DNA from: Chryseobacterium sp. T16E-39
GTDB taxonomy: Bacteria; Bacteroidota; Bacteroidia; Flavobacteriales; Weeksellaceae
Length of the DNA stretch: 64,000 bases
Assembly: GCF_002216065.1 (NCBI RefSeq)
Contig: NZ_CP022282.1
Span: 3,658,001-3,722,000, forward strand
Direction of reading: 5' to 3'
In this document: in pieces, positions 1-64,000 of the stretch
Numbering within the stretch: position 1 is the stretch's first letter
How the letters are laid out: every line of letters starts with the position of its first letter
Program-made: the position numbers and the translations under genes
Notes under the pieces: model-generated
Seen by the model: only the letters and a program-made list of their open reading frames with translations
Told to the model about the DNA's origin: nothing
Databases searched by the model: none

Positions 1-1
1 T

Positions 2-3000
2 GTACAGAGTATCGTTTCTTTCTCATTGAAAAACTCACTGATCGTTCTTTTAGGAACGGTTCTTTTGCTGGCGGGCGGGATTTATTCTTATATGCATACC
101 CCAATTGAGGCTTTTCCGGATGTTACCAATACAAGGGTGAGGGTAATTACCCAATGGCCGGGAAGAAGTGCAGAAGAAATAGAAAAATTTGTCACCTTAC
201 CCATTTCCAAGGAGATGAATACCATCCCGAATAAAACTTCGGTCAGGTCTATTTCCCTGTTTGGGTTATCTGTAGTGACTATTATTTTTGATGATCATGT
301 AGACGATTTTTATGCCCAGCAATACGCGTCGAACAGATTGGGAAACGTTAAACTTCCGGATGGAGCAGATTACAGTATAGAACCTCCGTCGGGAGCAACG
401 GGCGAGATTTACCGGTATATCATTAAAAGTAAGCTGCCAATTAAAGAAATTACTTCAATCCAGGATTGGGTAATTGAACGAGAACTTTTAGCTGTTCCCG
501 GAGTTGCAGATGTGGTGAGCTTTGGTGGAGAAGAAAAGACCTATGAAATAAAGATTAATCCTACCGAACTGCACAATTATGATCTTTCTCCACTGGATGT
601 CTATGAAGCGGTATCCAAAAGTAATATTAATGTGGGTGGAGATGTGGTTTCGAAAGGTGATCAGGCTTATGTAGTCCGGGGTATTGGCCTTTTAGAAAGC
701 AAAGATGATATTGAAAATATTCAGATTGAAGTGAAAGGTTCCACGCCGATCTTGGTAAAACACGTTGCTGAGGTAAAAGTTTCTGCCAAACCGAGACTGG
801 GACAAGTGGGTTATAATAAAGAGGATGATGTTGTAGAAGGAATTGTCATTATGCTCCGTGGGCAAAATCCAAGCGAAGTTATAGGGAAATTAAAAGATAG
901 AATTGCAGAACTGAACGGAGGTGAATTGCCCGGTGATGTGAAGATCGTTCCCATCATCGACCGTACTGAATTGGTAAATACAACGGTTCATACAGTATCT
1001 AAAAATTTAGTTGAAGGGGTCATACTCGTTTCCATCATTGTATTCATCTTTTTATACAACTGGCGTACGACCTTTATTGTGGCCTCTGTTATTCCTTTAG
1101 CTTTTCTCTTTGCTATAATCATGCTGAGGATTCAGGGGTTGCCCGCGAATCTTATTTCAATGGGGGCGCTTGACTTTGGATTGCTTTTGGAAGGAACCCT
1201 GGTCATTGTAGAACATGTTTTTGTGGCCCTGGAGCAAAAAGCTAATAAAGTGGGATTAAGACGTTTCAATAAAATGTCTAAACTGGGAATTATCAAAAAA
1301 AGTGCAGGAAGTGTAGCGAGTTATATATTCTTTGCCCTTTTAATTCTGATTGTTGCTTTAATGCCTATTTTCTCTTTCCAGAAAGTAGAGGGAAAAATGT
1401 TTTCACCACTGGCGTTTACTTTAGGATATGCTTTATTAGGTTCTTTGATTTTAAGCTTAACCTATGTTCCTGCCATGTGTAAACTTTTACTCACCAAGAA
1501 TATAGAAGAAAAAGAGAATTTTATTTCCAGATTTTTTAGAGTAAACATTTATAAGCTTTATGAAGTAAGTGCGACTTACAGAAAGGGCTTTATTATTGGG
1601 TTCGGTATTCTTTTAGCTATTTGCGGATGGAAGTTTTCCAATTATGGATCAGAGTTTTTACCTAAACTTAATGAAGGTGCAATTTACGTTCGGGCAACAC
1701 TTCCCAACAGTGTCAACCTTGATGAATCTGTAAGGCTTACTAAGGAGATGAAACAGATTTTAATCCAATACGATGAGGTGGAATTTGTGATGACGCAAAC
1801 CGGTCGTCCCAATGACGGAACAGATCCAACCGGATTTTTTAATATTGAATTTAATATTCAGCTGAAACCGGAAGATCAATGGAAGAAAAAAATATCCAAA
1901 GAAGAGCTTCTTGAAGAAATGAGGATTTCACTGGAAAAATATCCCGGAATCAACTTTGGTTTCAGTCAGCCTATTCAGGATAATGTGGAAGAATATGTGG
2001 CTGGGGTAAAAGCTCCATTGGTCATCAAGATTTTTGGGGACGATCTTTTTCAGCTTGAAAACTACGCCAATCAGGTAGCGAAATCTATTAAAACGGTCCC
2101 CGGGATCTCCGATGTGAATGTTTTTAAAAATATAGGCTTACCGGAACTAAGAATACAGCTTCATGATTCTAAAATGGCAAAATATAGGGTTTCTACCGCT
2201 GATGCGCAGGCTGTTATTGAAATGACAATTGGAGGGCAGGCCGCAACAAAGTTTTATGAAGAAGAAAGAATGTTTGATGTGATGTTGAGGTTTGAAAAAC
2301 AATATCGTGATAATCCGGAAAAAATCGGGAATATTCTGATTCCTACCCAGGATAATAAAAAAGTACCCTTGAAAGAAATTGCGACGATCGACTATCATAC
2401 GGGACCGTCATTTATTTACCGCGAAGGGAACAGCAGATATATTGGGGTTGGATTTAATATTGAAGGCCGTGATTTAGGAAGCACGATTAAAGATGCTAAA
2501 GAAAAGGTAGAAAAAGAAGTACATATTCCGAAAAAACATAAAATGACCTGGGCCGGAGAGTTTGAAAGTAAAGAAAGAGCTGCCAAGCAATTGGCAATGG
2601 TTGTTCCGGTTTCACTGGTGCTTATCCTGATGCTGCTGTATTTTAACTTTGGAAATATAAAGGATACCCTAATCTCATCAGTAACATTGGCATTTGCTTT
2701 CATTGGTGGATTTTTATCACTTTGGTTTACAGGAACTATTTTTGGTATTTCGGCGGGTATTGGCTTTATCATTCTTTTTGGTGTCGCAACCATTGACGGA
2801 ATTGTATTGATTGGAGTCATGAAAGAGAATCTGCAGAATAAAATGTCTTTAAAAGAAGCAATTGCAGAGGGAGTTAAAAGTAGGATCCGACCTGTAGTAA
2901 TGATTGCCCTGATGGGTTCCATGGGACTTTTTCCGGCAGCCATATCCAATGGAATGGGCTCTGAAATTCAAAAACCTTTAGCTATTATGATCGTTGGCGG

Positions 3001-3088
3001 ATTGATTATATGTATGGTATTATCTTTTACGGTGTTGCCGATTATATTCTATTATGCCTATCGGAAAAAATACAGAGCAACACTATAA
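2..3088 (+). CDS. CusA/CzcA-family heavy-metal efflux RND permease (5' end outside window)
   Basis: Inner-membrane, proton-driven pump of the HME-RND family, expected to work with a periplasmic adaptor and outer-membrane channel to export metal cations such as Cu, Zn, Co or Cd. The reading frame is open to the left edge (VQSIVSFSLKNSLIV), so the start codon lies just outside and about 1028 residues are visible, close to the family's 1030-1050. The N-terminal helix, porter motifs (ITQWPGRSAEEIE), the TM4 segment (ALDFGLLLEG, codons near 1169-1198) and the second membrane bundle are all present. In TM4 the charged relay positions read D, E, E (codons 1172, 1190, 1211) where CzcA has D, D, E. 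A terminator follows at 3121. The metal cannot be assigned from sequence alone. Confidence 0.93.
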   Translation, partial: VQSIVSFSLKNSLIVLLGTVLLLAGGIYSYMHTPIEAFPDVTNTRVRVITQWPGRSAEEIEKFVTLPISKEMNTIPNKTSVRSISLFGLSVVTIIFDDHVDDFYAQQYASNRLGNVKLPDGADYSIEPPSGATGEIYRYIIKSKLPIKEITSIQDWVIERELLAVPGVADVVSFGGEEKTYEIKINPTELHNYDLSPLDVYEAVSKSNINVGGDVVSKGDQAYVVRGIGLLESKDDIENIQIEVKGSTPILVKHVAEVKVSAKPRLGQVGYNKEDDVVEGIVIMLRGQNPSEVIGKLKDRIAELNGGELPGDVKIVPIIDRTELVNTTVHTVSKNLVEGVILVSIIVFIFLYNWRTTFIVASVIPLAFLFAIIMLRIQGLPANLISMGALDFGLLLEGTLVIVEHVFVALEQKANKVGLRRFNKMSKLGIIKKSAGSVASYIFFALLILIVALMPIFSFQKVEGKMFSPLAFTLGYALLGSLILSLTYVPAMCKLLLTKNIEEKENFISRFFRVNIYKLYEVSATYRKGFIIGFGILLAICGWKFSNYGSEFLPKLNEGAIYVRATLPNSVNLDESVRLTKEMKQILIQYDEVEFVMTQTGRPNDGTDPTGFFNIEFNIQLKPEDQWKKKISKEELLEEMRISLEKYPGINFGFSQPIQDNVEEYVAGVKAPLVIKIFGDDLFQLENYANQVAKSIKTVPGISDVNVFKNIGLPELRIQLHDSKMAKYRVSTADAQAVIEMTIGGQAATKFYEEERMFDVMLRFEKQYRDNPEKIGNILIPTQDNKKVPLKEIATIDYHTGPSFIYREGNSRYIGVGFNIEGRDLGSTIKDAKEKVEKEVHIPKKHKMTWAGEFESKERAAKQLAMVVPVSLVLILMLLYFNFGNIKDTLISSVTLAFAFIGGFLSLWFTGTIFGISAGIGFIILFGVATIDGIVLIGVMKENLQNKMSLKEAIAEGVKSRIRPVVMIALMGSMGLFPAAISNGMGSEIQKPLAIMIVGGLIICMVLSFTVLPIIFYYAYRKKYRATL

Positions 3089-3120
3089 TTCTTTCAATTT
3101 TATAGGTTTTGTTTTTGTTT

Positions 3121-3149
3121 GCCGGAATGTGAGGATTCCGGCAATTTTT
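3121..3149 (+). terminator. Rho-independent terminator of the RND gene
   Basis: Perfect 8-bp inverted repeat GCCGGAAT (3121-3128) / ATTCCGGC (3135-3142) with a 6-nt loop, followed by AATTTTTG. It lies 33 nt after the RND stop codon. Confidence 0.85.
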
Positions 3150-3160
3150 GTACATAGGAA

Positions 3161-3195
3161 AATAAAAAAGTGAGCCGGAAAGCTCACTTTATTTA
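3161..3195 (-). terminator. Terminator of the minus-strand GG-leader peptide gene
   Basis: Inverted repeat AAAGTGAGC (3167-3175) / GCTCACTTT (3182-3190), loop of 6 nt. Read on the minus strand it is followed by a T-rich run, and it sits just after the stop of the gene ending at 3208. Confidence 0.8.
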
Positions 3196-3207
3196 TTGTT
3201 GGTCAGA

Positions 3208-3444
3208 TTATGGAGTGAGGATAATCGGATCCGGGAAAGGCTCAAGAACCAACGGTTTGCACATTGCTGCCGGTTCGCATCTATTTCCCATACACACAAA
3301 GTTAGTCATCGTGGTGGTGCCATCAGGACATCTGATCAGCGCTTCACCAGGACATCCTCCTGGACATGGTGCAGGATACAAAGTCCCTCCAAATACATCT
3401 TTCAATTCTGTTCTTGACAGTTTGGATAAGTTCATTTTTTTCAT
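3208..3444 (-). CDS. Double-glycine-leader 'bacteriocin-like' peptide precursor, 78 aa
   Basis: Small precursor with a leader of the type MKKMNLSKLSRTELKDVFGG, a typical Bacteroidota GG-leader in which cleavage is expected after the Gly-Gly pair. The presumed mature part of about 58 residues is rich in Pro, Gly and Cys (PCPGGCPGE, RCPDG, CMGNRC, MCKP). No transporter or modification enzyme is adjacent, so export would depend on a distant peptidase-containing ABC transporter. Flavobacterial genomes carry many such genes of unknown role, and the name 'bacteriocin-like' rests on the leader only. Start chosen at the ATG at 3444 because it gives the canonical leader length. Confidence 0.8.
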   Translation of the reverse strand: MKKMNLSKLSRTELKDVFGGTLYPAPCPGGCPGEALIRCPDGTTTMTNFVCMGNRCEPAAMCKPLVLEPFPDPIILTP

Positions 3445-3581
3445 GGTTTAATTTTTTTAGTAATTAATTTGAGTCGTAACCTTCTTATAATTAAATAAGT
3501 ATGTGTAAAACTATGAGACTAAAATAGTAAATTATTCCATGCAATTTGAATTAATCCAATGTAAATGTCAAAATCCCCTCT

Positions 3582-3658
3582 TTGTCATTCAGAACAAAGC
3601 GCAGCGGAGTATGGAATCTCAGCATCTATAAATAGTTTGGATTCTTTCAGAATGACAA
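3582..3658. repeat. Dispersed intergenic repeat, copy A, with inverted ends
   Basis: Contains the unit TCATTCAGAACAAAGCGCAG followed by CGGAG (3585-3609). The ends TTGTCATTC (3582-3590) and GAATGACAA (3650-3658) are perfect inverted repeats, so the whole element can fold into a stem-loop. Copy B is 120 nt downstream. Confidence 0.75.
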
Positions 3659-3728
3659 GGCCGGTGAAAAACAAAAGGACGTGAATTCATATCTATACGA
3701 GAGTATTGTATAATAATTGTCCCTTTTA

Positions 3729-3753
3729 TCATTCAGAACGAAGCGCAGCGAAG
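3729..3753. repeat. Dispersed intergenic repeat, copy B
   Basis: 25-nt unit TCATTCAGAACGAAGCGCAG + CGAAG, identical to copy A at 23 of 25 positions. It lacks the right inverted arm within the gap. Confidence 0.75.
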
Positions 3754-3782
3754 AATCAGAACACCTTAATTCATTGAGGCTT

Positions 3783-4757
3783 TTATTTACGTTTTGACTT
3801 TTCCTCAAGTTTTGGGAGGTCTTTTTTATATTGTTCAACATCCCATGTAATCTGCCAGTTCTTTATGTATTCTGCCAATGGCGGAAGTCCTGCTTCTGCT
3901 CGTCTTTTGTCCACGTGATCGGGATCTTCTAAAGGAGATACAAAATAGACTTTTGTTTCGGGATCACGGCCAATTTGACTTCCATAAATTTGTCTTTTAC
4001 CTTGTCGTAAAGCGACCCTATCTTCCAAAAGAGCCAGACTGCTGCTTTTAGCCTTACCATTTTTTACAGCTTCTCTCATCATTGGTAGATATTTCTCCTG
4101 AGTGGCCAGATCCGCATGTTGTATGACAAGAAATATGGTAGTACTTCCCTGACTGCCTACAACATCAGGACCCAGCCACCCATATTGATCAAGAATAGCT
4201 TTTACTTCTATTAAATTCAAAGAATCTTTTTGGGCGATAATCTTCCAGTGATCATTTAATTCTTTTGAAACACTGCCATATTTTTTTTCGATGCCCTCAA
4301 TTTGTTGTCTGTACTTTTGATCTTCATCATAAATGTTTGTCAGACGGGCTACCAAAGGCTTATTAAGATTTGCTTCGGCTTTGTCTTTGTTTTGTTTAAC
4401 TTGTTCAATGAGTGGTTTCCATCGGGCATCAGCATGTAGAGTGTTTAAATCTGTATCCTTGTTTATGTGGTCGTAATTTGTAAATTGTGGAGCAATCCTG
4501 CTAAGTTGAGAAAAAGCACTGTCCGGAACCGCAGCCATTGCCCATGAACATGCTGCATTATACCGGTCATTTAAGGAAGCTTTCCATCCATTAGATTTAA
4601 ATGCTTCTGAATAGTGTTTAGCAGAGCCCTTGAAATCCTTGTTATTGTAAAGAGATTCAGCAGTCTTTACTTTATCGGTATATTCTTTTGGAACTGCTTG
4701 TCCGAATAGCAATTTTGTTGATATTAAAAAAATCAAAACGAATAGTGCTCTTTTCAT
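3783..4757 (-). CDS. Secreted/periplasmic DUF6624-type protein, 324 aa
   Basis: N-terminal signal peptide (about residues 1-19, ending LLFGQA), then a tetratricopeptide-like helical part (about 25-95: AESLYNNKDFKGSAKHYSEA, CSWAMAAVPDSAF). A C-terminal domain (about 135-320) matches my memory of the DUF6624 pattern: LTNIYDEDQKYR, YGWLGPDVVGSQG, QHADLATQEKYLP, DRVALRQGKRQIYGSQ, and VDKRRAEAGLPPLAEYI. That domain's function is unknown. Genes around it are on the same strand but more than 100 nt away, so it is probably a single transcription unit. The domain name is from memory and would need a Pfam search. Confidence 0.75.
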   Translation of the reverse strand: MKRALFVLIFLISTKLLFGQAVPKEYTDKVKTAESLYNNKDFKGSAKHYSEAFKSNGWKASLNDRYNAACSWAMAAVPDSAFSQLSRIAPQFTNYDHINKDTDLNTLHADARWKPLIEQVKQNKDKAEANLNKPLVARLTNIYDEDQKYRQQIEGIEKKYGSVSKELNDHWKIIAQKDSLNLIEVKAILDQYGWLGPDVVGSQGSTTIFLVIQHADLATQEKYLPMMREAVKNGKAKSSSLALLEDRVALRQGKRQIYGSQIGRDPETKVYFVSPLEDPDHVDKRRAEAGLPPLAEYIKNWQITWDVEQYKKDLPKLEEKSKRK

Positions 4758-4870
4758 GGTTGTTATTTGAATGTTTGGTGGTTGAAAGACAAGATAAAAT
4801 ACGAATTGTTTTTGTCTTATTTTTTCTTAAAATTATCTCGTATTTATAAAAGTAAATTTATGTTTTCTTA

Positions 4871-5467
4871 TTATGAATAATAAATAAAAACGGCAAAATA
4901 GATACAGTTCAGCACAGTTGCAATAAATGATCCTATAAACACTGCCAGATTATCCCGTGTTTTTCCTGTGATTAATCTTATGATCCAATAATTAATAATA
5001 TAGAGGGGGATAAGTAAGGCAAAAGCAAAAACTGATAAAAAGATAAATTGATAAAGAATAGTAAAAATGAGGATTGAACTGATAATTGAAGCAATAAAGG
5101 CCCCAATAAGACTGTTAGTCCACGTTTTAGAATCCAATTTTAAATTTTCAACATTCACATGGATCTGCTCATACTTTCTTTTTACAATAAGCTGTACACT
5201 TTCAGGGTTTAGCATGTCAGACTTTACTATGGATAAACATTCATTCATAGATAAGTTATTCATATAATGGTGATGGGTTTCCCTTATAACCCTGTTAACC
5301 TCATTGAGAAAAAGAGTATTATTGTCAATTTTAGCCTGAAACTTTTCAAGAGAACCTCTTTTGAGAATTTCTTCTAAAATTTCTTCACTTGGTTTTCCCT
5401 GATAGTCAATTTGATTTTTGTATGATTCAATGAGATCATTTTCTGAGAACTTGGTATAAAAGCCCAT
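4871..5467 (-). CDS. Uncharacterised membrane protein, 198 aa
   Basis: The N-terminal 110 residues are soluble and helical (MGFYTKFSENDLIESYKN..., ILEEILKRGSLEKFQAKI). The C-terminal part has three to four hydrophobic segments (about 117-140, 142-160 and 172-197). I recognise no family. The start lies 2 nt after the stop of the YciI-like gene, so the two are probably co-transcribed and translationally coupled. No charged catalytic motif is evident. Confidence 0.7.
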   Translation of the reverse strand: MGFYTKFSENDLIESYKNQIDYQGKPSEEILEEILKRGSLEKFQAKIDNNTLFLNEVNRVIRETHHHYMNNLSMNECLSIVKSDMLNPESVQLIVKRKYEQIHVNVENLKLDSKTWTNSLIGAFIASIISSILIFTILYQFIFLSVFAFALLIPLYIINYWIIRLITGKTRDNLAVFIGSFIATVLNCIYFAVFIYYS

Positions 5468-5469
5468 TT

Positions 5470-5943
5470 TTATGGATTCTCTTTGGTGATTTCTTCATGA
5501 TGCTTTAAATATAGAGGCAAGGCCGCGGAACCATACCAGGGAAATATTTCATAACTGAAAATTCCAGCATTTACTGCAGGATCTGTTTTCACCCATTGCT
5601 CGGCCTCCTCTTTTGATTTTGTATTGAAAATAAACATGCCACGATAGTCTTCTTTATTCTTTTCTAAAAAAGGACCGGCTACTATAATTTTTCCTTCGTC
5701 GGCTAACTTTCCAATATTAGCCATATGTCCCTTCATCAATTCACTTTTTTTAGCTTTATCTTCAATCTTTGCGGAGCCGGAGGTCAGCATTACAATCGTG
5801 TAAGCTTTCATACCATATTGATCAGCTCCAAGAGAAGTTGCCAATTCCTGGTTAAACTTTACTTTTTCTTTTTTCTTTTCCTGTGCGAAGGATAATATTC
5901 CTACCAGAAGGCTGAGAGATAAATAAATTTTTAGTTTCATCAT
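5470..5943 (-). CDS. YciI-like (YCII-related) domain protein with signal peptide, 157 aa
   Basis: A signal peptide (residues 1-20, LSLSLLVGILSFAQ) precedes a ferredoxin-fold YCII-like domain at about 45-140. Family hallmarks are YTIVMLTSGS, HMANIGKLADEGKIIVAGPF, FIFNTKSKEEAEQWVKTDPAV and a final EIFPWYGSAALP. Cytoplasmic YciI proteins have no export signal, so this is the secreted Bacteroidota variety of unknown substrate. It lies 33 nt downstream of pncB on the same strand and 2 nt before the membrane protein gene, suggesting a three-gene operon. Confidence 0.8.
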   Translation of the reverse strand: MMKLKIYLSLSLLVGILSFAQEKKKEKVKFNQELATSLGADQYGMKAYTIVMLTSGSAKIEDKAKKSELMKGHMANIGKLADEGKIIVAGPFLEKNKEDYRGMFIFNTKSKEEAEQWVKTDPAVNAGIFSYEIFPWYGSAALPLYLKHHEEITKENP

Positions 5944-5976
5944 AATGATCTATTTATTTAATTATGGGTCTAGTAT

Positions 5977-7155
5977 CTAATCTTTTATTCTTAGGAATTC
6001 TTTTGCCAGCTCAATCATTTTAGGATCGCCTGTATATTTCCCATGTTCATCGGATAATTTTACCGTCGGGATCCATTCCTTGTTTGGAGCCTGTACTCCA
6101 ATTAATTTCATAACGATATTCATTGGTTTTAATCCCACATCATTGGTTAGATTTGTTCCGATTCCAAATGAGACGCCGATTTTTCCCTTGCAGTATTTAG
6201 TGATCTCTTCTACTTTTTCAAGGTTTAAAGCATCGGAGAAGATAATATATTTAAATAACGGATTAATTCCATTGTTTTTATAGTGAGCAATTGTTTTATC
6301 CGTAAACTCCAATGCATCACCACTGTCATGGCGGACTCCATCAAAAAGCTTTGCGAATTTTTTGTCAAACTGCTGGAAAAATACATCAGTGGTATAAGTG
6401 TCGGAAAGAGCAACTCCAAGATCTCCCCTGTATACATCTACCCAGTGTTCTAAAGCTAATTCATTAGCCATTTTGAAACCATATTCAGCTCCATGGAACA
6501 TAAACCATTCATGAGCGTGGGTTCCTATAGGCTTTACGCCAAACTTCATCGCGAAATGAACATTTGAACTTCCTGCAAAAGTAGAATCTTTCTTTTGAGT
6601 TAATGCCTCCATAACCAGATTTTGTACCTTATAAGAATGTCTTCTTCGGGTACCAAATTCTGCGAAGGTAACTCCAAGTTTGTTTAGCGAATCGGCTTTT
6701 TCGATTGTTTTGTTCATGACAACCTCATTAGAATCCCTTTCCATGTGATTCATTTCATAGTGTAACTCACTGATCAGAGCCAGCAATGGAACCTCCCAAA
6801 GGATGGTTCTGTACCACAATCCTTCGACTGTGACAGAGAGTTCACTTCCATTTTGAACAATTTTTACTTCAGATGGATCATAATGATATCCTTCAAGAAA
6901 GTCTAAATAGGGTAGGTCTATGTATGGGCAAGTTCTTGCCATGAATTTTTTCTCATCTTTAGTAAGTTTGAGCTCAGCCATTTTGTTAACAGCTTCTCTT
7001 AAAGCAACATCAAAACCTTCTGGGAAAAGATGTTGTCCTCTATTAATGAATTCATATTTTACAATTGAGCTTGGAAATAATTTTACCACTGCATTTTGCA
7101 TGGTTATCTTGTAGAAATCATTATCTAGAATAGAATTCAATCGTACCTCGTGCAT
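5977..7155 (-). CDS. pncB: Nicotinate phosphoribosyltransferase
   Basis: Preiss-Handler enzyme of NAD salvage: nicotinate + PRPP + ATP gives nicotinate mononucleotide. The 392-aa length is typical of PncB. Visible motifs are the N-terminal LDNDFYKITMQNAV, the substrate-binding FGTRRRHSY (near 170), THAHEWFMFHGAEYG with the candidate regulatory histidine (near 215), and GDLGVALSDTY and FDGVRHDSGDA in the phosphate-binding half. The start is the ATG at 7155, preceded by a TAAATTTG -7 element at 7173-7180 on the minus strand. It may be co-transcribed with the YciI-like gene 33 nt downstream. Confidence 0.95.
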   Translation of the reverse strand: MHEVRLNSILDNDFYKITMQNAVVKLFPSSIVKYEFINRGQHLFPEGFDVALREAVNKMAELKLTKDEKKFMARTCPYIDLPYLDFLEGYHYDPSEVKIVQNGSELSVTVEGLWYRTILWEVPLLALISELHYEMNHMERDSNEVVMNKTIEKADSLNKLGVTFAEFGTRRRHSYKVQNLVMEALTQKKDSTFAGSSNVHFAMKFGVKPIGTHAHEWFMFHGAEYGFKMANELALEHWVDVYRGDLGVALSDTYTTDVFFQQFDKKFAKLFDGVRHDSGDALEFTDKTIAHYKNNGINPLFKYIIFSDALNLEKVEEITKYCKGKIGVSFGIGTNLTNDVGLKPMNIVMKLIGVQAPNKEWIPTVKLSDEHGKYTGDPKMIELAKEFLRIKD

Positions 7156-7172
7156 ATTGTGTAATTTTAACG

Positions 7173-7180
7173 CAAATTTA
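7173..7180 (-). promoter_or_regulatory. Putative -7 promoter element of pncB
   Basis: TAAATTTG read on the minus strand matches the Bacteroidota TAnnTTTG box, 18 nt upstream of the pncB ATG. A clear -33 TTTG at the usual spacing is not seen. Confidence 0.5.
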
Positions 7181-7192
7181 ATAATTAAAAAT

Positions 7193-7223
7193 AAAAATCG
7201 TCTAAATGTAAGACGATTTTTTT
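7193..7223 (-). terminator. Terminator of the dps-like gene
   Basis: Inverted repeat AAAATCGTCT (7194-7203) / AGACGATTTT (7211-7220) with a 7-nt loop and flanking A/T runs on both sides. It lies just downstream of the gene ending at 7250 on the minus strand. Confidence 0.8.
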
Positions 7224-7249
7224 AAAATATATCGATGATCTTTGTTCGA

Positions 7250-7726
7250 TTATTTACCCAGATAAGAGTTGTACATCCAAACTTCTTTTTCCTGTTCGGT
7301 AATATAGTCGCTCATTTGAGAATTGGTTCCTTCATCCCCTGCTTTATCAGTGATATCTAAAAGCTCCCGCTGTAAATCCAGGACAACTTTAAAAGAACTT
7401 AGAATAATCTCTACACTCTTTGTACCGTCACTCACTTCTTTACTTTCTTTTATCGTAGAAACTTTTAAATAATCTGAATAATTATGTGCCGGTGTTGCTC
7501 CAAGAGTTAAAATTCTTTCTGCAATTTCATCAATCTTTAATACAAGACTGTTGTAGAGTTCCTCAAATTTTGGATGTAATGTAAAAAACTGATCCCCTTT
7601 AATATTCCAGTGGGAACCTCGTGTGTTTTGATAGAATACTGAATAATTAGCTAAAAGAACATTTAGCTTTTCTGAAATGTTTTTACAATCGGCTTCTTTC
7701 AGGCCGATAATGCTTGCATTTTTCAT
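7250..7726 (-). CDS. dps: Dps/ferritin-like DNA-protection protein
   Basis: 158-aa four-helix ferritin-like protein of the Dps family, which forms dodecamers that oxidise and store iron and protect DNA under starvation or peroxide stress. Family ferroxidase-site residues are visible in YQNTRGSHWNIKGDQFFTLH, where the His and Asp ligands sit, and in PKFEELYNSLVLKIDEIAERI. The C-terminus ends WMYNSYLGK, without a long Lys-rich DNA-binding tail. Flanked by its own terminator and a 440-nt upstream region, it looks monocistronic. Confidence 0.93.
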   Translation of the reverse strand: MKNASIIGLKEADCKNISEKLNVLLANYSVFYQNTRGSHWNIKGDQFFTLHPKFEELYNSLVLKIDEIAERILTLGATPAHNYSDYLKVSTIKESKEVSDGTKSVEIILSSFKVVLDLQRELLDITDKAGDEGTNSQMSDYITEQEKEVWMYNSYLGK

Positions 7727-8113
7727 ACGTTTATTTTTTATGGTAGATATGCAGTAAATATTGTGCCGAAGTACCGGGTAAGTGATTGATGATACTTATC
7801 TCTTGTATTCTTAAAATTGATGATAAAATAATGGAACTTAAAAATTTTGTTTTTGTGTCTTTTGATATTCTGTTATTTGACATTTACTGCTATTTATTTA
7901 TATAGTATATAGTAATGTATACCGTTAAAAAGTAAACACCGTCTATAGGAGATGAGGTTTCTTTATATGGTGCGGATCAAACTTTATAGGTAGAGTTAAA
8001 ATCAAATTTCTGCAGTTTTGGTTTGTTTAAAAACCATGGGGTGAAAATCCTCGATTAATCGTAAGTGTCTGTTATTTAATTTTTAATAAAAATAATTATT
8101 TGCATATAGCCGC
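7727..8113. other. Intergenic region between dps and rpsL
   Basis: A divergent intergenic stretch of about 390 nt upstream of the rpsL promoter. I see no gene, tRNA or convincing repeat. It should contain the dps promoter on the minus strand, but no exact TAnnTTTG with a partner box was found. The perfect palindrome CGATTAATCG near 8050 is too short to assign. Confidence 0.5.
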
Positions 8114-8143
8114 TTGTCAATTAAAAAAATATTACTATTTTTG
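8114..8143 (+). promoter_or_regulatory. rpsL operon promoter
   Basis: TTG (8114-8116), 19-nt spacer, TATTTTTG (8136-8143). This fits the Bacteroidota -33/-7 consensus with ideal spacing. The start point is expected near 8150, giving a leader under 20 nt before the rpsL ATG at 8167. Confidence 0.8.
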
Positions 8144-8166
8144 CAGCTTAAAATAAAAAGCAATAA

Positions 8167-8580
8167 ATGCCTACTATTCAACAATTAGTAAGAAAAGGAA
8201 GAGCCACGCTTGCCAAGAAGAGCAAATCGGCTGCCCTTGATTCTTGTCCACAAAGACGAGGTGTATGTACGAGAGTATATACTACCACTCCTAAGAAACC
8301 TAACTCTGCACTTAGAAAAGTTGCAAGGGTAAGACTTTCAAACGGTAAAGAAGTCAACGCCTACATCCCGGGCGAAGGACATAATCTTCAAGAGCACTCG
8401 ATAGTATTGGTAAGAGGCGGAAGGGTGAAAGACCTACCGGGAGTACGTTACCACATCGTAAGAGGTGCATTAGACACCGCTGGTGTTAATGGAAGAACAC
8501 AGAGAAGATCTAAGTACGGAGCTAAGAGACCTAAACCAGGTCAGGCAGCTGCTGCACCAGCAAAAGGAAAGAAAAAATAA
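8167..8580 (+). CDS. rpsL: 30S ribosomal protein S12
   Basis: Decoding-centre protein of the small subunit. The 137-aa sequence has the strictly conserved [20 protein letters not shown] and [29 protein letters not shown] segments, where streptomycin-resistance changes occur in other bacteria. The residues there (K of PKKPNS, K of GGRVKDLPG) are wild-type-like. A C-terminal Ala/Lys/Pro tail ([13 protein letters not shown]) extends beyond the E. coli length, as in many Bacteroidota. First gene of rpsL-rpsG-fusA-rpsJ. Confidence 0.98.
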
Positions 8581-8603
8581 TCATTAAATAAGGTACAGAA
8601 ACA

Positions 8604-9080
8604 ATGAGAAAGACAAAAGCGAAAAAAAGACCGTTGTTACCAGATCCGAAGTTTAATGATCAATTGGTAACTAGATTCGTAAACAACTTAATGCTTGACG
8701 GTAAGAAGTCAATTGCATTCAAAATTTTCTATGATGCTTTAGAGATCGTAGAAACTAAAAAAGGAGAAACTGAGAAAACTTCCCTTGAAATCTGGAAAGA
8801 TGCATTAACTAACGTAATGCCTCACGTAGAAGTACGTTCTAGAAGAGTAGGTGGAGCTAACTTCCAGATCCCTATGCCAATCAGAGCTGATAGAAAAATT
8901 TCTATGGCAATGAAATGGTTAATCAAATATTCAAAAGCTAGAAATGATAAGTCAATGGCTTTGAAATTAGCTAACGAAGTTGTAGCTGCTTCAAGAGAAG
9001 AAGGTGCTGCTTACAAGAAAAAGAGTGATACTCACAAAATGGCGGAAGCTAACAAAGCTTTCTCACACTTTAAATTCTAA
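8604..9080 (+). CDS. rpsG: 30S ribosomal protein S7
   Basis: Primary 16S rRNA-binding protein that nucleates assembly of the 30S head. 158 aa with the family signature [20 protein letters not shown] at the start and the conserved [18 protein letters not shown] and [20 protein letters not shown] regions. Located 23 nt after rpsL and 6 nt before fusA in the str operon. Confidence 0.98.
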
Positions 9081-9086
9081 TTAGAA

Positions 9087-11204
9087 ATGAGTAGAGATCT
9101 TAAATTTACAAGAAATATTGGTATTGCCGCTCACATTGATGCTGGTAAAACTACTACTACAGAAAGAATTTTATTCTATACAGGGGTAAACCATAAAATT
9201 GGAGAGGTTCACGATGGAGCTTCTACAATGGACTGGATGGAGCAGGAAGCAGAAAGAGGTATTACGATTACTTCTGCAGCTACTACTTGTAACTGGAACT
9301 TCCCAACTGATCAAGGAAAAGCTTTACCTGAAACTAAACCTTATCACTTCAACATCATCGATACACCGGGACACGTTGACTTCACTGTAGAAGTAAACAG
9401 ATCTTTAAGAGTATTGGATGGATTGGTATTCTTATTCTCTGCAGTAGATGGAGTAGAGCCTCAGTCTGAAACAAACTGGAGACTTGCTGACAACTACAAA
9501 GTAGCAAGAATGGGATTCGTAAACAAAATGGACAGACAAGGTGCTGACTTCCTTAACGTGGTAAACCAGGTTAAGACTATGTTAGGATCTAATGCAGTTC
9601 CAATCGTTTTACCAATCGGTGCTGAAGAAGATTTCAAAGGTGTTGTAGACTTAATTAAAAACAGAGCTATCATCTGGGATGAAGCAGGACAAGGAGCTAC
9701 TTTCGAGGTAGTGCCAATTCCTGAAGACATGAAGGCTGAAGTTCTTGAATATAGAGAGAAATTAGTAGAAGCTGTTGCTGACTACGATGAGACTTTGATG
9801 GAGAAATTCTTCGAAGATCCAGATTCAATCTCTGAAGAAGAAATCAACGAAGCTCTTAGAAAAGCTACTATTGATTTATCTATTATCCCAATGACTTGTG
9901 GTTCTTCATTCAAAAATAAAGGAGTACAGTTTATGTTGGATGCAGTATGTAAATACTTGCCTTCTCCATTAGATAAAGATGATATCAAAGGTACTGACCC
10001 TAGAACTGACGCTGAAATCGTAAGAAAACCAGACGTAAACGAGCCTTTCTCGGCTTTAGCATTTAAGATTGCTACTGACCCATTCGTGGGAAGATTAGCT
10101 TTCTTCAGAGCATACTCTGGAAGATTAGATGCAGGTTCTTATATCTTGAACACTCGTTCAGGAGATAAAGAAAGAATCTCTAGAATCTATCAGATGCACG
10201 CTAACAAGCAAAATCCTGTAGAGTATATTGAAGCAGGAGATATTGGTGCTGCGGTAGGATTCAAATCTATCAAAACTGGTGATACAATGTGTGACGAGAA
10301 AAACCCAATCGTTCTTGAATCGATGGTTTTCCCTGATCCGGTAATTGGTATCGCTGTTGAGCCTAAAACTAAAGCTGACCAGGATAAAATGGGTAACGCA
10401 TTAGCTAAATTGGCTGAAGAAGATCCAACGTTTACAGTAAGAACTGACGAAGCTTCTGGACAAACGATTATCTCTGGTATGGGTGAGCTTCACTTGGATA
10501 TCATTGTAGATCGTATGAGAAGAGAATTCAAAGTTGAAGTAAACCAAGGACAACCTCAGGTAGAGTACAAAGAAAACTTAACAAAAGTTGCGAGCCACAG
10601 AGAAGTTTACAAAAAACAATCTGGTGGTAAAGGTAAATTTGCTGATATTGTATTTGAACTAGGACCTGCAGACGAAGGTAAAATTGGTTTAGAATTCATC
10701 AATGAGATCAAAGGTGGTAACGTTCCTAGAGAATTTGTTCCTGCAATTGAAAAAGGCTTTAAAGCTGCAATGAAGAACGGTCCTTTGGCTGGTTTCGAAG
10801 TTGAAGGTATTAAAGTTACTCTTAAAGACGGATCTTTCCACGCGGTGGATTCTGATGCTCTTTCTTTCGAATTAGCTGCTAAATTAGGATTTAAAGAAGC
10901 GGGACGTGCTGCTAAGCCAGTAATCATGGAGCCTATTATGAAATTGGAAGTTGTAACTCCAGAAGAATATATGGGTAACATTATTGGTGACCTTAACAAA
11001 AGAAGAGGTACGATCAGTGGTCAGGAAGAAAAGAACGGTGCTGTTGTAATCAAGGGTTCAGTTCCACTTTCTGAGATGTTTGGATATGTAACAACTCTAA
11101 GAACACTTTCATCAGGAAGAGCTACTTCTTCTATGGAATTAGAGAAATACGCACAAACTCCACAAAACGTTGCTGAAGAAATCATTGCTAAAGCAAAAGG
11201 TTAA
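9087..11204 (+). CDS. fusA: Elongation factor G
   Basis: Translational GTPase that drives tRNA-mRNA translocation and, with RRF, ribosome recycling. 705 aa, full length. The G domain shows [14 protein letters not shown] (P-loop), the switch-[21 protein letters not shown] (G3) and NKMDRQGAD (G4). Domains II-V follow, with the domain IV region [14 protein letters not shown] and the C-terminal [21 protein letters not shown]. It is the str-operon copy, translated from an ATG 6 nt after the rpsG stop. Confidence 0.98.
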
Positions 11205-11220
11205 TTTTTAAATTAAAGAA

Positions 11221-11526
11221 ATGTCACAAAGAATCAGAATAAAACTAAAATCTTACGATTATAACTTGGTAGACAAGTCTGCTGAGAAAATCGTAAAAAC
11301 GGTAAAGGCTACTGGTGCTGTTGTAAACGGTCCAATTCCATTGCCAACTAATAAGAGAATCTTCACTGTATTGAGATCTCCACACGTTAATAAAAAGGCT
11401 AGAGAACAGTTCCAACTTTCTGCTCACAAGAGATTGATGGATATCTATTCTTCTTCTTCTAAAACGGTGGATGCTCTAATGAAATTGGAGTTACCAAGCG
11501 GTGTAGATGTTGAAATCAAAGTGTGA
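11221..11526 (+). CDS. rpsJ: 30S ribosomal protein S10
   Basis: 101-aa 30S protein (the NusE transcription factor in antitermination). Conserved core [49 protein letters not shown]. It is the last gene of this operon and is followed at once by a strong terminator. In many bacteria rplC would come next, but here rplC is 13.9 kb away. Confidence 0.98.
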
Positions 11527-11554
11527 TAATTAGCATACTTCGCATTAATTATAT

Positions 11555-11587
11555 AATCCGTCCCTGTAAAGGGGCGGATTTTTTTTG
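11555..11587 (+). terminator. Terminator of the rpsL-rpsG-fusA-rpsJ operon
   Basis: AATCCGTCCC (11555-11564) pairs with GGGGCGGATT (11571-11580) with one G-T wobble, a 6-nt loop and seven or more T. It isolates rpsJ from downstream genes. Confidence 0.9.
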
Positions 11588-11640
11588 TGTTAAAATAGAC
11601 TATATTATACATATTAATATTTAAAAGTTACTATTTGGTA

Positions 11641-11670
11641 TTGCATAGTTCTATATAATATGTATATTTG
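11641..11670 (+). promoter_or_regulatory. Putative promoter of the GLPGLI gene
   Basis: TTG (11641-11643), 19-nt spacer, TATATTTG (11663-11670), matching the Bacteroidota consensus. The expected start point is only about 7 nt before the ATG at 11684, so the transcript would be nearly leaderless. This also supports 11684 over the upstream in-frame ATG at 11660, which lies inside the promoter region. Confidence 0.6.
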
Positions 11671-11683
11671 TGAAAAAATTACT

Positions 11684-12508
11684 ATGAAAAGATTCTTTTT
11701 AATACTGCTGTTTGTCGGATTGGCTGTTCAGGCACAGACGCATCGCTTTATTTATGAGCTACAGTACAGGAGTGATTCGACAAATAATCATCTGGACAAG
11801 ATTAACCTTGTATTGGATGTTAATCCCAATGATGTTAAATTTTATGAATATGATTACCTTAAAGCAGATTCTATTAATCGTGTCAATGGCAACTATGAAT
11901 ATGTTTATGGGGGAAGATTTGAATCTATTAAAAGACAGAGAAACTCTTTTAAGAACCAAAATTATGAGTTGATCGGAGAAGATATGTATAGCTATCCTAC
12001 AGAAGATAAAATGATATGGGACCTAAGCAATGAAACTAAGAAAGTAGGTGGGTATACCCTGCAGAAAGCAACAACTCACTTTGGGGGTAGGTTTTGGACA
12101 GCGTGGTTTACCAAAGACATCAATATGTCTGAAGGACCCTATAAATTTTATGGATTACCTGGTATGATTTTTCAGTTGCAAGATTCAAAATCTAACTTCA
12201 TATTCACATTGATTAAGAGTAAAAACCTTAAAGAAACATATGATACGGTTGGATTTATTGAAACGTTTTATGGACGGAAGCCACTGGAGATTTCTGAGAA
12301 AGTAAGACAACGGAAGAGACTGGAAATGTACAATGATCCCCTTATCGAAATGAGAAAGAATTTTAAAGAAAACTCAGGAGGCGAAATGAATGTAATGGGT
12401 ACTAAAATTACTCATATTGAACAATTTAAAGATCTTACGGTAAAGGTACAGGAGTATCTAAGAAAAAGTAATAATCCAATTGATCTTGATAAAGCAATAA
12501 AATATTAA
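11684..12508 (+). CDS. GLPGLI family secreted protein, 274 aa
   Basis: Exported protein with signal peptide (MKRFFLILLFVGLAVQAQ). It carries the family signature as GPYKFYGLPGMIFQL, preceded by FWTAWFTKDINMSEG. The GLPGLI family is common in Flavobacteriia and has no established function. Its genes often sit beside TonB receptors, and here a receptor gene starts 211 nt downstream on the same strand, although a terminator separates them. The start at 11684 was chosen because it begins the signal peptide directly. Confidence 0.88.
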   Translation: MKRFFLILLFVGLAVQAQTHRFIYELQYRSDSTNNHLDKINLVLDVNPNDVKFYEYDYLKADSINRVNGNYEYVYGGRFESIKRQRNSFKNQNYELIGEDMYSYPTEDKMIWDLSNETKKVGGYTLQKATTHFGGRFWTAWFTKDINMSEGPYKFYGLPGMIFQLQDSKSNFIFTLIKSKNLKETYDTVGFIETFYGRKPLEISEKVRQRKRLEMYNDPLIEMRKNFKENSGGEMNVMGTKITHIEQFKDLTVKVQEYLRKSNNPIDLDKAIKY

Positions 12509-12532
12509 TGCCACTAAGAAAATGAGCATTTG

Positions 12533-12565
12533 AAAGAAGTAACTGATCAGTTACTTCTTTTTTTT
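12533..12565 (+). terminator. Terminator of the GLPGLI gene
   Basis: Perfect 14-bp self-complementary palindrome AAAGAAGTAACTGA / TCAGTTACTTCTTT (12533-12560) running into a T8 tract. Confidence 0.9.
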
Positions 12566-12719
12566 GGTTTAATGGATATAATGGGTTATGGTTATTAGTA
12601 TTTCCGGTAATTGTGTGGTTATATTAAAACTTTATAAATGACAATTCTTCCCAATGAGATATATCACCTGGTGTTATTTATTTAGAATCATTAAAAATAA
12701 TATTTTGCAAAAAATGATT

Positions 12720-14726
12720 ATGAAGAAAATAATATCTATCTCTTTAGTCATACTAGGGATTGGTTTTTCCGACGCCCAGAAGGTAAAAGACTCATTAAAG
12801 AATGGAAGTATTGATGAAGTGGTGATAACAGGATCCGGATATGCACAGAAAATTAAGGATACACCAGCTACTATTTCTGTAATTACTCAAGCAGATCTTA
12901 AAAAAAGAGCCTATCGGGATATTACCGATGCATTGCAGGATGTTCCAGGGGTCTTTATTACAGGAGGGGGAAGTACCAGTGATTTCTCAATAAGGGGAGC
13001 TGAATCCGGGCAAACGCTTGTGCTGATTGATGGAAAGAGGATTAATACGAGAGAAACAAGACCAAACTCTGATGGTCCCGGAATTGAACAAGGCTGGATG
13101 CCTCCATTAGAAACTATTGAGAGAATAGAAGTCGTAAAAGGCCCGATGTCGTCTTTATATGGTTCAGATGCAATGGGAGGTGTAATCAATATTATTACTA
13201 AGAAACTTACAGATAGCTGGAAAGGTTCGATAGCGACCAGTCTGATACAGCAAGTTCACAAAGAATCGGGTAATACTTATCAAATAGATGGATATGCAGC
13301 AGGATCTTTAATCAAAAATCTTCTTCAATTGAAATTTACCGGAAGTTATTCGGATAGGAATGAAGATAAGTTCATTGGTGGATTTACAGAACGTATTATT
13401 AAAGCTTTTGGAACAGAACTTAGTCTTACTCCTGATACGAAAAATACCTTTAAGTTAAATTATGATTTTAATCGTCAGGAAAGAAATCAGAATGCCGGGT
13501 ATTCATTAGCTGCTAATGCAAAAAGTTCCAGTAATAATTATGAAAGAAATGTGCTTGCGTTAAGTCATAAAGGAGATTATTCTAACTTTCACACCAATTC
13601 TTATTTGCAATATGACAATACCAACAATCCAAACAGGAATATGAGGTATGAAACTTTTGTAGCGTATAGTCTTAATAATTTTAATATCAAAAAACATGTG
13701 ATCAGCTTTGGAGCTGAATACAGATATGAAAGACTGAATGATTTAGGAAATACTTTTAAATCCGGGAGTGATATGGTCAGTCAATTGACCCGTTGGAACT
13801 GGTCGGCATTTGCTGAAGGAAACTGGAAACTTCTGGAAAAATTGAACGTAGTTACCGGTGCCCGGTTGGATAATGATCAGAATTACGGTTCTAACTTTAC
13901 ACCGAGAGGTTACCTGGTATGGAGTATTAATAATAATTTTACAGCAAAAGGGGGTGCTTCCTGGGGGTATAAGGCACCGGGACTGAGAGCGGTAAATCCA
14001 GCTTGGGGACAAGTAACAGGCGGAGGCTCACAGGATGGTGTGATTATCGGAAATAAAGACCTGCAGCCAGAGAAAAGTTTTAATCAGGAAATAACTGTAA
14101 TGTTTGAGGATAATAAAAAAATCATCAATCTAAGTGTAACCGGTTTCAATACGGACTTCAAAAACAAGTTGGTAGAAGTAAGGAAATGTAACAATACAGC
14201 AGAGTGTGCACAGTTCGAAAGCTTATATAATCACGTTTATGATTTTATTTCAACAAGAGAAAATTTAGGTAAAGCTAAAAGTATCGGTATGGAAGCTAAT
14301 CTTGGAATTAATGTTACAAAAGATCTAACATTAAAAACCAATTACACCTATACGGATACCAAAATTAAATCCAATGAAGTTCCTCTTCTTTACAATAAAG
14401 CATATGCAAGAATACCAAAGCATATGGTTAACGCTAATTTGGCCTGGAAAGCAAACTATAGCTTTGAATTTTGGTCAAGGATGAACTATAGAAGTGAAAG
14501 TCAGCCGGGAGTATCAAGGGGAAGAGCACAGGAATTTCCGATTCCTGCTTACTTTTTATTAGACCTGGGAGCAGTATACCGACTGAATAAAAATGTTCGT
14601 TTTACATTCGGGGTGTATAATCTATTGGATAAAAATATCCGTAATGACAATACTGATCCAGCTAATAACTTCGGTTTCAGAATTGACGGGATCAGATATC
14701 AATTTGGAGCAAATTACTTTTTCTAA
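12720..14726 (+). CDS. TonB-dependent outer-membrane receptor, siderophore/colicin-receptor type, 668 aa
   Basis: Gated outer-membrane channel. After the signal peptide (IISISLVILGIGFSDAQ) come a TonB-box-like segment (SIDEVVITGSGYAQ), a plug domain (about 45-170: ATISVITQADL, ALQDVPGVFITGGG, LVLIDGKRIN, IERIEVVKGPMSSLYGSDAM, GGVINIITKK) and a 22-strand-type barrel ending in YQFGANYFF. The plug sequence is most like FepA/IrgA/CirA receptors, so a ferric siderophore is the likely ligand. The downstream gene for a low-affinity iron permease-like protein fits iron supply. There is no N-terminal carboxypeptidase-like domain. Start at the ATG at 12720, because upstream in-frame ATGs would add a non-signal extension. 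Confidence 0.9.
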   Translation: MKKIISISLVILGIGFSDAQKVKDSLKNGSIDEVVITGSGYAQKIKDTPATISVITQADLKKRAYRDITDALQDVPGVFITGGGSTSDFSIRGAESGQTLVLIDGKRINTRETRPNSDGPGIEQGWMPPLETIERIEVVKGPMSSLYGSDAMGGVINIITKKLTDSWKGSIATSLIQQVHKESGNTYQIDGYAAGSLIKNLLQLKFTGSYSDRNEDKFIGGFTERIIKAFGTELSLTPDTKNTFKLNYDFNRQERNQNAGYSLAANAKSSSNNYERNVLALSHKGDYSNFHTNSYLQYDNTNNPNRNMRYETFVAYSLNNFNIKKHVISFGAEYRYERLNDLGNTFKSGSDMVSQLTRWNWSAFAEGNWKLLEKLNVVTGARLDNDQNYGSNFTPRGYLVWSINNNFTAKGGASWGYKAPGLRAVNPAWGQVTGGGSQDGVIIGNKDLQPEKSFNQEITVMFEDNKKIINLSVTGFNTDFKNKLVEVRKCNNTAECAQFESLYNHVYDFISTRENLGKAKSIGMEANLGINVTKDLTLKTNYTYTDTKIKSNEVPLLYNKAYARIPKHMVNANLAWKANYSFEFWSRMNYRSESQPGVSRGRAQEFPIPAYFLLDLGAVYRLNKNVRFTFGVYNLLDKNIRNDNTDPANNFGFRIDGIRYQFGANYFF

Positions 14727-14797
14727 AAGCGCCAGTAGTTATTTTATGTAAAGAACCAGATTATTTAATACATTTATTCTTTAAAACAATAACTACA

Positions 14798-15289
14798 ATG
14801 GGACATAAGACTAATAATTTTTTTGAAAGGTTTTCGGATTGGGCAACCAAATTTACTGGGAGTTCTTATGCTTTTATGGGAGCTACTGCTATTGTTATCA
14901 TTTGGGCTCTTTCAGGGCCCGTGTTTCACTATTCGGAAACCTGGCAGCTGGTGATCAATACTGGAACAACAATTATTACTTTCCTGATGGTATTTCTTAT
15001 TCAGAAAGCTCAAAATAAAGACTCTAAAGCCATACAAATTAAATTGAATGAATTGATCGCAGCTCATGAAAAAGCAAGTAACCGGATCGTAGATATAGAA
15101 GATTTGTCTGAAAAAGAATTGGATCAGCTTCATATGTATTACGAAAAATTAGCTGACTTTGCTCAAGATGATGTTGATATTCATACTTCTCATTCTATTG
15201 ATGCCGCTAAAAGAAATCAGAACTATAAGAATGATCTCTTTAAAAAGAAACATGAAGAATGGCTCGAAAAACAAAAAAAGGAATCGTAA
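14798..15289 (+). CDS. Low-affinity iron permease family protein, 163 aa
   Basis: Small inner-membrane protein with two transmembrane segments (about 24-43 and 49-69: SSYAFMGATAIVIIWALSGP, WQLVINTGTTIITFLMVFLIQ). A cytoplasmic helical tail contains QNKDSKAIQIKLNELI, a region typical of the family (Pfam 'low affinity iron permease'). Bacterial members are named after yeast Fet4, but transport has rarely been shown. It is 71 nt downstream of the TonB receptor, so the pair may be one unit. The terminator overlaps its last codons. Confidence 0.85.
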   Translation: MGHKTNNFFERFSDWATKFTGSSYAFMGATAIVIIWALSGPVFHYSETWQLVINTGTTIITFLMVFLIQKAQNKDSKAIQIKLNELIAAHEKASNRIVDIEDLSEKELDQLHMYYEKLADFAQDDVDIHTSHSIDAAKRNQNYKNDLFKKKHEEWLEKQKKES

Positions 15290-15307
15290 TGATTCCTTTT
15301 TTGTTTT
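15273..15307. terminator. Bidirectional terminator overlapping the permease stop codon
   Basis: 12-bp stem AAAAAAGGAATC (15273-15284) / GATTCCTTTTTT (15290-15301) with loop GTAAT, which contains the stop codon TAA. A/T tracts on both sides allow use from the convergent gene ending at 15320. Confidence 0.85.
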
Positions 15308-15319
15308 TATAAATATAAA

Positions 15320-18034
15320 TTACTTCATAAAATAACTAAAATAAGAACAGCTTCCCATAAGACTTTTTGCTGTTTCGGTATCAGAATACTGTGTTTTCAG
15401 TAAAGCAAAGTATGTGCGGAATTTTTGATTCTTAGTATCATCCAACTGCTTTTGATAAGCATCACTTTTCTCAGAGTATTTAGGGTCGGAATAACTAATA
15501 TTAGACGGATTCTTTGCCTCATACTGATAATATTTCCCCTGTTCTGCACTGGCCATCTGGAAAAGTATTCTTGCTTTTTCTTCTTTACTGGTGGAAAGTT
15601 CTAAAGCCTTTTTATAGTAATTAATAGCGAGGTCAAAATTATCAGGTTCCATATATGACTTATACAGGAAGTTCTTATAATAATATTGGTAAGGAGTTTT
15701 CTTATCTGTATTCCAGAAGTCATATTTGCCTCCATTGGTGTTATCAACATCCATTACGAATAACTGCCTGTAGTATCCAAGAATAGAAGTGTTGTACAAT
15801 AGGTTTCCAATGAGCTGGCTTGCTTTTGCTGATTTTCCATCCTTTCCTCCTGCTATTTTTTTAAGCTGGATAGCTGCGTCGGCCAATTCAAGTTTATCCA
15901 TTGTTGTTTTAATAAAAGGGAATTGAGAATAATCTTCATTTTCCATGCTGGTTGAGGCTTCGCTTTCATAGCTCTCCCATACATTATGTCCAAAAACGTA
16001 ACTTGAAATATTTCTGAAACCATTGTATTCACCTTGTGCATATTGATGCGGAACTTTTGGTTTTTCATTTGACACCCAATCATAGTTAATCCGTGGGATT
16101 CCAACAAAGCCTTGTGCCTTTTGATAATACGTTCTGGCCTTTTCGAAATCTGCCGTTCTCATGGCACGGTCTCCATAAATCACACTAAAAAATGCTTCAA
16201 TATCTCCCACATCATCCATGTTCTTAGCAATAATTTGTTGTTCAAACTGGTTCTTGTTTGGTTTTCTGTAAAAATCTTCAACGCTCTTCACTAAGCTTGA
16301 ATTAGGATTGTACTGGAGGTCAGATAATTTATTGCTCATTAAAAATGATTTTCCATCTTCTTTCTGTAAGAAATAACGATTGGCTAAAACATCTTTGAGG
16401 AATGAAGCTGTAGAAGGGACAGGACCATAATAATTATCATAATCACTATTTGTACTGTCTGTTTTCACTTCTTTTTCAATAAAGTATTCAGGATAATCCT
16501 TCATCAGATGATTCTCATATTCTGAAGTTATCTTCGGTTGGGATACAATATCGTTAAGCACTTTCATCCTTTTGATCTCTTCCAGATACTCAGGATTTGT
16601 GGTTTTGATATCTTCTAGGATTTCCGTACTTTCTTTATAGTCTTTTTTCAAAAATTTAAGATAAGCGTCTGCAATCTGCCAATACTCATCTTTGGATTTC
16701 TCTTTCGTTTTTTCAGTGAACTTTTCAAGATCATTAAGGTAGTCTATCTGCTTATTGTCACCATACCAGTAATTTTGATTCTTTGAATGGAATGGAATTC
16801 GGTCGGGATTATCTAGTAATTCATCATCACTCTGATCGGAAGTACCATCAGCAGTCTTTTCTGATTTTGATCCCCCAAACAGGTTTTTAAAAAATCTTAC
16901 GATCTTCTGCCAGAATGAAAGTTCCTTTGGTTTAGCTTCAGTAGTTTCTGACTTGGCTTGGGGGTCAGAAGTTTTGGAATCTTTCTGGGCGGTGGTGTGA
17001 TCTGTGTCATCAGAAGTATAATAATAAGTGGGAAGATAAGTTCTTTCCAACTCATTAATGCTTCGTACTGCCATAACTTTTAAAATCTCCGAATCTGGAT
17101 TGATGGCGTACATTTTTTCCATGATAGGAATTGGATTCGTAAAATCTTCATACCCTAAAAGGAAATAGGCCATATTCTTTTCATTATCTGTGCCGGCTCT
17201 TTTTAAAATATTATTAAATGAAGCAGTGTCCGAGAGCTTCATAGAGACAAAAGCGGATTCCTTACGACTGTCACTGTTCATAAAAACCTGAAAGAAATTC
17301 CAGTTGGCATCACTGTTCATCTGTAAGCCTCTTTGTGCTCCGGCTAGCTGATCAAGTGACATGAAATAAGGAGCTCCCTTTAATCTTATAGGCTCGACAT
17401 AAGTTTTGAACGCCTGAACCGCTGCGTCATAATTTCTTGTATAATGATTAAAGCGGACCAGTTGATACCCGTATCGTTGTTTAACTTCCGGATTTTTAGC
17501 TGCATTATATAAAGAGGTTAATGCTGAAATCGTTTTATTGTAGTCAAGGCTGGTTGCATTCTTATCGTTTTGAGTTCCTCCATAAAAATAAGAATTAGGA
17601 TTTTCTACAAAATTAATTCTCATATAAGGTTCAAGATATTTAGCTTCAATTAAATAATCAATTCCCTCACGATATTTTTGGTAAAAACCGTTCCCAAGCT
17701 TTTTAAGTAGCTGATTGTTTGGATTCCCCTTTTTCAGATCATTCAGCTCATTAAGGCCAATGGTATTGATCAGATAGTCTGTTTCTCCGTAGCTTAGTTG
17801 ATTTCCAAAAAACTTTTTCCAGGAGCCAATATTCTCATCCGGAATTTGACCCGGCTTAAAATCAGTATAGAATCTTGTCGAGTAGCTGTGTAGAAATGGT
17901 AAATAAGATTTATCTTTTATAATACTTTGTGTAAAAAGATTGAAATATTCATAATCCGGATCTGACCATGCACAAGCTTCAGAGTTTGTATAGAATAGGG
18001 ACAAGACCGCAAAGGAGAGGATATACTTTTTCAT
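15320..18034 (-). CDS. Uncharacterised secreted TPR-like protein, 904 aa
   Basis: I recognise no named family. Visible features are a signal peptide (MKKYILSFAVLSLFYTNSEA) and a mature N-terminus CAWSDPDYEYFNLFTQ. Helical repeats of TPR/SEL1 style occupy much of the protein, for example YNAAKNPEVKQRYGYQLVRF, ARTYYQKAQGF and NYYKKALELSTSKEEKARIL. A low-complexity polar linker at about 335-410 contains a strongly amphipathic Trp/Phe/Lys segment (about 372-391). The first mature residues contain a Cys, but there is no clean lipobox. It lies 47 nt downstream of a lipoprotein gene on the same strand and is probably the last gene of a three-gene operon (19496 to 15320). Location is likely periplasmic or cell surface. 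Confidence 0.75.
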   Translation of the reverse strand: MKKYILSFAVLSLFYTNSEACAWSDPDYEYFNLFTQSIIKDKSYLPFLHSYSTRFYTDFKPGQIPDENIGSWKKFFGNQLSYGETDYLINTIGLNELNDLKKGNPNNQLLKKLGNGFYQKYREGIDYLIEAKYLEPYMRINFVENPNSYFYGGTQNDKNATSLDYNKTISALTSLYNAAKNPEVKQRYGYQLVRFNHYTRNYDAAVQAFKTYVEPIRLKGAPYFMSLDQLAGAQRGLQMNSDANWNFFQVFMNSDSRKESAFVSMKLSDTASFNNILKRAGTDNEKNMAYFLLGYEDFTNPIPIMEKMYAINPDSEILKVMAVRSINELERTYLPTYYYTSDDTDHTTAQKDSKTSDPQAKSETTEAKPKELSFWQKIVRFFKNLFGGSKSEKTADGTSDQSDDELLDNPDRIPFHSKNQNYWYGDNKQIDYLNDLEKFTEKTKEKSKDEYWQIADAYLKFLKKDYKESTEILEDIKTTNPEYLEEIKRMKVLNDIVSQPKITSEYENHLMKDYPEYFIEKEVKTDSTNSDYDNYYGPVPSTASFLKDVLANRYFLQKEDGKSFLMSNKLSDLQYNPNSSLVKSVEDFYRKPNKNQFEQQIIAKNMDDVGDIEAFFSVIYGDRAMRTADFEKARTYYQKAQGFVGIPRINYDWVSNEKPKVPHQYAQGEYNGFRNISSYVFGHNVWESYESEASTSMENEDYSQFPFIKTTMDKLELADAAIQLKKIAGGKDGKSAKASQLIGNLLYNTSILGYYRQLFVMDVDNTNGGKYDFWNTDKKTPYQYYYKNFLYKSYMEPDNFDLAINYYKKALELSTSKEEKARILFQMASAEQGKYYQYEAKNPSNISYSDPKYSEKSDAYQKQLDDTKNQKFRTYFALLKTQYSDTETAKSLMGSCSYFSYFMK

Positions 18035-18081
18035 ATAGATTTGTGATATTTGTACGTTGTGTTTTATGATATACCATGATT

Positions 18082-19083
18082 TTAAAAATCACCTTGAAAT
18101 TTAGATATCAATTTAAAATTTTGGTTAATAACAAATTTAGCATCTAATTGATAATAAATGATAGTAAACTCTGGTATTTTTTTATCTAAAAACGTAATCA
18201 CATCTCTAAGCTGATCATTGGTAATTTCTTCAACCTTTATCATAAACCCCTTGTTTAGATAATTTCCAAAATAAAAACCGTCTTTTAAAATCTCAATTTC
18301 ATGATCTGAAACTTTTTTAAAGTTAGGATTTTTAAGATCATTTTGAGAAAGTGCATTGATCAATTTATGTTTTCCCAAATGATTGGTAACAATTCCCCAG
18401 GAATAGATTGGCAGGGCCACTTCAATTTTCTTAATCGGATAATCTTCCAATTTGGAGAGGTAGCTTTTTAAGATATTAACATCCAGAATCGAATTTTTAT
18501 CAGAGTTCTCCAGAGGGGAAGAAGTAGAATAGCACATCAGGTATACTTTTTCAACGGGAGGTATTCCCATGAGAGCTTTGTCTTTTACCTGATGAAGACG
18601 AAGAGTACAGCTGACACCTTTATGCGAAATTTTTTTTAACTGTTTTAAAAAAGAAAAATAATCATCCCGTGTCCCGGCTGTCCAGTCACAATCTATCTGA
18701 ATTTCCTGACCGGCATTCAGGTGATATTCTTTTATTTTCTTTTCAATTAAATGATGAATGTTTTCAGCAAGGAATTGTATTTCTTCTTTTGAAATGTTTA
18801 GAAATGTCTGATTGGTTATAAAGACTGTTGGAACAATTTGTTTATCCGTATCGAAACTTTTATTTTCAGTAATAACTGCAACCGGCTGAAATCTTCCATT
18901 GACCTTATTGATGTCAAAAAAGCGGGTATAGAGATAGGGAGCAGTAGCTTTATCCAATGCTTTTTTTTCTTCCTGATCCAATGCCAGTTTTGTTTTCCAA
19001 TAATAGAATGTGTATGGATGTTTATCCTTTTCACTGCACGATGTAAGTAAAATAAGGACTAATAAAAATGTGGAAATTCTCAT
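18082..19083 (-). CDS. Uncharacterised lipoprotein, possible TIM-barrel, 333 aa
   Basis: Starts MRISTFLLVLILLTSC with the lipobox cysteine at residue 16, so it is probably membrane-anchored. The body alternates predicted strands and helices. One segment, IQIDCDWTAGTRDDYFSFLK, followed by VSCTLRLHQV, VYLMCYSTSS and IEVALPIYSWG, resembles the barrel strands of glycosidase-like or DUF3142-like proteins. This likeness is weak and only a suggestion. The ATG at 19083 was chosen over the in-frame ATG at 19113 because it begins the lipoprotein signal and overlaps the upstream stop codon as TAATG, a sign of translational coupling. Confidence 0.72.
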   Translation of the reverse strand: MRISTFLLVLILLTSCSEKDKHPYTFYYWKTKLALDQEEKKALDKATAPYLYTRFFDINKVNGRFQPVAVITENKSFDTDKQIVPTVFITNQTFLNISKEEIQFLAENIHHLIEKKIKEYHLNAGQEIQIDCDWTAGTRDDYFSFLKQLKKISHKGVSCTLRLHQVKDKALMGIPPVEKVYLMCYSTSSPLENSDKNSILDVNILKSYLSKLEDYPIKKIEVALPIYSWGIVTNHLGKHKLINALSQNDLKNPNFKKVSDHEIEILKDGFYFGNYLNKGFMIKVEEITNDQLRDVITFLDKKIPEFTIIYYQLDAKFVINQNFKLISKFQGDF

Positions 19084-19496
19084 TATTGATAAAAAGCGCT
19101 TTCGCAGGTACAACTTCCTTTGTCACTCTCTAAAACTGAACAGCAGTCTTCTGATTTTTGAATATTTCCGTTTTCATCTGTAAGGTAGATCTTTTCTTTG
19201 TCAAACTTTACATAAAAGGTTTCGTTGAACTTTTTGAATTGAGCTTTCATTACTTTAGGATTATATTTTCCAGAATTGATTTCTTCAGCTGTTTCCTCTC
19301 CGCTTGCCTGGTTTACCTGAACATATCCAAAATGCACATCACCGTTCTTTTTTACATCAAGATAGTAGGCGGGTGTGCCTGTACCGCTATATCCCTCCAT
19401 AATATTGAAGGATCTTTTTCCTGTGAATGGTACTTTCGACTGTGCGAAAGAGAGAATACTAATGCAAAGAATAAACAGACCGAATACCTTTTTCAT
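19083..19496 (-). CDS. Uncharacterised small secreted protein, 137 aa
   Basis: Signal peptide MKKVFGLFILCISILSFAQ, then about 118 residues with a likely beta-rich fold (RSFNIMEGYSGTGTPAYYLD, DVHFGYVQV, FYVKFDKEKIYLTDENG). The tail is cysteine-rich (EDCCSVLESDKGSCTCESAF, four Cys). No family recognised. Its stop overlaps the start of the lipoprotein gene (TAATG). It is the first gene of the putative operon with the lipoprotein and the 904-aa TPR-like protein. Confidence 0.7.
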   Translation of the reverse strand: MKKVFGLFILCISILSFAQSKVPFTGKRSFNIMEGYSGTGTPAYYLDVKKNGDVHFGYVQVNQASGEETAEEINSGKYNPKVMKAQFKKFNETFYVKFDKEKIYLTDENGNIQKSEDCCSVLESDKGSCTCESAFYQ

Positions 19497-19594
19497 TTTT
19501 TTTTCTCAAATTTAAAAATATTTAACTAAGAATTAAATAGTGAAAACCCGGTATTTAATTTGTTTTACAGCTTTAGCGTAAAAAAAAATGAAAA

Positions 19595-19633
19595 AACAAA
19601 ACCATTCCATATAATAATGGAATGGTTTTTATA
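19595..19633 (-). terminator. Terminator of the glycerol operon
   Basis: 13-bp stem AAAACCATTCCAT (19598-19610) / ATGGAATGGTTTT (19617-19629), 6-nt loop, with a T-rich tract when read on the minus strand after the gene ending at 19651. Confidence 0.88.
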
Positions 19634-19650
19634 TTTGAGAAAAAATACTC

Positions 19651-20451
19651 TTAAAATACGGTTGCAGCTAATTGAATTCTTGCATATTTATTAGAAGGAT
19701 TCCACATAGCCATCATGGAAACAGGAAGTGTGTAGTGATCTGTTATTTTTAAAGCTTTAGTAGCTTTAATACCCACATTCACGATATCAAAGCTATTTTT
19801 TCCATTTCCGTACAGGAATGTGCCGTCATTGAAAGCGAATCCGCCGCCAACGAATGCGTCAAGATTTACTTTTTGATGAGCAATCACAGGGTAGCTTACC
19901 TGTACATACGTAGAATATTTATTTTTTTTATAGCTTCCATCAGGTTCCAGAACTACTTCTCCAGCATTTGCTCCTCCATAGAGCATAATATCGGCTTCAA
20001 CGTTTAACGGAAATGAAGGACCGAAAGTGTAATTCGTTCTTAGGTCAATAATATGAGCAGTCCTTCTGTTTGAATAGTTGAAAATATCATCTGATGCAAC
20101 TGCTGTATTAATATTTCTGGAATTAAATAAATCCCATAATCCAATATAAAGCCTTCCGTCGGAGTATTGTACATAATAATTGATTTCTTTGTAATGAGTG
20201 CCATCTTTATCATCAGCTAAAGAAGAGGCTCCCCATATTCCGACTTTCCATTTCTTCTCTTTGTCCAAAGCATAAGAAAGATTTCCCATCACTACAGGCT
20301 TATCCGTGATAATTAATCCTCTCCAAAGGTGATTGTTCTGAATGTTGGCTGTGAAATCTAAACGACCATCGTCTTTAGTTTCTGTACTGTCCTGGGCAAA
20401 AAGATTCCCTCTGCCCAAAATAATAAGGCATATAAAAAATAATTTTTTCAT
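19651..20451 (-). CDS. Outer-membrane beta-barrel protein of the glycerol operon, 266 aa
   Basis: Signal peptide (MKKLFFICLIILGRGNLFAQ), then alternating amphipathic strands and a C-terminal ARIQLAATVF ending in Phe, as usual for outer-membrane barrels. The N-terminal pattern NNHLWRGLIITDKPVVMGNLSY resembles the 'NYxWRGxxxS...P' pattern of TorF-like putative porins. It lies 19 nt downstream of glpF and is the last gene of glpD-glpK-glpF-omp, so an inferred role is passage of glycerol or a glycerol-containing substrate across the outer membrane. No direct evidence fixes the substrate. Confidence 0.78.
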   Translation of the reverse strand: MKKLFFICLIILGRGNLFAQDSTETKDDGRLDFTANIQNNHLWRGLIITDKPVVMGNLSYALDKEKKWKVGIWGASSLADDKDGTHYKEINYYVQYSDGRLYIGLWDLFNSRNINTAVASDDIFNYSNRRTAHIIDLRTNYTFGPSFPLNVEADIMLYGGANAGEVVLEPDGSYKKNKYSTYVQVSYPVIAHQKVNLDAFVGGGFAFNDGTFLYGNGKNSFDIVNVGIKATKALKITDHYTLPVSMMAMWNPSNKYARIQLAATVF

Positions 20452-20470
20452 GATGTAAACTTTTTGTGGT

Positions 20471-21202
20471 TTAACTTAAAGCAAGATGCAGTAAGGCTGC
20501 AAGAGTTGCTCCCAGAACAGGGCCTGCAATAGGAATCCAGGCATACCCCCAATCACTGCTTCCTTTTACAGGAAGGATAGCGTGCATAATTCTAGGTCCT
20601 AAATCACGGGCGGGGTTAATAGCATAACCTGTGGTTCCCCCTAAAGATAGACCAATAGCCCAGACTAATAAGGTCACCGGTAAAGCTCCTACTGTTCCCA
20701 GACCGATTTTGGCAGTTGGGTCATTACTTACACTGAGACTGGGATCAGCAAAATGGAAGATTACAAAAACAAGGACAAAAGTTCCGATGATTTCGCTAAT
20801 GATATTTGAGATAGGCTTCCTGATCGCAGGACCTGTACTGAAACAGGCTAGCTTTGCACCTTCATCTTCTGTAATTGCGAAATGATCCTTATTGAATAAC
20901 CAAACTAAAAAAGCTCCTAACATTGCACCAATCATTTCTCCTGCAATGTAAGTTGGAACCAGATCCCAGGAAAATTTCCCTGCTATGGCTAGGCCCAATG
21001 TTACTGCTGGATTCAAATGGGCACCACTGATAGGTCCGGCAACGGTTACACCAACGAATACGGCCAAAGCCCAGGCTGTAGTAATTACGATCCAGCCGGA
21101 ATTATTGCCTTTCGTTCCTTTTAAAACAACGTTTGCCACTACACCGTTTCCTAGTAGTATCATAAGCATTGTTCCGATAATTTCTGCTACAAATGGAGTC
21201 AT
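20471..21202 (-). CDS. glpF: Glycerol uptake facilitator (aquaglyceroporin)
   Basis: Inner-membrane channel of the MIP family, 243 aa with six transmembrane helices and the two NPA half-helix motifs, SGAHLNPAVT (about 61-70) and GYAINPARDLG (about 194-204). The Asp in the second motif (NPARD) marks an aquaglyceroporin rather than a water-only channel. The start is 24 nt downstream of glpK, and the omp gene follows. Confidence 0.95.
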   Translation of the reverse strand: MTPFVAEIIGTMLMILLGNGVVANVVLKGTKGNNSGWIVITTAWALAVFVGVTVAGPISGAHLNPAVTLGLAIAGKFSWDLVPTYIAGEMIGAMLGAFLVWLFNKDHFAITEDEGAKLACFSTGPAIRKPISNIISEIIGTFVLVFVIFHFADPSLSVSNDPTAKIGLGTVGALPVTLLVWAIGLSLGGTTGYAINPARDLGPRIMHAILPVKGSSDWGYAWIPIAGPVLGATLAALLHLALS

Positions 21203-21226
21203 AGTTTATGTTTTATTTAATGAGAA

Positions 21227-22723
21227 TTAGTCTTCTATCCAGTTTTGTGAACGTTTTACCGCCTTGTTCCAGAAATGAATCATCTTGTCAGCTTTTTCTT
21301 TTTCCAGTTGAGGGTGGAAATCTTTGTCGACGATCCACTGGGATTGGATTTCATCAATGCTTTTCCAGTATCCAACAGCAAGTCCCGCGAGGTAAGCAGC
21401 TCCTAATGCTGTAGTTTCAAGGGTTTTTGGTCTTGTAATCTTAAAGCCGAACAGGTCAGACTGGATTTGCATGAGCAGGTCACTGTTGGAAGCTCCACCA
21501 TCTACTCTCAGTTCAAGACTGCCTGTCCCGGAGTCAGCCTCCATTGCTTTTACGATATCATACACCTGAAATGCAATACCTTCCAGAGTGGCTCTTGCAA
21601 TGTGTCCGTCAGTTGTTCCACGAGTGATTCCAACAATAGTTCCTCTGGCGTATTGATCCCAATAAGGTGCTCCTAAGCCCGTAAGTGCCGGAACAAAATA
21701 AACACCACCATTATCTTCAACTGTTTCAGCTAGGCCATTAATCTCATCAGCCGAGTTGATTAATTTAAGCCCATCTCTCACCCATTGAATTGCTGCCCCT
21801 CCTACAAAAACGCTGCCTTCTAAAGCATAGTTGACCTCTCCGTTTATTTTCCATGCAACAGTGGTTAGCAGGTTATTTTTTGAATGTACAGCTTCCTTAC
21901 CTGTATTCATCAAAAGAAAGCACCCTGTTCCATAAGTGTTTTTTACCATTCCCGGGGTCGTACACATTTGTCCGAATAAGGCTGCTTGCTGGTCTCCTGC
22001 GATACCGGCAATAGGAATTTTTGTTGAAAATAGGGTAGTGGCAGTTTCTCCATAGATTTCACTGCTTTGCTTTACTTCAGGAAGGATAGCTGCGGGTATA
22101 TTGAATAATTCCAAAAGCTCATTATCCCACTCTAATGTTTGTATATTGAAAAGCATCGTCCTGCTTGCATTAGAAACATCGGTGATAAACATTTTACCAC
22201 GGGTAAGTTTCCATACCAGCCAGGTGTCAACCGTTCCAAAACATAGTTTACCTGCTTCTGCTTTTTCTCTTGCTCCTTCGACATTGTCCAGGATCCATTT
22301 CAGTTTGGTTGCTGAAAAATAAGCATCCAATACCAACCCTGTCTTATCTTTGATCATATCGGTATATCCCTGTTCTTTCAGAGAATCACAATATTTAGAC
22401 GTCCTCCTGTCTTGCCAGACAATCGCATTGTAAACGGGGTCGCCTGTTTCCCGATCCCACACGATGGTAGTTTCCCTCTGATTGGTAATTCCTATTGCAG
22501 CAACTTCCAGTCCTGAAATTCCGGCTTTGGCAATAACTTCTGCTGCCACCGAAACCTGGGAGGACCAGATCTCATTGGGGTCGTGCTCTACCCAACCGGG
22601 AGTAGGAAATATCTGTTCAAAACTTTTCTGAGAAACAAATTTTATTTCTCCGCTGTGATTGAATAAAATGGCTCTTGACGAGGTCGTACCTTGGTCCAGA
22701 GCGAGAATTAACTTTTCACTCAT
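21227..22723 (-). CDS. glpK: Glycerol kinase
   Basis: FGGY-family kinase converting glycerol + ATP to sn-glycerol 3-phosphate, which traps glycerol inside the cell. 498 aa. Visible features are the phosphate-binding [14 protein letters not shown] at the N-terminus, [14 protein letters not shown], the PROSITE-like [13 protein letters not shown], and the C-terminal FGGY signature region [23 protein letters not shown]. Placed between glpD and glpF, 19 nt after glpD. Confidence 0.96.
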
Positions 22724-22742
22724 GATGTGACATTAATTAAGG

Positions 22743-24332
22743 TTAAATAGATCTTGGTGAATAAGGAGTCAGTAAATATCCTTTCGCCAATTCGATAAAC
22801 TCTCTTTCCTGTTCATTTGCCCATTCTTGTGAATGGCCGTTTTCTTTTGCAATGATAGAGGCGATCTTGTGTGCACTGTCGATCGCTGCTCTCGCATCCA
22901 AAAATAAAAGGCGGACTCTTCGGGCAAGGATGTCCTCAATGGTCTGTGCCATTTCGTTTCGGATTGCCCAAATTGCTTCAGCAATGGTAAATGGATGATC
23001 AGGATGTATTTTTTCTGAAAATTCAGGATTGCTTTGTTGTAGTTTTTTGATTTCCGGAATGTCGGAACCGTACACATATAAATGGCTGCTTCTGTCAACC
23101 GCTTCAGGTTTCATATTTCCGTGAATTGAAAGGTGTTCAGTTTTAGAAGCTGCTGTTCCCAATTGGTGAACCTGCATGGCCTTATCGATAGTATCCTCTG
23201 CCATTTTTCGGTAAGTGGTCCATTTTCCTCCGATAATAGAAACCAATCCTGTATCAGATGTTATCACTTTATGACTTCTTGAAACTTCCTTCGTACTTTT
23301 ACTTCCATCTTTAGGAGCGGCAAGTGGACGAAGTCCCGCGTAAACCGATTTTACGTCTTCGCGTGTTGGTTTTTTTGCTAAATATTGTCTTGCTGTATTG
23401 AGCACAAATTTCACTTCTTCTTCCAATGCACGGGGTTCAAAGCTTTCACTTTCCAATAGAGTGTCCGTGGTTCCCACTAAAGCTCTGTCGTGCCAAGGAA
23501 CGACAAATAGAACTCTACCGTCTGAAGTTTTTGGAATCATGATCGCATCATCACTTTTCAAGAAAGATTTATCTAAAACCAAATGGATCCCCTGACTCGG
23601 AACGACGAATTTTCCGTGCTTCGGATTATTCATATTTAAGATGTCGTTCGTAAAAACTCCGGTTGCGTTGATCACAACTTTTGCATGAATTTCAAATTGC
23701 TGTTTAGTAAACTGATCTTCTGCAATGACACCGATTACTTTATCAGAATCGTTTTTAATTAAATTGATTACCTTAACATAATTAACAGCTGCTCCTCCTT
23801 TTTCAATAATTGTCTGCGTTAAATTAACTGCTAATCTGGCATCATCAAACTGTCCATCCTGATAAACGACACCGCTTGCCAGGTTTTTTTGTTCAATGGT
23901 TGGAAGTTTCTCAACTGTTTTTGATTTGCTGATGTATTTCGTTTTTCCTAAACTTAGTTTTCCCGCTAGGAAATCATAAATCGAAAGCCCGATTTTATAA
24001 TAAATTCCTCCCCACCAAGTATAGTTTGGAATAATAAAAGACTGATTTTTTACAACATGAGCGGCGTTTTTTGCCAGCAATCCTCTTTCCTTTAAAGCTT
24101 CCTTTACCAAACCGATGTCTCCCTGTGCTAAATACCGTACACCACCGTGTACCAGTTTTGTACTCCTGCTGGAAGTCGCTTTCGCAAAATCGTGAGATTC
24201 CAACAGTACTGTTTTAAATCCTCTGCTTACTGCATCCAATGCCGAACCTAAACCGCTTGCTCCTCCACCGATGACCAAAAAGTCCCATTCTTTTACAGAG
24301 GTTAATTTGCTGAGTTCTTCGTTTCGTTTCAT
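22743..24332 (-). CDS. glpD: Aerobic glycerol-3-phosphate dehydrogenase
   Basis: FAD enzyme oxidising glycerol 3-phosphate to dihydroxyacetone phosphate and passing electrons to quinone. 529 aa. FAD-binding DFLVIGGGASGLGSALDAVSRG at the N-terminus, the family signatures KATSSRSTKLVHGGVRYL and GGKWTTYRKMAEDTID, and a C-terminal DAO_C-like domain (ARRVRLLFLDARAAIDSA). First gene of the glycerol operon, divergent from the DeoR-type regulator. Confidence 0.96.
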   Translation of the reverse strand: MKRNEELSKLTSVKEWDFLVIGGGASGLGSALDAVSRGFKTVLLESHDFAKATSSRSTKLVHGGVRYLAQGDIGLVKEALKERGLLAKNAAHVVKNQSFIIPNYTWWGGIYYKIGLSIYDFLAGKLSLGKTKYISKSKTVEKLPTIEQKNLASGVVYQDGQFDDARLAVNLTQTIIEKGGAAVNYVKVINLIKNDSDKVIGVIAEDQFTKQQFEIHAKVVINATGVFTNDILNMNNPKHGKFVVPSQGIHLVLDKSFLKSDDAIMIPKTSDGRVLFVVPWHDRALVGTTDTLLESESFEPRALEEEVKFVLNTARQYLAKKPTREDVKSVYAGLRPLAAPKDGSKSTKEVSRSHKVITSDTGLVSIIGGKWTTYRKMAEDTIDKAMQVHQLGTAASKTEHLSIHGNMKPEAVDRSSHLYVYGSDIPEIKKLQQSNPEFSEKIHPDHPFTIAEAIWAIRNEMAQTIEDILARRVRLLFLDARAAIDSAHKIASIIAKENGHSQEWANEQEREFIELAKGYLLTPYSPRSI

Positions 24333-24363
24333 AATGTTTCGTTAAGTTTCGAAATCAAAGCTA
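24321..24363 (-). promoter_or_regulatory. glpD promoter with TTTCG-repeat candidate operator
   Basis: On the minus strand TAGCTTTG (24363-24356) fits the -7 box. On the plus strand GTTTCG occurs at 24321, 24336 and 24346, the last two exactly 10 nt apart, and the last is part of the palindrome TTTCGAAA (24347-24354). These sit from the expected start point to the first glpD codons, where a repressor would block transcription. TTTC-type direct repeats are known for DeoR-family operators such as that of AgaR. That they serve the adjacent regulator is inference. Confidence 0.5.
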
Positions 24364-24424
24364 GTAATTAAAAATGAAAGTAAAAAGAAAATAATCGAAA
24401 TTTTTCTAATCTTAGAAAAAATAA

Positions 24425-24432
24425 TAACTTTG
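24425..24432 (+). promoter_or_regulatory. Putative -7 element of the DeoR-type regulator gene
   Basis: TAACTTTG matches TAnnTTTG, 14 nt upstream of the ATG at 24447. The -33 region at the expected spacing is only T-rich. Confidence 0.5.
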
Positions 24433-24446
24433 GTAAAAGAAAAAGA

Positions 24447-25211
24447 ATGGAAAAATTAATACCAAGGCATAACGAGATACTGCAGGAACTAGATAAAAAA
24501 GACTATGTTCTTGTTCAGGAGCTATGCGAAAAGTATAATGTTTCTTCTGTTACGATTCGAAAGGATTTGAACTATTTAGAAAGTTTGGGTCTTCTTTTCC
24601 GGAATCATGGAGGTGCGAGTAAGCATGTAAGGTATGCGTATGAAAAGAATGTGGATGAAAAGGAAAATATCAACGTAGAAGCGAAACAAAGTATTGCAAA
24701 AGCTGCTTTGAAGCTTATCGAAGAAAACGACTGCATTATTCTGGCTTCTGGGACAACGATGCATTATCTTGCCAGAATGTTGGTGAACTTTGGCAGACTT
24801 ACTGTTCTTACTTCCTCTTTAAGGGTGGCATTAGAGTTATGCAATAATCCTAACATTAATATTATACAATTAGGGGGAGAGGTGAGAAAAAGTTCAACTT
24901 CTATAGTAGGTTCTATTTCTGAAACTATTCTTGCTCAGTTTTCCTGTAATAAATTATTTCTCGGTGTAGATGGTATTGATATGGAGTTTGGGATCAGTAC
25001 ATCCAATGCAGCAGAGGCACATTTAAATCAACTGATGATAGAGTGTTCTGATAAGGTTATGATATTGGCGGATTCTTCAAAGCTAAATAAAAAAGGCTTC
25101 GGTAAGATCTCCTCACTGGATAAAATAGATTATCTGATTACAGATGATGGTATTTTAGGAGAGGATAAAAAGAAGCTCGAAGAAATTGGCTTAAGCGTTA
25201 TTACCAAGTAG
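24447..25211 (+). CDS. DeoR/GlpR-family transcriptional regulator
   Basis: 254-aa repressor type. The N-terminal winged helix (about 3-57: RHNEILQELDKKDYVLVQEL, NVSSVTIRKDLNYLESLGLL) carries the DeoR signature. The C-terminal DeoR sugar-phosphate sensor domain (about 75-232) includes IILASGTTMHYLARML, LTVLTSSLRVALEL, IIQLGGEVRKSSTSIVG, FLGVDGID and MILADSSKLNKKGFGKI. It is divergent from glpD, so control of the glycerol operon with glycerol 3-phosphate as inducer is the natural inference. The glpR name is withheld because DeoR members with other effectors look similar. Confidence 0.88.
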   Translation: MEKLIPRHNEILQELDKKDYVLVQELCEKYNVSSVTIRKDLNYLESLGLLFRNHGGASKHVRYAYEKNVDEKENINVEAKQSIAKAALKLIEENDCIILASGTTMHYLARMLVNFGRLTVLTSSLRVALELCNNPNINIIQLGGEVRKSSTSIVGSISETILAQFSCNKLFLGVDGIDMEFGISTSNAAEAHLNQLMIECSDKVMILADSSKLNKKGFGKISSLDKIDYLITDDGILGEDKKKLEEIGLSVITK

Positions 25212-25302
25212 TCCGGATCTTGTTCTAAGGTCATTTTAGATAATAGCTAAAAGCAGGTTTGATTTTGTAAACGACTAAAAATCAAAATATTTTGCTATAA
25301 AA

Positions 25303-25333
25303 TTTGTCAATCTAAAAATTATCCATAAATTTG
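25303..25333 (+). promoter_or_regulatory. Promoter of the rplC-rplQ ribosomal operon
   Basis: TTTG (25303-25306), 19-nt spacer, TAAATTTG (25326-25333): a near-perfect Bacteroidota promoter. The expected start point is about 25338-25341, roughly 100 nt upstream of the rplC ATG. Confidence 0.8.
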
Positions 25334-25337
25334 CACA

Positions 25338-25402
25338 CTCATTTTAGGGGAAAAGTATGCCCATCTCAAACGTGGAAATTACTTTAGCTTGCTAAAAATG
25401 AG
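25338..25402 (+). promoter_or_regulatory. Structured leader of the rplC operon (candidate r-protein leader)
   Basis: CTCATTTTAG (25338-25347) pairs with CTAAAAATGAG (25392-25402), leaving one bulged A and enclosing 44 nt. The left arm begins at the predicted transcription start, so the stem would close the 5' end of the mRNA. Autoregulatory leaders are known before S10-type operons in other phyla. This one is not recognised as a described class. Confidence 0.45.
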
Positions 25403-25438
25403 CATAAATAAAGGATAAATTTTATTATAACATAAACA

Positions 25439-26065
25439 ATGTCAGGTATTATTGGTAAAAAAATCGGTATGACGTCTTTGTTTAACGAAGAAGGAAAAAA
25501 CATTCCTTGTACAGTTATTCAAGCTGGTCCGTGCTCGGTTTTACAGGTCAGAACCATTGAAAAGGACGGCTATAAGTCAGTTCAGTTAGGTTTCGATGAC
25601 AAGAGTGAAAAGAACGTTGGTAAAGCGTTAGCTGGCCATTTTAAAAAGGCTGGTTCTGCTCCTAAAGCTAAATTAGTAGAATTCTACAGGGAATTCGTTG
25701 ATGAAGTAAAAGTAGGAGAAGAAGTAAAAGTTGATCTATTCGCTGAAGGTGAATATGTTGACGTAACAGGAACTTCAAAAGGTAAAGGCTTCCAGGGTGT
25801 TGTTAAAAGACACGGATTTGGAGGTGTAATGCAAGCTACTCATGGTCAGCACAACAGACTTAGAGCTCCAGGTTCTATCGGTGCTGGATCGGATCCTTCA
25901 AGAGTATTCAAAGGAATGAGAATGGCGGGTAGAATGGGAGGTAAGCAGGTAACTGTTCAAAACCTTCAAGTATTAAAAGTGGATCAAGAACAAAATCTTT
26001 TAGTAGTAAAAGGTGCTGTTCCGGGAGCTAAAAATTCTTATGTAATTATCAGAAAATGGAATTAG
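25439..26065 (+). CDS. rplC: 50S ribosomal protein L3
   Basis: Early-assembly 23S rRNA-binding protein near the peptidyl-transferase centre. 208 aa with [16 protein letters not shown] at the start and the signature [43 protein letters not shown]. First gene of the long operon. Its last 10 nt overlap the rplD start. Confidence 0.98.
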
Positions 26066-26685
26066 TAGTATTAAATACATCAGGAAAAGAGACCGGAAAA
26101 AAAGTAACTCTAGACGAATCTGTATTCGGTATCGAGCCAAATAAGCACGCGGTTTACTTAGAAGTTAAGCAATATCTTGCCGCTCAGAGACAAGGTACTC
26201 ATAAATCAAAAGAAAGAAGCGAAATTACTGCTTCTACGAAAAAACTTAAGAAGCAAAAAGGATCTGGTTCTGCTAGATATGGTGATATTAAATCTCCAAC
26301 ATTTAGAGGTGGAGGTAGAGTATTCGGTCCAAAACCAAGAGACTACAGATTCAAATTGAACAAAGCTCTTAAGAGATTAGCGAAAAAATCTGTTTTATCT
26401 CAGAAAATGAGAGATAACAGTATTAAAATTGTGGAAGGTTTGAGCATTTCTGCTCCTAAAACTAAAGATTTCATCACAATCTTGAATGCATTAGCATTGA
26501 GCGATAAGAAATCTTTATTCATTCTTCCTGATACTAATAAGAATGTATATTTATCTTCAAGAAACTTACCTAAGACTAAAGTGATGAAGTTCAATGAGAT
26601 TAGCTCTTATGACTTAATCAATGCAGGTGAGATTGTATTCTTAGAAGGTGCAGTTGAAAAATTCCAGGAAAATCTAAAGAAATAA
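26056..26685 (+). CDS. rplD: 50S ribosomal protein L4
   Basis: 209-aa 23S rRNA-binding protein lining the exit tunnel, a known autoregulator of the S10 operon in E. coli. Conserved loop [20 protein letters not shown] with [13 protein letters not shown]. The ATG lies inside the end of rplC in another frame (10-nt overlap), which suggests translational coupling. Confidence 0.98.
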
Positions 26686-26688
26686 ATC

Positions 26689-26979
26689 ATGTCAGTTATT
26701 ATTAAACCAGTTATTTCAGAAAAAGCAAACTATCTTACAGATTTAAGAGGTGCTTATTCTTTCTTGGTGCAAACTAAGGCGAATAAAATCCAGATTAAGA
26801 AAGCTGTAGAGGCAACTTATGGTGTGAAAGTAGCAGACGTTAGAACAATGATTTATGCTCCGAAGGTTTCTTCGAAACACACTAAAAAAGGTCTTCAAGT
26901 AGGGAAGACAAACAAATTGAAAAAAGCGGTTATTACTCTTGCTGAAGGGGAAGTAATCGATATTTTCGCTGTAAATTAA
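26689..26979 (+). CDS. rplW: 50S ribosomal protein L23
   Basis: 96-aa protein at the tunnel exit, the docking site for trigger factor and SRP. Conserved IIKPVISEKANYL and FLVQTKANKIQIKKAVEATYGVKV. Starts 3 nt after rplD. Confidence 0.97.
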   Translation: MSVIIKPVISEKANYLTDLRGAYSFLVQTKANKIQIKKAVEATYGVKVADVRTMIYAPKVSSKHTKKGLQVGKTNKLKKAVITLAEGEVIDIFAVN

Positions 26980-27001
26980 TTATTAATTATAAATAATAGT
27001 A

Positions 27002-27823
27002 ATGTCTGTTAGAAAATTAAAACCTATCACCCCAGGACAGAGATTCAGAATTGTAAACAATTTTGAGGAAATTACTACCAACAAACCAGAGAAGTCTCTA
27101 ACAGTTGGTATTAGTAAGTCAGGTGGACGTAACCAAACTGGTAAAATGACCATGCGTTACACCGGAGGTGGACACAAAAAGAAATACAGAATTATCGACT
27201 TCAAAAGAAACAAGCATGATGTTGAAGCAACGGTAAAAACTGTAGAATATGATCCAAACAGAACTGCATTTATCGCTTTATTAGAGTACGCAGACGGAGA
27301 GAAGAGATACATCATCGCTCCAAACGGTATTAAAGTAGATCAAAAGGTAGTTTCAGGAGAAAGCGTAGAACCGAATATCGGTAACGCAATGAAATTGAAA
27401 AACATTCCATTGGGTACTGTAATTTCTTGTGTTGAAATGAAGCCTGGACAAGGTGCTATTTTAGCAAGAAGTGCTGGTTCTTCAGCTCAATTAACTTCAA
27501 GAGATGGAAAATATGCAATCATCAAATTGCCTTCAGGAGAATCTAGAATGATCCTTACTGAGTGTTATGCAATGATTGGATCTGTTTCTAACTCTGATCA
27601 TCAGTTAACTGTTTCAGGTAAGGCTGGTAGAAGCAGATGGTTAGGTAGAAGACCTAGAACTAGACCGGTAGTAATGAACCCTGTAGATCACCCAATGGGA
27701 GGTGGTGAAGGACGTTCTTCTGGAGGTCACCCAAGATCTAGAAACGGTAAGCCTGCTAAAGGTTACAAAACTAGAAAGAAAAACAAAGTGTCTAACCGTT
27801 ACATCGTATCTAAAAGAAAATAA
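27002..27823 (+). CDS. rplB: 50S ribosomal protein L2
   Basis: 273-aa protein needed for subunit association and peptidyl-transferase activity. Signature [20 protein letters not shown] near the C-terminus and [15 protein letters not shown] near the N-terminus. Starts 22 nt after rplW. Confidence 0.98.
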
Positions 27824-27825
27824 TT

Positions 27826-28104
27826 ATGGCAAGATCACTTAAAAAAGGACCGTTCATTCATCATACTTTAGATAAGAAGGTTCAGGCAAATATAGAGTCT
27901 AGTAAAAAGACAGTTATCAAAACTTGGTCTAGAGCATCGATGATCTCTCCGGACTTTGTAGGACAAACTATTGCTGTACACAACGGGAAATCTTTTATCC
28001 CTGTATATGTTACAGAAAACATGGTTGGTCACAAGTTAGGCGAATTTTCTCCAACAAGATCTTTTAGAGGTCATGGTGGTAACAAAAATAAAGGAAGCAG
28101 ATAA
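27826..28104 (+). CDS. rpsS: 30S ribosomal protein S19
   Basis: 92-aa 30S head protein in complex with S13. Conserved [15 protein letters not shown] and the signature [17 protein letters not shown]. Only 2 nt after rplB. Confidence 0.98.
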
Positions 28105-28106
28105 TC

Positions 28107-28505
28107 ATGGGATCAAGAAAACAAGATAGTTCAATCGCAAGAAAAGAAGCTAACAAAGACGTTGTAAAAGCTTCATTAAATAATTGCCCGTCTTCTCCTA
28201 GAAAAATGAGATTAGTAGTTGATATCATTAGAGGAGAGCAGGTAGATAAAGCTCTTTATATCCTAAAATATTCTAAGAAGGATGCATCTAACAAATTAGA
28301 GAAATTACTTCTTTCTGCTATGGCAAACTGGCAGGCTAAAAACGAGGGTGCTGATATTGAAGAAGCAAACCTTATCATTAAAGAAATATTCGTGGATAGT
28401 GCAAGACAATTGAAGAGACTAAGACCAGCTCCACAAGGTAGAGGTCATAGAATCAGAAAAAGATCTAACCACGTTACACTAATCTTAGGTAATAAAGAAA
28501 ATTAA
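28107..28505 (+). CDS. rplV: 50S ribosomal protein L22
   Basis: 132-aa exit-tunnel protein. Shows [20 protein letters not shown] and the C-terminal [26 protein letters not shown], the tunnel beta-hairpin loop where macrolide-resistance changes arise elsewhere. 2 nt after rpsS. Confidence 0.98.
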
Positions 28506-28512
28506 TCAAGGT

Positions 28513-29247
28513 ATGGGACAGAAGACAAATCCAATTGGTAACAGATTAGGTATCATCAGAGGATGGGATTCTAACTGGTTTGGTGGAAACGATTATGGAG
28601 ACAGAATCGCTGAAGACTACAAAATCAGAAGATACCTTGAAGCTAGATTATCTAAAGGTGGTATTTCAAAAATTTATATTGAAAGAACACTGAAATTAGT
28701 AACAGTTACTATTACTACTGCTAGACCGGGACTTATCATCGGTAAAGGAGGTCAGGAAGTTGATAAATTAAAAGAAGAGTTGAAGAAATTGACTAAAAAG
28801 GATATTCAAATCAACATTTTCGAAATCAAAAGACCTGAACTTGACGCAGTATTAGTTGCTGATAGCATTGCTAAGCAAATTGAAAACAGAATTTCTTACA
28901 GAAGAGCTGTTAAAATGGCGATCGCAAGCACAATGAGAATGGGTGCAGAAGGTATCAAAGTTCAGATCTCTGGTAGATTGAATGGTGCTGAAATGGCAAG
29001 AAGCGAATCTTTCAAAGACGGAAGAATTCCTTTGTCTACTTTCAGAGCTGATATCGATTATCATATTGGAGAAGCATTGACTCAATATGGTAAACTAGGA
29101 GTGAAAGTTTGGATCATGAAAGGTGAAGTTTACGGTAAAAGAGAACTTTCTCCACTAGTGGGACAACAGAAAAAAGGACCTTCAGGAGGTGGAAACAGAG
29201 GAGATAGAGATAACAGAAGACCTTCAAGAGATAAAAAAAATAATTAA
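28513..29247 (+). CDS. rpsC: 30S ribosomal protein S3
   Basis: 244-aa mRNA-entry protein. The KH domain has [20 protein letters not shown], and the C-terminal signature is [26 protein letters not shown]. The tail is a low-complexity Gly/Arg/Asp extension ([20 protein letters not shown]) longer than in E. coli. Confidence 0.98.
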
Positions 29248-29325
29248 TAAAATTTTAGAGGATAGTTTTTAAATGACCGTTACTTTTTTAAAATCTAAAT
29301 TCTAAAATCTAAAATTTAAGAAATT

Positions 29326-29751
29326 ATGTTACAACCAAAAAGAACCAAATTCCGTAAAGTTCATAAGATGAAGATGAAGGGGATTGCTCAGAGAGGTAAT
29401 CAACTTGCTTATGGTACTTTCGGAATCAAAGCTACAGAAGGAGCTTGGATCACTGCAAGACAAATTGAAGCTGCTCGTATCGCTGCGACAAGATATATGA
29501 AGAGAGAAGGTCAACTATGGATCAAAATATTCCCGGATAAGCCGATTACTAAAAAACCAGCCGAAGTAAGGATGGGTAAAGGTAAAGGTGCTGTGGAATA
29601 TTGGGTAGCTGTAGTAAAACCAGGTAAAATTTTATTCGAGATCGGAGGTGTATCTTACGATATCGCTAAAGAAGCATTAAGACTTGCTGCTCAAAAATTA
29701 CCGGTAGTTACCAATTTTGTAGTTGCTAATGATTTTGTTAAACCTCTATAA
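29326..29751 (+). CDS. rplP: 50S ribosomal protein L16
   Basis: 141-aa protein at the A-site tRNA elbow. [19 protein letters not shown] at the start and [20 protein letters not shown] 78-nt gap precedes it, with AAAATCTAAA-type repeats and no evident signal. Confidence 0.98.
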
Positions 29752-29763
29752 TCTTTGAATACA

Positions 29764-29952
29764 ATGAAAAAAGCTGAAATTAAAAATCTAAGCGCAGAAG
29801 ATATTCAAGCTAAATTAACTGAAGCAAAAGCTGAATTCAATAAAATGAAATTAGCTCATAAAATCAGCCCGCTTGAAAATCCAATTCAAATCAAAGATTT
29901 GAGAAAGACAATCGCGAGACTAAATACAGAGTTAACCACTAAACAACAATAA
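29764..29952 (+). CDS. rpmC: 50S ribosomal protein L29
   Basis: 62-aa two-helix protein at the tunnel exit ([18 protein letters not shown], conserved [14 protein letters not shown] region read here as [13 protein letters not shown]). The ATG at 29764 is preferred over the in-frame TTG at 29755, giving the normal family length. Confidence 0.95.
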
Positions 29953-29966
29953 GATTTTCATACATT

Positions 29967-30221
29967 ATGGAAAGAAACTTAAGAAAAGAAAGAATCGGAA
30001 TAGTTTCCAGCAATAAAATGGAAAAGACCATTGTTGTAAGTGAGACTACTAGAGTGAAACACCCTATGTACGGTAAATTCGTATTGAAAACGAAAAAATA
30101 TACTGCACACGACGAAAATAACGAATGCACAGAAGGAGATACAGTTCTTATCCAAGAAACTAGACCTATGAGCAAGAGTAAAAGATGGAGATTAGTAAGA
30201 ATCATTGAAAAAGCTAAGTAA
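29967..30221 (+). CDS. rpsQ: 30S ribosomal protein S17
   Basis: 84-aa primary 16S rRNA-binding OB-fold protein. [19 protein letters not shown] and the signature [20 protein letters not shown]. Stop and the rplN start overlap as TAATG. Confidence 0.97.
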
Positions 30222-30589
30222 TGTTACAAACAGAATCAAGATTAAAAGTTGCTGATAACACAGGTGCTAAAGAAGTATTGGTGATCAGAGTTCTGGGAGG
30301 AACCAGAAGAAGATATGCTTCAGTTGGTGATAAAATCGTAGTTACGATCAAAGATTCTACACCATCAGGAAATGCTAAAAAAGGTCAGGTATCTAAAGCT
30401 GTAGTAGTAAGAACTAAAAAAGCAGTTAGAAGAAAAGATGGATCATACATCAAATTCGAAGACAACGCTTGTGTATTACTAAACGCAGCAGGAGAAATGA
30501 GAGGAACACGTGTTTTCGGACCTGTGGCTCGTGAGTTGAGAGACAAAGAATATATGAAAATCATTTCATTAGCTCCTGAAGTACTTTAA
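30221..30589 (+). CDS. rplN: 50S ribosomal protein L14
   Basis: 122-aa protein at the subunit interface. [19 protein letters not shown] and the C-terminal [20 protein letters not shown]. The start shares one base with the rpsQ stop, indicating translational coupling. Confidence 0.98.
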
Positions 30590-30611
30590 TTTTTAAAATT
30601 TTTATAAGAAA

Positions 30612-30938
30612 ATGTCAAAGTTAAAAATAAAAAGAGGAGATAACGTAATCATTACTACTGGTAAGAAAGATATCAAAGGTAAGACTGGTGAAGTTATTGA
30701 AGTGATCAAAAAAGAAGGAAGAGACCCTAGAGTAATCGTTGCAGGACTTAACATCATTAAGAAACACGTTAAGCCTTCAGCTTCAAATCCTCAAGGAGGA
30801 ATCGTTGAAAGAGAAGCTTCTATTCATATCTCTAATGTAGCTTTAGTTGGTAAAGACGGAAAAGCTGTAAAAGTAGGTTATAAGACTGAAGGAGATAAGA
30901 AAGTAAGAATCGACAAAAAAACGGGTGAAACTTTATAA
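30612..30938 (+). CDS. rplX: 50S ribosomal protein L24
   Basis: 108-aa assembly-initiator protein with an N-terminal KOW motif ([21 protein letters not shown]) and [20 protein letters not shown]. 22 nt after rplN. Confidence 0.97.
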
Positions 30939-30951
30939 TTTTAAATAACAC

Positions 30952-31503
30952 ATGGAATATATAGCAAGACCCAAGAAAGCATATAAAGAAACAATTGTTC
31001 CTGCAATGATGGAAGAATTTGGGTACAAATCTGTAATGCAGGTACCTAAATTGGAAAAAATCATCTTATCTCAAGGATTAGGTGATGCTACTGCAGACAA
31101 GAAAATCATTGATTATGCTGTAGAAGAACTTACAAATATTACTGGACAAAAAGCTGTTGGTACGATCTCTAAGAAAGATGAAGCTGCCTTCAAATTGAGA
31201 AAAGGAATGCCTGTAGGTGCTAAAGTTACTTTAAGAGCTCACAAAATGTATGAATTCTTAGACAGACTTACTGCTTCAGCTTTACCACGTATTAGAGATT
31301 TTTCTGGTATCAAAGCTGATGGTTTTGATGGTAGAGGTAATTATAACTTAGGTATTACTGAGCAGATTATCTTCCCTGAGATCGTAATTGACAAAGTGAA
31401 AAAAATCCAAGGGATGGACATCACTTTCGTTACAACTGCGAAAACAGATAAAGAAGCGAAAGCATTATTAACTCACTTCGGTTTACCATTTAAAAAGAAC
31501 TAA
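30952..31503 (+). CDS. rplE: 50S ribosomal protein L5
   Basis: 183-aa 5S rRNA-binding protein. Signature [31 protein letters not shown], and [15 protein letters not shown] near the C-terminus. Confidence 0.98.
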
Positions 31504-31506
31504 GAA

Positions 31507-31776
31507 ATGGCTAAAGAATCAATGAAAGCGCGTGAGCGCAAAAGAGAAGCACTAGTTGCTAAATACGCTGACAAAAGAAAAGCTTTAAAAGAAGCAGGTG
31601 ATTATGAAGGACTTCAGAAATTACCAAAAAATGCTTCTCCTGTAAGATTACACAACAGATGTAAACTAACAGGAAGACCAAGAGGTTACATGAGAACTTT
31701 CGGTCTTTCAAGAGTAACTTTCAGAGAAATGGCTAACAATGGTCTTATCCCTGGAGTGAAAAAAGCAAGTTGGTAA
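31507..31776 (+). CDS. rpsN: 30S ribosomal protein S14, zinc-free type
   Basis: 89-aa long-form S14. [20 protein letters not shown] and the C-terminal [32 protein letters not shown]. Only one cysteine (NRCKLTG) occurs where zinc-type S14 has two CxxC pairs, so it is the zinc-independent class. A 144-nt gap with a terminator-like hairpin follows. Confidence 0.98.
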
Positions 31777-31825
31777 TAAACAATCAATAATCGGGACAAT
31801 TAAGTTGTCGAGATACTAAAGAAAA

Positions 31826-31868
31826 AAAATATCAGACCTAAGATTTCTGAAGTCTGATATTTTCCTCT
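31826..31868 (+). terminator. Terminator-like hairpin inside the ribosomal operon (rpsN/rpsH gap)
   Basis: AAATATCAGAC (31827-31837) pairs perfectly with GTCTGATATTT (31852-31862) over 11 bp, with a 14-nt loop and a short U-rich tail (TTCCTCTT). Because essential genes follow, it would have to be partial, an attenuator or a processing site. Confidence 0.5.
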
Positions 31869-31920
31869 TCAAGTCTTTTCAAAACTGATTGTTCTTCAAC
31901 CAATAATTTAAAATAGAAAA

Positions 31921-32319
31921 ATGGTAACAGATCCAATTTCAGATTTCCTAACAAGAGTAAGGAACGCACAAAGCGCAGGCCACAAAGTGGTGGAAATTCC
32001 TGCATCGAAAATCAAAAAGGAGATTACGAAAATCTTATTTGATCAAGGGTATATCTTAAACTTCAAGTTTGAAGATAGCGCTGTTCAAGGGACAATCAAA
32101 ATCGCTTTAAAGTATGACAAGCAAACTAACAAACCAGCTATTAAATCTATCCAGAGAGCTTCAAGACCAGGTTTGAGACAGTACAAAGGTTCTGCTGAAC
32201 TTCCAAGAGTATTGAACGGTTTGGGTGTAGCTATTATCTCTACTTCAAGAGGAGTAATGACAGATAAAAAAGCTAGAGAAGAAAAAGTAGGCGGTGAAGT
32301 AATCTGCTATGTTTATTAA
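31921..32319 (+). CDS. rpsH: 30S ribosomal protein S8
   Basis: 132-aa central-domain 16S-binding protein, regulator of the spc operon in E. coli. MVTDPISDFLTRVRNAQ at the start and the signature ISTSRGVMTDKKAREEKVGG. Preceded by the 144-nt gap with a hairpin. Confidence 0.98.
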   Translation: MVTDPISDFLTRVRNAQSAGHKVVEIPASKIKKEITKILFDQGYILNFKFEDSAVQGTIKIALKYDKQTNKPAIKSIQRASRPGLRQYKGSAELPRVLNGLGVAIISTSRGVMTDKKAREEKVGGEVICYVY

Positions 32320-32336
32320 TTTTTAATCAAAGGAAA

Positions 32337-32882
32337 ATGTCAAGAATTGGTAAAGCAATTATAACAATTCCTTCAGGTGTTACAGTTACTGAAAATAACG
32401 GTGTTGTAACAGTTAAAGGTCCAAAAGGAGAACTTTCTCAGGATCTTACAGAAGGTATTACTTTAGAACAAAAAGATGGAGAACTGAACGTAAACAGACC
32501 ATCTGATTCTAAACAACACAGAGCGCTTCACGGTTTATACAGAGCGTTAATCAACAACATGATTGTTGGTGTATCTGCAGGTTTCGAAAAGAAACTAGAA
32601 CTAGTAGGGGTAGGATATAGAGCTTCTCACTCAGGTCAAAAACTTGAGTTAGCTTTAGGATTCTCTCACGGTATTACATTAGAGCTTCCTAGCGAAGTTA
32701 AAATTGATACATTGACTGAAAAAGGTAAAAACCCAATTATTACTTTAACGTCTTTCGACAAGCAACTTCTTGGAATGGTAGCTGCAAAGATCCGTTCATT
32801 CAGAAAGCCTGAGCCGTACAAAGGAAAAGGTGTGAGATTCGTTGGTGAAAATGTTAGACGTAAAGCTGGTAAATCTGCTTAA
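32337..32882 (+). CDS. rplF: 50S ribosomal protein L6
   Basis: 181-aa protein near the sarcin-ricin loop. [17 protein letters not shown] and the C-terminal signature [20 protein letters not shown]. Confidence 0.98.
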
Positions 32883-32896
32883 TAAATTATAAGAAA

Positions 32897-33250
32897 ATGG
32901 CATTAAGTAAATTAGAAAAAAGAATAAGAATAAAAAGAAGAGTAAGAGGAAAAATCTCTGGATCTTCTGAATTGCCAAGATTATCGGTATATAAGAGTAA
33001 TAAGGAAATTTACGCTCAGTTAATCGACGATAAAAATGGTAAAACATTAGTAGCTGCTTCTTCTAGAGAGAAAGGAGTTGACGCTAATGGAACTAAGATT
33101 GAAGTTTCTGCTGCTGTAGGTAAAGCTATCGCTGCTAAGGCTCTTGCTGCAGGAATTGAAAGCATTGTGTTTGATAGAAACGGTTTCGTATACCATGGAA
33201 GAGTGAAAGCTCTAGCTGATGGTGCGAGAGAAGGAGGACTTAAATTCTAA
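32897..33250 (+). CDS. rplR: 50S ribosomal protein L18
   Basis: 117-aa 5S rRNA-binding protein with a basic N-terminus ([18 protein letters not shown]), [20 protein letters not shown] and the C-terminal [20 protein letters not shown]. Confidence 0.98.
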
Positions 33251-33269
33251 TCATTAAATTTCGGAAAAT

Positions 33270-33791
33270 ATGTTAGGACTAGATAATATAGAAAGAGTAA
33301 AACCGGGAGGATTAGAATTAAAAGATCGTCTCGTAGCTGTAAACAGAGTAACAAAAGTAACTAAGGGTGGTAGAGCTTTCGGGTTCTCTGCAATTGTAGT
33401 TGTTGGAAATGAAGATGGAGTTATTGGTTACGGTTTAGGAAAATCTAAAGAAGTTGCTTCAGCAATTGCTAAAGCAGTTGAAGATGCTAAGAAAAATCTT
33501 GTGAAAGTTCCAGTAATGAACCATACAATTCCTCACCAAACTACTGCTAGATACGGTGGTGCAGATATCTTTTTAAGACCTGCTTCTCACGGTACAGGAT
33601 TGATCGCAGGAGGTGCGGTAAGAGCGGTATTGGAGTCTGCTGGTATTCACGATATCCTTTCAAAATCTAAAGGATCTTCTAACCCTCACAACGTGGTGAA
33701 AGCTACTTTCAAAGCATTGTTGGATATCAGAAGACCTGAAGAAATTGCAAGAATGAGAGGAGTTTCTTTAACTAAAGTGTTTAACGGTTAA
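33270..33791 (+). CDS. rpsE: 30S ribosomal protein S5
   Basis: 173-aa protein of the mRNA entry channel and decoding accuracy. N-terminal [37 protein letters not shown], and [19 protein letters not shown]. 19 nt after rplR. Confidence 0.98.
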
Positions 33792-33801
33792 TAATAAAAC
33801 A

Positions 33802-33978
33802 ATGGCAACAATTAAAGTAAAGCAAGTAAGAAGCGCTATTGGAAGAACAAAAACCCAAAAGAGAACGCTTGAAGCATTAGGATTTAAGAGACTTCACCAA
33901 GTTGTAGAACACGAAGCTACCCCTTCTATCTTAGGGATGATAGCTGCAGTTAGTCATTTACTTGAAGTTCAAAAATAA
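33802..33978 (+). CDS. rpmD: 50S ribosomal protein L30, 58 aa
   Basis: Small ribosomal gene found by reading the rpsE-rplO gap. It translates as MATIKVKQVRSAIGRTKTQK, then RTLEALGFKRLHQVVEH and a C-terminal SILGMIAAVSHLLEVQK. The KVxxxRSxIGRxxxQ...LxxLGL/F pattern and position between S5 and L15 identify L30. It starts 10 nt after rpsE and ends 18 nt before rplO. Confidence 0.96.
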   Translation: MATIKVKQVRSAIGRTKTQKRTLEALGFKRLHQVVEHEATPSILGMIAAVSHLLEVQK

Positions 33979-33996
33979 TTTTAAAAAGAAATTAAA

Positions 33997-34446
33997 ATGA
34001 ATTTAAACAACATAAAACCTGCTGCAGGTTCTACATTTAGTTCAAAAAGAATTGGTAGAGGACAAGGTAGTGGAAAAGGAGGTACTTCGACAAAAGGACA
34101 TAAAGGTCAGAAAGCTAGAGCTGGTTATTCTCAGAAGATCGGTTTTGAAGGTGGACAGATGCCTTTACAAAGAAGATTACCTAAATTCGGTTTCAAAAAT
34201 GTAAACAGAAAAGAATTTAGAGCTATTAACTTAGATTCTATCCAGACTTTAATAGAAAATAAATCTATCACAGGAGATATTACTAAAGAAGTTTTGGTAG
34301 CAAATGGGTTAGCAACTAAAAACGAAATAGTGAAAATTATGGGTAGAGGTGAATTGAAATCTGCGGTTTCAATCTCTGCTGACAAATTCACTAAATCTGC
34401 TGAAGAGCTTATCGCTAAAGCAGGTGGAAAAGCAATTACATTATAA
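33997..34446 (+). CDS. rplO: 50S ribosomal protein L15
   Basis: 149-aa late-assembly protein. Gly-rich N-terminus GRGQGSGKGGTSTKGHKGQK, then FEGGQMPLQRRLPKFGFKN and the C-terminal signature region. Confidence 0.98.
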   Translation: MNLNNIKPAAGSTFSSKRIGRGQGSGKGGTSTKGHKGQKARAGYSQKIGFEGGQMPLQRRLPKFGFKNVNRKEFRAINLDSIQTLIENKSITGDITKEVLVANGLATKNEIVKIMGRGELKSAVSISADKFTKSAEELIAKAGGKAITL

Positions 34447-34455
34447 TAGTAACTA

Positions 34456-35835
34456 ATGAAAGAATTTATACAAACCCTCAAAAATATTTGGAGCCTAAAG
34501 GAATTAAGAGATAAAATTATCTTCACTTTAGGTATTATCCTTGTGTATAGATTCGCATCTTATATCTCTCTACCTGCAATTAACCTTGCACAAGTAGGAG
34601 ATCTCTTAGAGCATTATAAAAGTCAAGGCGGTAACAAGCAAGGAGCAGGTCTCCTTGGCTTGCTTTCGTCGTTTACAGGGGGGGCTTTCAGCCACGCTTC
34701 TGTTATGGCACTAGGTATAATGCCTTATATTTCAGCTTCTATTATTGTTCAGTTGATGGGGATGGCTATTCCTTATCTTCAGAAACTTCAGAAAGATGGA
34801 GAGTCAGGTAGAAATACATTGAACCAAATTACTAGATGGTTAACGATCGGAGTTTGTTTAGTACAGGCGCCTTCTTATTTAACTTCTATTACTCAATTGT
34901 TTTTACCGTATGCTCAGTTCCAGTCTGCATACTATGTAGAGCCAAATTCTATCATGTTCTGGTTACCAAGTATTGTTATTTTGGTTGCCGGTTCGGTATT
35001 TGCAATGTGGCTAGGTGAGAAAATTACTGATAAAGGAATTGGAAATGGTATTTCTATCCTTATTATGGTTGGTATCTTATCTAGATTACCTGAAGCATTT
35101 GTACAGGAAATGGCCGTGCAGAACGGAAAAGGAGGGATGGGATCTATTATGATCCTTATTGAGGTGATATTCTGGATGTTGGTGGTTCTTTTAGCAGTGG
35201 TATTATCTGTTGCTGTAAGAAAGATTCCAATTCAATATGTAAGCAGAGCACAAGCAAGAGGAGGTGTAAATAAAAATCTTATGCAAGGAGCAAGACAGTG
35301 GATCCCATTGAAAGTTAATGCTGCTGGAGTTATGCCAATTATCTTTGCTCAGGCATTGATGTTCGTACCAGGTTTATTAACGAAATTTGACGAATCCAAT
35401 ACTTTTCTTGCAGGTTTCAAGAATGTTTTTAGCTGGCAGTACAATGTATTGTTCGCATTGCTGATTATAATCTTTTCATTTTTCTATACTGCGATTACAA
35501 TTCCGGTTAACCAAATGGCTGATGATTTAAAGAGAAACGGAGGTTTGGTACCAAAAGTAAGACCAGGAAAAGAGACGGCTGATTATTTAGATGATATTTT
35601 ATCAAAAATTACCTTGCCAGGTGCAATATTTTTGTCTATCTTTGCAATCCTTCCGGCAATTGTACACGGAAGCTTAGTTCAGACAGATGCGTTCGCCCTA
35701 TTTTTCGGGGGAACGTCACTATTGATTATGGTTGGAGTTATTTTAGATACTGTTCAACAGATTAATACATATCTGCTGAACCATCACTATGATGGCTTAA
35801 TGCAGTCTAAATTATCAAGAACGACTGGATATTAA
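34456..35835 (+). CDS. secY: Preprotein translocase subunit SecY
   Basis: Core of the Sec channel for export and membrane insertion. 459 aa with ten transmembrane helices. Motifs are GLLGLLSSFTGGAFSHASVMALGIMPYISASI (PROSITE SecY region 1, helix 2a/plug), LGEKITDKGIGNGISILI, and IPIQYVSRAQARGG in the cytosolic loops that contact the ribosome and SecA. It sits in the usual place after rplO and 10 nt downstream of it. Confidence 0.98.
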   Translation: MKEFIQTLKNIWSLKELRDKIIFTLGIILVYRFASYISLPAINLAQVGDLLEHYKSQGGNKQGAGLLGLLSSFTGGAFSHASVMALGIMPYISASIIVQLMGMAIPYLQKLQKDGESGRNTLNQITRWLTIGVCLVQAPSYLTSITQLFLPYAQFQSAYYVEPNSIMFWLPSIVILVAGSVFAMWLGEKITDKGIGNGISILIMVGILSRLPEAFVQEMAVQNGKGGMGSIMILIEVIFWMLVVLLAVVLSVAVRKIPIQYVSRAQARGGVNKNLMQGARQWIPLKVNAAGVMPIIFAQALMFVPGLLTKFDESNTFLAGFKNVFSWQYNVLFALLIIIFSFFYTAITIPVNQMADDLKRNGGLVPKVRPGKETADYLDDILSKITLPGAIFLSIFAILPAIVHGSLVQTDAFALFFGGTSLLIMVGVILDTVQQINTYLLNHHYDGLMQSKLSRTTGY

Positions 35836-35838
35836 TTT

Positions 35839-36054
35839 ATGGCGAAACAAAAACATATTGAACAAGACGGCGTAATAACGGAAGCACTTTCGAACGCTCA
35901 GTTCCGTGTAGAACTAGAAAATGGGCATATGCTTATAGCTCATATTTCTGGAAAAATGAGAATGCATTATATTAAACTTTTACCTGGTGATAAGGTAAAA
36001 CTAGAAATGTCTCCCTATGATTTGACAAAAGGGAGAATTACTTTTAGATATTAA
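35839..36054 (+). CDS. infA: Translation initiation factor IF-1
   Basis: 71-aa OB-fold factor that blocks the ribosomal A site during initiation. [37 protein letters not shown], and [12 protein letters not shown] at the end. Starts 3 nt after secY. Confidence 0.98.
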
Positions 36055-36060
36055 ACAAAC

Positions 36061-36091
36061 GCCAAATGGAGTCTCCGGGTTTCCATTTGGC
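36061..36091 (+). promoter_or_regulatory. Stable hairpin between infA and rpmJ
   Basis: Perfect 10-bp stem GCCAAATGGA (36061-36070) / TCCATTTGGC (36082-36091) with an 11-nt loop, 6 nt after the infA stop. There is no U-run after it on the plus strand, so it is unlike a standard terminator. It may be an mRNA processing or stability element. Confidence 0.5.
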
Positions 36092-36117
36092 TATTGTTAA
36101 AAAATAAATACTATCAA

Positions 36118-36234
36118 ATGAAAGTTAGAGCATCAATTAAGAAAAGAAGCGCTGATTGCAAAATTGTACGCAGAAAAGGTGTACTTTTTGTGATCAACAA
36201 GAAGAACCCAAAATTTAAACAAAGACAAGGCTAA
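36118..36234 (+). CDS. rpmJ: 50S ribosomal protein L36, zinc-ligand-poor type, 38 aa
   Basis: Found by reading the infA-rpsM gap. It begins [20 protein letters not shown] and ends [18 protein letters not shown], clearly L36. Standard zinc-type L36 has three Cys and one His as ligands. Only one Cys (residue 14) is kept here, so it should not bind zinc. It lies 9 nt before rpsM. Confidence 0.96.
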
Positions 36235-36243
36235 TATTAAATT

Positions 36244-36621
36244 ATGGCGAGAATTGCAGGTATTGATTTACCAAAAAACAAAAGAGGCGTTATCGGTTTA
36301 ACTTATATTTATGGGGTGGGAAGAAGTACTTCTTCTGAAATCCTTAAAGCTGCCGGTATCAGCGAAGACAAGAAAGTCAACGAATGGAATGACGATGAAT
36401 TGGCTGCAATTAGAACTTATATTTCTGAAAACGTAAAAGTAGAAGGAGAATTAAGATCTGAAGTGCAATTGAACATCAAGAGATTGATGGACATAGGATG
36501 CCAACGAGGAATACGTCACAGACTAGGACTACCTTTAAGAGGCCAGAGAACGAAAAACAACTCTAGAACCCGTAAAGGAAAGAGAAAAACTGTTGCTAAC
36601 AAGAAAAAGGCAAGTAAATAA
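36244..36621 (+). CDS. rpsM: 30S ribosomal protein S13
   Basis: 125-aa head protein contacting the P-site tRNA and the 50S subunit. [24 protein letters not shown] and the C-terminal signature [24 protein letters not shown]. Confidence 0.98.
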
Positions 36622-36633
36622 TCGTTAGGAATT

Positions 36634-37023
36634 ATGGCAAAACAAACTAAAGTAGTTAAAAAAAGAAAAGTAAAAGTTGAAGCTATTGGAGAAGCGCATA
36701 TTCAAGCTTCTTTCAATAACATCATCATTTCTTTAACAAATAAAAGCGGAGAAGTTATCTCTTGGGCATCTGCCGGTAAAATGGGATTCAGAGGTTCTAA
36801 AAAGAATACTCCATTTGCTGCTCAAATGGCAGCAGAAAATTGCTCTAACGTTGCTCATGAAGCTGGGTTAAGAAGAGTAAAGGTGTTTGTGAAAGGTCCA
36901 GGTGCAGGTAGAGAATCTGCTATCAGAACTATTCACAATTCAGGAATTGAAGTTAGCGAAATCATTGACGTGACTCCTATGCCACACAATGGATGTAGAC
37001 CACCAAAAAGAAGAAGAGTTTAA
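36634..37023 (+). CDS. rpsK: 30S ribosomal protein S11
   Basis: 129-aa platform protein. Conserved [34 protein letters not shown] core (read here as [15 protein letters not shown]) and the signature [17 protein letters not shown] at the C-terminus. Confidence 0.98.
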
Positions 37024-37042
37024 TTTTTAGAATTTACCCATT

Positions 37043-37651
37043 ATGGCAAGATATATTGGACCTAAAACTAAGATTGCTAGAAAGTTTGGTGCTGCAATCT
37101 ACGGAGATGATAAGAACTTCGAAAAGAGAAAAAACCAACCGCCAGGACAACATGGTCCTAACAAAAGAAGAGGTGCTAAAAAATCAGAATATGCAGTTCA
37201 GTTAGCTGAAAAACAAAAAGCTAAATATACTTACGGTATTTTAGAAAGACAGTTTGCAAACTTATTCGATAAAGCACACAGAAGTAAAGGTGTAACAGGG
37301 GAAGTTCTATTACAACTTTGCGAATCTAGATTGGATAACGTAGTATACAGAATCGGTTTTGCTAAAACTAGATCTGGAGCTAGACAATTAGTTTCTCACA
37401 GACACATCACTGTGAACGGAGAGCTAGTAAATATTCCATCTTACTTGCTTAAAGCTGGTGATGTAATCGCTGTAAGAGAGAAATCTAAATCTCTTGAAGT
37501 TGTTACTACTGCATTAGCTTATAAAGCAAACTATGAGTGGTTACAATTCAACGATGAGAAAAAAGAAGGTACTTTCGTATCTGCACCTGAAAGAATCCAA
37601 ATTCCGGAGGACATCAAGGAACAGCTTATCGTCGAACTTTACTCTAAATAA
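37043..37651 (+). CDS. rpsD: 30S ribosomal protein S4, zinc-free type
   Basis: 202-aa primary 16S-binding protein. N-terminus [20 protein letters not shown] lacks the cysteine cluster seen in zinc-type S4. The S4 RNA-binding domain signature [30 protein letters not shown] is present at about 95-125. Confidence 0.98.
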
Positions 37652-37684
37652 TTTTTTAATCAAATTTTTGCTCAACCCAATAAT

Positions 37685-38680
37685 ATGGCAATTTTACAAT
37701 TCATAAAACCCGATAAAGTAATTTTACTTAACTCTGATGAATTTAAAGGTCAATTTGAATTCAGACCTTTAGAACCAGGTTTCGGGCTTACAATAGGTAA
37801 TGCTTTAAGAAGAGTATTGCTTTCTTCTCTGGAAGGATATGCTATTTCATCTATCAAAATAGAAGGTGTAGAGCACGAATTTTCAACTATTCCAGGAGTA
37901 ATCGAAGACGTAACTGAAATTATTCTTAACCTTAAGCAGGTGAGATTAAAATCTACAGCAGAAAACCAGTCTAATGAGCAGGTTGTTGCTAAGGTTTCAG
38001 GTCAAACGATTATTACTGCTGGAGATTTAGGAAAATCAATCAACGGATTTGAGATCTTGAATCCTGAGTTGGTGATTTGTAACCTAAACAGTGATGTAAC
38101 TTTCGAAATTACTTTCAATGTAGAAAAGGGTAGAGGGTATGTTCCTTCTGAACAAAATAAGTCAAACAATGCACCTGTAGGTACAATTGCTATTGACTCT
38201 ATTTTTACTCCAATTAAGAAAGTACAGTATAGTATTGAAAATTATCGTGTAGAGCAAAAAACAGACTACGAAAAACTTGTATTAGATATAGAAACTGATG
38301 GTTCCATCAGTCCTCAAAATGCTTTAACTGAAGCTTCTAAGATATTAATTTATCACTTCATGTTGTTCTCTGATGAGAGAATCACTCTTGAAACTGAAGC
38401 CGTAAAAGCATCTATCCAATATGATGAAGAAACTCTTCATACAAGACAACTTCTTAAATCTAAACTAGCAGATATGGATCTTTCAGTGAGAGCTCTAAAC
38501 TGTTTGAAGGCTGCAGAAGTTGAAACGTTAGGAGAACTTGTTTCTTACAGTAAGTCTGATTTGATGAAATTCAGAAATTTTGGTAAAAAATCTTTGACAG
38601 AACTAGAAGAATTAGTGCATTCAAAAGGTCTTAACTTCGGTTTCGACGTTGCAAAATATAAGTTAGACGCTGATAAATAA
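37685..38680 (+). CDS. rpoA: DNA-directed RNA polymerase subunit alpha
   Basis: 331-aa assembly platform of RNA polymerase. The N-terminal dimerisation domain has [28 protein letters not shown], and the C-terminal domain (about 250-325) has [27 protein letters not shown] helix-hairpin-helix sequence followed by [14 protein letters not shown]. It sits between rpsD and rplQ as expected. Confidence 0.98.
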
Positions 38681-38686
38681 TTAATA

Positions 38687-39214
38687 ATGAGACACGGTAA
38701 AAAATTCAATCACTTAGGAAGAACGGCTTCTCATAGAAGTGCTTTACTTTCTAATATGGCTTGTTCTCTAATTGAGCATAAAAGAATCAACACTACTGTA
38801 GCTAAAGCGAAAGCTTTAAGAGTATATGTTGAGCCCCTATTAACAAAAGCAAAAGAAGATACTACACATAACAGAAGAATTGTTTTTTCATATCTTCAAA
38901 ATAAAGAAGCTGTAACTGAATTATTCAGAACAGTAGCTCCTAAGATCGCTGAAAGAAATGGCGGTTATACTAGAATCATCAAGACTGGTTTCAGACAAGG
39001 TGATGCTGCTGACATGGCTCTTATCGAGCTAGTAGACTTCAATGAGCTTTACAATCCTAATGCTGAAGAGAAAAAAGCTACAAGAAGAAGTAGAAGAGCT
39101 ACTCCTGCTAAAAAAGTAGAAGCTGTAGTTGCTGATGCTCCTGTAGTAGAAGAAAAAGTTGAAGCTCCAACGGCTGAAGCTGCAGACTCTACTGAAGAGA
39201 AAACTGAGGAATAA
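38687..39214 (+). CDS. rplQ: 50S ribosomal protein L17
   Basis: 175-aa. The L17 core is residues 1-125 ([60 protein letters not shown]). A low-complexity Ala/Glu/Val tail of about 50 residues ([18 protein letters not shown]) extends it, as in many Bacteroidota. Last gene of the long operon, followed by a strong terminator. Confidence 0.97.
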
Positions 39215-39231
39215 TATTCATTCAGATATAT

Positions 39232-39268
39232 AAAAAAAACCGTTCAGATCTCTGAACGGTTTTTTTTA
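39232..39268. terminator. Bidirectional terminator after rplQ
   Basis: Stem CCGTTCAGA (39240-39248) / TCTGAACGG (39251-39259), extended by A8 on the left and T9 on the right. It ends the ribosomal operon and can also serve the convergent lipoprotein gene. Confidence 0.92.
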
Positions 39269-39340
39269 TATTCTTTTTTATTCACAAATAGTAGGTTTTT
39301 AAATGATTTTAATCTCGTAACTCGGATGCCGAAATCCGGA

Positions 39341-39775
39341 TTAAATTTTTGTTTTCTTCAATTCAATTACATTATTTCCTTGTTCAAGATGTAAACTATC
39401 TCCTTTTACTCTTGCGGTCATGTCATCTTTTTTATAGATCGTTTCCCCATCTTTGTCTTCAGTTTTTGGAAGTGTAAAAGTCTTCTTATTGCTGGTGATC
39501 GCTACAGTATTTTCTTTTGGATCATTTTTAAAAACTACTTTTACTAAGGTTCCGTCAGTTGCTTTATAAACAAAATCAGTCTTTTCAAATCTTTTTCCAT
39601 TCACATCCACTATGGTTGAGTTGGCTGAAGCCGAATCAATTTTTCCATTATGATCTGTAACTGCCGTAACTGAACTATCAGATTTAATAATACTTTTATT
39701 CCCACTTTCAGCTTTTTTGCAACCTATCAATGATAATGCAGTCAACGCAACTGCTGTTAGAATTCCTTTTTTCAT
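39341..39775 (-). CDS. Small lipoprotein of unknown function, 144 aa
   Basis: Lipoprotein signal MKKGILTAVALTALSLIGC with the modified cysteine at residue 19, then a Ser/Lys/Asp-rich linker. The body is likely beta (VDVNGKRFEKTDFVYKATDG, LVKVVFKNDPKENTVAITSN, HLEQGNNVIELKKTKI). The last part resembles membrane-bound lysozyme inhibitor (MliC)-like repeats, but I cannot support that name. Convergent with rplQ. Its upstream region holds copy 1 of the 31-nt repeat. Confidence 0.72.
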   Translation of the reverse strand: MKKGILTAVALTALSLIGCKKAESGNKSIIKSDSSVTAVTDHNGKIDSASANSTIVDVNGKRFEKTDFVYKATDGTLVKVVFKNDPKENTVAITSNKKTFTLPKTEDKDGETIYKKDDMTARVKGDSLHLEQGNNVIELKKTKI

Positions 39776-39835
39776 GTTGATTATTTTTTAATACGTTCAA
39801 TTTAATTATTTCTTTACGGTAAGAGAAATTTAATT

Positions 39836-39866
39836 AAATTTAGTAAAAACAAAAAACAAACCAATA
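39836..39866. repeat. 31-nt direct repeat, copy 1 (left of the GH35 gene)
   Basis: Core TTAGTAAAAACAAAAAACAA is shared with copy 2 at 41834-41864. The two 31-nt units agree at 29 positions and lie 1,998 nt apart on either side of the GH35 gene. Confidence 0.75.
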
Positions 39867-39958
39867 GTTTGGAATTCAAATATTCATAAAAGAGGGAAAA
39901 TACAAGTTTTTAAGAATACATGAGTCAAACCAAACTGGGGATCTCCAAAAAATACCTG

Positions 39959-41821
39959 ATGAAAAGTCTGATTAAACTCCTTTGTTTCATTTTTATACTG
40001 TGTGTTACTTCGACATTTGCCCAACAACCAAATAAGTCTTTTGAGATTAGAGATGGTCATTTTTGGCTTAATGGAAATCAGTTTTCTATCTATTCCGGGG
40101 AAATGCATTATCCCAGAGTGCCTATGCAATATTGGAGGCATAGACTTGAAATGATGAAAGCCATGGGGCTTAATACCGTTACGACTTATGTTTTCTGGAA
40201 CTACCATGAAGAATCACCTGGGAAATGGAACTTTTCAGGTGAGAAAGATTTAAAAAAGTTTATAAGAACAGCACAGGAAGTGGGTTTATATGTGATTATC
40301 CGTCCCGGGCCCTATGTGTGTGCAGAATGGGAATTTGGAGGATATCCGTGGTGGCTTCAAAAAGACAAAGATTTAGAAATAAGATCTGATAATAAGGCCT
40401 TCCTTGAGCAATGTGAAAGGTATATCAATCAACTCGCCAAACAGATTATTCCATTACAAATTAATCATGGAGGACCTGTCATAATGGTTCAAGCTGAAAA
40501 TGAATTTGGATCCTATGTTTCCCAGCGAAAGGATATTGCATTGGAGAAGCACAGGATATACAGTCATAAAATAAAAGACTTAATTATAAAGTCTGGAATT
40601 ACTGTTCCTCTTTTTACTTCTGATGGGAGTTCTCTTTTCAGGGGCGGGAGTATTGAAAGAGCTTTACCTACCGCAAATGGCGAAGACAATATAGAGGTCT
40701 TAAAAAAAACAGTGAATGAATACAATGGAGGTAAAGGTCCTTATATGGTTGCTGAATATTATCCGGGCTGGCTTGATCATTGGGCAGAACCTTTTGTTAA
40801 AGTTTCTACTGAGGATGTCGTTAAACAGACAAAAGTTTATCTTGAAAATGGAGTTTCATTTAATTACTATATGATTCATGGGGGAACTAACTTTGGATTT
40901 ACCAGTGGGGCCAATTATGATAAGAACCATGACATTCAACCTGATATTACGAGTTACGATTATGATGCCCCAATTAGTGAAGCCGGATGGGCTACTGAAA
41001 AATACAATGCTTTAAGAGATGTTTTTCAAAAAATAAATGGCGAGAAACTTCCGGATATCCCAAAACCAAATAAAGTAATTCGTTTTTCGAATGTGAGATT
41101 TTCTAAAACAACTTCTTTGTTTGATTTAATTAATGAGAAGAAGCCGGTAAACTCGCAGAAACCTTTAACTTTTGAAGATCTGAATATTGGAAACGGGTAT
41201 ATTTTGTACAGACGGAAATTTGATAAGGGCCAAAAAGGAAAACTGGAGATAAAGGGACTGAGAGATTATGCAAATGTGTATATTAATGAACATTGGAAAG
41301 GAGAGCTTAACAGGGTGAATAATAAATATGATCTCGATATTGAAATCAAGGCAGGAGACCGTATTGAAATATTGGTTGAAAATATGGGAAGGATCAATTA
41401 CGGATCTGAGATTGTTCATAATTTAAAAGGAATTATTACTCCTGTAAAAATTAATGGAATAGAAATTTCCGGAAACTGGGAGATGTTTCCTCTTCCTTTT
41501 AATCAGTTCCCAAAATACCATCATAAACAAAAAGATATCACCCAACGTTCGCCGATACTCTATGAATCTGAATTTAATCTGGATGAGACCGGAGATACGT
41601 TTCTTGATATGCGGAAATTCGGAAAAGGAATTGTTTTTGTAAACGGGAGAAATATCGGAAGATATTGGAGTAAGGTTGGTCCTCAGCTTACCCTATATGT
41701 CCCGGGAGTTTGGTTAAAGAAAGGGAAAAATGTTATTCAGGTTTTCGAACAGATTAATGACAGTACTGTAACCGAAATAAGCAGTATGGATACTCCTATT
41801 CTTGATCAGTTGGTTAAATAG
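39959..41821 (+). CDS. Glycoside hydrolase family 35 beta-galactosidase, secreted, 620 aa
   Basis: Retaining exo-glycosidase that removes terminal beta-galactose from oligosaccharides or glycans. Signal peptide (MKSLIKLLCFIFILCVTSTFAQ), then the GH35 barrel with FSIYSGEMHYPRVP, TYVFWNYHE and RPGPYVCAEWEFGGYP. The acid/base Glu is in QAENEFGSY (Glu182) and the nucleophile in VAEYYPGW (Glu266). C-terminal beta-sandwich domains end with GKGIVFVNGRNIGRYW. The ATG at 39959 is preferred to that at 39920, which would add 13 residues before the signal. No SusC/SusD pair is adjacent. The gene lies between two 31-nt direct repeats. Confidence 0.93.
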   Translation: MKSLIKLLCFIFILCVTSTFAQQPNKSFEIRDGHFWLNGNQFSIYSGEMHYPRVPMQYWRHRLEMMKAMGLNTVTTYVFWNYHEESPGKWNFSGEKDLKKFIRTAQEVGLYVIIRPGPYVCAEWEFGGYPWWLQKDKDLEIRSDNKAFLEQCERYINQLAKQIIPLQINHGGPVIMVQAENEFGSYVSQRKDIALEKHRIYSHKIKDLIIKSGITVPLFTSDGSSLFRGGSIERALPTANGEDNIEVLKKTVNEYNGGKGPYMVAEYYPGWLDHWAEPFVKVSTEDVVKQTKVYLENGVSFNYYMIHGGTNFGFTSGANYDKNHDIQPDITSYDYDAPISEAGWATEKYNALRDVFQKINGEKLPDIPKPNKVIRFSNVRFSKTTSLFDLINEKKPVNSQKPLTFEDLNIGNGYILYRRKFDKGQKGKLEIKGLRDYANVYINEHWKGELNRVNNKYDLDIEIKAGDRIEILVENMGRINYGSEIVHNLKGIITPVKINGIEISGNWEMFPLPFNQFPKYHHKQKDITQRSPILYESEFNLDETGDTFLDMRKFGKGIVFVNGRNIGRYWSKVGPQLTLYVPGVWLKKGKNVIQVFEQINDSTVTEISSMDTPILDQLVK

Positions 41822-41833
41822 CAAAAATTGATT

Positions 41834-41864
41834 AATTTTAGTAAAAACAAAAAACAAAACAATA
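41834..41864. repeat. 31-nt direct repeat, copy 2 (right of the GH35 gene)
   Basis: 29 of 31 positions match copy 1 at 39836-39866. It starts 13 nt after the GH35 stop and ends 20 nt before the palindrome upstream of the response-regulator operon. Confidence 0.75.
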
Positions 41865-41884
41865 ACCCTGATCTCAAATTGTAA

Positions 41885-41933
41885 AATTACACAAAGGTGT
41901 AATTGTTTCTGCTTTGTTTTCTGTTGAAATTTG
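41885..41933 (+). promoter_or_regulatory. Palindromic operator and promoter of the response-regulator operon (site 1)
   Basis: Perfect palindrome AATTACAC-AAAG-GTGTAATT (41885-41904). Its right half runs into TTG (41903-41905), which is 20 nt before GAAATTTG (41926-41933), a -7 box with the first T replaced by G. Site 2 (44746-44794) has the same layout and spacing. An alternative reading of the hairpin as the GH35 terminator is possible, but the U-run is poor. Confidence 0.55.
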
Positions 41934-41953
41934 TCATTAACAAAATAACGGAC

Positions 41954-42586
41954 ATGAGCATTTCCATAGCCATAGTAGAAGATGAGAAAAACTACAACAA
42001 TGCGTTGAAGAAAGTCATCAATTATCAAGCTGACATGAAAGTGATTGCTCAGTTTTTTGATGGCAACGAAGCATTAAACAACCTTCCAAAGATTTCTCCG
42101 GACGTAGTAATGATGGATATCCAGCTTCAGGACATGCTTGGAATTGAAATCATAGAAAAAGTACGGAAAGATATGCCAGATACCCAGTTTATCATGTGTA
42201 CGAGTTTTGAAGATGATGAAAAAATTTTCAGCTCGCTGAAAGCTGGTGCAATGGGTTATCTTATTAAGGGAGAAAGTATGGACAAGATTCTCGCCTCTAT
42301 TCGTGATGTGTATAATGGAGGAGCACCCATGAGTTTTTCTATTGCAAGAAGAGTTTTGAACCATTTTGAAAAAAAAACTACCGAAGTACTGGGATTTGAT
42401 GAACTGACCAATCGTGAAAAAGAGATCTTGGAACTTCTTTCTCAGGGTTTGCTATACAAAGAAATTGCGGATCAAAAATGCATTAGCATGGATACGGTAA
42501 AAAAGCATGTCGGAAATATCTATCGAAAACTACACGTGAGCAATAAAGTTGAAGCAATCAATAAATTTAACCATTTTAAAAACTAA
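41954..42586 (+). CDS. NarL/LuxR-type response regulator, 210 aa
   Basis: Two-component DNA-binding regulator. The receiver domain (about 1-120) has the acidic pair in IAIVEDEKNYN, the phosphoacceptor Asp55 in VVMMDIQLQD, and the Lys of LIKGES near the domain end. The C-terminal GerE/LuxR helix-turn-helix (about 148-205) has LTNREKEILELLSQGLLYKE and CISMDTVKKHVGNIYRKL. Start ATG at 41954, since the upstream in-frame ATG at 41903 lies within the palindrome. It is followed 6 nt later by the 251-aa gene and is in one operon with a cognate-looking kinase. Confidence 0.93.
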   Translation: MSISIAIVEDEKNYNNALKKVINYQADMKVIAQFFDGNEALNNLPKISPDVVMMDIQLQDMLGIEIIEKVRKDMPDTQFIMCTSFEDDEKIFSSLKAGAMGYLIKGESMDKILASIRDVYNGGAPMSFSIARRVLNHFEKKTTEVLGFDELTNREKEILELLSQGLLYKEIADQKCISMDTVKKHVGNIYRKLHVSNKVEAINKFNHFKN

Positions 42587-42592
42587 TAAACC

Positions 42593-43348
42593 ATGGAGAC
42601 ATTAAGAACAAGAAGACAGGTTATTGATTTGATATCTGATAACCTAAGAAAGCTAAGTAAAGAAGACTTACTGGCGATTTCATATCTATGTTCATCCCTT
42701 TCCACCATCAATTTTGAAGATAAAGAAAGGGATTTAGATATTGCACGATTACTAAATTTTTATAGAGATCCCGATCCTGTACCAGCGCCTACCGGCGAAG
42801 GCTCAGTTAGAATGTTTAACAGTCAGAGTTTTTCCTATTTACAAAAAGTATTTGTAATCAAGCCTAATGTTGTAGACTTTTTGTTGAAAGAAGGAAGTAA
42901 TAAAATTGATATTTTTTTATTGGAAAGAGAAGTAGGTGGGCGCCCATGCCTTGATATTGCCTATAAGAATTCGGGCGACACGAAATATTATTATACGGAT
43001 GAAGTAAACGGAGGTAAAGTAATGAATGATTTCAGTACGCAAAGAAAACAGTTTGAAGGAAATTTGAAAAATATATTGGATATCAATAAAAATCCTAACG
43101 GACATAAATGTCCAACTAAAATTATAGTAGACAAGGCTGATCTTGAAAAGTTTAATCAATTTAAAACAGGAAAAAACAATCCTCAAGTACATTTAATGAC
43201 GGGAATTAACCAGGTCAGAACCAGCGGTGACTACTATCAAAGAGTAACATTAGTAATGAATTTTGCCAGTGAAGAAGATGGAGTATTTACTCCGGATATG
43301 AGTTATTATTTCGATACCTACCACCTTTGTCCTCCGGGAAGCTGCTAA
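42593..43348 (+). CDS. Uncharacterised protein between response regulator and kinase genes, 251 aa
   Basis: No family recognised, no signal peptide and no membrane segment, so probably cytoplasmic. The helical N-terminus (TRRQVIDLISDNLRKLSKED) is followed by a Pro-rich break (RDPDPVPAPTGEG) and a mixed alpha/beta body (YLQKVFVIKPNVVDFLL, KIDIFLLEREVGGRPCLDIA, VHLMTGINQVRTSGDYYQRV). The C-terminus DTYHLCPPGSC ends exactly on a cysteine. Gene spacing of 6 nt before and 3 nt after places it firmly in the two-component operon. A role as accessory, output or sensed component is inference. Confidence 0.75.
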   Translation: METLRTRRQVIDLISDNLRKLSKEDLLAISYLCSSLSTINFEDKERDLDIARLLNFYRDPDPVPAPTGEGSVRMFNSQSFSYLQKVFVIKPNVVDFLLKEGSNKIDIFLLEREVGGRPCLDIAYKNSGDTKYYYTDEVNGGKVMNDFSTQRKQFEGNLKNILDINKNPNGHKCPTKIIVDKADLEKFNQFKTGKNNPQVHLMTGINQVRTSGDYYQRVTLVMNFASEEDGVFTPDMSYYFDTYHLCPPGSC

Positions 43349-43351
43349 CCA

Positions 43352-43942
43352 ATGATACAAGACTTTATATACTATGCTTTACTGGTAATTTGTCTTGCCG
43401 TTTCGTTCTACAATGAAAAGGCAAGACATAATTACTTTTGGTTATACTTTCTGGTCGTATTACTCTATGAAGTATTAATTTATTTTAAATGGATCGGCGT
43501 TGAAATTTACGCGACCTCCCCGATCGTATATTCTTTATTCTTCATTAATGTTTATCTGAAAGAATTGTATCCGAAAAAACATTTTATAAGATATCTGTCA
43601 AGTGCGATCCTATTAATTGTGGGGATCCTATTATATCCTACTAATAAGGGATACTCTATTCATTTGGGTATTATGATGTCTTTTGTTTATATACTTTGTG
43701 GTCTGATTTGGTTATTTTATCAGTTTAAAAATAATAGTCAGATCCCAATAATATCTAAACAATTCTTTTGGGTGAGTGTATCTCTATTACTCTGGGCTGT
43801 TTTTTTTCTATTTAGGGTCACTCCAATGTATTTGTTTGAAAAGACAGATGATGAATTCCTGGGTGTTCTGAATAAAATATTTCAACTGATTACGATTGCT
43901 TCTTATGTGATTTTCTTTAAAGGACTATTGTGTAAATCATGA
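43352..43942 (+). CDS. Seven-helix membrane protein, 196 aa
   Basis: Integral membrane protein with about seven hydrophobic segments (near 4-20, 27-45, 52-68, 80-97, 103-123, 136-155 and 172-192) and short loops. No family recognised. Its stop overlaps the kinase start (ATGA), so the two are translationally coupled. The kinase has only one membrane helix and no sensory domain, so this protein may act as the sensing partner. This is inference from gene order. Confidence 0.78.
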   Translation: MIQDFIYYALLVICLAVSFYNEKARHNYFWLYFLVVLLYEVLIYFKWIGVEIYATSPIVYSLFFINVYLKELYPKKHFIRYLSSAILLIVGILLYPTNKGYSIHLGIMMSFVYILCGLIWLFYQFKNNSQIPIISKQFFWVSVSLLLWAVFFLFRVTPMYLFEKTDDEFLGVLNKIFQLITIASYVIFFKGLLCKS

Positions 43943-44727
43943 AAATGTTACCAGAAGAAATAAAGCAGACCTACATTATAGCAATTATTGTTATGATGTT
44001 GTTCGTTGGATTTATCATTTTTGTTGTCCTGTTATACAACAGAAAACAACTCTTATACCTCAGGGAAAAACAACTCAGAGAAGCTGAATACCAAAATAAG
44101 TTGCTTCAAAAAGAACTTGAAAAACAAAAATCAATAGAACAGGAAAGGGAAAGAATCTCACATGATATGCATGATGACTTAGGGGCGGGAATTTCAGCAC
44201 TGAAACTACAGGCAGAATTTCTAAAACAAAAAGCAGAGGATGGGGATTTAAAAAATGATATCGACGAGCTCCTGAAAACCTCAGAAGAAATGAATGTTTC
44301 AATGCGCGAAATGCTTTGGAATCTGAATTCTGGAAATGATACTGTAGGAAATTTTGTAAGTTATTCAAAGATATATGCTGAAAATTTTCTAAAAAAGGCA
44401 TCCGTAAAACTTAGTATAAGAGATCAGGATGTCATTAGCCATACGCCGGTATCTGCTGAACTAAGGAGAAATATGTTTTTGTGTTTAAAAGAATCTCTGA
44501 ACAATACTTACAAACACAGTCAGGCCAATCTGATTGAGATTTCATTCTTACAAAATAATGGTGAATTCACCATGGAAATTTCAGACAATGGAATTGGAAT
44601 TAGTAAAGAAATGCCCGAAGGCAACGGACTCCGGAATATGAGAAGAAGGATGAAAGAACTTAATGGTGAATTTCAAATTATTTCCCTGGAAAAAGGAACT
44701 CTTTTAGTTTTTAAAGTATGGATCTAG
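43939..44727 (+). CDS. Sensor histidine kinase, HisKA_3 (NarX-like) type without sensor domain, 262 aa
   Basis: One N-terminal transmembrane helix (about 11-33), a coiled-coil linker (LREKQLREAEYQNKLLQKEL, about 45-72), then the dimerisation/phosphoacceptor domain with His78 in ERISHDMHDDLGAGIS. The ATP-binding domain shows LRRNMFLCLKESLNNTYKHS (N box), EISDNGIGI (G1) and GNGLRNMRRRM (G2). No extracellular or PAS domain fits. Expected partner is the NarL-type regulator at the head of the operon. Overlaps the membrane-protein gene by 4 nt. Confidence 0.92.
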   Translation: MKMLPEEIKQTYIIAIIVMMLFVGFIIFVVLLYNRKQLLYLREKQLREAEYQNKLLQKELEKQKSIEQERERISHDMHDDLGAGISALKLQAEFLKQKAEDGDLKNDIDELLKTSEEMNVSMREMLWNLNSGNDTVGNFVSYSKIYAENFLKKASVKLSIRDQDVISHTPVSAELRRNMFLCLKESLNNTYKHSQANLIEISFLQNNGEFTMEISDNGIGISKEMPEGNGLRNMRRRMKELNGEFQIISLEKGTLLVFKVWI

Positions 44728-44745
44728 GTCTTCTGTCAATAAGAT

Positions 44746-44794
44746 AATCACCCTTTTGTGTAATTGACTGCTGCGTTTTTTAGTGAGACCTTTG
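44746..44794 (+). promoter_or_regulatory. Palindromic operator and promoter of the lipoprotein operon (site 2)
   Basis: AATCACCC-TTTT-GTGTAATT (44746-44765): the right half is identical to site 1 and the left half matches at 6 of 8 positions. The half-site runs into TTG (44764-44766), 20 nt before GACCTTTG (44787-44794). The distance from the right half-site to the -7 box is 29 nt, the same as in site 1. Confidence 0.55.
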
Positions 44795-44814
44795 ATACAA
44801 TAAAACTCACGATC

Positions 44815-45141
44815 ATGAAAACTACAATTAATAACAGTTTTGAAGATTTCAAACAAACATTAAGCAATAACAATAAATTACAGCAGGAATTTAAAGATAA
44901 TCCCATACAGGCTGTAAACAGTATTGAAGTCAAGAACCCCAAAGAAACGGATACCTGGATATACAGGATCATAGTCTTAATGTTTGGGCTTGCTATTATT
45001 GGAATTATAACCGGTTTGATTATACTTTCCTTACATGAGAATGTGAAACTTAACGAACAGTTAATTACCATTTTCACAGCAATTTCATCGGGAGCTATTG
45101 GTGCCTTAGCAGGACTTCTTGCTCCCTCACCCAACAAATAA
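44815..45141 (+). CDS. Small membrane protein of unknown function, 108 aa
   Basis: The soluble helical N-terminus (NNSFEDFKQTLSNNNKLQQE, then FKDNPIQAVNSIEV) is followed by two hydrophobic segments (about 49-71 and 83-102, TIFTAISSGAIGALAGLLAP). No family recognised. The N-terminal pattern is vaguely like Nif11-type leader helices, but it lacks a cleavage motif. The ATG at 44815 is chosen because the in-frame start at 44764 overlaps the promoter. First gene of a three-gene unit after site 2. Confidence 0.68.
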   Translation: MKTTINNSFEDFKQTLSNNNKLQQEFKDNPIQAVNSIEVKNPKETDTWIYRIIVLMFGLAIIGIITGLIILSLHENVKLNEQLITIFTAISSGAIGALAGLLAPSPNK

Positions 45142-45158
45142 CCTTAAAAACAATAATC

Positions 45159-45365
45159 ATGACTAGAATTATCACAGACTATTTACTAGAGTGGAACATC
45201 AGCTCTAAAAGTGGAAAGATCATCTTGAAATTTACAAGTGCAGGATCTGAAGAAATCATGGAGGATCTCGATTATGAGACATTCACAGCCTTAGCTAATG
45301 TACTTGGAAAAGGTAAAGCCAAATATGACTCAAATGATAACTCAATTTATAATGTAGCGCCATGA
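45159..45365 (+). CDS. Uncharacterised 68-aa protein
   Basis: Small soluble protein (ITDYLLEWNISSKSGKIILK, then DLDYETFTALANVLGKGKAK). No signal peptide or known motif. It overlaps the lipoprotein start by 4 nt (ATGA) and lies 17 nt after the small membrane-protein gene, so co-translation in one operon is likely. Its coding status is supported mainly by this packing. Confidence 0.65.
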   Translation: MTRIITDYLLEWNISSKSGKIILKFTSAGSEEIMEDLDYETFTALANVLGKGKAKYDSNDNSIYNVAP

Positions 45366-45943
45366 AAAATATATTTTTATTTGTAGGAATTACCTTATTG
45401 TTTACTTCTTGTAGTAATCTGCATAAGGCAACATTGGAAGAACTGAAGAATACGACTTCAAATTATCAGATGTCGTATGATGCTATGCGAAGAGGAGCAA
45501 TCGTAAGTATCAAACCGGATGGGAAGATCAACAAAATATTATCTGAAGTACAACCCGATGCTGCTATTGCCAGAACTACGGACATAACAAGTAAGCTGAT
45601 GGGTAAATTGAGTTCAGGAGATAGTGTTTCCGCAGAACAAATGACCAAAATAACAGAAAGCCTATCTAAACTTGGGGAAAGGACTGCTCCGGTAAATATG
45701 CTTAGAGATGCATTGTACAGATTGGAAGAGCATTGCATTAATTTTGAAGAGCAATGCCATGGAGACTTATATTGGAATAGCTTTAATAATATTGTTAATA
45801 ATATCACGACACTTCAAGGCAAAATTTCGGAAACTGCAAAAGAAGAAGCAAATAAGGCTAGTGCGGAAGCCAAATCAGAAAGGGAAAAGACACTTAGAAC
45901 GCTGACCCCTGAAGAACGTAAAAAATATGATTTAACTCCCTGA
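45362..45943 (+). CDS. Lipoprotein of unknown function, 193 aa
   Basis: Lipobox in MKNIFLFVGITLLFTSC (Cys17). The mature part is predicted mostly helical (GKLSSGDSVSAEQMTKITES, APVNMLRDALYRLEEHC) with two further cysteines (HCINFEEQC). The C-terminal tail is highly charged and coiled-coil-like (EEANKASAEAKSEREKTL). No family recognised. Last gene of the unit preceded by site 2, followed by a strong terminator. Confidence 0.75.
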   Translation: MKNIFLFVGITLLFTSCSNLHKATLEELKNTTSNYQMSYDAMRRGAIVSIKPDGKINKILSEVQPDAAIARTTDITSKLMGKLSSGDSVSAEQMTKITESLSKLGERTAPVNMLRDALYRLEEHCINFEEQCHGDLYWNSFNNIVNNITTLQGKISETAKEEANKASAEAKSEREKTLRTLTPEERKKYDLTP

Positions 45944-45982
45944 ACTCAATGATGAAAATCAGTTGTTATGCAACACATTTTT

Positions 45983-46022
45983 AAATTCTCCAAAATGGCT
46001 TCAAAATTTTGGAGAATTTTAT
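45983..46022 (+). terminator. Terminator of the lipoprotein operon
   Basis: 14-bp perfect stem AAATTCTCCAAAAT (45983-45996) / ATTTTGGAGAATTT (46006-46019), 9-nt loop, followed by a T-rich tract. Confidence 0.88.
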
Positions 46023-46075
46023 GTTTTATTACCAAATATTAAACTTTAGTTTTTTCATAACACTGTTTTTTTCAT

Positions 46076-46083
46076 TAAATTTG
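46076..46083 (+). promoter_or_regulatory. Putative -7 element of eno
   Basis: TAAATTTG fits the TAnnTTTG box, about 70 nt upstream of the eno ATG. The -33 position at 19-nt spacing reads TTTC. A leader of about 60 nt is implied. Confidence 0.55.
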
Positions 46084-46110
46084 TGACTCAAGTATATTAA
46101 TTAATAATAA

Positions 46111-47445
<1,335 letters not shown>

Positions 47446-47459
47446 TTGAAAATATAAAT

Positions 47460-47493
47460 GACAGCAAACGATAATTTGTTTGCTGTCTTTTTA
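47460..47493 (+). terminator. Terminator of eno
   Basis: Perfect 10-bp stem GACAGCAAAC (47460-47469) / GTTTGCTGTC (47478-47487), 8-nt loop, then TTTTTAT. Confidence 0.88.
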
Positions 47494-47529
47494 TGGAATT
47501 TTAGTAAATTTAAAAAAAATAAATAAATA

Positions 47530-48816
47530 ATGTCAGACAACAAAGTTATATTGAATTACGACGGTAATTCGTATGAATATCCTATCGTGGATAGTACTAT
47601 CGGAGACAGAGGGATAGATATTTCAAAATTAAGAGACCAAACCGGTCTGATTACCCTGGATTTAGGTTATAAAAACACAGGAGCTACAATAAGCGACATC
47701 ACTTACTTAGACGGAGACCAAGGAGAATTACTTTACAGAGGATATCCAATCGAGCAGATTGCTGAAAAATCTAATTTTACTGAAGTAATGTATCTTTTGT
47801 TACATGGAGAATTACCTAATAAAGATCAATACGGTTCTTTCGAAAATAATATTAAAAAATATAACTTCATCGCGGATGAAATGAAAAAGATCATTGATGT
47901 TTTTCCTCGTTCTGCTCACCCTATGGGAGTTTTATCTTCTTTAACTTCTGCATTAACTGCCTTTAACCCTAAAGCTGTTAACGTAAACTCTAAAGAAGAA
48001 ATGGATCATGCTGCTGAATTGATGATTGCTAAATTCTCTCACCTTTGTGCTTGGACTTACAGAAAAACTCAGGGATTACCTATTAATCATGGTGACAATA
48101 GCCTGAACTACGTAGAGAACTTCTATAAAATGGCTTTCAGACTACCAAACGAACAGTTTGAAGTAGATCCAGTAGTTGTAGGTGCTTTAGATAAATTATT
48201 GATCTTACATGCTGATCACGAGCAAAACTGTTCTACTTCTACAGTAAGAATGGTAGGTTCTGCACATACAGGACTTTTTGCTTCTATTTCTGCAGGTGTT
48301 TCTGCACTTTGGGGACCTCTTCACGGTGGAGCTAACCAGGCAGTAATCGAAATGCTTGAATTAATTGAAAAAGACGGTGGTGACGTATCTAAATATGTTG
48401 CTAAAGCTAAAGATAAAAATGATAGCTTCCGTTTAATGGGATTCGGACACAGAGTTTACAAAAACTTCGACCCAAGAGCAAAAATTATCAAAAAAGCTGC
48501 TGATGATATCCTTAACGCATTAGGAATTCAGGATAAAGCTCTTGATATTGCTATGCAGTTAGAAAGAGTAGCTCTTGAAGATGAATACTTCATCGAAAGA
48601 AAATTATATCCAAACGTAGATTTCTACTCAGGAATCATCTACAGAGCGTTAGGAATTCCTACAGAAATGTTTACAGTAATGTTTGCATTAGGAAGACTTC
48701 CAGGATGGATTTCTCAGTGGAAAGAAATGAGATTGAAAGGAGATCCAATCGGAAGACCAAGACAAGTATATCAAGGAGCTCAACAAAGAGACTATATCGA
48801 TATGGTAAACAGATAA
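47530..48816 (+). CDS. gltA: Citrate synthase
   Basis: Entry enzyme of the TCA cycle, condensing acetyl-CoA and oxaloacetate. 428 aa, type II-like with the small N-terminal beta domain (NKVILNYDGNSYEYPIVDS). Catalytic regions are LHADHEQNCSTSTVRMVGS, GPLHGGANQAVIEML, MGFGHRVYKNFDPRA and VDFYSGIIYRALGIP, which hold the His-His-Asp active site. 84 nt after eno, separated by a terminator. Confidence 0.98.
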   Translation: MSDNKVILNYDGNSYEYPIVDSTIGDRGIDISKLRDQTGLITLDLGYKNTGATISDITYLDGDQGELLYRGYPIEQIAEKSNFTEVMYLLLHGELPNKDQYGSFENNIKKYNFIADEMKKIIDVFPRSAHPMGVLSSLTSALTAFNPKAVNVNSKEEMDHAAELMIAKFSHLCAWTYRKTQGLPINHGDNSLNYVENFYKMAFRLPNEQFEVDPVVVGALDKLLILHADHEQNCSTSTVRMVGSAHTGLFASISAGVSALWGPLHGGANQAVIEMLELIEKDGGDVSKYVAKAKDKNDSFRLMGFGHRVYKNFDPRAKIIKKAADDILNALGIQDKALDIAMQLERVALEDEYFIERKLYPNVDFYSGIIYRALGIPTEMFTVMFALGRLPGWISQWKEMRLKGDPIGRPRQVYQGAQQRDYIDMVNR

Positions 48817-48839
48817 TATCTGTTTCAACAATAAATCTA

Positions 48840-48870
48840 AATCCCAAAGTTTACTTTGGGATTTTTTCTT
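48840..48870 (+). terminator. Terminator of gltA
   Basis: 10-bp stem AATCCCAAAG (48840-48849) / CTTTGGGATT (48854-48863) with a 4-nt loop and a T6 tract. Confidence 0.9.
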
Positions 48871-48996
48871 TTCCAATGGGTGTATTCTCTTGCTTCTATT
48901 GATGTCTTTTTCTAAGAAAAAGTAAAAATTAAATGATTATATAAAATTGAATATCAGAAATTTATTATTTTTACTAGGTCAAAAAACTAATATACA

Positions 48997-50058
48997 ATGA
49001 CTTTCGGACAACAGCTGTTATTCTTTTTTAGTGCAGTCGGAGCCTTTAATGGGCTTTTGCTTGGGATTTATCTGCTGTTTGTTAAAAAGCTTAAGTATGT
49101 TGCTGATTTCTTTTTGGGACTAATTTTGTTAACATTAAGCATTAGGGTTGGAATATCGGTATGCATGTATTTTTATCCGGACTTACCTAGAATAATTCCT
49201 CATCTTGGGCTTTCGTTACTGTTTTTTACAGGTCCTGCATTGTACTATTATATAAAAGCATCTTTTCTGGAAGAACAGTTTGTTCTAAAAAACTGCAGGA
49301 AATCCTTTGGTATTTTAACATTGATTTTAGGCGTCGTTGGACTTTTATATTTGTTTTTTCCTATCACTTGGGACAGCTATTTTGGATCTTTTATTTATTC
49401 TGTTTGGACAGTTTTTGTCCTTCTTTCTGTATATGAGTATTATATCTTGTCACAAAAGTACTCAAAGAAACCTAATCAATTTATCCTCCCAGTCTTAGTC
49501 AGTAACGTTATTATATTTTTAACGTATCAATTAATTGCTACGGGATGGATTCAAATTTATTGTGCAGGCGGAAGCCTTGTATTTTCATTTGTTTTGTATG
49601 CTAATTTTCTGATTTTATTTAATAAAAAAGATCAGTCAACAGAGGCAAAGGAATTAAACAGATATTCCAATAAAAAGATATCAACTGAACAGGCTGAGAG
49701 TTTTGTTTCAAAACTGGAAAGATTAATGGATTCTGAAGAACTTTATAAAAATCCAAATCTCAAATTAAACGATCTGGCAATGAAAATGCACATTTCATCT
49801 CACCAGCTTTCACAGTTATTGAATGATAATCTTGAAAAAAGTTTTTCTACCTATATCAATGAATACAGAATTAATGAAGCTTGTGATATCATTGAGAATG
49901 GTTCTTTTTTGAAAATTGAAGAGATCGGATATGAAGTAGGGTTTAATTCTAAATCAACATTTTTTTCTACATTCAAGAAAATAAAAAATACAACTCCACT
50001 TTTGTACAGACAGTCCCAAATGCCTTCTGTAAGAGAGCTTCAAGGTTCAAATTTATAA
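48997..50058 (+). CDS. Membrane-bound AraC-family transcriptional regulator, 353 aa
   Basis: The N-terminal half has about seven transmembrane helices (residues 5-210: LLFFFSAVGAFNGLLLGIYL, LSLLFFTGPALYYYI, VLVSNVIIFLTYQLI). A cytoplasmic AraC/XylS HTH domain follows (about 240-345: LNDLAMKMHISSHQLSQLLN, INEYRINEACDIIENG, IEEIGYEVGFNSKSTFFSTF). This architecture is frequent in Bacteroidota and implies direct membrane signalling to DNA. The ligand is unknown. It is 79 nt upstream of a TonB-linked receptor gene on the same strand, a plausible target. Confidence 0.9.
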   Translation: MTFGQQLLFFFSAVGAFNGLLLGIYLLFVKKLKYVADFFLGLILLTLSIRVGISVCMYFYPDLPRIIPHLGLSLLFFTGPALYYYIKASFLEEQFVLKNCRKSFGILTLILGVVGLLYLFFPITWDSYFGSFIYSVWTVFVLLSVYEYYILSQKYSKKPNQFILPVLVSNVIIFLTYQLIATGWIQIYCAGGSLVFSFVLYANFLILFNKKDQSTEAKELNRYSNKKISTEQAESFVSKLERLMDSEELYKNPNLKLNDLAMKMHISSHQLSQLLNDNLEKSFSTYINEYRINEACDIIENGSFLKIEEIGYEVGFNSKSTFFSTFKKIKNTTPLLYRQSQMPSVRELQGSNL

Positions 50059-50109
50059 TTTCGCACTTCGGAATTTAAACTTCAAAACTCTGTTTTTATT
50101 CGCTGATCC

Positions 50110-50117
50110 TACTTTTG
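50110..50117 (+). promoter_or_regulatory. Putative -7 element of the receptor gene at 50138
   Basis: TACTTTTG matches TAnnTTTG, 20 nt upstream of the ATG. No good -33 box at the usual spacing, which would suit activator dependence. Confidence 0.4.
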
Positions 50118-50137
50118 GTTCATAAAATATAAAATTT

Positions 50138-52501
50138 ATGACCCTTAGACTGTGGACTTTAATCATGTTATTGTTTTTGTCATTTTTTGTCAATGCCCAA
50201 AAAGTTATTACGGGTAAAATTTTGGATTCCGAGACAAAAACACATCTTGCCAATGTTGAAATTGCACTTTTCAATAAACTGAGTAATCAGCCTGTTCAAA
50301 AAAAGATAACGGATTCACTCGGGCAATTTCGGTTTGAAATAGTAGGAGATGAATCCTTTATTCTTGTACAGAAAGAAGGTTATGAAACCAGAAAACTGGA
50401 TCAATTGGATGGAATTTCCTTAATCGAAATGACCCCTTTAGGTAAGGTCATTGAAGAGGTAGTCTTAGAATCCTCCTCCCGGAATGTAAAACTGAGTGAT
50501 GGAAATATGGTAATGAATGTTGCCAACAATAAAAATTTTAAGACTTCAACTCATATTCTTGAAGTGCTCAGGAAAACACCGGGTGTAACTGTTGACCAGG
50601 AAGATGGTATTTTCATTGGAGGTAGAATAAGTCCTACTATTTTTGTAGACGGAAAACCTCTTGTGATGAGTACTCAGGAAATTCAGGCTTACTTAAGGTC
50701 TTTATCTCCGGAAATGGTTGAATCTATTGAAGTTAATACAAACCCTTCTTCTAAATATGACGCAGAATTTAAAGGAATAATTGATATCAGGCTGAAAAAA
50801 AATGGGAATCTTGGCTGGAAAGGAAATTATAATGGAACTGTTTCTATTAATAAATTCAATTACAGGGAAAATTCAATTAATATCTCATACAATACCGAAA
50901 AGGTTGCGTATCAAATGCAGCTGGGATACAACGAAGGGGTTTCGACGTATCGCTACAATGCTTTGCAGCGGCTTGCCAATACGAATGTGATGAGAACGAA
51001 TACCTATCAAAAAGATGCTGGAAAAGTTCTTACTGTTCAGACAGGAATTGACTACCGGTTAAATGATAAAAACAGGCTGGGATTTTCTTTGAGGGGAAAT
51101 TTTAGAAATAATGACCGTATGAGAACCGGATCTTTATATACGACCAATAAAGATGGAACACAATTAGTTTTCAATACAGGGAGTGAAAATCCGATAGATT
51201 ATAACCAGAATAATTACGGAATTGGAACAGATTATTCTTTTATCAATAAAAACTTTAAGCTTAATTTCCTGGGAAATTATCTTTTAGTAAACAATAAACA
51301 GAAGGATGATTTTATTAATAGAGACATTCCTACTTCTGAGTTATTATCCTATTGGAAATCCGATTTACTCAATAAAATAAATGTCTATACTGCCCAAATT
51401 GATATCACTCAAAAAGTACATAATGCCAATTTTGAAATAGGGGTAAAATACAGTAATACAAATACCAATAACAATATCAGATACGATACACTATCTGTTA
51501 ATAATCAATTTATTTTTGATCCTACCCGAAGTAATGTGTTTTCATATAAAGAGCAGGTACTGGCAGGATATTTGGCTTACAATCAGAAATTCAACAAACT
51601 CCAGATTAATGCCGGGATCAGGGTTGAAAATACAAAAAGTATTTCAGATGCAGTCAGTTCGAATTCCGTTGTAACAAGAAATTATCTGGAATGGCTCCCC
51701 TCCTTAAATGCAAGCTACGAAATAGATAAATCTAATGAATTTTCTGTTTCTTATAGCAGAAGAATTACCAGACCTGCTTTCTCTCAACTTAATCCTTTCA
51801 GGTTTTATTTTAGTCCATTGAATTACTGGATCGGAAATCCATACCTGCAGCCTTCATTTACCAGTCAGGTTAAAGCAACCTATCGGTATAAAAACTGGGT
51901 GGCGAGTCTGGCAGTTGGAAAAGAAACGGATGTTATGGTAAGATATCCAAAATACGATCCCAAGACTAATGTTTTAGAATATCTTGGAACAAATTTGCCT
52001 TATCGGAAATTCGCGAGTATAGAGTTGAACTTTCCCGTTAAAATTACAAAATGGTGGAATGTAAGCACTCAGATAGCGGGGTATTATAATGATGAATTTC
52101 GGCCTTATTTTGATGAAGTATTTGCTTTAAAGGTTTATAATTATGAGCTAAGATTCAATCAGGTATTTTCTTTACCGAAAGGATACACTGTAAATTTTTT
52201 TGCTAATTATGAATCTAAAACCGGAAACAGTCTTTATATTATCAAATCCAGATACAACATAGATATTTCATTACAAAAATCATGGTTTGAAAATAAGCTG
52301 AACACCAAGATCAGCTATAACAATATTTTTGACTCTTATGATCAGAAGGTAGAGTTCCGGCATAAACAGATTATGGATAATCGATTTACCCATTGGTGGG
52401 ATAGTCAGAGATTGGTTTTGGCAGTAACCTATAATTTCGGAGGCTCAAAATATCAAGTGAAGGAAATTCAGAGGTCGGAGGAAGAGGGTAGAACAAGATA
52501 A
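50138..52501 (+). CDS. TonB-linked outer-membrane beta-barrel protein (OMP_b-brl_3 type), 787 aa
   Basis: Signal peptide (LWTLIMLLFLSFFVNAQ), then a carboxypeptidase-regulatory-like beta domain (about 22-105: KVITGKILDSETKTHLANVE). A plug-like domain follows (about 120-225: LEVLRKTPGVTVDQEDGIFI, RISPTIFVDGKPL, EMVESIEVNTNPSSKYDAEF). The large C-terminal barrel ends FGGSKYQVKEIQRSEEEGRT. Such proteins resemble SusC-like receptors but have no SusD partner here. Substrate unknown. It lies behind a membrane-bound AraC regulator and before a GG-leader peptide gene on the other strand. Confidence 0.88.
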   Translation: MTLRLWTLIMLLFLSFFVNAQKVITGKILDSETKTHLANVEIALFNKLSNQPVQKKITDSLGQFRFEIVGDESFILVQKEGYETRKLDQLDGISLIEMTPLGKVIEEVVLESSSRNVKLSDGNMVMNVANNKNFKTSTHILEVLRKTPGVTVDQEDGIFIGGRISPTIFVDGKPLVMSTQEIQAYLRSLSPEMVESIEVNTNPSSKYDAEFKGIIDIRLKKNGNLGWKGNYNGTVSINKFNYRENSINISYNTEKVAYQMQLGYNEGVSTYRYNALQRLANTNVMRTNTYQKDAGKVLTVQTGIDYRLNDKNRLGFSLRGNFRNNDRMRTGSLYTTNKDGTQLVFNTGSENPIDYNQNNYGIGTDYSFINKNFKLNFLGNYLLVNNKQKDDFINRDIPTSELLSYWKSDLLNKINVYTAQIDITQKVHNANFEIGVKYSNTNTNNNIRYDTLSVNNQFIFDPTRSNVFSYKEQVLAGYLAYNQKFNKLQINAGIRVENTKSISDAVSSNSVVTRNYLEWLPSLNASYEIDKSNEFSVSYSRRITRPAFSQLNPFRFYFSPLNYWIGNPYLQPSFTSQVKATYRYKNWVASLAVGKETDVMVRYPKYDPKTNVLEYLGTNLPYRKFASIELNFPVKITKWWNVSTQIAGYYNDEFRPYFDEVFALKVYNYELRFNQVFSLPKGYTVNFFANYESKTGNSLYIIKSRYNIDISLQKSWFENKLNTKISYNNIFDSYDQKVEFRHKQIMDNRFTHWWDSQRLVLAVTYNFGGSKYQVKEIQRSEEEGRTR

Positions 52502-52503
52502 AA

Positions 52504-52538
52504 TAAAACCTGCTAGGAGTAGCAGGTTTAGATTTTTA
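52504..52538. terminator. Bidirectional terminator between receptor and GG-leader peptide genes
   Basis: 9-bp stem AAACCTGCT (52506-52514) / AGCAGGTTT (52521-52529) with a 6-nt loop and A/T-rich flanks on both sides, between two convergent genes. Confidence 0.8.
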
Positions 52539-52703
52539 TTAAGGACATACACAATTTCCACAAGTCCAGATTCTACAGCTTCCGTCGTCATTCCATTCGC
52601 AGCAGTATCTTGGTCTTGTAGGTCCTATACCTCCTTTAATTGATTTTTGTTCTTCTCTTCCTAATTTTTGTGCATTTTTTAGCACTGAAGCATTCTTGTT
52701 CAT
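52539..52703 (-). CDS. Double-glycine-leader cysteine-rich peptide precursor, 54 aa
   Basis: Small gene found by reading the minus strand. Translation begins MNKNASVLKNAQKLGREEQK, continues SIKGG, then IGPTRPRYCCEWNDDGSCRI and ends WTCGNCVCP. The LGREEQKSIKGG leader is typical of Bacteroidota GG-leader peptides. Cleavage after Gly25 would release a 29-residue peptide with six cysteines (34, 35, 43, 48, 51, 53), two tryptophans and few hydrophobic residues, compatible with three disulfides or metal binding. No export or modification gene is adjacent. Function unknown. Confidence 0.82.
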   Translation of the reverse strand: MNKNASVLKNAQKLGREEQKSIKGGIGPTRPRYCCEWNDDGSCRIWTCGNCVCP

Positions 52704-52798
52704 GATTTTGATTTTTTGATGTTAATGATTTAGTTCTAATTTCCAATGAAATTATATCACTAAGATATGAATTCGTTTTTATTTTCTGCAATAATTTT

Positions 52799-52841
52799 TA
52801 AACAATTGTAGATGATAAACAGTTGTTTATAGATTTTTTAT
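52799..52841. other. Orphan hairpin upstream of the GG-leader peptide gene
   Basis: TAAACAATTGT (52799-52809) and ACAGTTGTTTA (52819-52829) pair over 11 positions with one G-T, and a T-rich tract follows on the plus strand. No plus-strand gene ends nearby. On the minus strand it lies about 95 nt upstream of the peptide start codon. The remaining 52704-52972 gap holds no gene. Confidence 0.4.
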
Positions 52842-52946
52842 TCCCTATGTATTTTTTTGAAAAGCCAAAAATTGGATGTTATTTTAATAGAGAATTAATT
52901 CTTAGGATAAACTAATTCAAAAGTTTTCCAGATAGAGCCCTTTCCC

Positions 52947-52954
52947 TATATTTG
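52947..52954 (+). promoter_or_regulatory. Putative -7 element of the amidinotransferase-like gene
   Basis: TATATTTG fits the TAnnTTTG box, 18 nt before the ATG at 52973. The -33 region at 19-nt spacing reads TTTT. Confidence 0.5.
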
Positions 52955-52972
52955 TATATTGCATAAATCTTT

Positions 52973-53887
52973 ATGAAACTAAATATTAAAAACGAAACGG
53001 GAAGGTTAAAATCAGTTGTTCTGGGCCAACCTAATTCTCTGGGACCTGTTCCCACCCTTGAGGAAAGTTATGATGCGAAGTCATACTACTCAATCGAACA
53101 CAATATATATCCGAAAGAATCGGATATCATTGATGAAATGAATGCTTTTGAAGCTGTACTCAAAAAATATGACGTAGAAGTTTTGCGTCCGAGTATTATC
53201 AAGGACTATAATCAGGTTTTCGCCAGAGATGTAGCATTTGTTATTGATGATAAAATGATCATTTCAAATGTAATTGCTGACAGAGCTGATGAACAGGAAG
53301 CTTATAAAAAGGTTTTTGAAAAAGTAGCCTGGAGAAAAATTATCAATCTTCCGGAATCTGCGCATATCGAAGGGGGAGATGTTATTGTATGGGATGACTT
53401 TTTATTTATTGGAACTTGTTTCAGTGAAGACTACAGAAACTATAAAACAGCGAGAACGAACGAATATGCTATAGAAATTCTAAAAGAGTATTTTCCTAAA
53501 AAAAGAATTATTGATTTAGAGTTAAAGAAAAATGATAAAATTCCTTTTGAGGGGATTCTTCATTTGGACTGTACATTCAATCCTATTGGGAAAGATAAAT
53601 GTCTTATTTATAAAAATGGTTTTGTGGATGAAAGCGATTACCGTCTGATCATTGATATTTTCGGAGAAGAAAACTGTTTTCATATTACAGATGAAGAGAT
53701 GTTTGAAATGTTTCCTAATATCTTCTCAATCTCTCCGGAAATTGTAGTCTCGGATAAAACATTTACAAGAATGAATAACCACTTAAGAAATGAATGGGGA
53801 ATGACAGTGGAAGAAATTCCATACCGCGAAATTTCTAAAATGGGTGGATTGTTAAGATGCTCTACAATGCCATTGGTAAGAGAGTAG
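52973..53887 (+). CDS. Pentein-fold amidinotransferase/DDAH-like hydrolase, 304 aa
   Basis: Guanidine-modifying enzyme superfamily (arginine deiminase, dimethylarginine dimethylaminohydrolase, amidinotransferases). Features are VVLGQPNSLGP at the N-terminus, FARDVAFVI, the substrate-acid motif SAHIEGGDVIVW, the catalytic His in GILHLDCTFNPIG (His197) and the nucleophilic Cys in GGLLRCSTMPLVR (Cys296), all present. Real substrate unknown, with hydrolysis of arginine or a methylated arginine the leading guess. A second pentein enzyme (54427) lies just beyond a broken insert. Confidence 0.88.
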   Translation: MKLNIKNETGRLKSVVLGQPNSLGPVPTLEESYDAKSYYSIEHNIYPKESDIIDEMNAFEAVLKKYDVEVLRPSIIKDYNQVFARDVAFVIDDKMIISNVIADRADEQEAYKKVFEKVAWRKIINLPESAHIEGGDVIVWDDFLFIGTCFSEDYRNYKTARTNEYAIEILKEYFPKKRIIDLELKKNDKIPFEGILHLDCTFNPIGKDKCLIYKNGFVDESDYRLIIDIFGEENCFHITDEEMFEMFPNIFSISPEIVVSDKTFTRMNNHLRNEWGMTVEEIPYREISKMGGLLRCSTMPLVRE

Positions 53888-53909
53888 TAATTAGTATGAG
53901 GGTGAGAGT

Positions 53910-53927
53910 GTTTGAGAGTAAGAGAGT
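53910..53927. repeat. Left inverted repeat of the four-helix-bundle insert
   Basis: GTTTGAGAGTAAGAGAGT (53910-53927) matches the reverse complement of 54385-54402 at 16 of 18 positions. Confidence 0.6.
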
Positions 53928-53960
53928 TTGAGTTTTTTTTTATAAGTAAAATTTAAAATT

Positions 53961-54368
53961 ATGTCAACAGTTAAATTTCATCAGGATTTAAGAGTTTTTC
54001 AAAAGTCTTTTGAAATGGCTATGGCAGTTTATGAACTTTCAAAATCTTTTCCAAAAGAAGAACTTTACTCTCTTACAGATCAAATCAGAAGGTCATCCAG
54101 ATAGGTTTCTGCTAATATTAGTGAAGCCTGGGGAAAAAGGAAGTATGAAAAGTCTTTTATTGCAAAACTTACAGATTCAGAAGGTGAAGCAAGAGAGACC
54201 CAAACTTGGTTACAATTTTCTTTAGCATGCGAATACATTAATGAAGAACAATTCAGTAACATAAATAATCAGTATAATCAAATAATCGGGATGTTAGTTA
54301 GTATGATAGGTCAATCAGAAAGATGGTGTTCATTTTTATCTTTTAATCAAGAAGAAAATAATTTCTAA
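53961..54368 (+). pseudogene. Four-helix-bundle (23S rRNA intervening-sequence-type) protein gene with in-frame amber stop
   Basis: The frame from ATG 53961 to TAA 54366-54368 encodes a 135-codon member of the four-helix-bundle/IVP family: VKFHQDLRVFQKSFEMAMAV, LTDQIRRSSR, then TAG at 54102-54104 (codon 48), then VSANISEAWGKRKYEKSFIA, SEGEARETQTWLQFSLACEY. Family members have a residue, usually Ser, where the stop lies (RRSSRSVSANIAE-like), so a single nonsense change explains the break. The rest is intact with no frameshift, so the mutation is recent or read through. Related genes occur as inserts in 23S rRNA genes and in intergenic sites. Confidence 0.87.
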
Positions 54369-54384
54369 TTTCAATCAGATAAAG

Positions 54385-54402
54385 ACTCTCAGACTCTCAA
54401 AC
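54385..54402. repeat. Right inverted repeat of the four-helix-bundle insert
   Basis: ACTCTCAGACTCTCAAAC, inverted partner of 53910-53927 (16 of 18). Confidence 0.6.
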
Positions 54403-54426
54403 CCTAATATTCTCAAACTTAAAAAG

Positions 54427-55350
54427 ATGCAAACAACAGATACAGTATTAATGATAGAACCGATCGCTTTCGGTTACAATGCGGAGACCGCAGAAAATAA
54501 TTACTTTCAGGTTGAACAGAAAGATTTAGATGTTCAGGCTAAAGCTTTAGGAGAATTCAATATTTTTGTTGAGAAACTAAGGAACAAAGGAATCAATGTA
54601 ATCACAATCAAAGATACATTGGATCCTCATACTCCGGATTCTATTTTCCCCAACAACTGGGTAAGCTTCCATAATGATGGTAAAGTGGTTCTATATCCAA
54701 TGTTTGCCTCAAACAGAAGGGTAGAGAGAAGAGAAGATATTCTGGAGACGATAAAAAGTAAAGGTTTTGAAATAACTGAAATTGACGATTGGTCTCTTCC
54801 TGAAATTCAGGGACATTTCCTAGAAGGAACCGGAAGTATGATCTTCGATCACGATAATAAAATTGCGTATGGTTCTGTTTCTTTAAGACTGGATGAGAAA
54901 TTATTCAGAGACTTTTGTGAGAAATATGGTTTTACACCAGTTGTTTTTCATTCATTTCAGACAGTTGGTTCAGAAAGGCTTCCTATCTATCACACTAACG
55001 TAATGATGTGTGTGGCGGATAAATTCGTGGTGATCTGCCTGGATTGTATTGACAGTGAGTTGGAAAGAAGCAAGGTCATCGAAACGATTAAAAATTCTGG
55101 AAAAGAAATTATTGAAATTTCGGAAGAGCAAATGCAGCAATTTGCGGGAAATATGCTTCAGGTTCAGAATGGAGAAGGACAAAAATTCTTAGTAATGAGC
55201 CAGACAGCTTATCAGTCATTAACGGCAGAACAGGTTGCCGCGATTGAAAAATATTGTGAAATCATTTATTCAGATTTGAATACCATCGAAGTAAGTGGTG
55301 GTGGAAGCGCCCGTTGTATGCTGGCGGAAGTTTTTCTTCCTAAAAAATAA
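54427..55350 (+). CDS. ctlX: CtlX-like arginine-deiminase-related hydrolase, 307 aa
   Basis: Pentein-fold hydrolase of the group annotated as citrulline utilisation hydrolase CtlX. Family pattern: VLMIEPIAFGYNAETAENN at the N-terminus, TPDSIFPNNWVSFHNDGKVV, RREDILE, FLEGTGSMIFDH, the HTNVMMCVADKFVVICLDC region with the catalytic His, and the nucleophilic Cys297 in GGGSARCMLAEVF. Substrate may be citrulline or another ureido/guanidino compound. Same strand as the DDAH-like gene, from which it is separated by the broken insert. Confidence 0.85.
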   Translation: MQTTDTVLMIEPIAFGYNAETAENNYFQVEQKDLDVQAKALGEFNIFVEKLRNKGINVITIKDTLDPHTPDSIFPNNWVSFHNDGKVVLYPMFASNRRVERREDILETIKSKGFEITEIDDWSLPEIQGHFLEGTGSMIFDHDNKIAYGSVSLRLDEKLFRDFCEKYGFTPVVFHSFQTVGSERLPIYHTNVMMCVADKFVVICLDCIDSELERSKVIETIKNSGKEIIEISEEQMQQFAGNMLQVQNGEGQKFLVMSQTAYQSLTAEQVAAIEKYCEIIYSDLNTIEVSGGGSARCMLAEVFLPKK

Positions 55351-55377
55351 TGTAAAAGGAAAATAACTATCATATTC

Positions 55378-55416
55378 TTCTGGCTTTAGAAATAAAGCCA
55401 GAATTTTTATTTTTTA
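55378..55416 (+). terminator. Terminator of the ctlX-like gene
   Basis: 11-bp stem TTCTGGCTTTA (55378-55388) / TAAAGCCAGAA (55393-55403) closed by a GAAA tetraloop, then TTTTTATTTTTT. Confidence 0.9.
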
Positions 55417-55485
55417 GAAGGTTATAATTCCATATAATAAGAAAACCAAAAAAAGTTAAGTAAATTAGCGAATTAAGTAAAAATT

Positions 55486-57246
55486 ATGAAGATGCAGAAG
55501 TACTTTTTTATGATCCTTATTGTACTGGGATTTGGTTTGAATGCTCAACAGAAAACATTTTGTAACCCGATTAATATAGACTACGGATATACCCCGTTTG
55601 AGTCTTTCTCCAAGCAAGGGAAACACAGGGCTACGGCAGATCCTGTTATCGTTAATTTTAAAAATAAGCTGTTTCTCTTTTCTACCAATCAGGAGGGCTA
55701 TTGGTATAGTGATGATATGCTTGATTGGAAATTTGTGAAAAGAAAGTTTCTTAGAGATAATAAATATATTCATGATCTTAATGCGCCCGCAGTTTGGGCA
55801 ATGAAAGATACTTTGTACGTTTTTGGGTCGACCTGGGAGCAGGATTTCCCCATATGGAAAAGTACAAATCCTACCAAAGACGATTGGAAGATCGCAGTAG
55901 ACACTTTAAAAGTCGGAGCCTGGGATCCTGCTTTTCATTATGATGAGGATAAAAACAAACTGTATTTATATTGGGGATCCAGTAATGAATGGCCTCTGTT
56001 AGGAACAGAAGTGAAAGTAAAGACCTTACAGTCTGAAGGTTTTGTAAAACCAATACTAAGATTGAAGCCTGAAGATCATGGCTGGGAGCGTTTTGGAGAA
56101 TATAATGACAATGTTTTTCTGCAGCCTTTTGTTGAAGGAGCCTGGATGACAAAACACAACAACAAATATTATATGCAGTACGGAGCTCCGGCTACTGAAT
56201 TTAGTGGTTATTCAGATGGAGTTTATGTCAGTAAAAACCCTCTTGAAGGGTTCGAATATCAACAGCATAATCCATTCTCCTATAAACCGGGTGGTTTCGC
56301 AAGAGGTGCCGGACATGGGGCCACCTTTGAAGACAATTACAAAAACTGGTGGCACATTTCCACGATTTTTATTTCGACAAAAAACAATTTTGAAAGGAGA
56401 TTAGGGATCTGGCCTGCAGGGTTTGACAAAGATGATGTCATGTATTGCAACACATCCTATGGTGATTATCCCACTTATCTTCCACAATATGCTCAGGGAA
56501 AAGATTTCTCAAAAGGCCTTTTCACAGGCTGGATGCTATTGAATTATAATAAGCCCGTTCAGGTTTCCTCTACTTTAGGAGGTTATCATTCCAATTATGC
56601 GGTAGATGAGGATATTAAAACGTATTGGAGTGCTAAAACCGGAAATTCCGGTGAATGGTTCCAGACAGACCTCGGAGAGCTCTCCACTATTAATGCCATT
56701 CAGATTAATTATGCAGATCAGGATGTAGAATTTCTCGGGAAGACTTTAGGGAAAATGCATCAGTATAAAATCTATGGTTCAAATGATGGTAAAAAATGGA
56801 ACGTTATTGTTGATAAGAGTAAAAATATCAAAGACGTTCCTCACGATTATGTAGAGCTGGAACAACCTGTAAAAGCGAGATTCCTAAAAATGGAAAACCT
56901 TAAAATGCCTACAGGGAAATTTGCACTGAGTGGATTTAGGGTGTTTGGGAAAGGAGGGGGAGATAAACCTTCACAGGTTCAGAATTTTGTTCCTCTGCGT
57001 GCGGATGCAAAGAAATATGGGGAAAGAAGAAGCATATGGATGAAGTGGCAACAGAATCAGGATGCAGATGGTTATGTCATATACTGGGGGAAATCTCCGG
57101 ATAAATTATATGGAAGTATTATGGTATATGGCAAGAATGAATACTTTTTCACTGGCGCAGACAGAACCGATACTTATTATTTCCAAATTGAAGCTTTTAA
57201 TGCCAACGGGATTTCTGAACGAACGGAAATTATGAAATCAGAATAA
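55486..57246 (+). CDS. Secreted GH43-type glycosidase with discoidin (F5/8 C) and Fn3-like domains, 586 aa
   Basis: Five-bladed propeller glycosidase. Signal peptide (YFFMILIVLGFGLNAQ), then the GH43 domain (about 25-340) with the candidate base Asp52 in RATADPVIV, WYSDDMLDWKFV, HDLNAPAVWAMKDTLYVFGS and WDPAFHYDEDKNKLYLYWG. A discoidin-like carbohydrate-binding domain (about 355-470: DEDIKTYWSAKTGNSGEWFQ, YKIYGSNDGKKWNVIV) and a fibronectin-III-like end (about 485-580: DADGYVIYWGKSPDKLYGS) follow. Likely acts on arabinose-, xylose- or galactose-containing glycans. 24 nt upstream of a serine hydrolase gene, probably an operon. Confidence 0.88.
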   Translation: MKMQKYFFMILIVLGFGLNAQQKTFCNPINIDYGYTPFESFSKQGKHRATADPVIVNFKNKLFLFSTNQEGYWYSDDMLDWKFVKRKFLRDNKYIHDLNAPAVWAMKDTLYVFGSTWEQDFPIWKSTNPTKDDWKIAVDTLKVGAWDPAFHYDEDKNKLYLYWGSSNEWPLLGTEVKVKTLQSEGFVKPILRLKPEDHGWERFGEYNDNVFLQPFVEGAWMTKHNNKYYMQYGAPATEFSGYSDGVYVSKNPLEGFEYQQHNPFSYKPGGFARGAGHGATFEDNYKNWWHISTIFISTKNNFERRLGIWPAGFDKDDVMYCNTSYGDYPTYLPQYAQGKDFSKGLFTGWMLLNYNKPVQVSSTLGGYHSNYAVDEDIKTYWSAKTGNSGEWFQTDLGELSTINAIQINYADQDVEFLGKTLGKMHQYKIYGSNDGKKWNVIVDKSKNIKDVPHDYVELEQPVKARFLKMENLKMPTGKFALSGFRVFGKGGGDKPSQVQNFVPLRADAKKYGERRSIWMKWQQNQDADGYVIYWGKSPDKLYGSIMVYGKNEYFFTGADRTDTYYFQIEAFNANGISERTEIMKSE

Positions 57247-57270
57247 AAACTAAACTAAAATCATAAAACC

Positions 57271-58482
57271 ATGAAAAAACTCAATTTTTTACCGATCTTA
57301 TTATTCCTGCTCACTGTTTGGAGCTGCAAGAGTAGTGAGGTTGAAGAGTATCAGACTGACCTTGATACGGCAGTAAGAAAAATTCACGCTGATCTTGAGA
57401 AGGAATTGAATACTGACGTTCCTTCATTAAGTGTTTATATTGTTTCCCCAAAAGGAACCTATTTCAGTACAGTTACTGGAAATAATGGAGCTCTTGTCAC
57501 TAAGAAAACCTATTTCCGTTTTGCAAGCAATACCAAGAACTTTACATCAACAGCAATTTTGAAAATGATGCAGGATGGATGGCTTCAGCTTGATGATAAA
57601 ATTACAGCCAATATTCCCGGGACAAATGTTCCCTATGTCCCCAATTCTTCAGACTGGAATTTTCCCAATAAAAATCAGATTACAATTCGGGAACTTTTGC
57701 AACATAATGCCGGGGTTTATGATGTGACAAATGATGCTTCTCAATACAATGTGAATGGTGAGACCTATACGGACTATATGCTTGCGAACTTTCCGGATCA
57801 TCAGTTTTCTACTGGTGAGTATGTGAAAATTCTTACAGAGCATAATCTTACTTATGGACTACCGAATACGGTATATCATTATTCAAATACAGGATTTTCC
57901 ATTTTAGGAGAAATAATTGCACGGGTGTACTCACAGAAATCAAATGGATCTAAAACATATGGAAACTACATGTACGACAAAATTGTAGGACCTTCTTCAA
58001 TGATGCCATTAGATATTAAGTTTCCAGAATTAGCGTCAGACAAAAACCTGCCGATCCCTTATGTTAAAGGTTTGATTAAATATGCAGATCATAATGAGAT
58101 AACCGATCAAAAAAATGCAAGTGCCCATGTAGCGGAAGGAAATGGGGTAGGTACGATGGTTATGCTCTCTGACTATATAAGAAGTATAATGAAAGGGCAG
58201 AATGTTCTTAATGCTTCAAGTGTGGAGCAAATGAAGACAAGTAAGGGACCGGCTACAACTTCCGGTTATGGTCTGGGCTGTTCTTATGTACCTGGAGTCG
58301 GATATGGGCATAATGGTGCCACCGAGGGCTATCTTTCAACAATGCTTTACGATCCGGAAACGGATGTTTCAGTAGTCGTTCTCCTTCCTTTTTGGGATTT
58401 AAGAAATATGGACAACTTTACAAAATGTCTTTCTACTTTGAACACAACGGCTCTGGAAGCCAAAAAAGCATTGAAATATTAG
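57271..58482 (+). CDS. Lipoprotein serine hydrolase of the beta-lactamase/D-peptidase (class C) family, 403 aa
   Basis: Lipobox in LLFLLTVWSC (Cys19). The Pfam 'Beta-lactamase' fold is shown by the nucleophile motif SNTK (Ser86-Lys89), the YSN triad member (Tyr204), and HNG (His347) in place of KTG. Such enzymes are often D-aminopeptidases, esterases or transacylases rather than antibiotic-resistance enzymes. Its place behind a GH43 glycosidase suggests de-acylation of a substrate, but this is inference. Followed by a bidirectional terminator shared with the convergent esterase. Confidence 0.88.
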   Translation: MKKLNFLPILLFLLTVWSCKSSEVEEYQTDLDTAVRKIHADLEKELNTDVPSLSVYIVSPKGTYFSTVTGNNGALVTKKTYFRFASNTKNFTSTAILKMMQDGWLQLDDKITANIPGTNVPYVPNSSDWNFPNKNQITIRELLQHNAGVYDVTNDASQYNVNGETYTDYMLANFPDHQFSTGEYVKILTEHNLTYGLPNTVYHYSNTGFSILGEIIARVYSQKSNGSKTYGNYMYDKIVGPSSMMPLDIKFPELASDKNLPIPYVKGLIKYADHNEITDQKNASAHVAEGNGVGTMVMLSDYIRSIMKGQNVLNASSVEQMKTSKGPATTSGYGLGCSYVPGVGYGHNGATEGYLSTMLYDPETDVSVVVLLPFWDLRNMDNFTKCLSTLNTTALEAKKALKY

Positions 58483-58507
58483 TGAAATTTTTAATAAAAA
58501 ACTTAAA

Positions 58508-58545
58508 ATAAAACGCTTTGATCTGATCAAAGCGTTTTATTTTTA
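58508..58545. terminator. Bidirectional terminator between serine hydrolase and esterase genes
   Basis: Perfect 15-bp stem ATAAAACGCTTTGAT (58508-58522) / ATCAAAGCGTTTTAT (58526-58540) with a 3-nt loop. The right arm covers the last codons and stop of the minus-strand esterase gene. Confidence 0.9.
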
Positions 58546-59390
58546 TCAAGATCCTTTATAAACTGATCCACTTTATTAATAAGGAAGGAGCTATTGTTCT
58601 CTTTGTCCCAATCGAGGTGCCCACCATTAAATTCATAGGACTCATGGAGAATATGGTTTTTATTTAAGATAGAATCTAAAATTACTTTTTGGGATAGTGG
58701 GATCACTTGATCATTTTTGCCATAATAAGAAAGGGTGGGAGCTGAGGTTGTACGAATCCAGTTAACAGGGCTCGAAAATTCGGTCATTGAAACATTTGAT
58801 AAAATAGTTTTTGGATCTATCAGATGTTTTTCAACGAAAGGGTAATCAAAATACTTTTTAAAGCCAGAATCTGATAAATCAGAAGGTCCTACAATATTGA
58901 TGACTGCTTTTACTTTTTTATCCCTGTCAAAATGATAGGCATATAGCATTGATAAATGTCCCCCGGCACTATTTCCTAGCAGGAAAAACCGGGGTTTGTA
59001 TTTTAATGTTTTTTCTAAATAGTGAATGACGTTATTGATATCTTCAGTCTGATTGGGAATCCCGAAGCGTGATGTTGATGCCAGTCTGTAATTGATGTTT
59101 GCAAAAACAGCTTTTGGGAATTTCTGCATCATGGATAAAGTAAAAAAAGTTAATTGAGATTTGTTTCCACTCCGCCATCCGCCACCGTGTATCATTATAA
59201 ATACATCTGATTTTGAATTTAAAACTGCCGGAATATACAGATCCATTGTCTGTTCAGGATCATTGCCATATGAAATGTTTTCCTGGCTTTCAAAGTTGAT
59301 TTCTTTACCAAGATGTATCGTTTTTTTCTTACAGCAGATATTGAATAACAATAAACACAAACAGCTGAAAACAATAATTATTTTTTTCAT
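58527..59390 (-). CDS. Lipoprotein alpha/beta-hydrolase esterase, 287 aa
   Basis: Carboxylesterase-type (BD-FAE/HSL-like) hydrolase with a lipoprotein-like signal ending LLFNICC (Cys19 or 20). Oxyanion-hole HGGGWRSGNK (68-77), nucleophile Ser141 in GNSAGGHLS, Asp227 in YGKNDQVIP and His258 in NGGHLDW form a complete triad. Substrate unknown, though acetyl or feruloyl esters on glycans are typical for relatives. Convergent with the serine hydrolase. Its 3' end lies in the shared terminator. Confidence 0.87.
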   Translation of the reverse strand: MKKIIIVFSCLCLLLFNICCKKKTIHLGKEINFESQENISYGNDPEQTMDLYIPAVLNSKSDVFIMIHGGGWRSGNKSQLTFFTLSMMQKFPKAVFANINYRLASTSRFGIPNQTEDINNVIHYLEKTLKYKPRFFLLGNSAGGHLSMLYAYHFDRDKKVKAVINIVGPSDLSDSGFKKYFDYPFVEKHLIDPKTILSNVSMTEFSSPVNWIRTTSAPTLSYYGKNDQVIPLSQKVILDSILNKNHILHESYEFNGGHLDWDKENNSSFLINKVDQFIKDLDKNKTL

Positions 59391-59400
59391 ATGGTTTAAA

Positions 59401-59434
59401 GATAAAAAACTCGCTGAGTTCTCAGCGAGTTTAA
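59401..59434 (-). terminator. Terminator of the receptor gene 59468-61768
   Basis: Perfect 12-bp stem AAACTCGCTGAG (59407-59418) / CTCAGCGAGTTT (59421-59432) with a T-rich run on the minus strand. Confidence 0.85.
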
Positions 59435-59467
59435 TACAAAATAATTGATATGAAGAATGAATGTTTT

Positions 59468-61768
59468 TTATCTTGTTCTGCTTTTAATAGCGTCGGAAGC
59501 ACCTTCGATGTCCCTCATTTTTTTCACTTTTTGATTTCCAAAATTATAAGTGATACTTAGCGTCATGCTCCTTCTGTACTGGTCATTTCTGATGTAATTA
59601 TAATTTCCGTTTGGCTGATAATCCTCTATTTCTACAATATTGGTTCTTAGTACATCATTTACATTGAGGGCAAATGTCCAGTCGTTCCAGTTTTTCTTTA
59701 TACTTAAATCCAGACTCATTAGGTTTTTCAACATTCCTAGTTCGATTTGCTGTTTATCAACGAAGAAATAATTAACACCTAAAAACCAGGTTTTTTTCTT
59801 ATCCAAGCGGATGGTATTGTTACTGGTGATTACAATACTTGTTGATTTTACAGTATTAGTATACACCAATGGTTTTCCGTCTTTGTCTACAAATGTATCT
59901 CCGCTTGTAGGATCTCCGGCTAAAGAACCATTATTAATGTTGTGTTGAACTCCTGCATTAAAATTCAATGTTAGATATTGTTTAAAAAAGCTTTTCTGAA
60001 TTCCGACCATGGCAGACATTTCCTGTTTGTCTCCAAAGTTTGTTCTGATATATCGCAATACATTTTGAGTACCTATCTTACCATCAGCTGATTTTACAAA
60101 ACCCTGTAATGGAACCTGAGTGATCTGATCTTTAAAATAAGAATGATTTAATATCAGGAAATAAGAATTTTTATACATATAGGTCAATTCCTGGTTATAG
60201 GTAGAAGAGGCTTTTACGAAGGGATTGTTTTGTGTGTAATTAAATTCTGTGATATAATTTCTTACCGGATTCAATTCCCAGAAACTTGGTCTTCTCATTC
60301 TGCTTGAAAATGAATAGGAGATATTATTCTTATCATTGATAGCATAATTAAAGCTTAAATAGGGAAGGAAATTATTATAATCTCTTTCAATTCTCTGATA
60401 TTTTTGGCTTTCTATTGTATTTGTAGGGTTGTCTGCTGTCCCTAAACTATTGGTGATTTCATATCTTGCTCCTACTTTTCCCGAAAACTTATCTGAAAAT
60501 TTCTTTTCAAGAGTAAGATATGCTCCGTATATATTTTCATCATAAATGAAATGATTGAAATCTGGTTTGGGCTGTGGATTCTTAATGTCGTTATTATTTT
60601 CATCTACGAATTGATAAGTAAAGTTTTTAGTATCATTATTCGTTTTAGTTTTATTAAAATTTCCCCCTACAGAAATCGTAAAATCATTTTTGAATTTCTG
60701 GATATAGTCAACAGTTCCTGAAAAGTTATTGATGATCTGTGGTGTTTCCTGTGTGATAGTTTGTCCAGGTCTGGAATAACCTCGTGTCTTATCGGGTAAC
60801 ATCGTATTGTTTTGAGCAAACTGAAACCTTTTGTAGATAAGATATGCTGCATTGGCATTTAACTTACTACCCAGTGAATCTAATTTTATTTCATAATTTA
60901 AGTTGACTGAATTATTGTAGTTTCTTCCATCAGCTCTGTTTTTTGTCCATGTATGTGTTGTTTCGGTAACCCCTTTCTTATTGGGTTGTGTTAAGGTATT
61001 GAACAGGTCAATGATAGAATTATTACTCTTATTTGCCCAGGAATTCCATGACAGGGCTAAATTACTTTTTTCGGTTAATTGATAGTCAATATTCAGGTAA
61101 CCACCCAGATTTTTATTAGGATCATCGATGTCACCTACAGATTCATTCTTTAATTTATCCGTTCCGTTTCTTAAAATATAAGATTGTGGCTCTATGTTTT
61201 CACCGCCGTTCAGGTTAGCACTGATTCCTAATTTATCCTTTCTATAGTTGACTGAAAAACTGGCTGAGCTTGCATTATACTTATTTTGAGTGTTGGACAT
61301 TCTCATGTTTCCATTCAATCCATCGCTCATTTTTTTCTTTAAAACAATATTGATAATTCCATCGGAAGATTCTACCTGATATTCACTTCCTGGAACCGTA
61401 ATCACTTCAATTTTCTGAATATTTTCTGCAGGAGTGTTTTTTAGAAATTGTACAAGAGATTCAGCATCCATATTGGTTTTTCTACCATTGATATAGATAA
61501 GGGCATTATTCTTTCCTGCAATTTTCAATGTCTTATCATCCGTTGACGAAAGAAGAGGCGTTTGCTTCAAAATATCAAAAGTTGTATTTCCTTTGGCAAC
61601 AGGAGAAGCAGCAACGTCGTAGACAAAACGGTCACTTTGTTTTTTAAATACCTGTTTTGTTAAAGTAACTCCTTCTATACTTTTTGTCTTTACTGAATCT
61701 GATTTTTTTTCCTGAGCGGAAGCAAGTCCGGTGAAAAAGAGAGCTGCAATGAGTAGTGGCGTTTTCAT
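59468..61768 (-). CDS. TonB-linked outer-membrane beta-barrel protein (OMP_b-brl_3 type), 766 aa
   Basis: Signal peptide (MKTPLLIAALFFTGLASAQ), then a plug-like region (about 25-145: EGVTLTKQVFKKQSDRFVYD, FDILKQTPLLSSTDDKTLKI, ALIYINGRKTNMDAESL, NIQKIEVITVPGSEYQVESS) with the regulatory beta domain missing. The large barrel ends TLSITYNFGNQKVKKMRDIE. Close paralogue of the gene 68 nt upstream. Start at 61768, because the in-frame ATG at 61810 adds a non-signal extension. Function unknown. Confidence 0.87.
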   Translation of the reverse strand: MKTPLLIAALFFTGLASAQEKKSDSVKTKSIEGVTLTKQVFKKQSDRFVYDVAASPVAKGNTTFDILKQTPLLSSTDDKTLKIAGKNNALIYINGRKTNMDAESLVQFLKNTPAENIQKIEVITVPGSEYQVESSDGIINIVLKKKMSDGLNGNMRMSNTQNKYNASSASFSVNYRKDKLGISANLNGGENIEPQSYILRNGTDKLKNESVGDIDDPNKNLGGYLNIDYQLTEKSNLALSWNSWANKSNNSIIDLFNTLTQPNKKGVTETTHTWTKNRADGRNYNNSVNLNYEIKLDSLGSKLNANAAYLIYKRFQFAQNNTMLPDKTRGYSRPGQTITQETPQIINNFSGTVDYIQKFKNDFTISVGGNFNKTKTNNDTKNFTYQFVDENNNDIKNPQPKPDFNHFIYDENIYGAYLTLEKKFSDKFSGKVGARYEITNSLGTADNPTNTIESQKYQRIERDYNNFLPYLSFNYAINDKNNISYSFSSRMRRPSFWELNPVRNYITEFNYTQNNPFVKASSTYNQELTYMYKNSYFLILNHSYFKDQITQVPLQGFVKSADGKIGTQNVLRYIRTNFGDKQEMSAMVGIQKSFFKQYLTLNFNAGVQHNINNGSLAGDPTSGDTFVDKDGKPLVYTNTVKSTSIVITSNNTIRLDKKKTWFLGVNYFFVDKQQIELGMLKNLMSLDLSIKKNWNDWTFALNVNDVLRTNIVEIEDYQPNGNYNYIRNDQYRRSMTLSITYNFGNQKVKKMRDIEGASDAIKSRTR

Positions 61769-61836
61769 GAGTTTATTTTTAGGGGTGGGCGAGATTCTGA
61801 CTTGTGGCAACGCAGAATCTTAGAGAGTTTATTATA

Positions 61837-63999
61837 TTAAGTTCTTGATTTTACAGCATCATTAGCTGATTTCATTTCTCTGGCTTTTTTCAGTTTCTGA
61901 TTACCAAAATTGTAAGTAACACCTACACTGAAAATTCTTGGATACTCAAAATTGGTGACATTATTAAAACTTCCATCAGGCTGAATTCCTTTAATTCTGT
62001 TGAAGTTTTGATTGAATACATCGTATACTTCTACAAGAACTGTCCAGTCACCAATGATCTTTTTCACATTAAGGTCTAAGCTTTGTCTTGTTCCCAGTTC
62101 TCCGATTTCTATTTGGCTTTTTCCTCCGTAGAAATAATTAACCCCAAGGAACCAGTCTTTTTTAGAAGAAAGGCGAATAACATTGTTGAACTGTGCGGAG
62201 ATATTGAAGTTTTTTACATTGATAACATAAGGAGTAAGTACTTCTGTTTGACCTGGAACTGGTCTTGATGTCGGATCTTCAGACACCGTACCTGAATACA
62301 TAGCATAGGCTAAATTGACAGAATAATTGGTTGTCCAGATATCTTTAAACCAGGATTTGTTCATCCCGACAGTCAAACCAAGTTGCTTATTATTTCCATA
62401 ATTGGTTCTGATATATCTTAGGAATTTTGTAGTAACCATAACTGGATCTCCACTCGTATCAAGTATTACTTTCCCATTTTCATCTTTTTGTGGTTTTGTC
62501 ACAGTTCCCTGCAATGGAACCTGATTTGAAGCATCTTCTACATAGTTAAAGCTGAGGTTCGCATAGAATGCATTTTTATACATATAGCTGATCTCCTGAT
62601 TATAATATTTTGAAGCAAGAACAAACGGGTTATTTTGGGTATAATTATCAGGAGTGAAATATGTTCTCGAAGGATTCAATTCCCAGAATCTAGGTCTTCT
62701 GATTCTGCTTGAAAAAGTGTAGCTAATATTATTATCTGCGTTAATAGCGTAATTGAAATTAAGATATGGAAGGAGATTATTATAATTTCTATCAAACCCT
62801 GTTTTTCCTAGGATTTCACCAGTACTACGCGTCATCTCGTAACGTGTTCCTATTTTTCCTGATACTTTTTCGCTTAATTTTCTTTCATAAGTAAGATAAA
62901 GTCCCAGAATGTTTTCTTTATAAATGAAATGATTGGTCTGATCGAAATCGTTTACGAAGCTGTCACTTGCTTTTGTATAGACATCCTGTCTTGTATCGTT
63001 ATCGGTTTTAGTATTATTATAACTAATTCCCATTAACCATGAATTTCCTTTTTTCGTTTTTTTGATGTAATCAATGTTAGCCGCGTAATTGTTAATGATC
63101 TGTGGAACCCATTGTTTAAATGCTCCGTATTTATTATTGTCAGCATCATAAAAAGGGAATGTTTCATTAATGCTGTATTTATCTCTGTTGAACCATAGGT
63201 AAGAAATGTTAGATGTTAATTTACTACCCAATGAGTCTGTCTTGATCTCATAATTTAAATTAAAAGAATGGTTTCTTGTTTGTGCATCCTCATCATTTAC
63301 AGTTCTGTTTTTCAAAACTCCGTTTTGAATATTGGTGATATCTAAAATTGAATTAAAGCTTTTATTATACCTCATATTGTATGTGAAACCTAAACTTTGC
63401 TTTTTATTAATTTCATAATCGATATTAACGCTGCCTCCAAAATTTTTATTAGGATCGTCATTAAATCCAAATGATTCATTTTTGAAAGTGGAATTTCCGT
63501 TAGAAAGTCTGTATTTTTCTCTGTCTGTCCAGCTTCCGGTACTGATGTTTGTATTAACAGCAAGTTTGTCTTTTCTAAAGTTCAGGGATGCACTGGCAGA
63601 AGGATTATTGTAATAAGCTTGCTCGTTTTGCATTTTTAAAGTTCCGTTATACCCATTGTTTCTGCTTTTTTTCATTACAATGTTGATCACACCATCGTTT
63701 GATTCTACCTGGAATTCACTGCCTGGAACGGTAATCACCTCAATTTTCTGGATATCCTCCGAAGGAGTATTCTTAAGCATTTCAATTAATGCCTCAGCAT
63801 CCATATTGGATTTTTTATTGTTGATATAGATGACAACTTCAGATTTTCCCATGATTTTCAATGTTTTTCCATCAATACTGGAAATCATCGGAGTCTGTTT
63901 CAATAAGTTGAAAGTATTCGTCCCTTTTGCAATAGGAGAAGAGGCAACATCATAAATAAAACGGTCGCTCTGTTTTTTGAATACCTGTTTCTTTAAAGT
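61837..63999 (-). CDS. TonB-linked outer-membrane beta-barrel protein, paralogue of the next gene; 5' end outside window
   Basis: The frame remains open to the right edge (TLKKQVFKKQSDRFIYDVAS upstream of the internal Met at 63903), so the start lies beyond 64000 and about 720 residues are visible. Plug-like motifs VVIYINNKKSNMDAEALIEM and IQKIEVITVPGSEFQVESND are nearly the same as in the downstream paralogue. The barrel ends VGVTYNFGNQKLKKAREMKS. Tandem arrangement suggests duplication and divergence in the surface loops. Ligand unknown. Confidence 0.88.
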   Translation of the reverse strand, partial: TLKKQVFKKQSDRFIYDVASSPIAKGTNTFNLLKQTPMISSIDGKTLKIMGKSEVVIYINNKKSNMDAEALIEMLKNTPSEDIQKIEVITVPGSEFQVESNDGVINIVMKKSRNNGYNGTLKMQNEQAYYNNPSASASLNFRKDKLAVNTNISTGSWTDREKYRLSNGNSTFKNESFGFNDDPNKNFGGSVNIDYEINKKQSLGFTYNMRYNKSFNSILDITNIQNGVLKNRTVNDEDAQTRNHSFNLNYEIKTDSLGSKLTSNISYLWFNRDKYSINETFPFYDADNNKYGAFKQWVPQIINNYAANIDYIKKTKKGNSWLMGISYNNTKTDNDTRQDVYTKASDSFVNDFDQTNHFIYKENILGLYLTYERKLSEKVSGKIGTRYEMTRSTGEILGKTGFDRNYNNLLPYLNFNYAINADNNISYTFSSRIRRPRFWELNPSRTYFTPDNYTQNNPFVLASKYYNQEISYMYKNAFYANLSFNYVEDASNQVPLQGTVTKPQKDENGKVILDTSGDPVMVTTKFLRYIRTNYGNNKQLGLTVGMNKSWFKDIWTTNYSVNLAYAMYSGTVSEDPTSRPVPGQTEVLTPYVINVKNFNISAQFNNVIRLSSKKDWFLGVNYFYGGKSQIEIGELGTRQSLDLNVKKIIGDWTVLVEVYDVFNQNFNRIKGIQPDGSFNNVTNFEYPRIFSVGVTYNFGNQKLKKAREMKSANDAVKSRT

Positions 64000-64000
64000 G

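Follow-up and report, generated by a model that had tools for sequence, protein, structure and literature searches.

Two matched promoters and an exchangeable putative sensor cassette at a NarL-type two-component locus of Chryseobacterium: a proposed polymorphic tail-receptor signalling system

Two near-identical inverted repeats, each followed by a promoter-like box, stand in front of two adjacent operons of a two-component locus in Chryseobacterium sp. T16E-39, which raises the question of what they switch on and what the system behind them senses. The locus was analysed in a 64-kb stretch of DNA (the window), where all features given below lie on the forward strand, and was compared with its relatives in other genomes. 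Site 1 (41885..41904) reads AATTACAC-AAAG-GTGTAATT (whole, AATTACACAAAGGTGTAATT) and precedes the regulatory operon, and site 2 (44746..44765) reads AATCACCC-TTTT-GTGTAATT (whole, AATCACCCTTTTGTGTAATT) and precedes the output operon. Both are proposed regulator-binding sites, both were found where the initial annotation had placed them, and in both the right half-site runs on into TTG, as it had described. Its term "identical" is true of the spacing between dyad and box, but not of the spacers, nor of the left half-sites, which are unlike at two positions. A -7-like box follows each site (GAAATTTG, 41926..41933; GACCTTTG, 44787..44794). At both sites 21 nt separate the dyad from the GAnnTTTG box, which starts 22 nt and ends 29 nt past the last dyad base; the 29 nt reported earlier is the distance counted to the box end. 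In PMC9723704 the sigma-A boxes of Flavobacterium psychrophilum are placed from -12 to -5, and from this placement we infer transcription starts at ~41938 and ~44799 and a dyad centre at ~-43.5, close to the ~-45 first suggested. The distance between dyad and box is fixed, and both may be class II-type activated promoters, in which the activator site overlaps the -35/-33 region at a constant distance from the start.

Within the window alone the enrichment of the dyad is suggestive, with three matches at three or fewer mismatches against 0.67 expected, a number equalled in 3 of 100 shuffles. In the whole 4.87-Mb genome the pattern AATNACNCN4GTGTAATT matches sites 1 and 2 only, and its reversed control matches nowhere. 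Across the genus the dyad pattern was matched in 113 of 173 Chryseobacterium genomes, and the reversed control gave one match in each of two genomes. An ortholog of the regulator is present in 141 of the 173; together with G176, in which the only copy is fused with the membrane protein MP described below, these make 142 genomes, 137 of which were analysed (G071, G159, G165, G166 and G181 were left out). Site 1 stands upstream of the NarL-type regulator in 131 of the 137 loci, and TTTG lies exactly 25 nt downstream of the dyad in 129 of these 131 promoters and in 95 of 109 site-2 candidates. Outside Chryseobacterium eight loci keep the regulator; a similar or altered dyad is found upstream of it in seven, and in the eighth (L242) the dyad is found behind the kinase only. 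Conservation in related genomes, which the initial annotation had named as a check, is thus borne out together with a rigid promoter spacing.

Site 2 follows the output genes. Site 2 with its box was observed in 96 of the 107 loci that have output genes, whereas only 1 of 25 loci without them has it (Fisher's exact test, P = 7e-17); this count leaves out five of the 137 loci, whose fetched stretches lack the enolase end, and all five also carry site 2 and box. Among the 32 genomes of the genus without the regulator the dyad pattern is scarce (five matches): one is a decayed remnant of the locus with dyad and box, and the other four have no box. Furthermore, only L240 and L244, both loci of one sister genus, have KKQAGS in the recognition helix, where 132 of the 137 Chryseobacterium loci and the other six outside loci have KKH, the remaining five of the 137 being unmatched by the search expression. 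All four dyads of L240 and L244 have GTGGAA with CCAC opposite, in place of GTGTAA with ACAC, a single co-variation in which the change of the helix appears to be matched by changes in the dyads. The promoter design, its conservation and the association of site 2 with output genes can be read directly from the compared genomes. Control of both operons by the NarL-type regulator, as originally proposed, is strongly supported by the conserved site 1 and by a site 2 that tracks the output genes, and control of the output operon further by the scarcity of dyads where the regulator is missing and by the one co-variation; through the two near-identical switches a single regulator would probably activate both its own sensor genes and the adjoining output genes.

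The two repeats could also be explained as terminators, site 1 of the GH35 gene and site 2 of the kinase gene. The site 1 RNA can indeed form an 8-bp hairpin. However, in 77 of 137 loci the sole upstream open reading frame of at least 100 aa within 400 nt is oriented away from site 1, and the site is kept in all 77; this speaks against site 1 as a mere GH35 terminator, which had been named as a refuting case. Folding is not clearly better than that of shuffled sequences (z = -1.55 and -1.11, equalled by 18 and 30 of 200 shuffles), no long T-run directly follows site 1, and site 2 is absent from 24 of the 25 output-less loci, where the end of the kinase gene is still present. Termination is therefore an extremely improbable account of the two sites.

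The regulator RR (41954..42586, 210 aa) has the expected architecture of a receiver (PF00072, E = 8.2e-23) followed by GerE (PF00196, E = 1.9e-17), both above cut-off. The histidine kinase HK (43939..44727) has HisKA_3 (PF07730, E = 9.1e-13) and HATPase_c (PF02518, E = 3e-7) above cut-off and one predicted membrane helix at residues 13-31, and a Pfam scan recognised no sensor domain in it. Between the two genes lie two others, for which we coin the names P2 and MP. P2 (42593..43348, 251 aa) is a hypervariable protein that belongs to no Pfam family and is predicted to contain two beta-alpha-beta-beta-beta units, and MP (43352..43942, 196 aa) is a membrane protein of seven predicted helices in an N-out/C-in, GPCR-like arrangement with a conserved loop predicted outside. 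Structures were predicted from alignments of 45 of 81 sequences for P2 and 59 of 81 for MP; the P2 body of this locus comes out as folded in the prediction (mean pLDDT 82), and most P2 proteins are predicted to lack an export signal. Mean identity falls from regulator (0.87) to kinase (0.71), MP (0.33) and P2 (0.19).

P2, MP and the membrane helix of the kinase form a cassette that is passed on as a unit, independently of the regulator. Among 153 pairs of loci whose regulators are nearly identical (score ratio at least 0.96), P2 is unrelated (ratio below 0.15) in 120. The rank correlation with P2 is 0.07 for the regulator and 0.49 for MP, and pairs with the same P2 have their MP group in common in 138 of 165 cases (13.9 expected; at most 29 in 500 shuffles). 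Residues 1-40 of the kinase are part of the variable cassette: at equal regulator identity, their identity is 0.97 between loci of the same MP (38 pairs) and 0.46 between loci of different MP (114 pairs). The P2 set comprised 143 sequences, 136 from Chryseobacterium and 7 from outside the genus; L252, which lacks P2, contributes none, and L249, whose stretch holds no kinase, was left out.

One short part of P2 does not vary with the rest. The last ~8 residues, HLCPPGSC at this locus (codons at 43322..43345), follow the MP type even where the P2 bodies are unrelated. With the same MP and unrelated bodies, 6.83 of 9 tail residues are identical (339 pairs), compared to 1.70 of 9 with different MP (8142 pairs), and the maximum in 1000 permutations was 4.99. 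The sharing ends ~8-10 residues from the C-terminus. Codons differ at identical residues about as often in the tail (0.43) as in MP (0.41), thus it is the protein that is kept. The exchange of the cassette and the match of tail to MP type are seen in the alignments themselves, and such strong divergence of the sensor genes between related bacteria, together with a tail that goes with a particular membrane protein, is reminiscent of a private code for signalling.

We propose a polymorphic tail-receptor signalling system, whose tail may either be set free as a signal or serve for docking. In it, two promoters built to a single plan (dyad, 21 nt, weak GAnnTTTG box) would be driven by a constant pair of NarL-type regulator and HisKA_3 kinase. 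The regulator, phosphorylated by the kinase, would bind the dyad at ~-53 to -34, next to the -33 region, and would activate RNA polymerase there, giving positive feedback on the regulator-P2-MP-kinase operon from site 1 and turning on, from site 2, whichever output operon stands behind it. The input would be the exchangeable cassette, in which the predicted seven-helix MP senses for a kinase that has a single membrane helix; MP would have its specific partner in the last ~8 residues of P2, presumably by direct contact, and the state of MP would reach the kinase through the membrane helix that is exchanged together with it. Most likely the system reports on self/non-self or population state. 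This model as a whole, two-promoter control plus an exchangeable tail-receptor input cassette, we consider likely. A further step is put forward tentatively: the locus may represent a new Bacteroidota signalling class, in which a seven-helix GPCR-like receptor, a protein of its own, has the C-terminal octapeptide of the carrier P2 (released or tethered) as its type-specific agonist and acts in trans on a histidine kinase that lacks a sensor, and in which three modules, namely the carrier body, the tail-receptor pair and the output operon, can be exchanged largely independently of each other on one constant regulator and promoter design.

The output operon behind site 2 encodes S1 (44815..45141, 108 aa, two predicted membrane helices), S2 (45159..45365, 68 aa, no predicted membrane helix) and LP (45362..45943, 193 aa), a lipoprotein by eye from TSCSN after a hydrophobic start. 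S1 has only a weak match to SLATT_4 (E = 0.018, below cut-off), and LP has only weak matches below cut-off. Among 29 scans of relatives, only three output proteins reach a cut-off: those of L039 and L164 with YLATT (PF20303), accompanied by pYEATS (PF20305) below cut-off, and that of L038 with a trypsin domain. The YLATT family comes from work on conflict systems. At the curated cut-offs the output genes of this locus match neither YLATT, pYEATS nor trypsin. Against the PADLOC families of known anti-phage defence systems no match was convincing; the best was that of the helix-turn-helix stretch of the regulator to CARF3 models (E = 2.7e-7), and the others were partial with E = 0.0004 or weaker.

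The same observations could be explained by an ordinary autoregulated two-component system answering an environmental cue, with P2 and MP as fast-evolving sensor parts and the tail as the structural end of P2. The receiver plus GerE, the HisKA_3/HATPase_c pair and a dyad at ~-43 of the predicted start are usual for known NarL/FixJ and HisKA_3 systems, and the comparative data fit the autoregulation plus output control of the initial annotation; the cassette and the interchangeable output operons lay beyond what it saw. The locus departs from such systems in that its kinase has one membrane helix and sensing apparently resides in separate exchangeable genes, and fast evolution alone explains neither the wholesale replacement of P2, MP and kinase helix beside nearly identical regulators nor a tail common to one MP type across unrelated bodies, which makes this account unlikely. 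It is quite possible, if short of an even chance, that P2 is a sensor or adaptor working through its body, with the tail merely docking on MP or the kinase and the bodies answering different cues, e.g., invaders or competitors. The predicted fold of the body at this locus, the lack of export signals in most P2 proteins and the turnover of bodies into unrelated sequences, needless for a mere carrier, are consistent with it, as are the YLATT and trypsin domains among relatives' outputs, but the outputs of this locus show no such family and the conserved loop of MP is predicted outside. It seems very unlikely that P2 serves the output genes as an immunity protein or antitoxin. P2 and outputs are both variable, and 1 of 45 P2 proteins has a weak match (E = 2e-4) to YxiF, which we take to be an LXG immunity protein; against this, the association between P2 group and outputs is weak (arrangement common to 48 of 471 same-P2 pairs; 26.4 expected; shuffle maximum 50), and P2 is retained in 24 of the 25 output-less loci.

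The tail may instead be released as a peptide in a pherotype-type quorum-sensing or kin-signalling circuit like agr or ComQXPA. An agr-type system includes an AgrB-like membrane protease and a small AgrD precursor. The present locus resembles it in its exchangeable signal/receptor cassette and in the cysteine pair of some P2 tails (41 of 143), but differs from it in the classes of kinase and regulator. ComQXPA of Bacillus, the closest described pattern that we found, likewise encodes a HisKA_3 kinase and a NarL-type regulator together on one strand. According to PMC4008528, conservation in it falls in the order ComA > ComP > ComQ > ComX, types are polymorphic, the ComX precursor has 52-73 aa with a tryptophan near its C-terminus, and the census reports the system from Firmicutes only. 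The order here (regulator > kinase > MP > P2) parallels this drop from regulator through kinase and receptor part to signal gene, and the proposed positive feedback on the signal gene and the type-specific tails are also consistent with release. In contrast to ComX, P2 has 251 aa, and it is the body that varies, the tail being constant within a receptor type; the tail of this locus has no tryptophan (some relatives' tails do, e.g., PSDITSLWP and FYNRGQQWP), and the multi-helix membrane region is in a separate gene, MP, with one helix left in the kinase. Among the seven proteins of the 64-kb window scanned against Pfam and NCBIfam (for the regulator, the best 25 of 118 NCBIfam matches), no processing enzyme or exporter was found, including a ComQ-like isoprenyl transferase, an AgrB-like protease and an AgrD precursor, and most P2 proteins have no export signal. 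Release of the tail is accordingly rather doubtful.

If the proposed tail-receptor model is right, a polymorphic signalling locus exists in roughly four in five genomes of a large genus. Among the matches listed in open-licence full text, no paper on this locus was recognised. The model makes testable how a separate seven-helix protein drives a kinase with no sensor domain, whether private types of communication are set by a short protein tail, and how one unchanging promoter can serve as a socket for unrelated output genes.

The seven-helix N-out/C-in bundle predicted for MP may be shared with GPCR-like receptors. MP has no sequence match in the PDB; that of this locus belongs to no Pfam family, and one of 59 MP members has a weak match to DUF4118 (E = 0.005). 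In a second-look structural alignment all 50 of the 50 matches listed for the predicted structure are GPCR-type receptors, in a score range that may mean a common arrangement. Relatives of MP are also found in other genera of the family.

Four genes follow site 1, encoding RR (a NarL-type response regulator), P2 (251 aa, no family found), MP (a membrane protein of 196 aa) and HK (a histidine kinase of the HisKA_3 class); the genes behind site 2 encode S1 (108 aa, two predicted membrane helices), S2 (68 aa) and LP, a lipoprotein as judged by eye. An RR ortholog at E 1e-70 or better is present in 141 of 173 Chryseobacterium genomes. Across the taxonomic family, 165 of 320 genomes carry a member of the MP family, and 8 of 33 genera are represented. 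Both dyads were found as the initial annotation had described them, site 1 at 41885-41904 and site 2 at 44746-44765, and the equal dyad-to-box spacing of the two modules was recovered, with the −7-like boxes at 41926-41933 and 44787-44794. The window by itself provides weak evidence for the dyad: with up to 3 mismatches it was seen 3 times against 0.67 expected, and 3 of 100 shuffles equal that count. Across the whole genome (4.87 Mb), AATNACNCN4GTGTAATT matches two places only, site 1 and site 2, and a reversed control pattern has 0 matches.

The dyad was sought upstream of orthologues, where its conservation had been proposed as a check. The comparison covered 137 of the 142 genus loci, among them the window's. 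In 131 of the 137, a site 1 with up to 3 mismatches stands 36-70 nt upstream of the RR start codon, and 3 of the 6 others carry a dyad about 370-390 nt upstream. At this distance, in loci L048, L053 and L060, a small ORF separates RR from the dyad, as if something had been inserted between them. Of the 131 site-1 promoters, 129 have TTTG starting exactly 25 nt past the dyad and 111 have GAAATTTG as the box; every position of the right half-site and the following G is identical in 130 or 131, except the second position, which is T in 109. The usual form of site 2 differs from site 1 and reads AATCACCCNTTTGTGTAATTGAC. When site 2 was scored as present only if dyad and box were both found, it was present in 96 of 107 loci with a kinase-enolase gap of more than 450 nt versus 1 of 25 with less (Fisher P = 7e-17), and in 5 of 5 loci without enolase in the fetched stretch. 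Six of the 11 exceptional large-gap loci keep the dyad and have no TTTG at 24-26 nt. Site 1 could also be read as a terminator of the gene upstream. In 77 of 137 loci, however, the sole upstream ORF of at least 100 aa within 400 nt faces away from site 1, which is retained in every one of the 77, thus the terminator reading is ruled out for site 1.

The pattern was matched in 108 of 141 genomes with RR versus 5 of 32 genus genomes without RR (E 1e-70), the lists being matched by hand. One of these five matches (L085, genome G084) is a decayed copy of the same locus, with an RR fragment, dyad and box in place and HK not found; the remaining four have no box, and include G176, whose own locus is a fused one (L252). 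A kinase search at E 1e-50 found none in the other 31 RR-less genomes, an empty result that is weak for want of a positive-control genome. The recognition helix is KKH in 132 of 137 genus loci (5 fall outside the search expression) and in six of the loci outside the genus, and KKQAGS in the two remaining ones, L240 and L244, both of one sister genus. In each of the four dyads of these two loci, GTGGAA faces CCAC where the usual dyad has GTGTAA facing ACAC; three of the four are good palindromes, and in one the outer part of the left half is poorer. Recognition helix and dyad thus co-vary naturally, in one lineage. That RR binds and activates at both sites, taken as a claim on its own, is very probable.

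Mean protein identity in the first 30 genus loci, including the window, falls from 0.87 for RR and 0.71 for HK to 0.33 for MP and 0.19 for P2. Among 143 loci, 7 of them from outside the genus, the rank correlation of similarities is 0.07 for RR-P2, 0.07 for RR-MP and 0.49 for P2-MP, thus P2 and MP do not follow RR and vary jointly, as a hypervariable cassette. Unrelated P2 are found in 120 of 153 pairs with nearly identical RR; the window's nearest relative by RR (G119) differs in P2 and MP, yet the window's P2/MP type is found again in G116, G117 and G157. At a score ratio of 0.5, the 143 loci form 80 P2 and 28 MP groups, and both members have the same MP group in 138 of 165 same-P2 pairs (against 13.9 expected and no more than 29 in any of 500 shuffles); at 0.3, one MP group takes 129 of 143 loci, and the test is hardly informative (471 of 471 pairs versus 383.9 expected). 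The first 40 residues of HK, with the membrane helix, are part of the cassette and the remainder hardly so: identity for same versus different MP is 0.97 versus 0.46 over these residues, 0.95 versus 0.91 over residues 41-160, and 0.85 versus 0.81 beyond 160. Some loci depart from this organization. In L252 (G176, oriented 2161-2877), RR and the end of P2 form one fused gene with the tail NSLCPNQCP, and no output genes follow; the arrangement resembles the product of a deletion between the RR and P2 genes. L241, L245, L247, L248 and L250 (one sister genus) have an MP and kinase pair in another neighbourhood, the fetched stretch showing neither regulator nor P2 nor dyad, and L242 has such a pair upstream of a complete locus.

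P2 proteins are diverse, yet the majority resemble one another at the C-terminus: the endings of the 143 P2 comprise 87 LxP (or MxP, WxP), 41 cysteine pairs and 15 others. Between unrelated P2 bodies, 6.83 of the last 9 residues are identical within the same MP group (339 pairs, representing 25 pairs of body groups) versus 1.70 between different groups (8142 pairs), and the tail class agrees at 1.00 versus 0.34. In an MP group of 24 loci, P2 bodies of 6 groups share a single tail pattern, and in another MP group the tail is YYDQGSLEP in 11 of 11 loci. The sharing stops 8-10 residues from the P2 C-terminus. A linkage gradient as its source was rejected, because conservation in MP is lower over the N-terminal 20 residues (0.65), which lie nearer in the DNA than the P2 body does, than over the C-terminal part (about 0.8). 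Codons at identical residues differ at 0.43 in the tail and 0.41 in MP; as the tail codons differ as often as those of MP, selection keeps the amino acids. In a few loci, additional P2-like genes stand between kinase and site 2, and their tails differ in type from the P2 tail of the same locus: L108 4987-5706, recognised by its tail, and L051 6207-6812 and L178 3709-4314, found by profile. A lipoprotein signal is assigned by rule to 24 of 143 P2 (e.g., L042, L140, L183), and pairs with and without it within one MP group number 104, or 90 with doubtful rows set aside.

These sequence patterns are the support for a proposed polymorphic sensor in which the P2 tail would be the specific partner of MP. 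The tail may dock on MP or act as a released peptide, and both fit the patterns: docking is favoured by the lack of an export signal in most P2, and a signal by the type structure and by the feedback proposed for the P2 gene. The locus resembles ComQXPA (PMC4008528) in some respects, but it lacks three of the features that define that system and is not classed as such. The regulator described in PMC5399024 belongs to the OmpR family, and that system is not this locus.

The output genes fall into 43 arrangements, the empty one counted, and are weakly linked to P2: the arrangement is the same in 48 of 471 same-P2 pairs (26.4 expected, shuffle maximum 50). P2 is present in 24 of 25 loci without output genes and absent in 1. 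Most output families, the window's own included, do not reach the Pfam cut-off. Among the scanned relatives, output proteins of L039 and L164 match YLATT above its cut-off and pYEATS below its own, and one further output protein has a trypsin domain above the cut-off for that family. The YLATT and pYEATS families originate in work on conflict systems. Neither term was found in the available portions of two conflict-system papers (PMC7159879, PMC8195603). In L251, output-type genes (122 and 355 aa) lie between P2 and MP, not behind the kinase.
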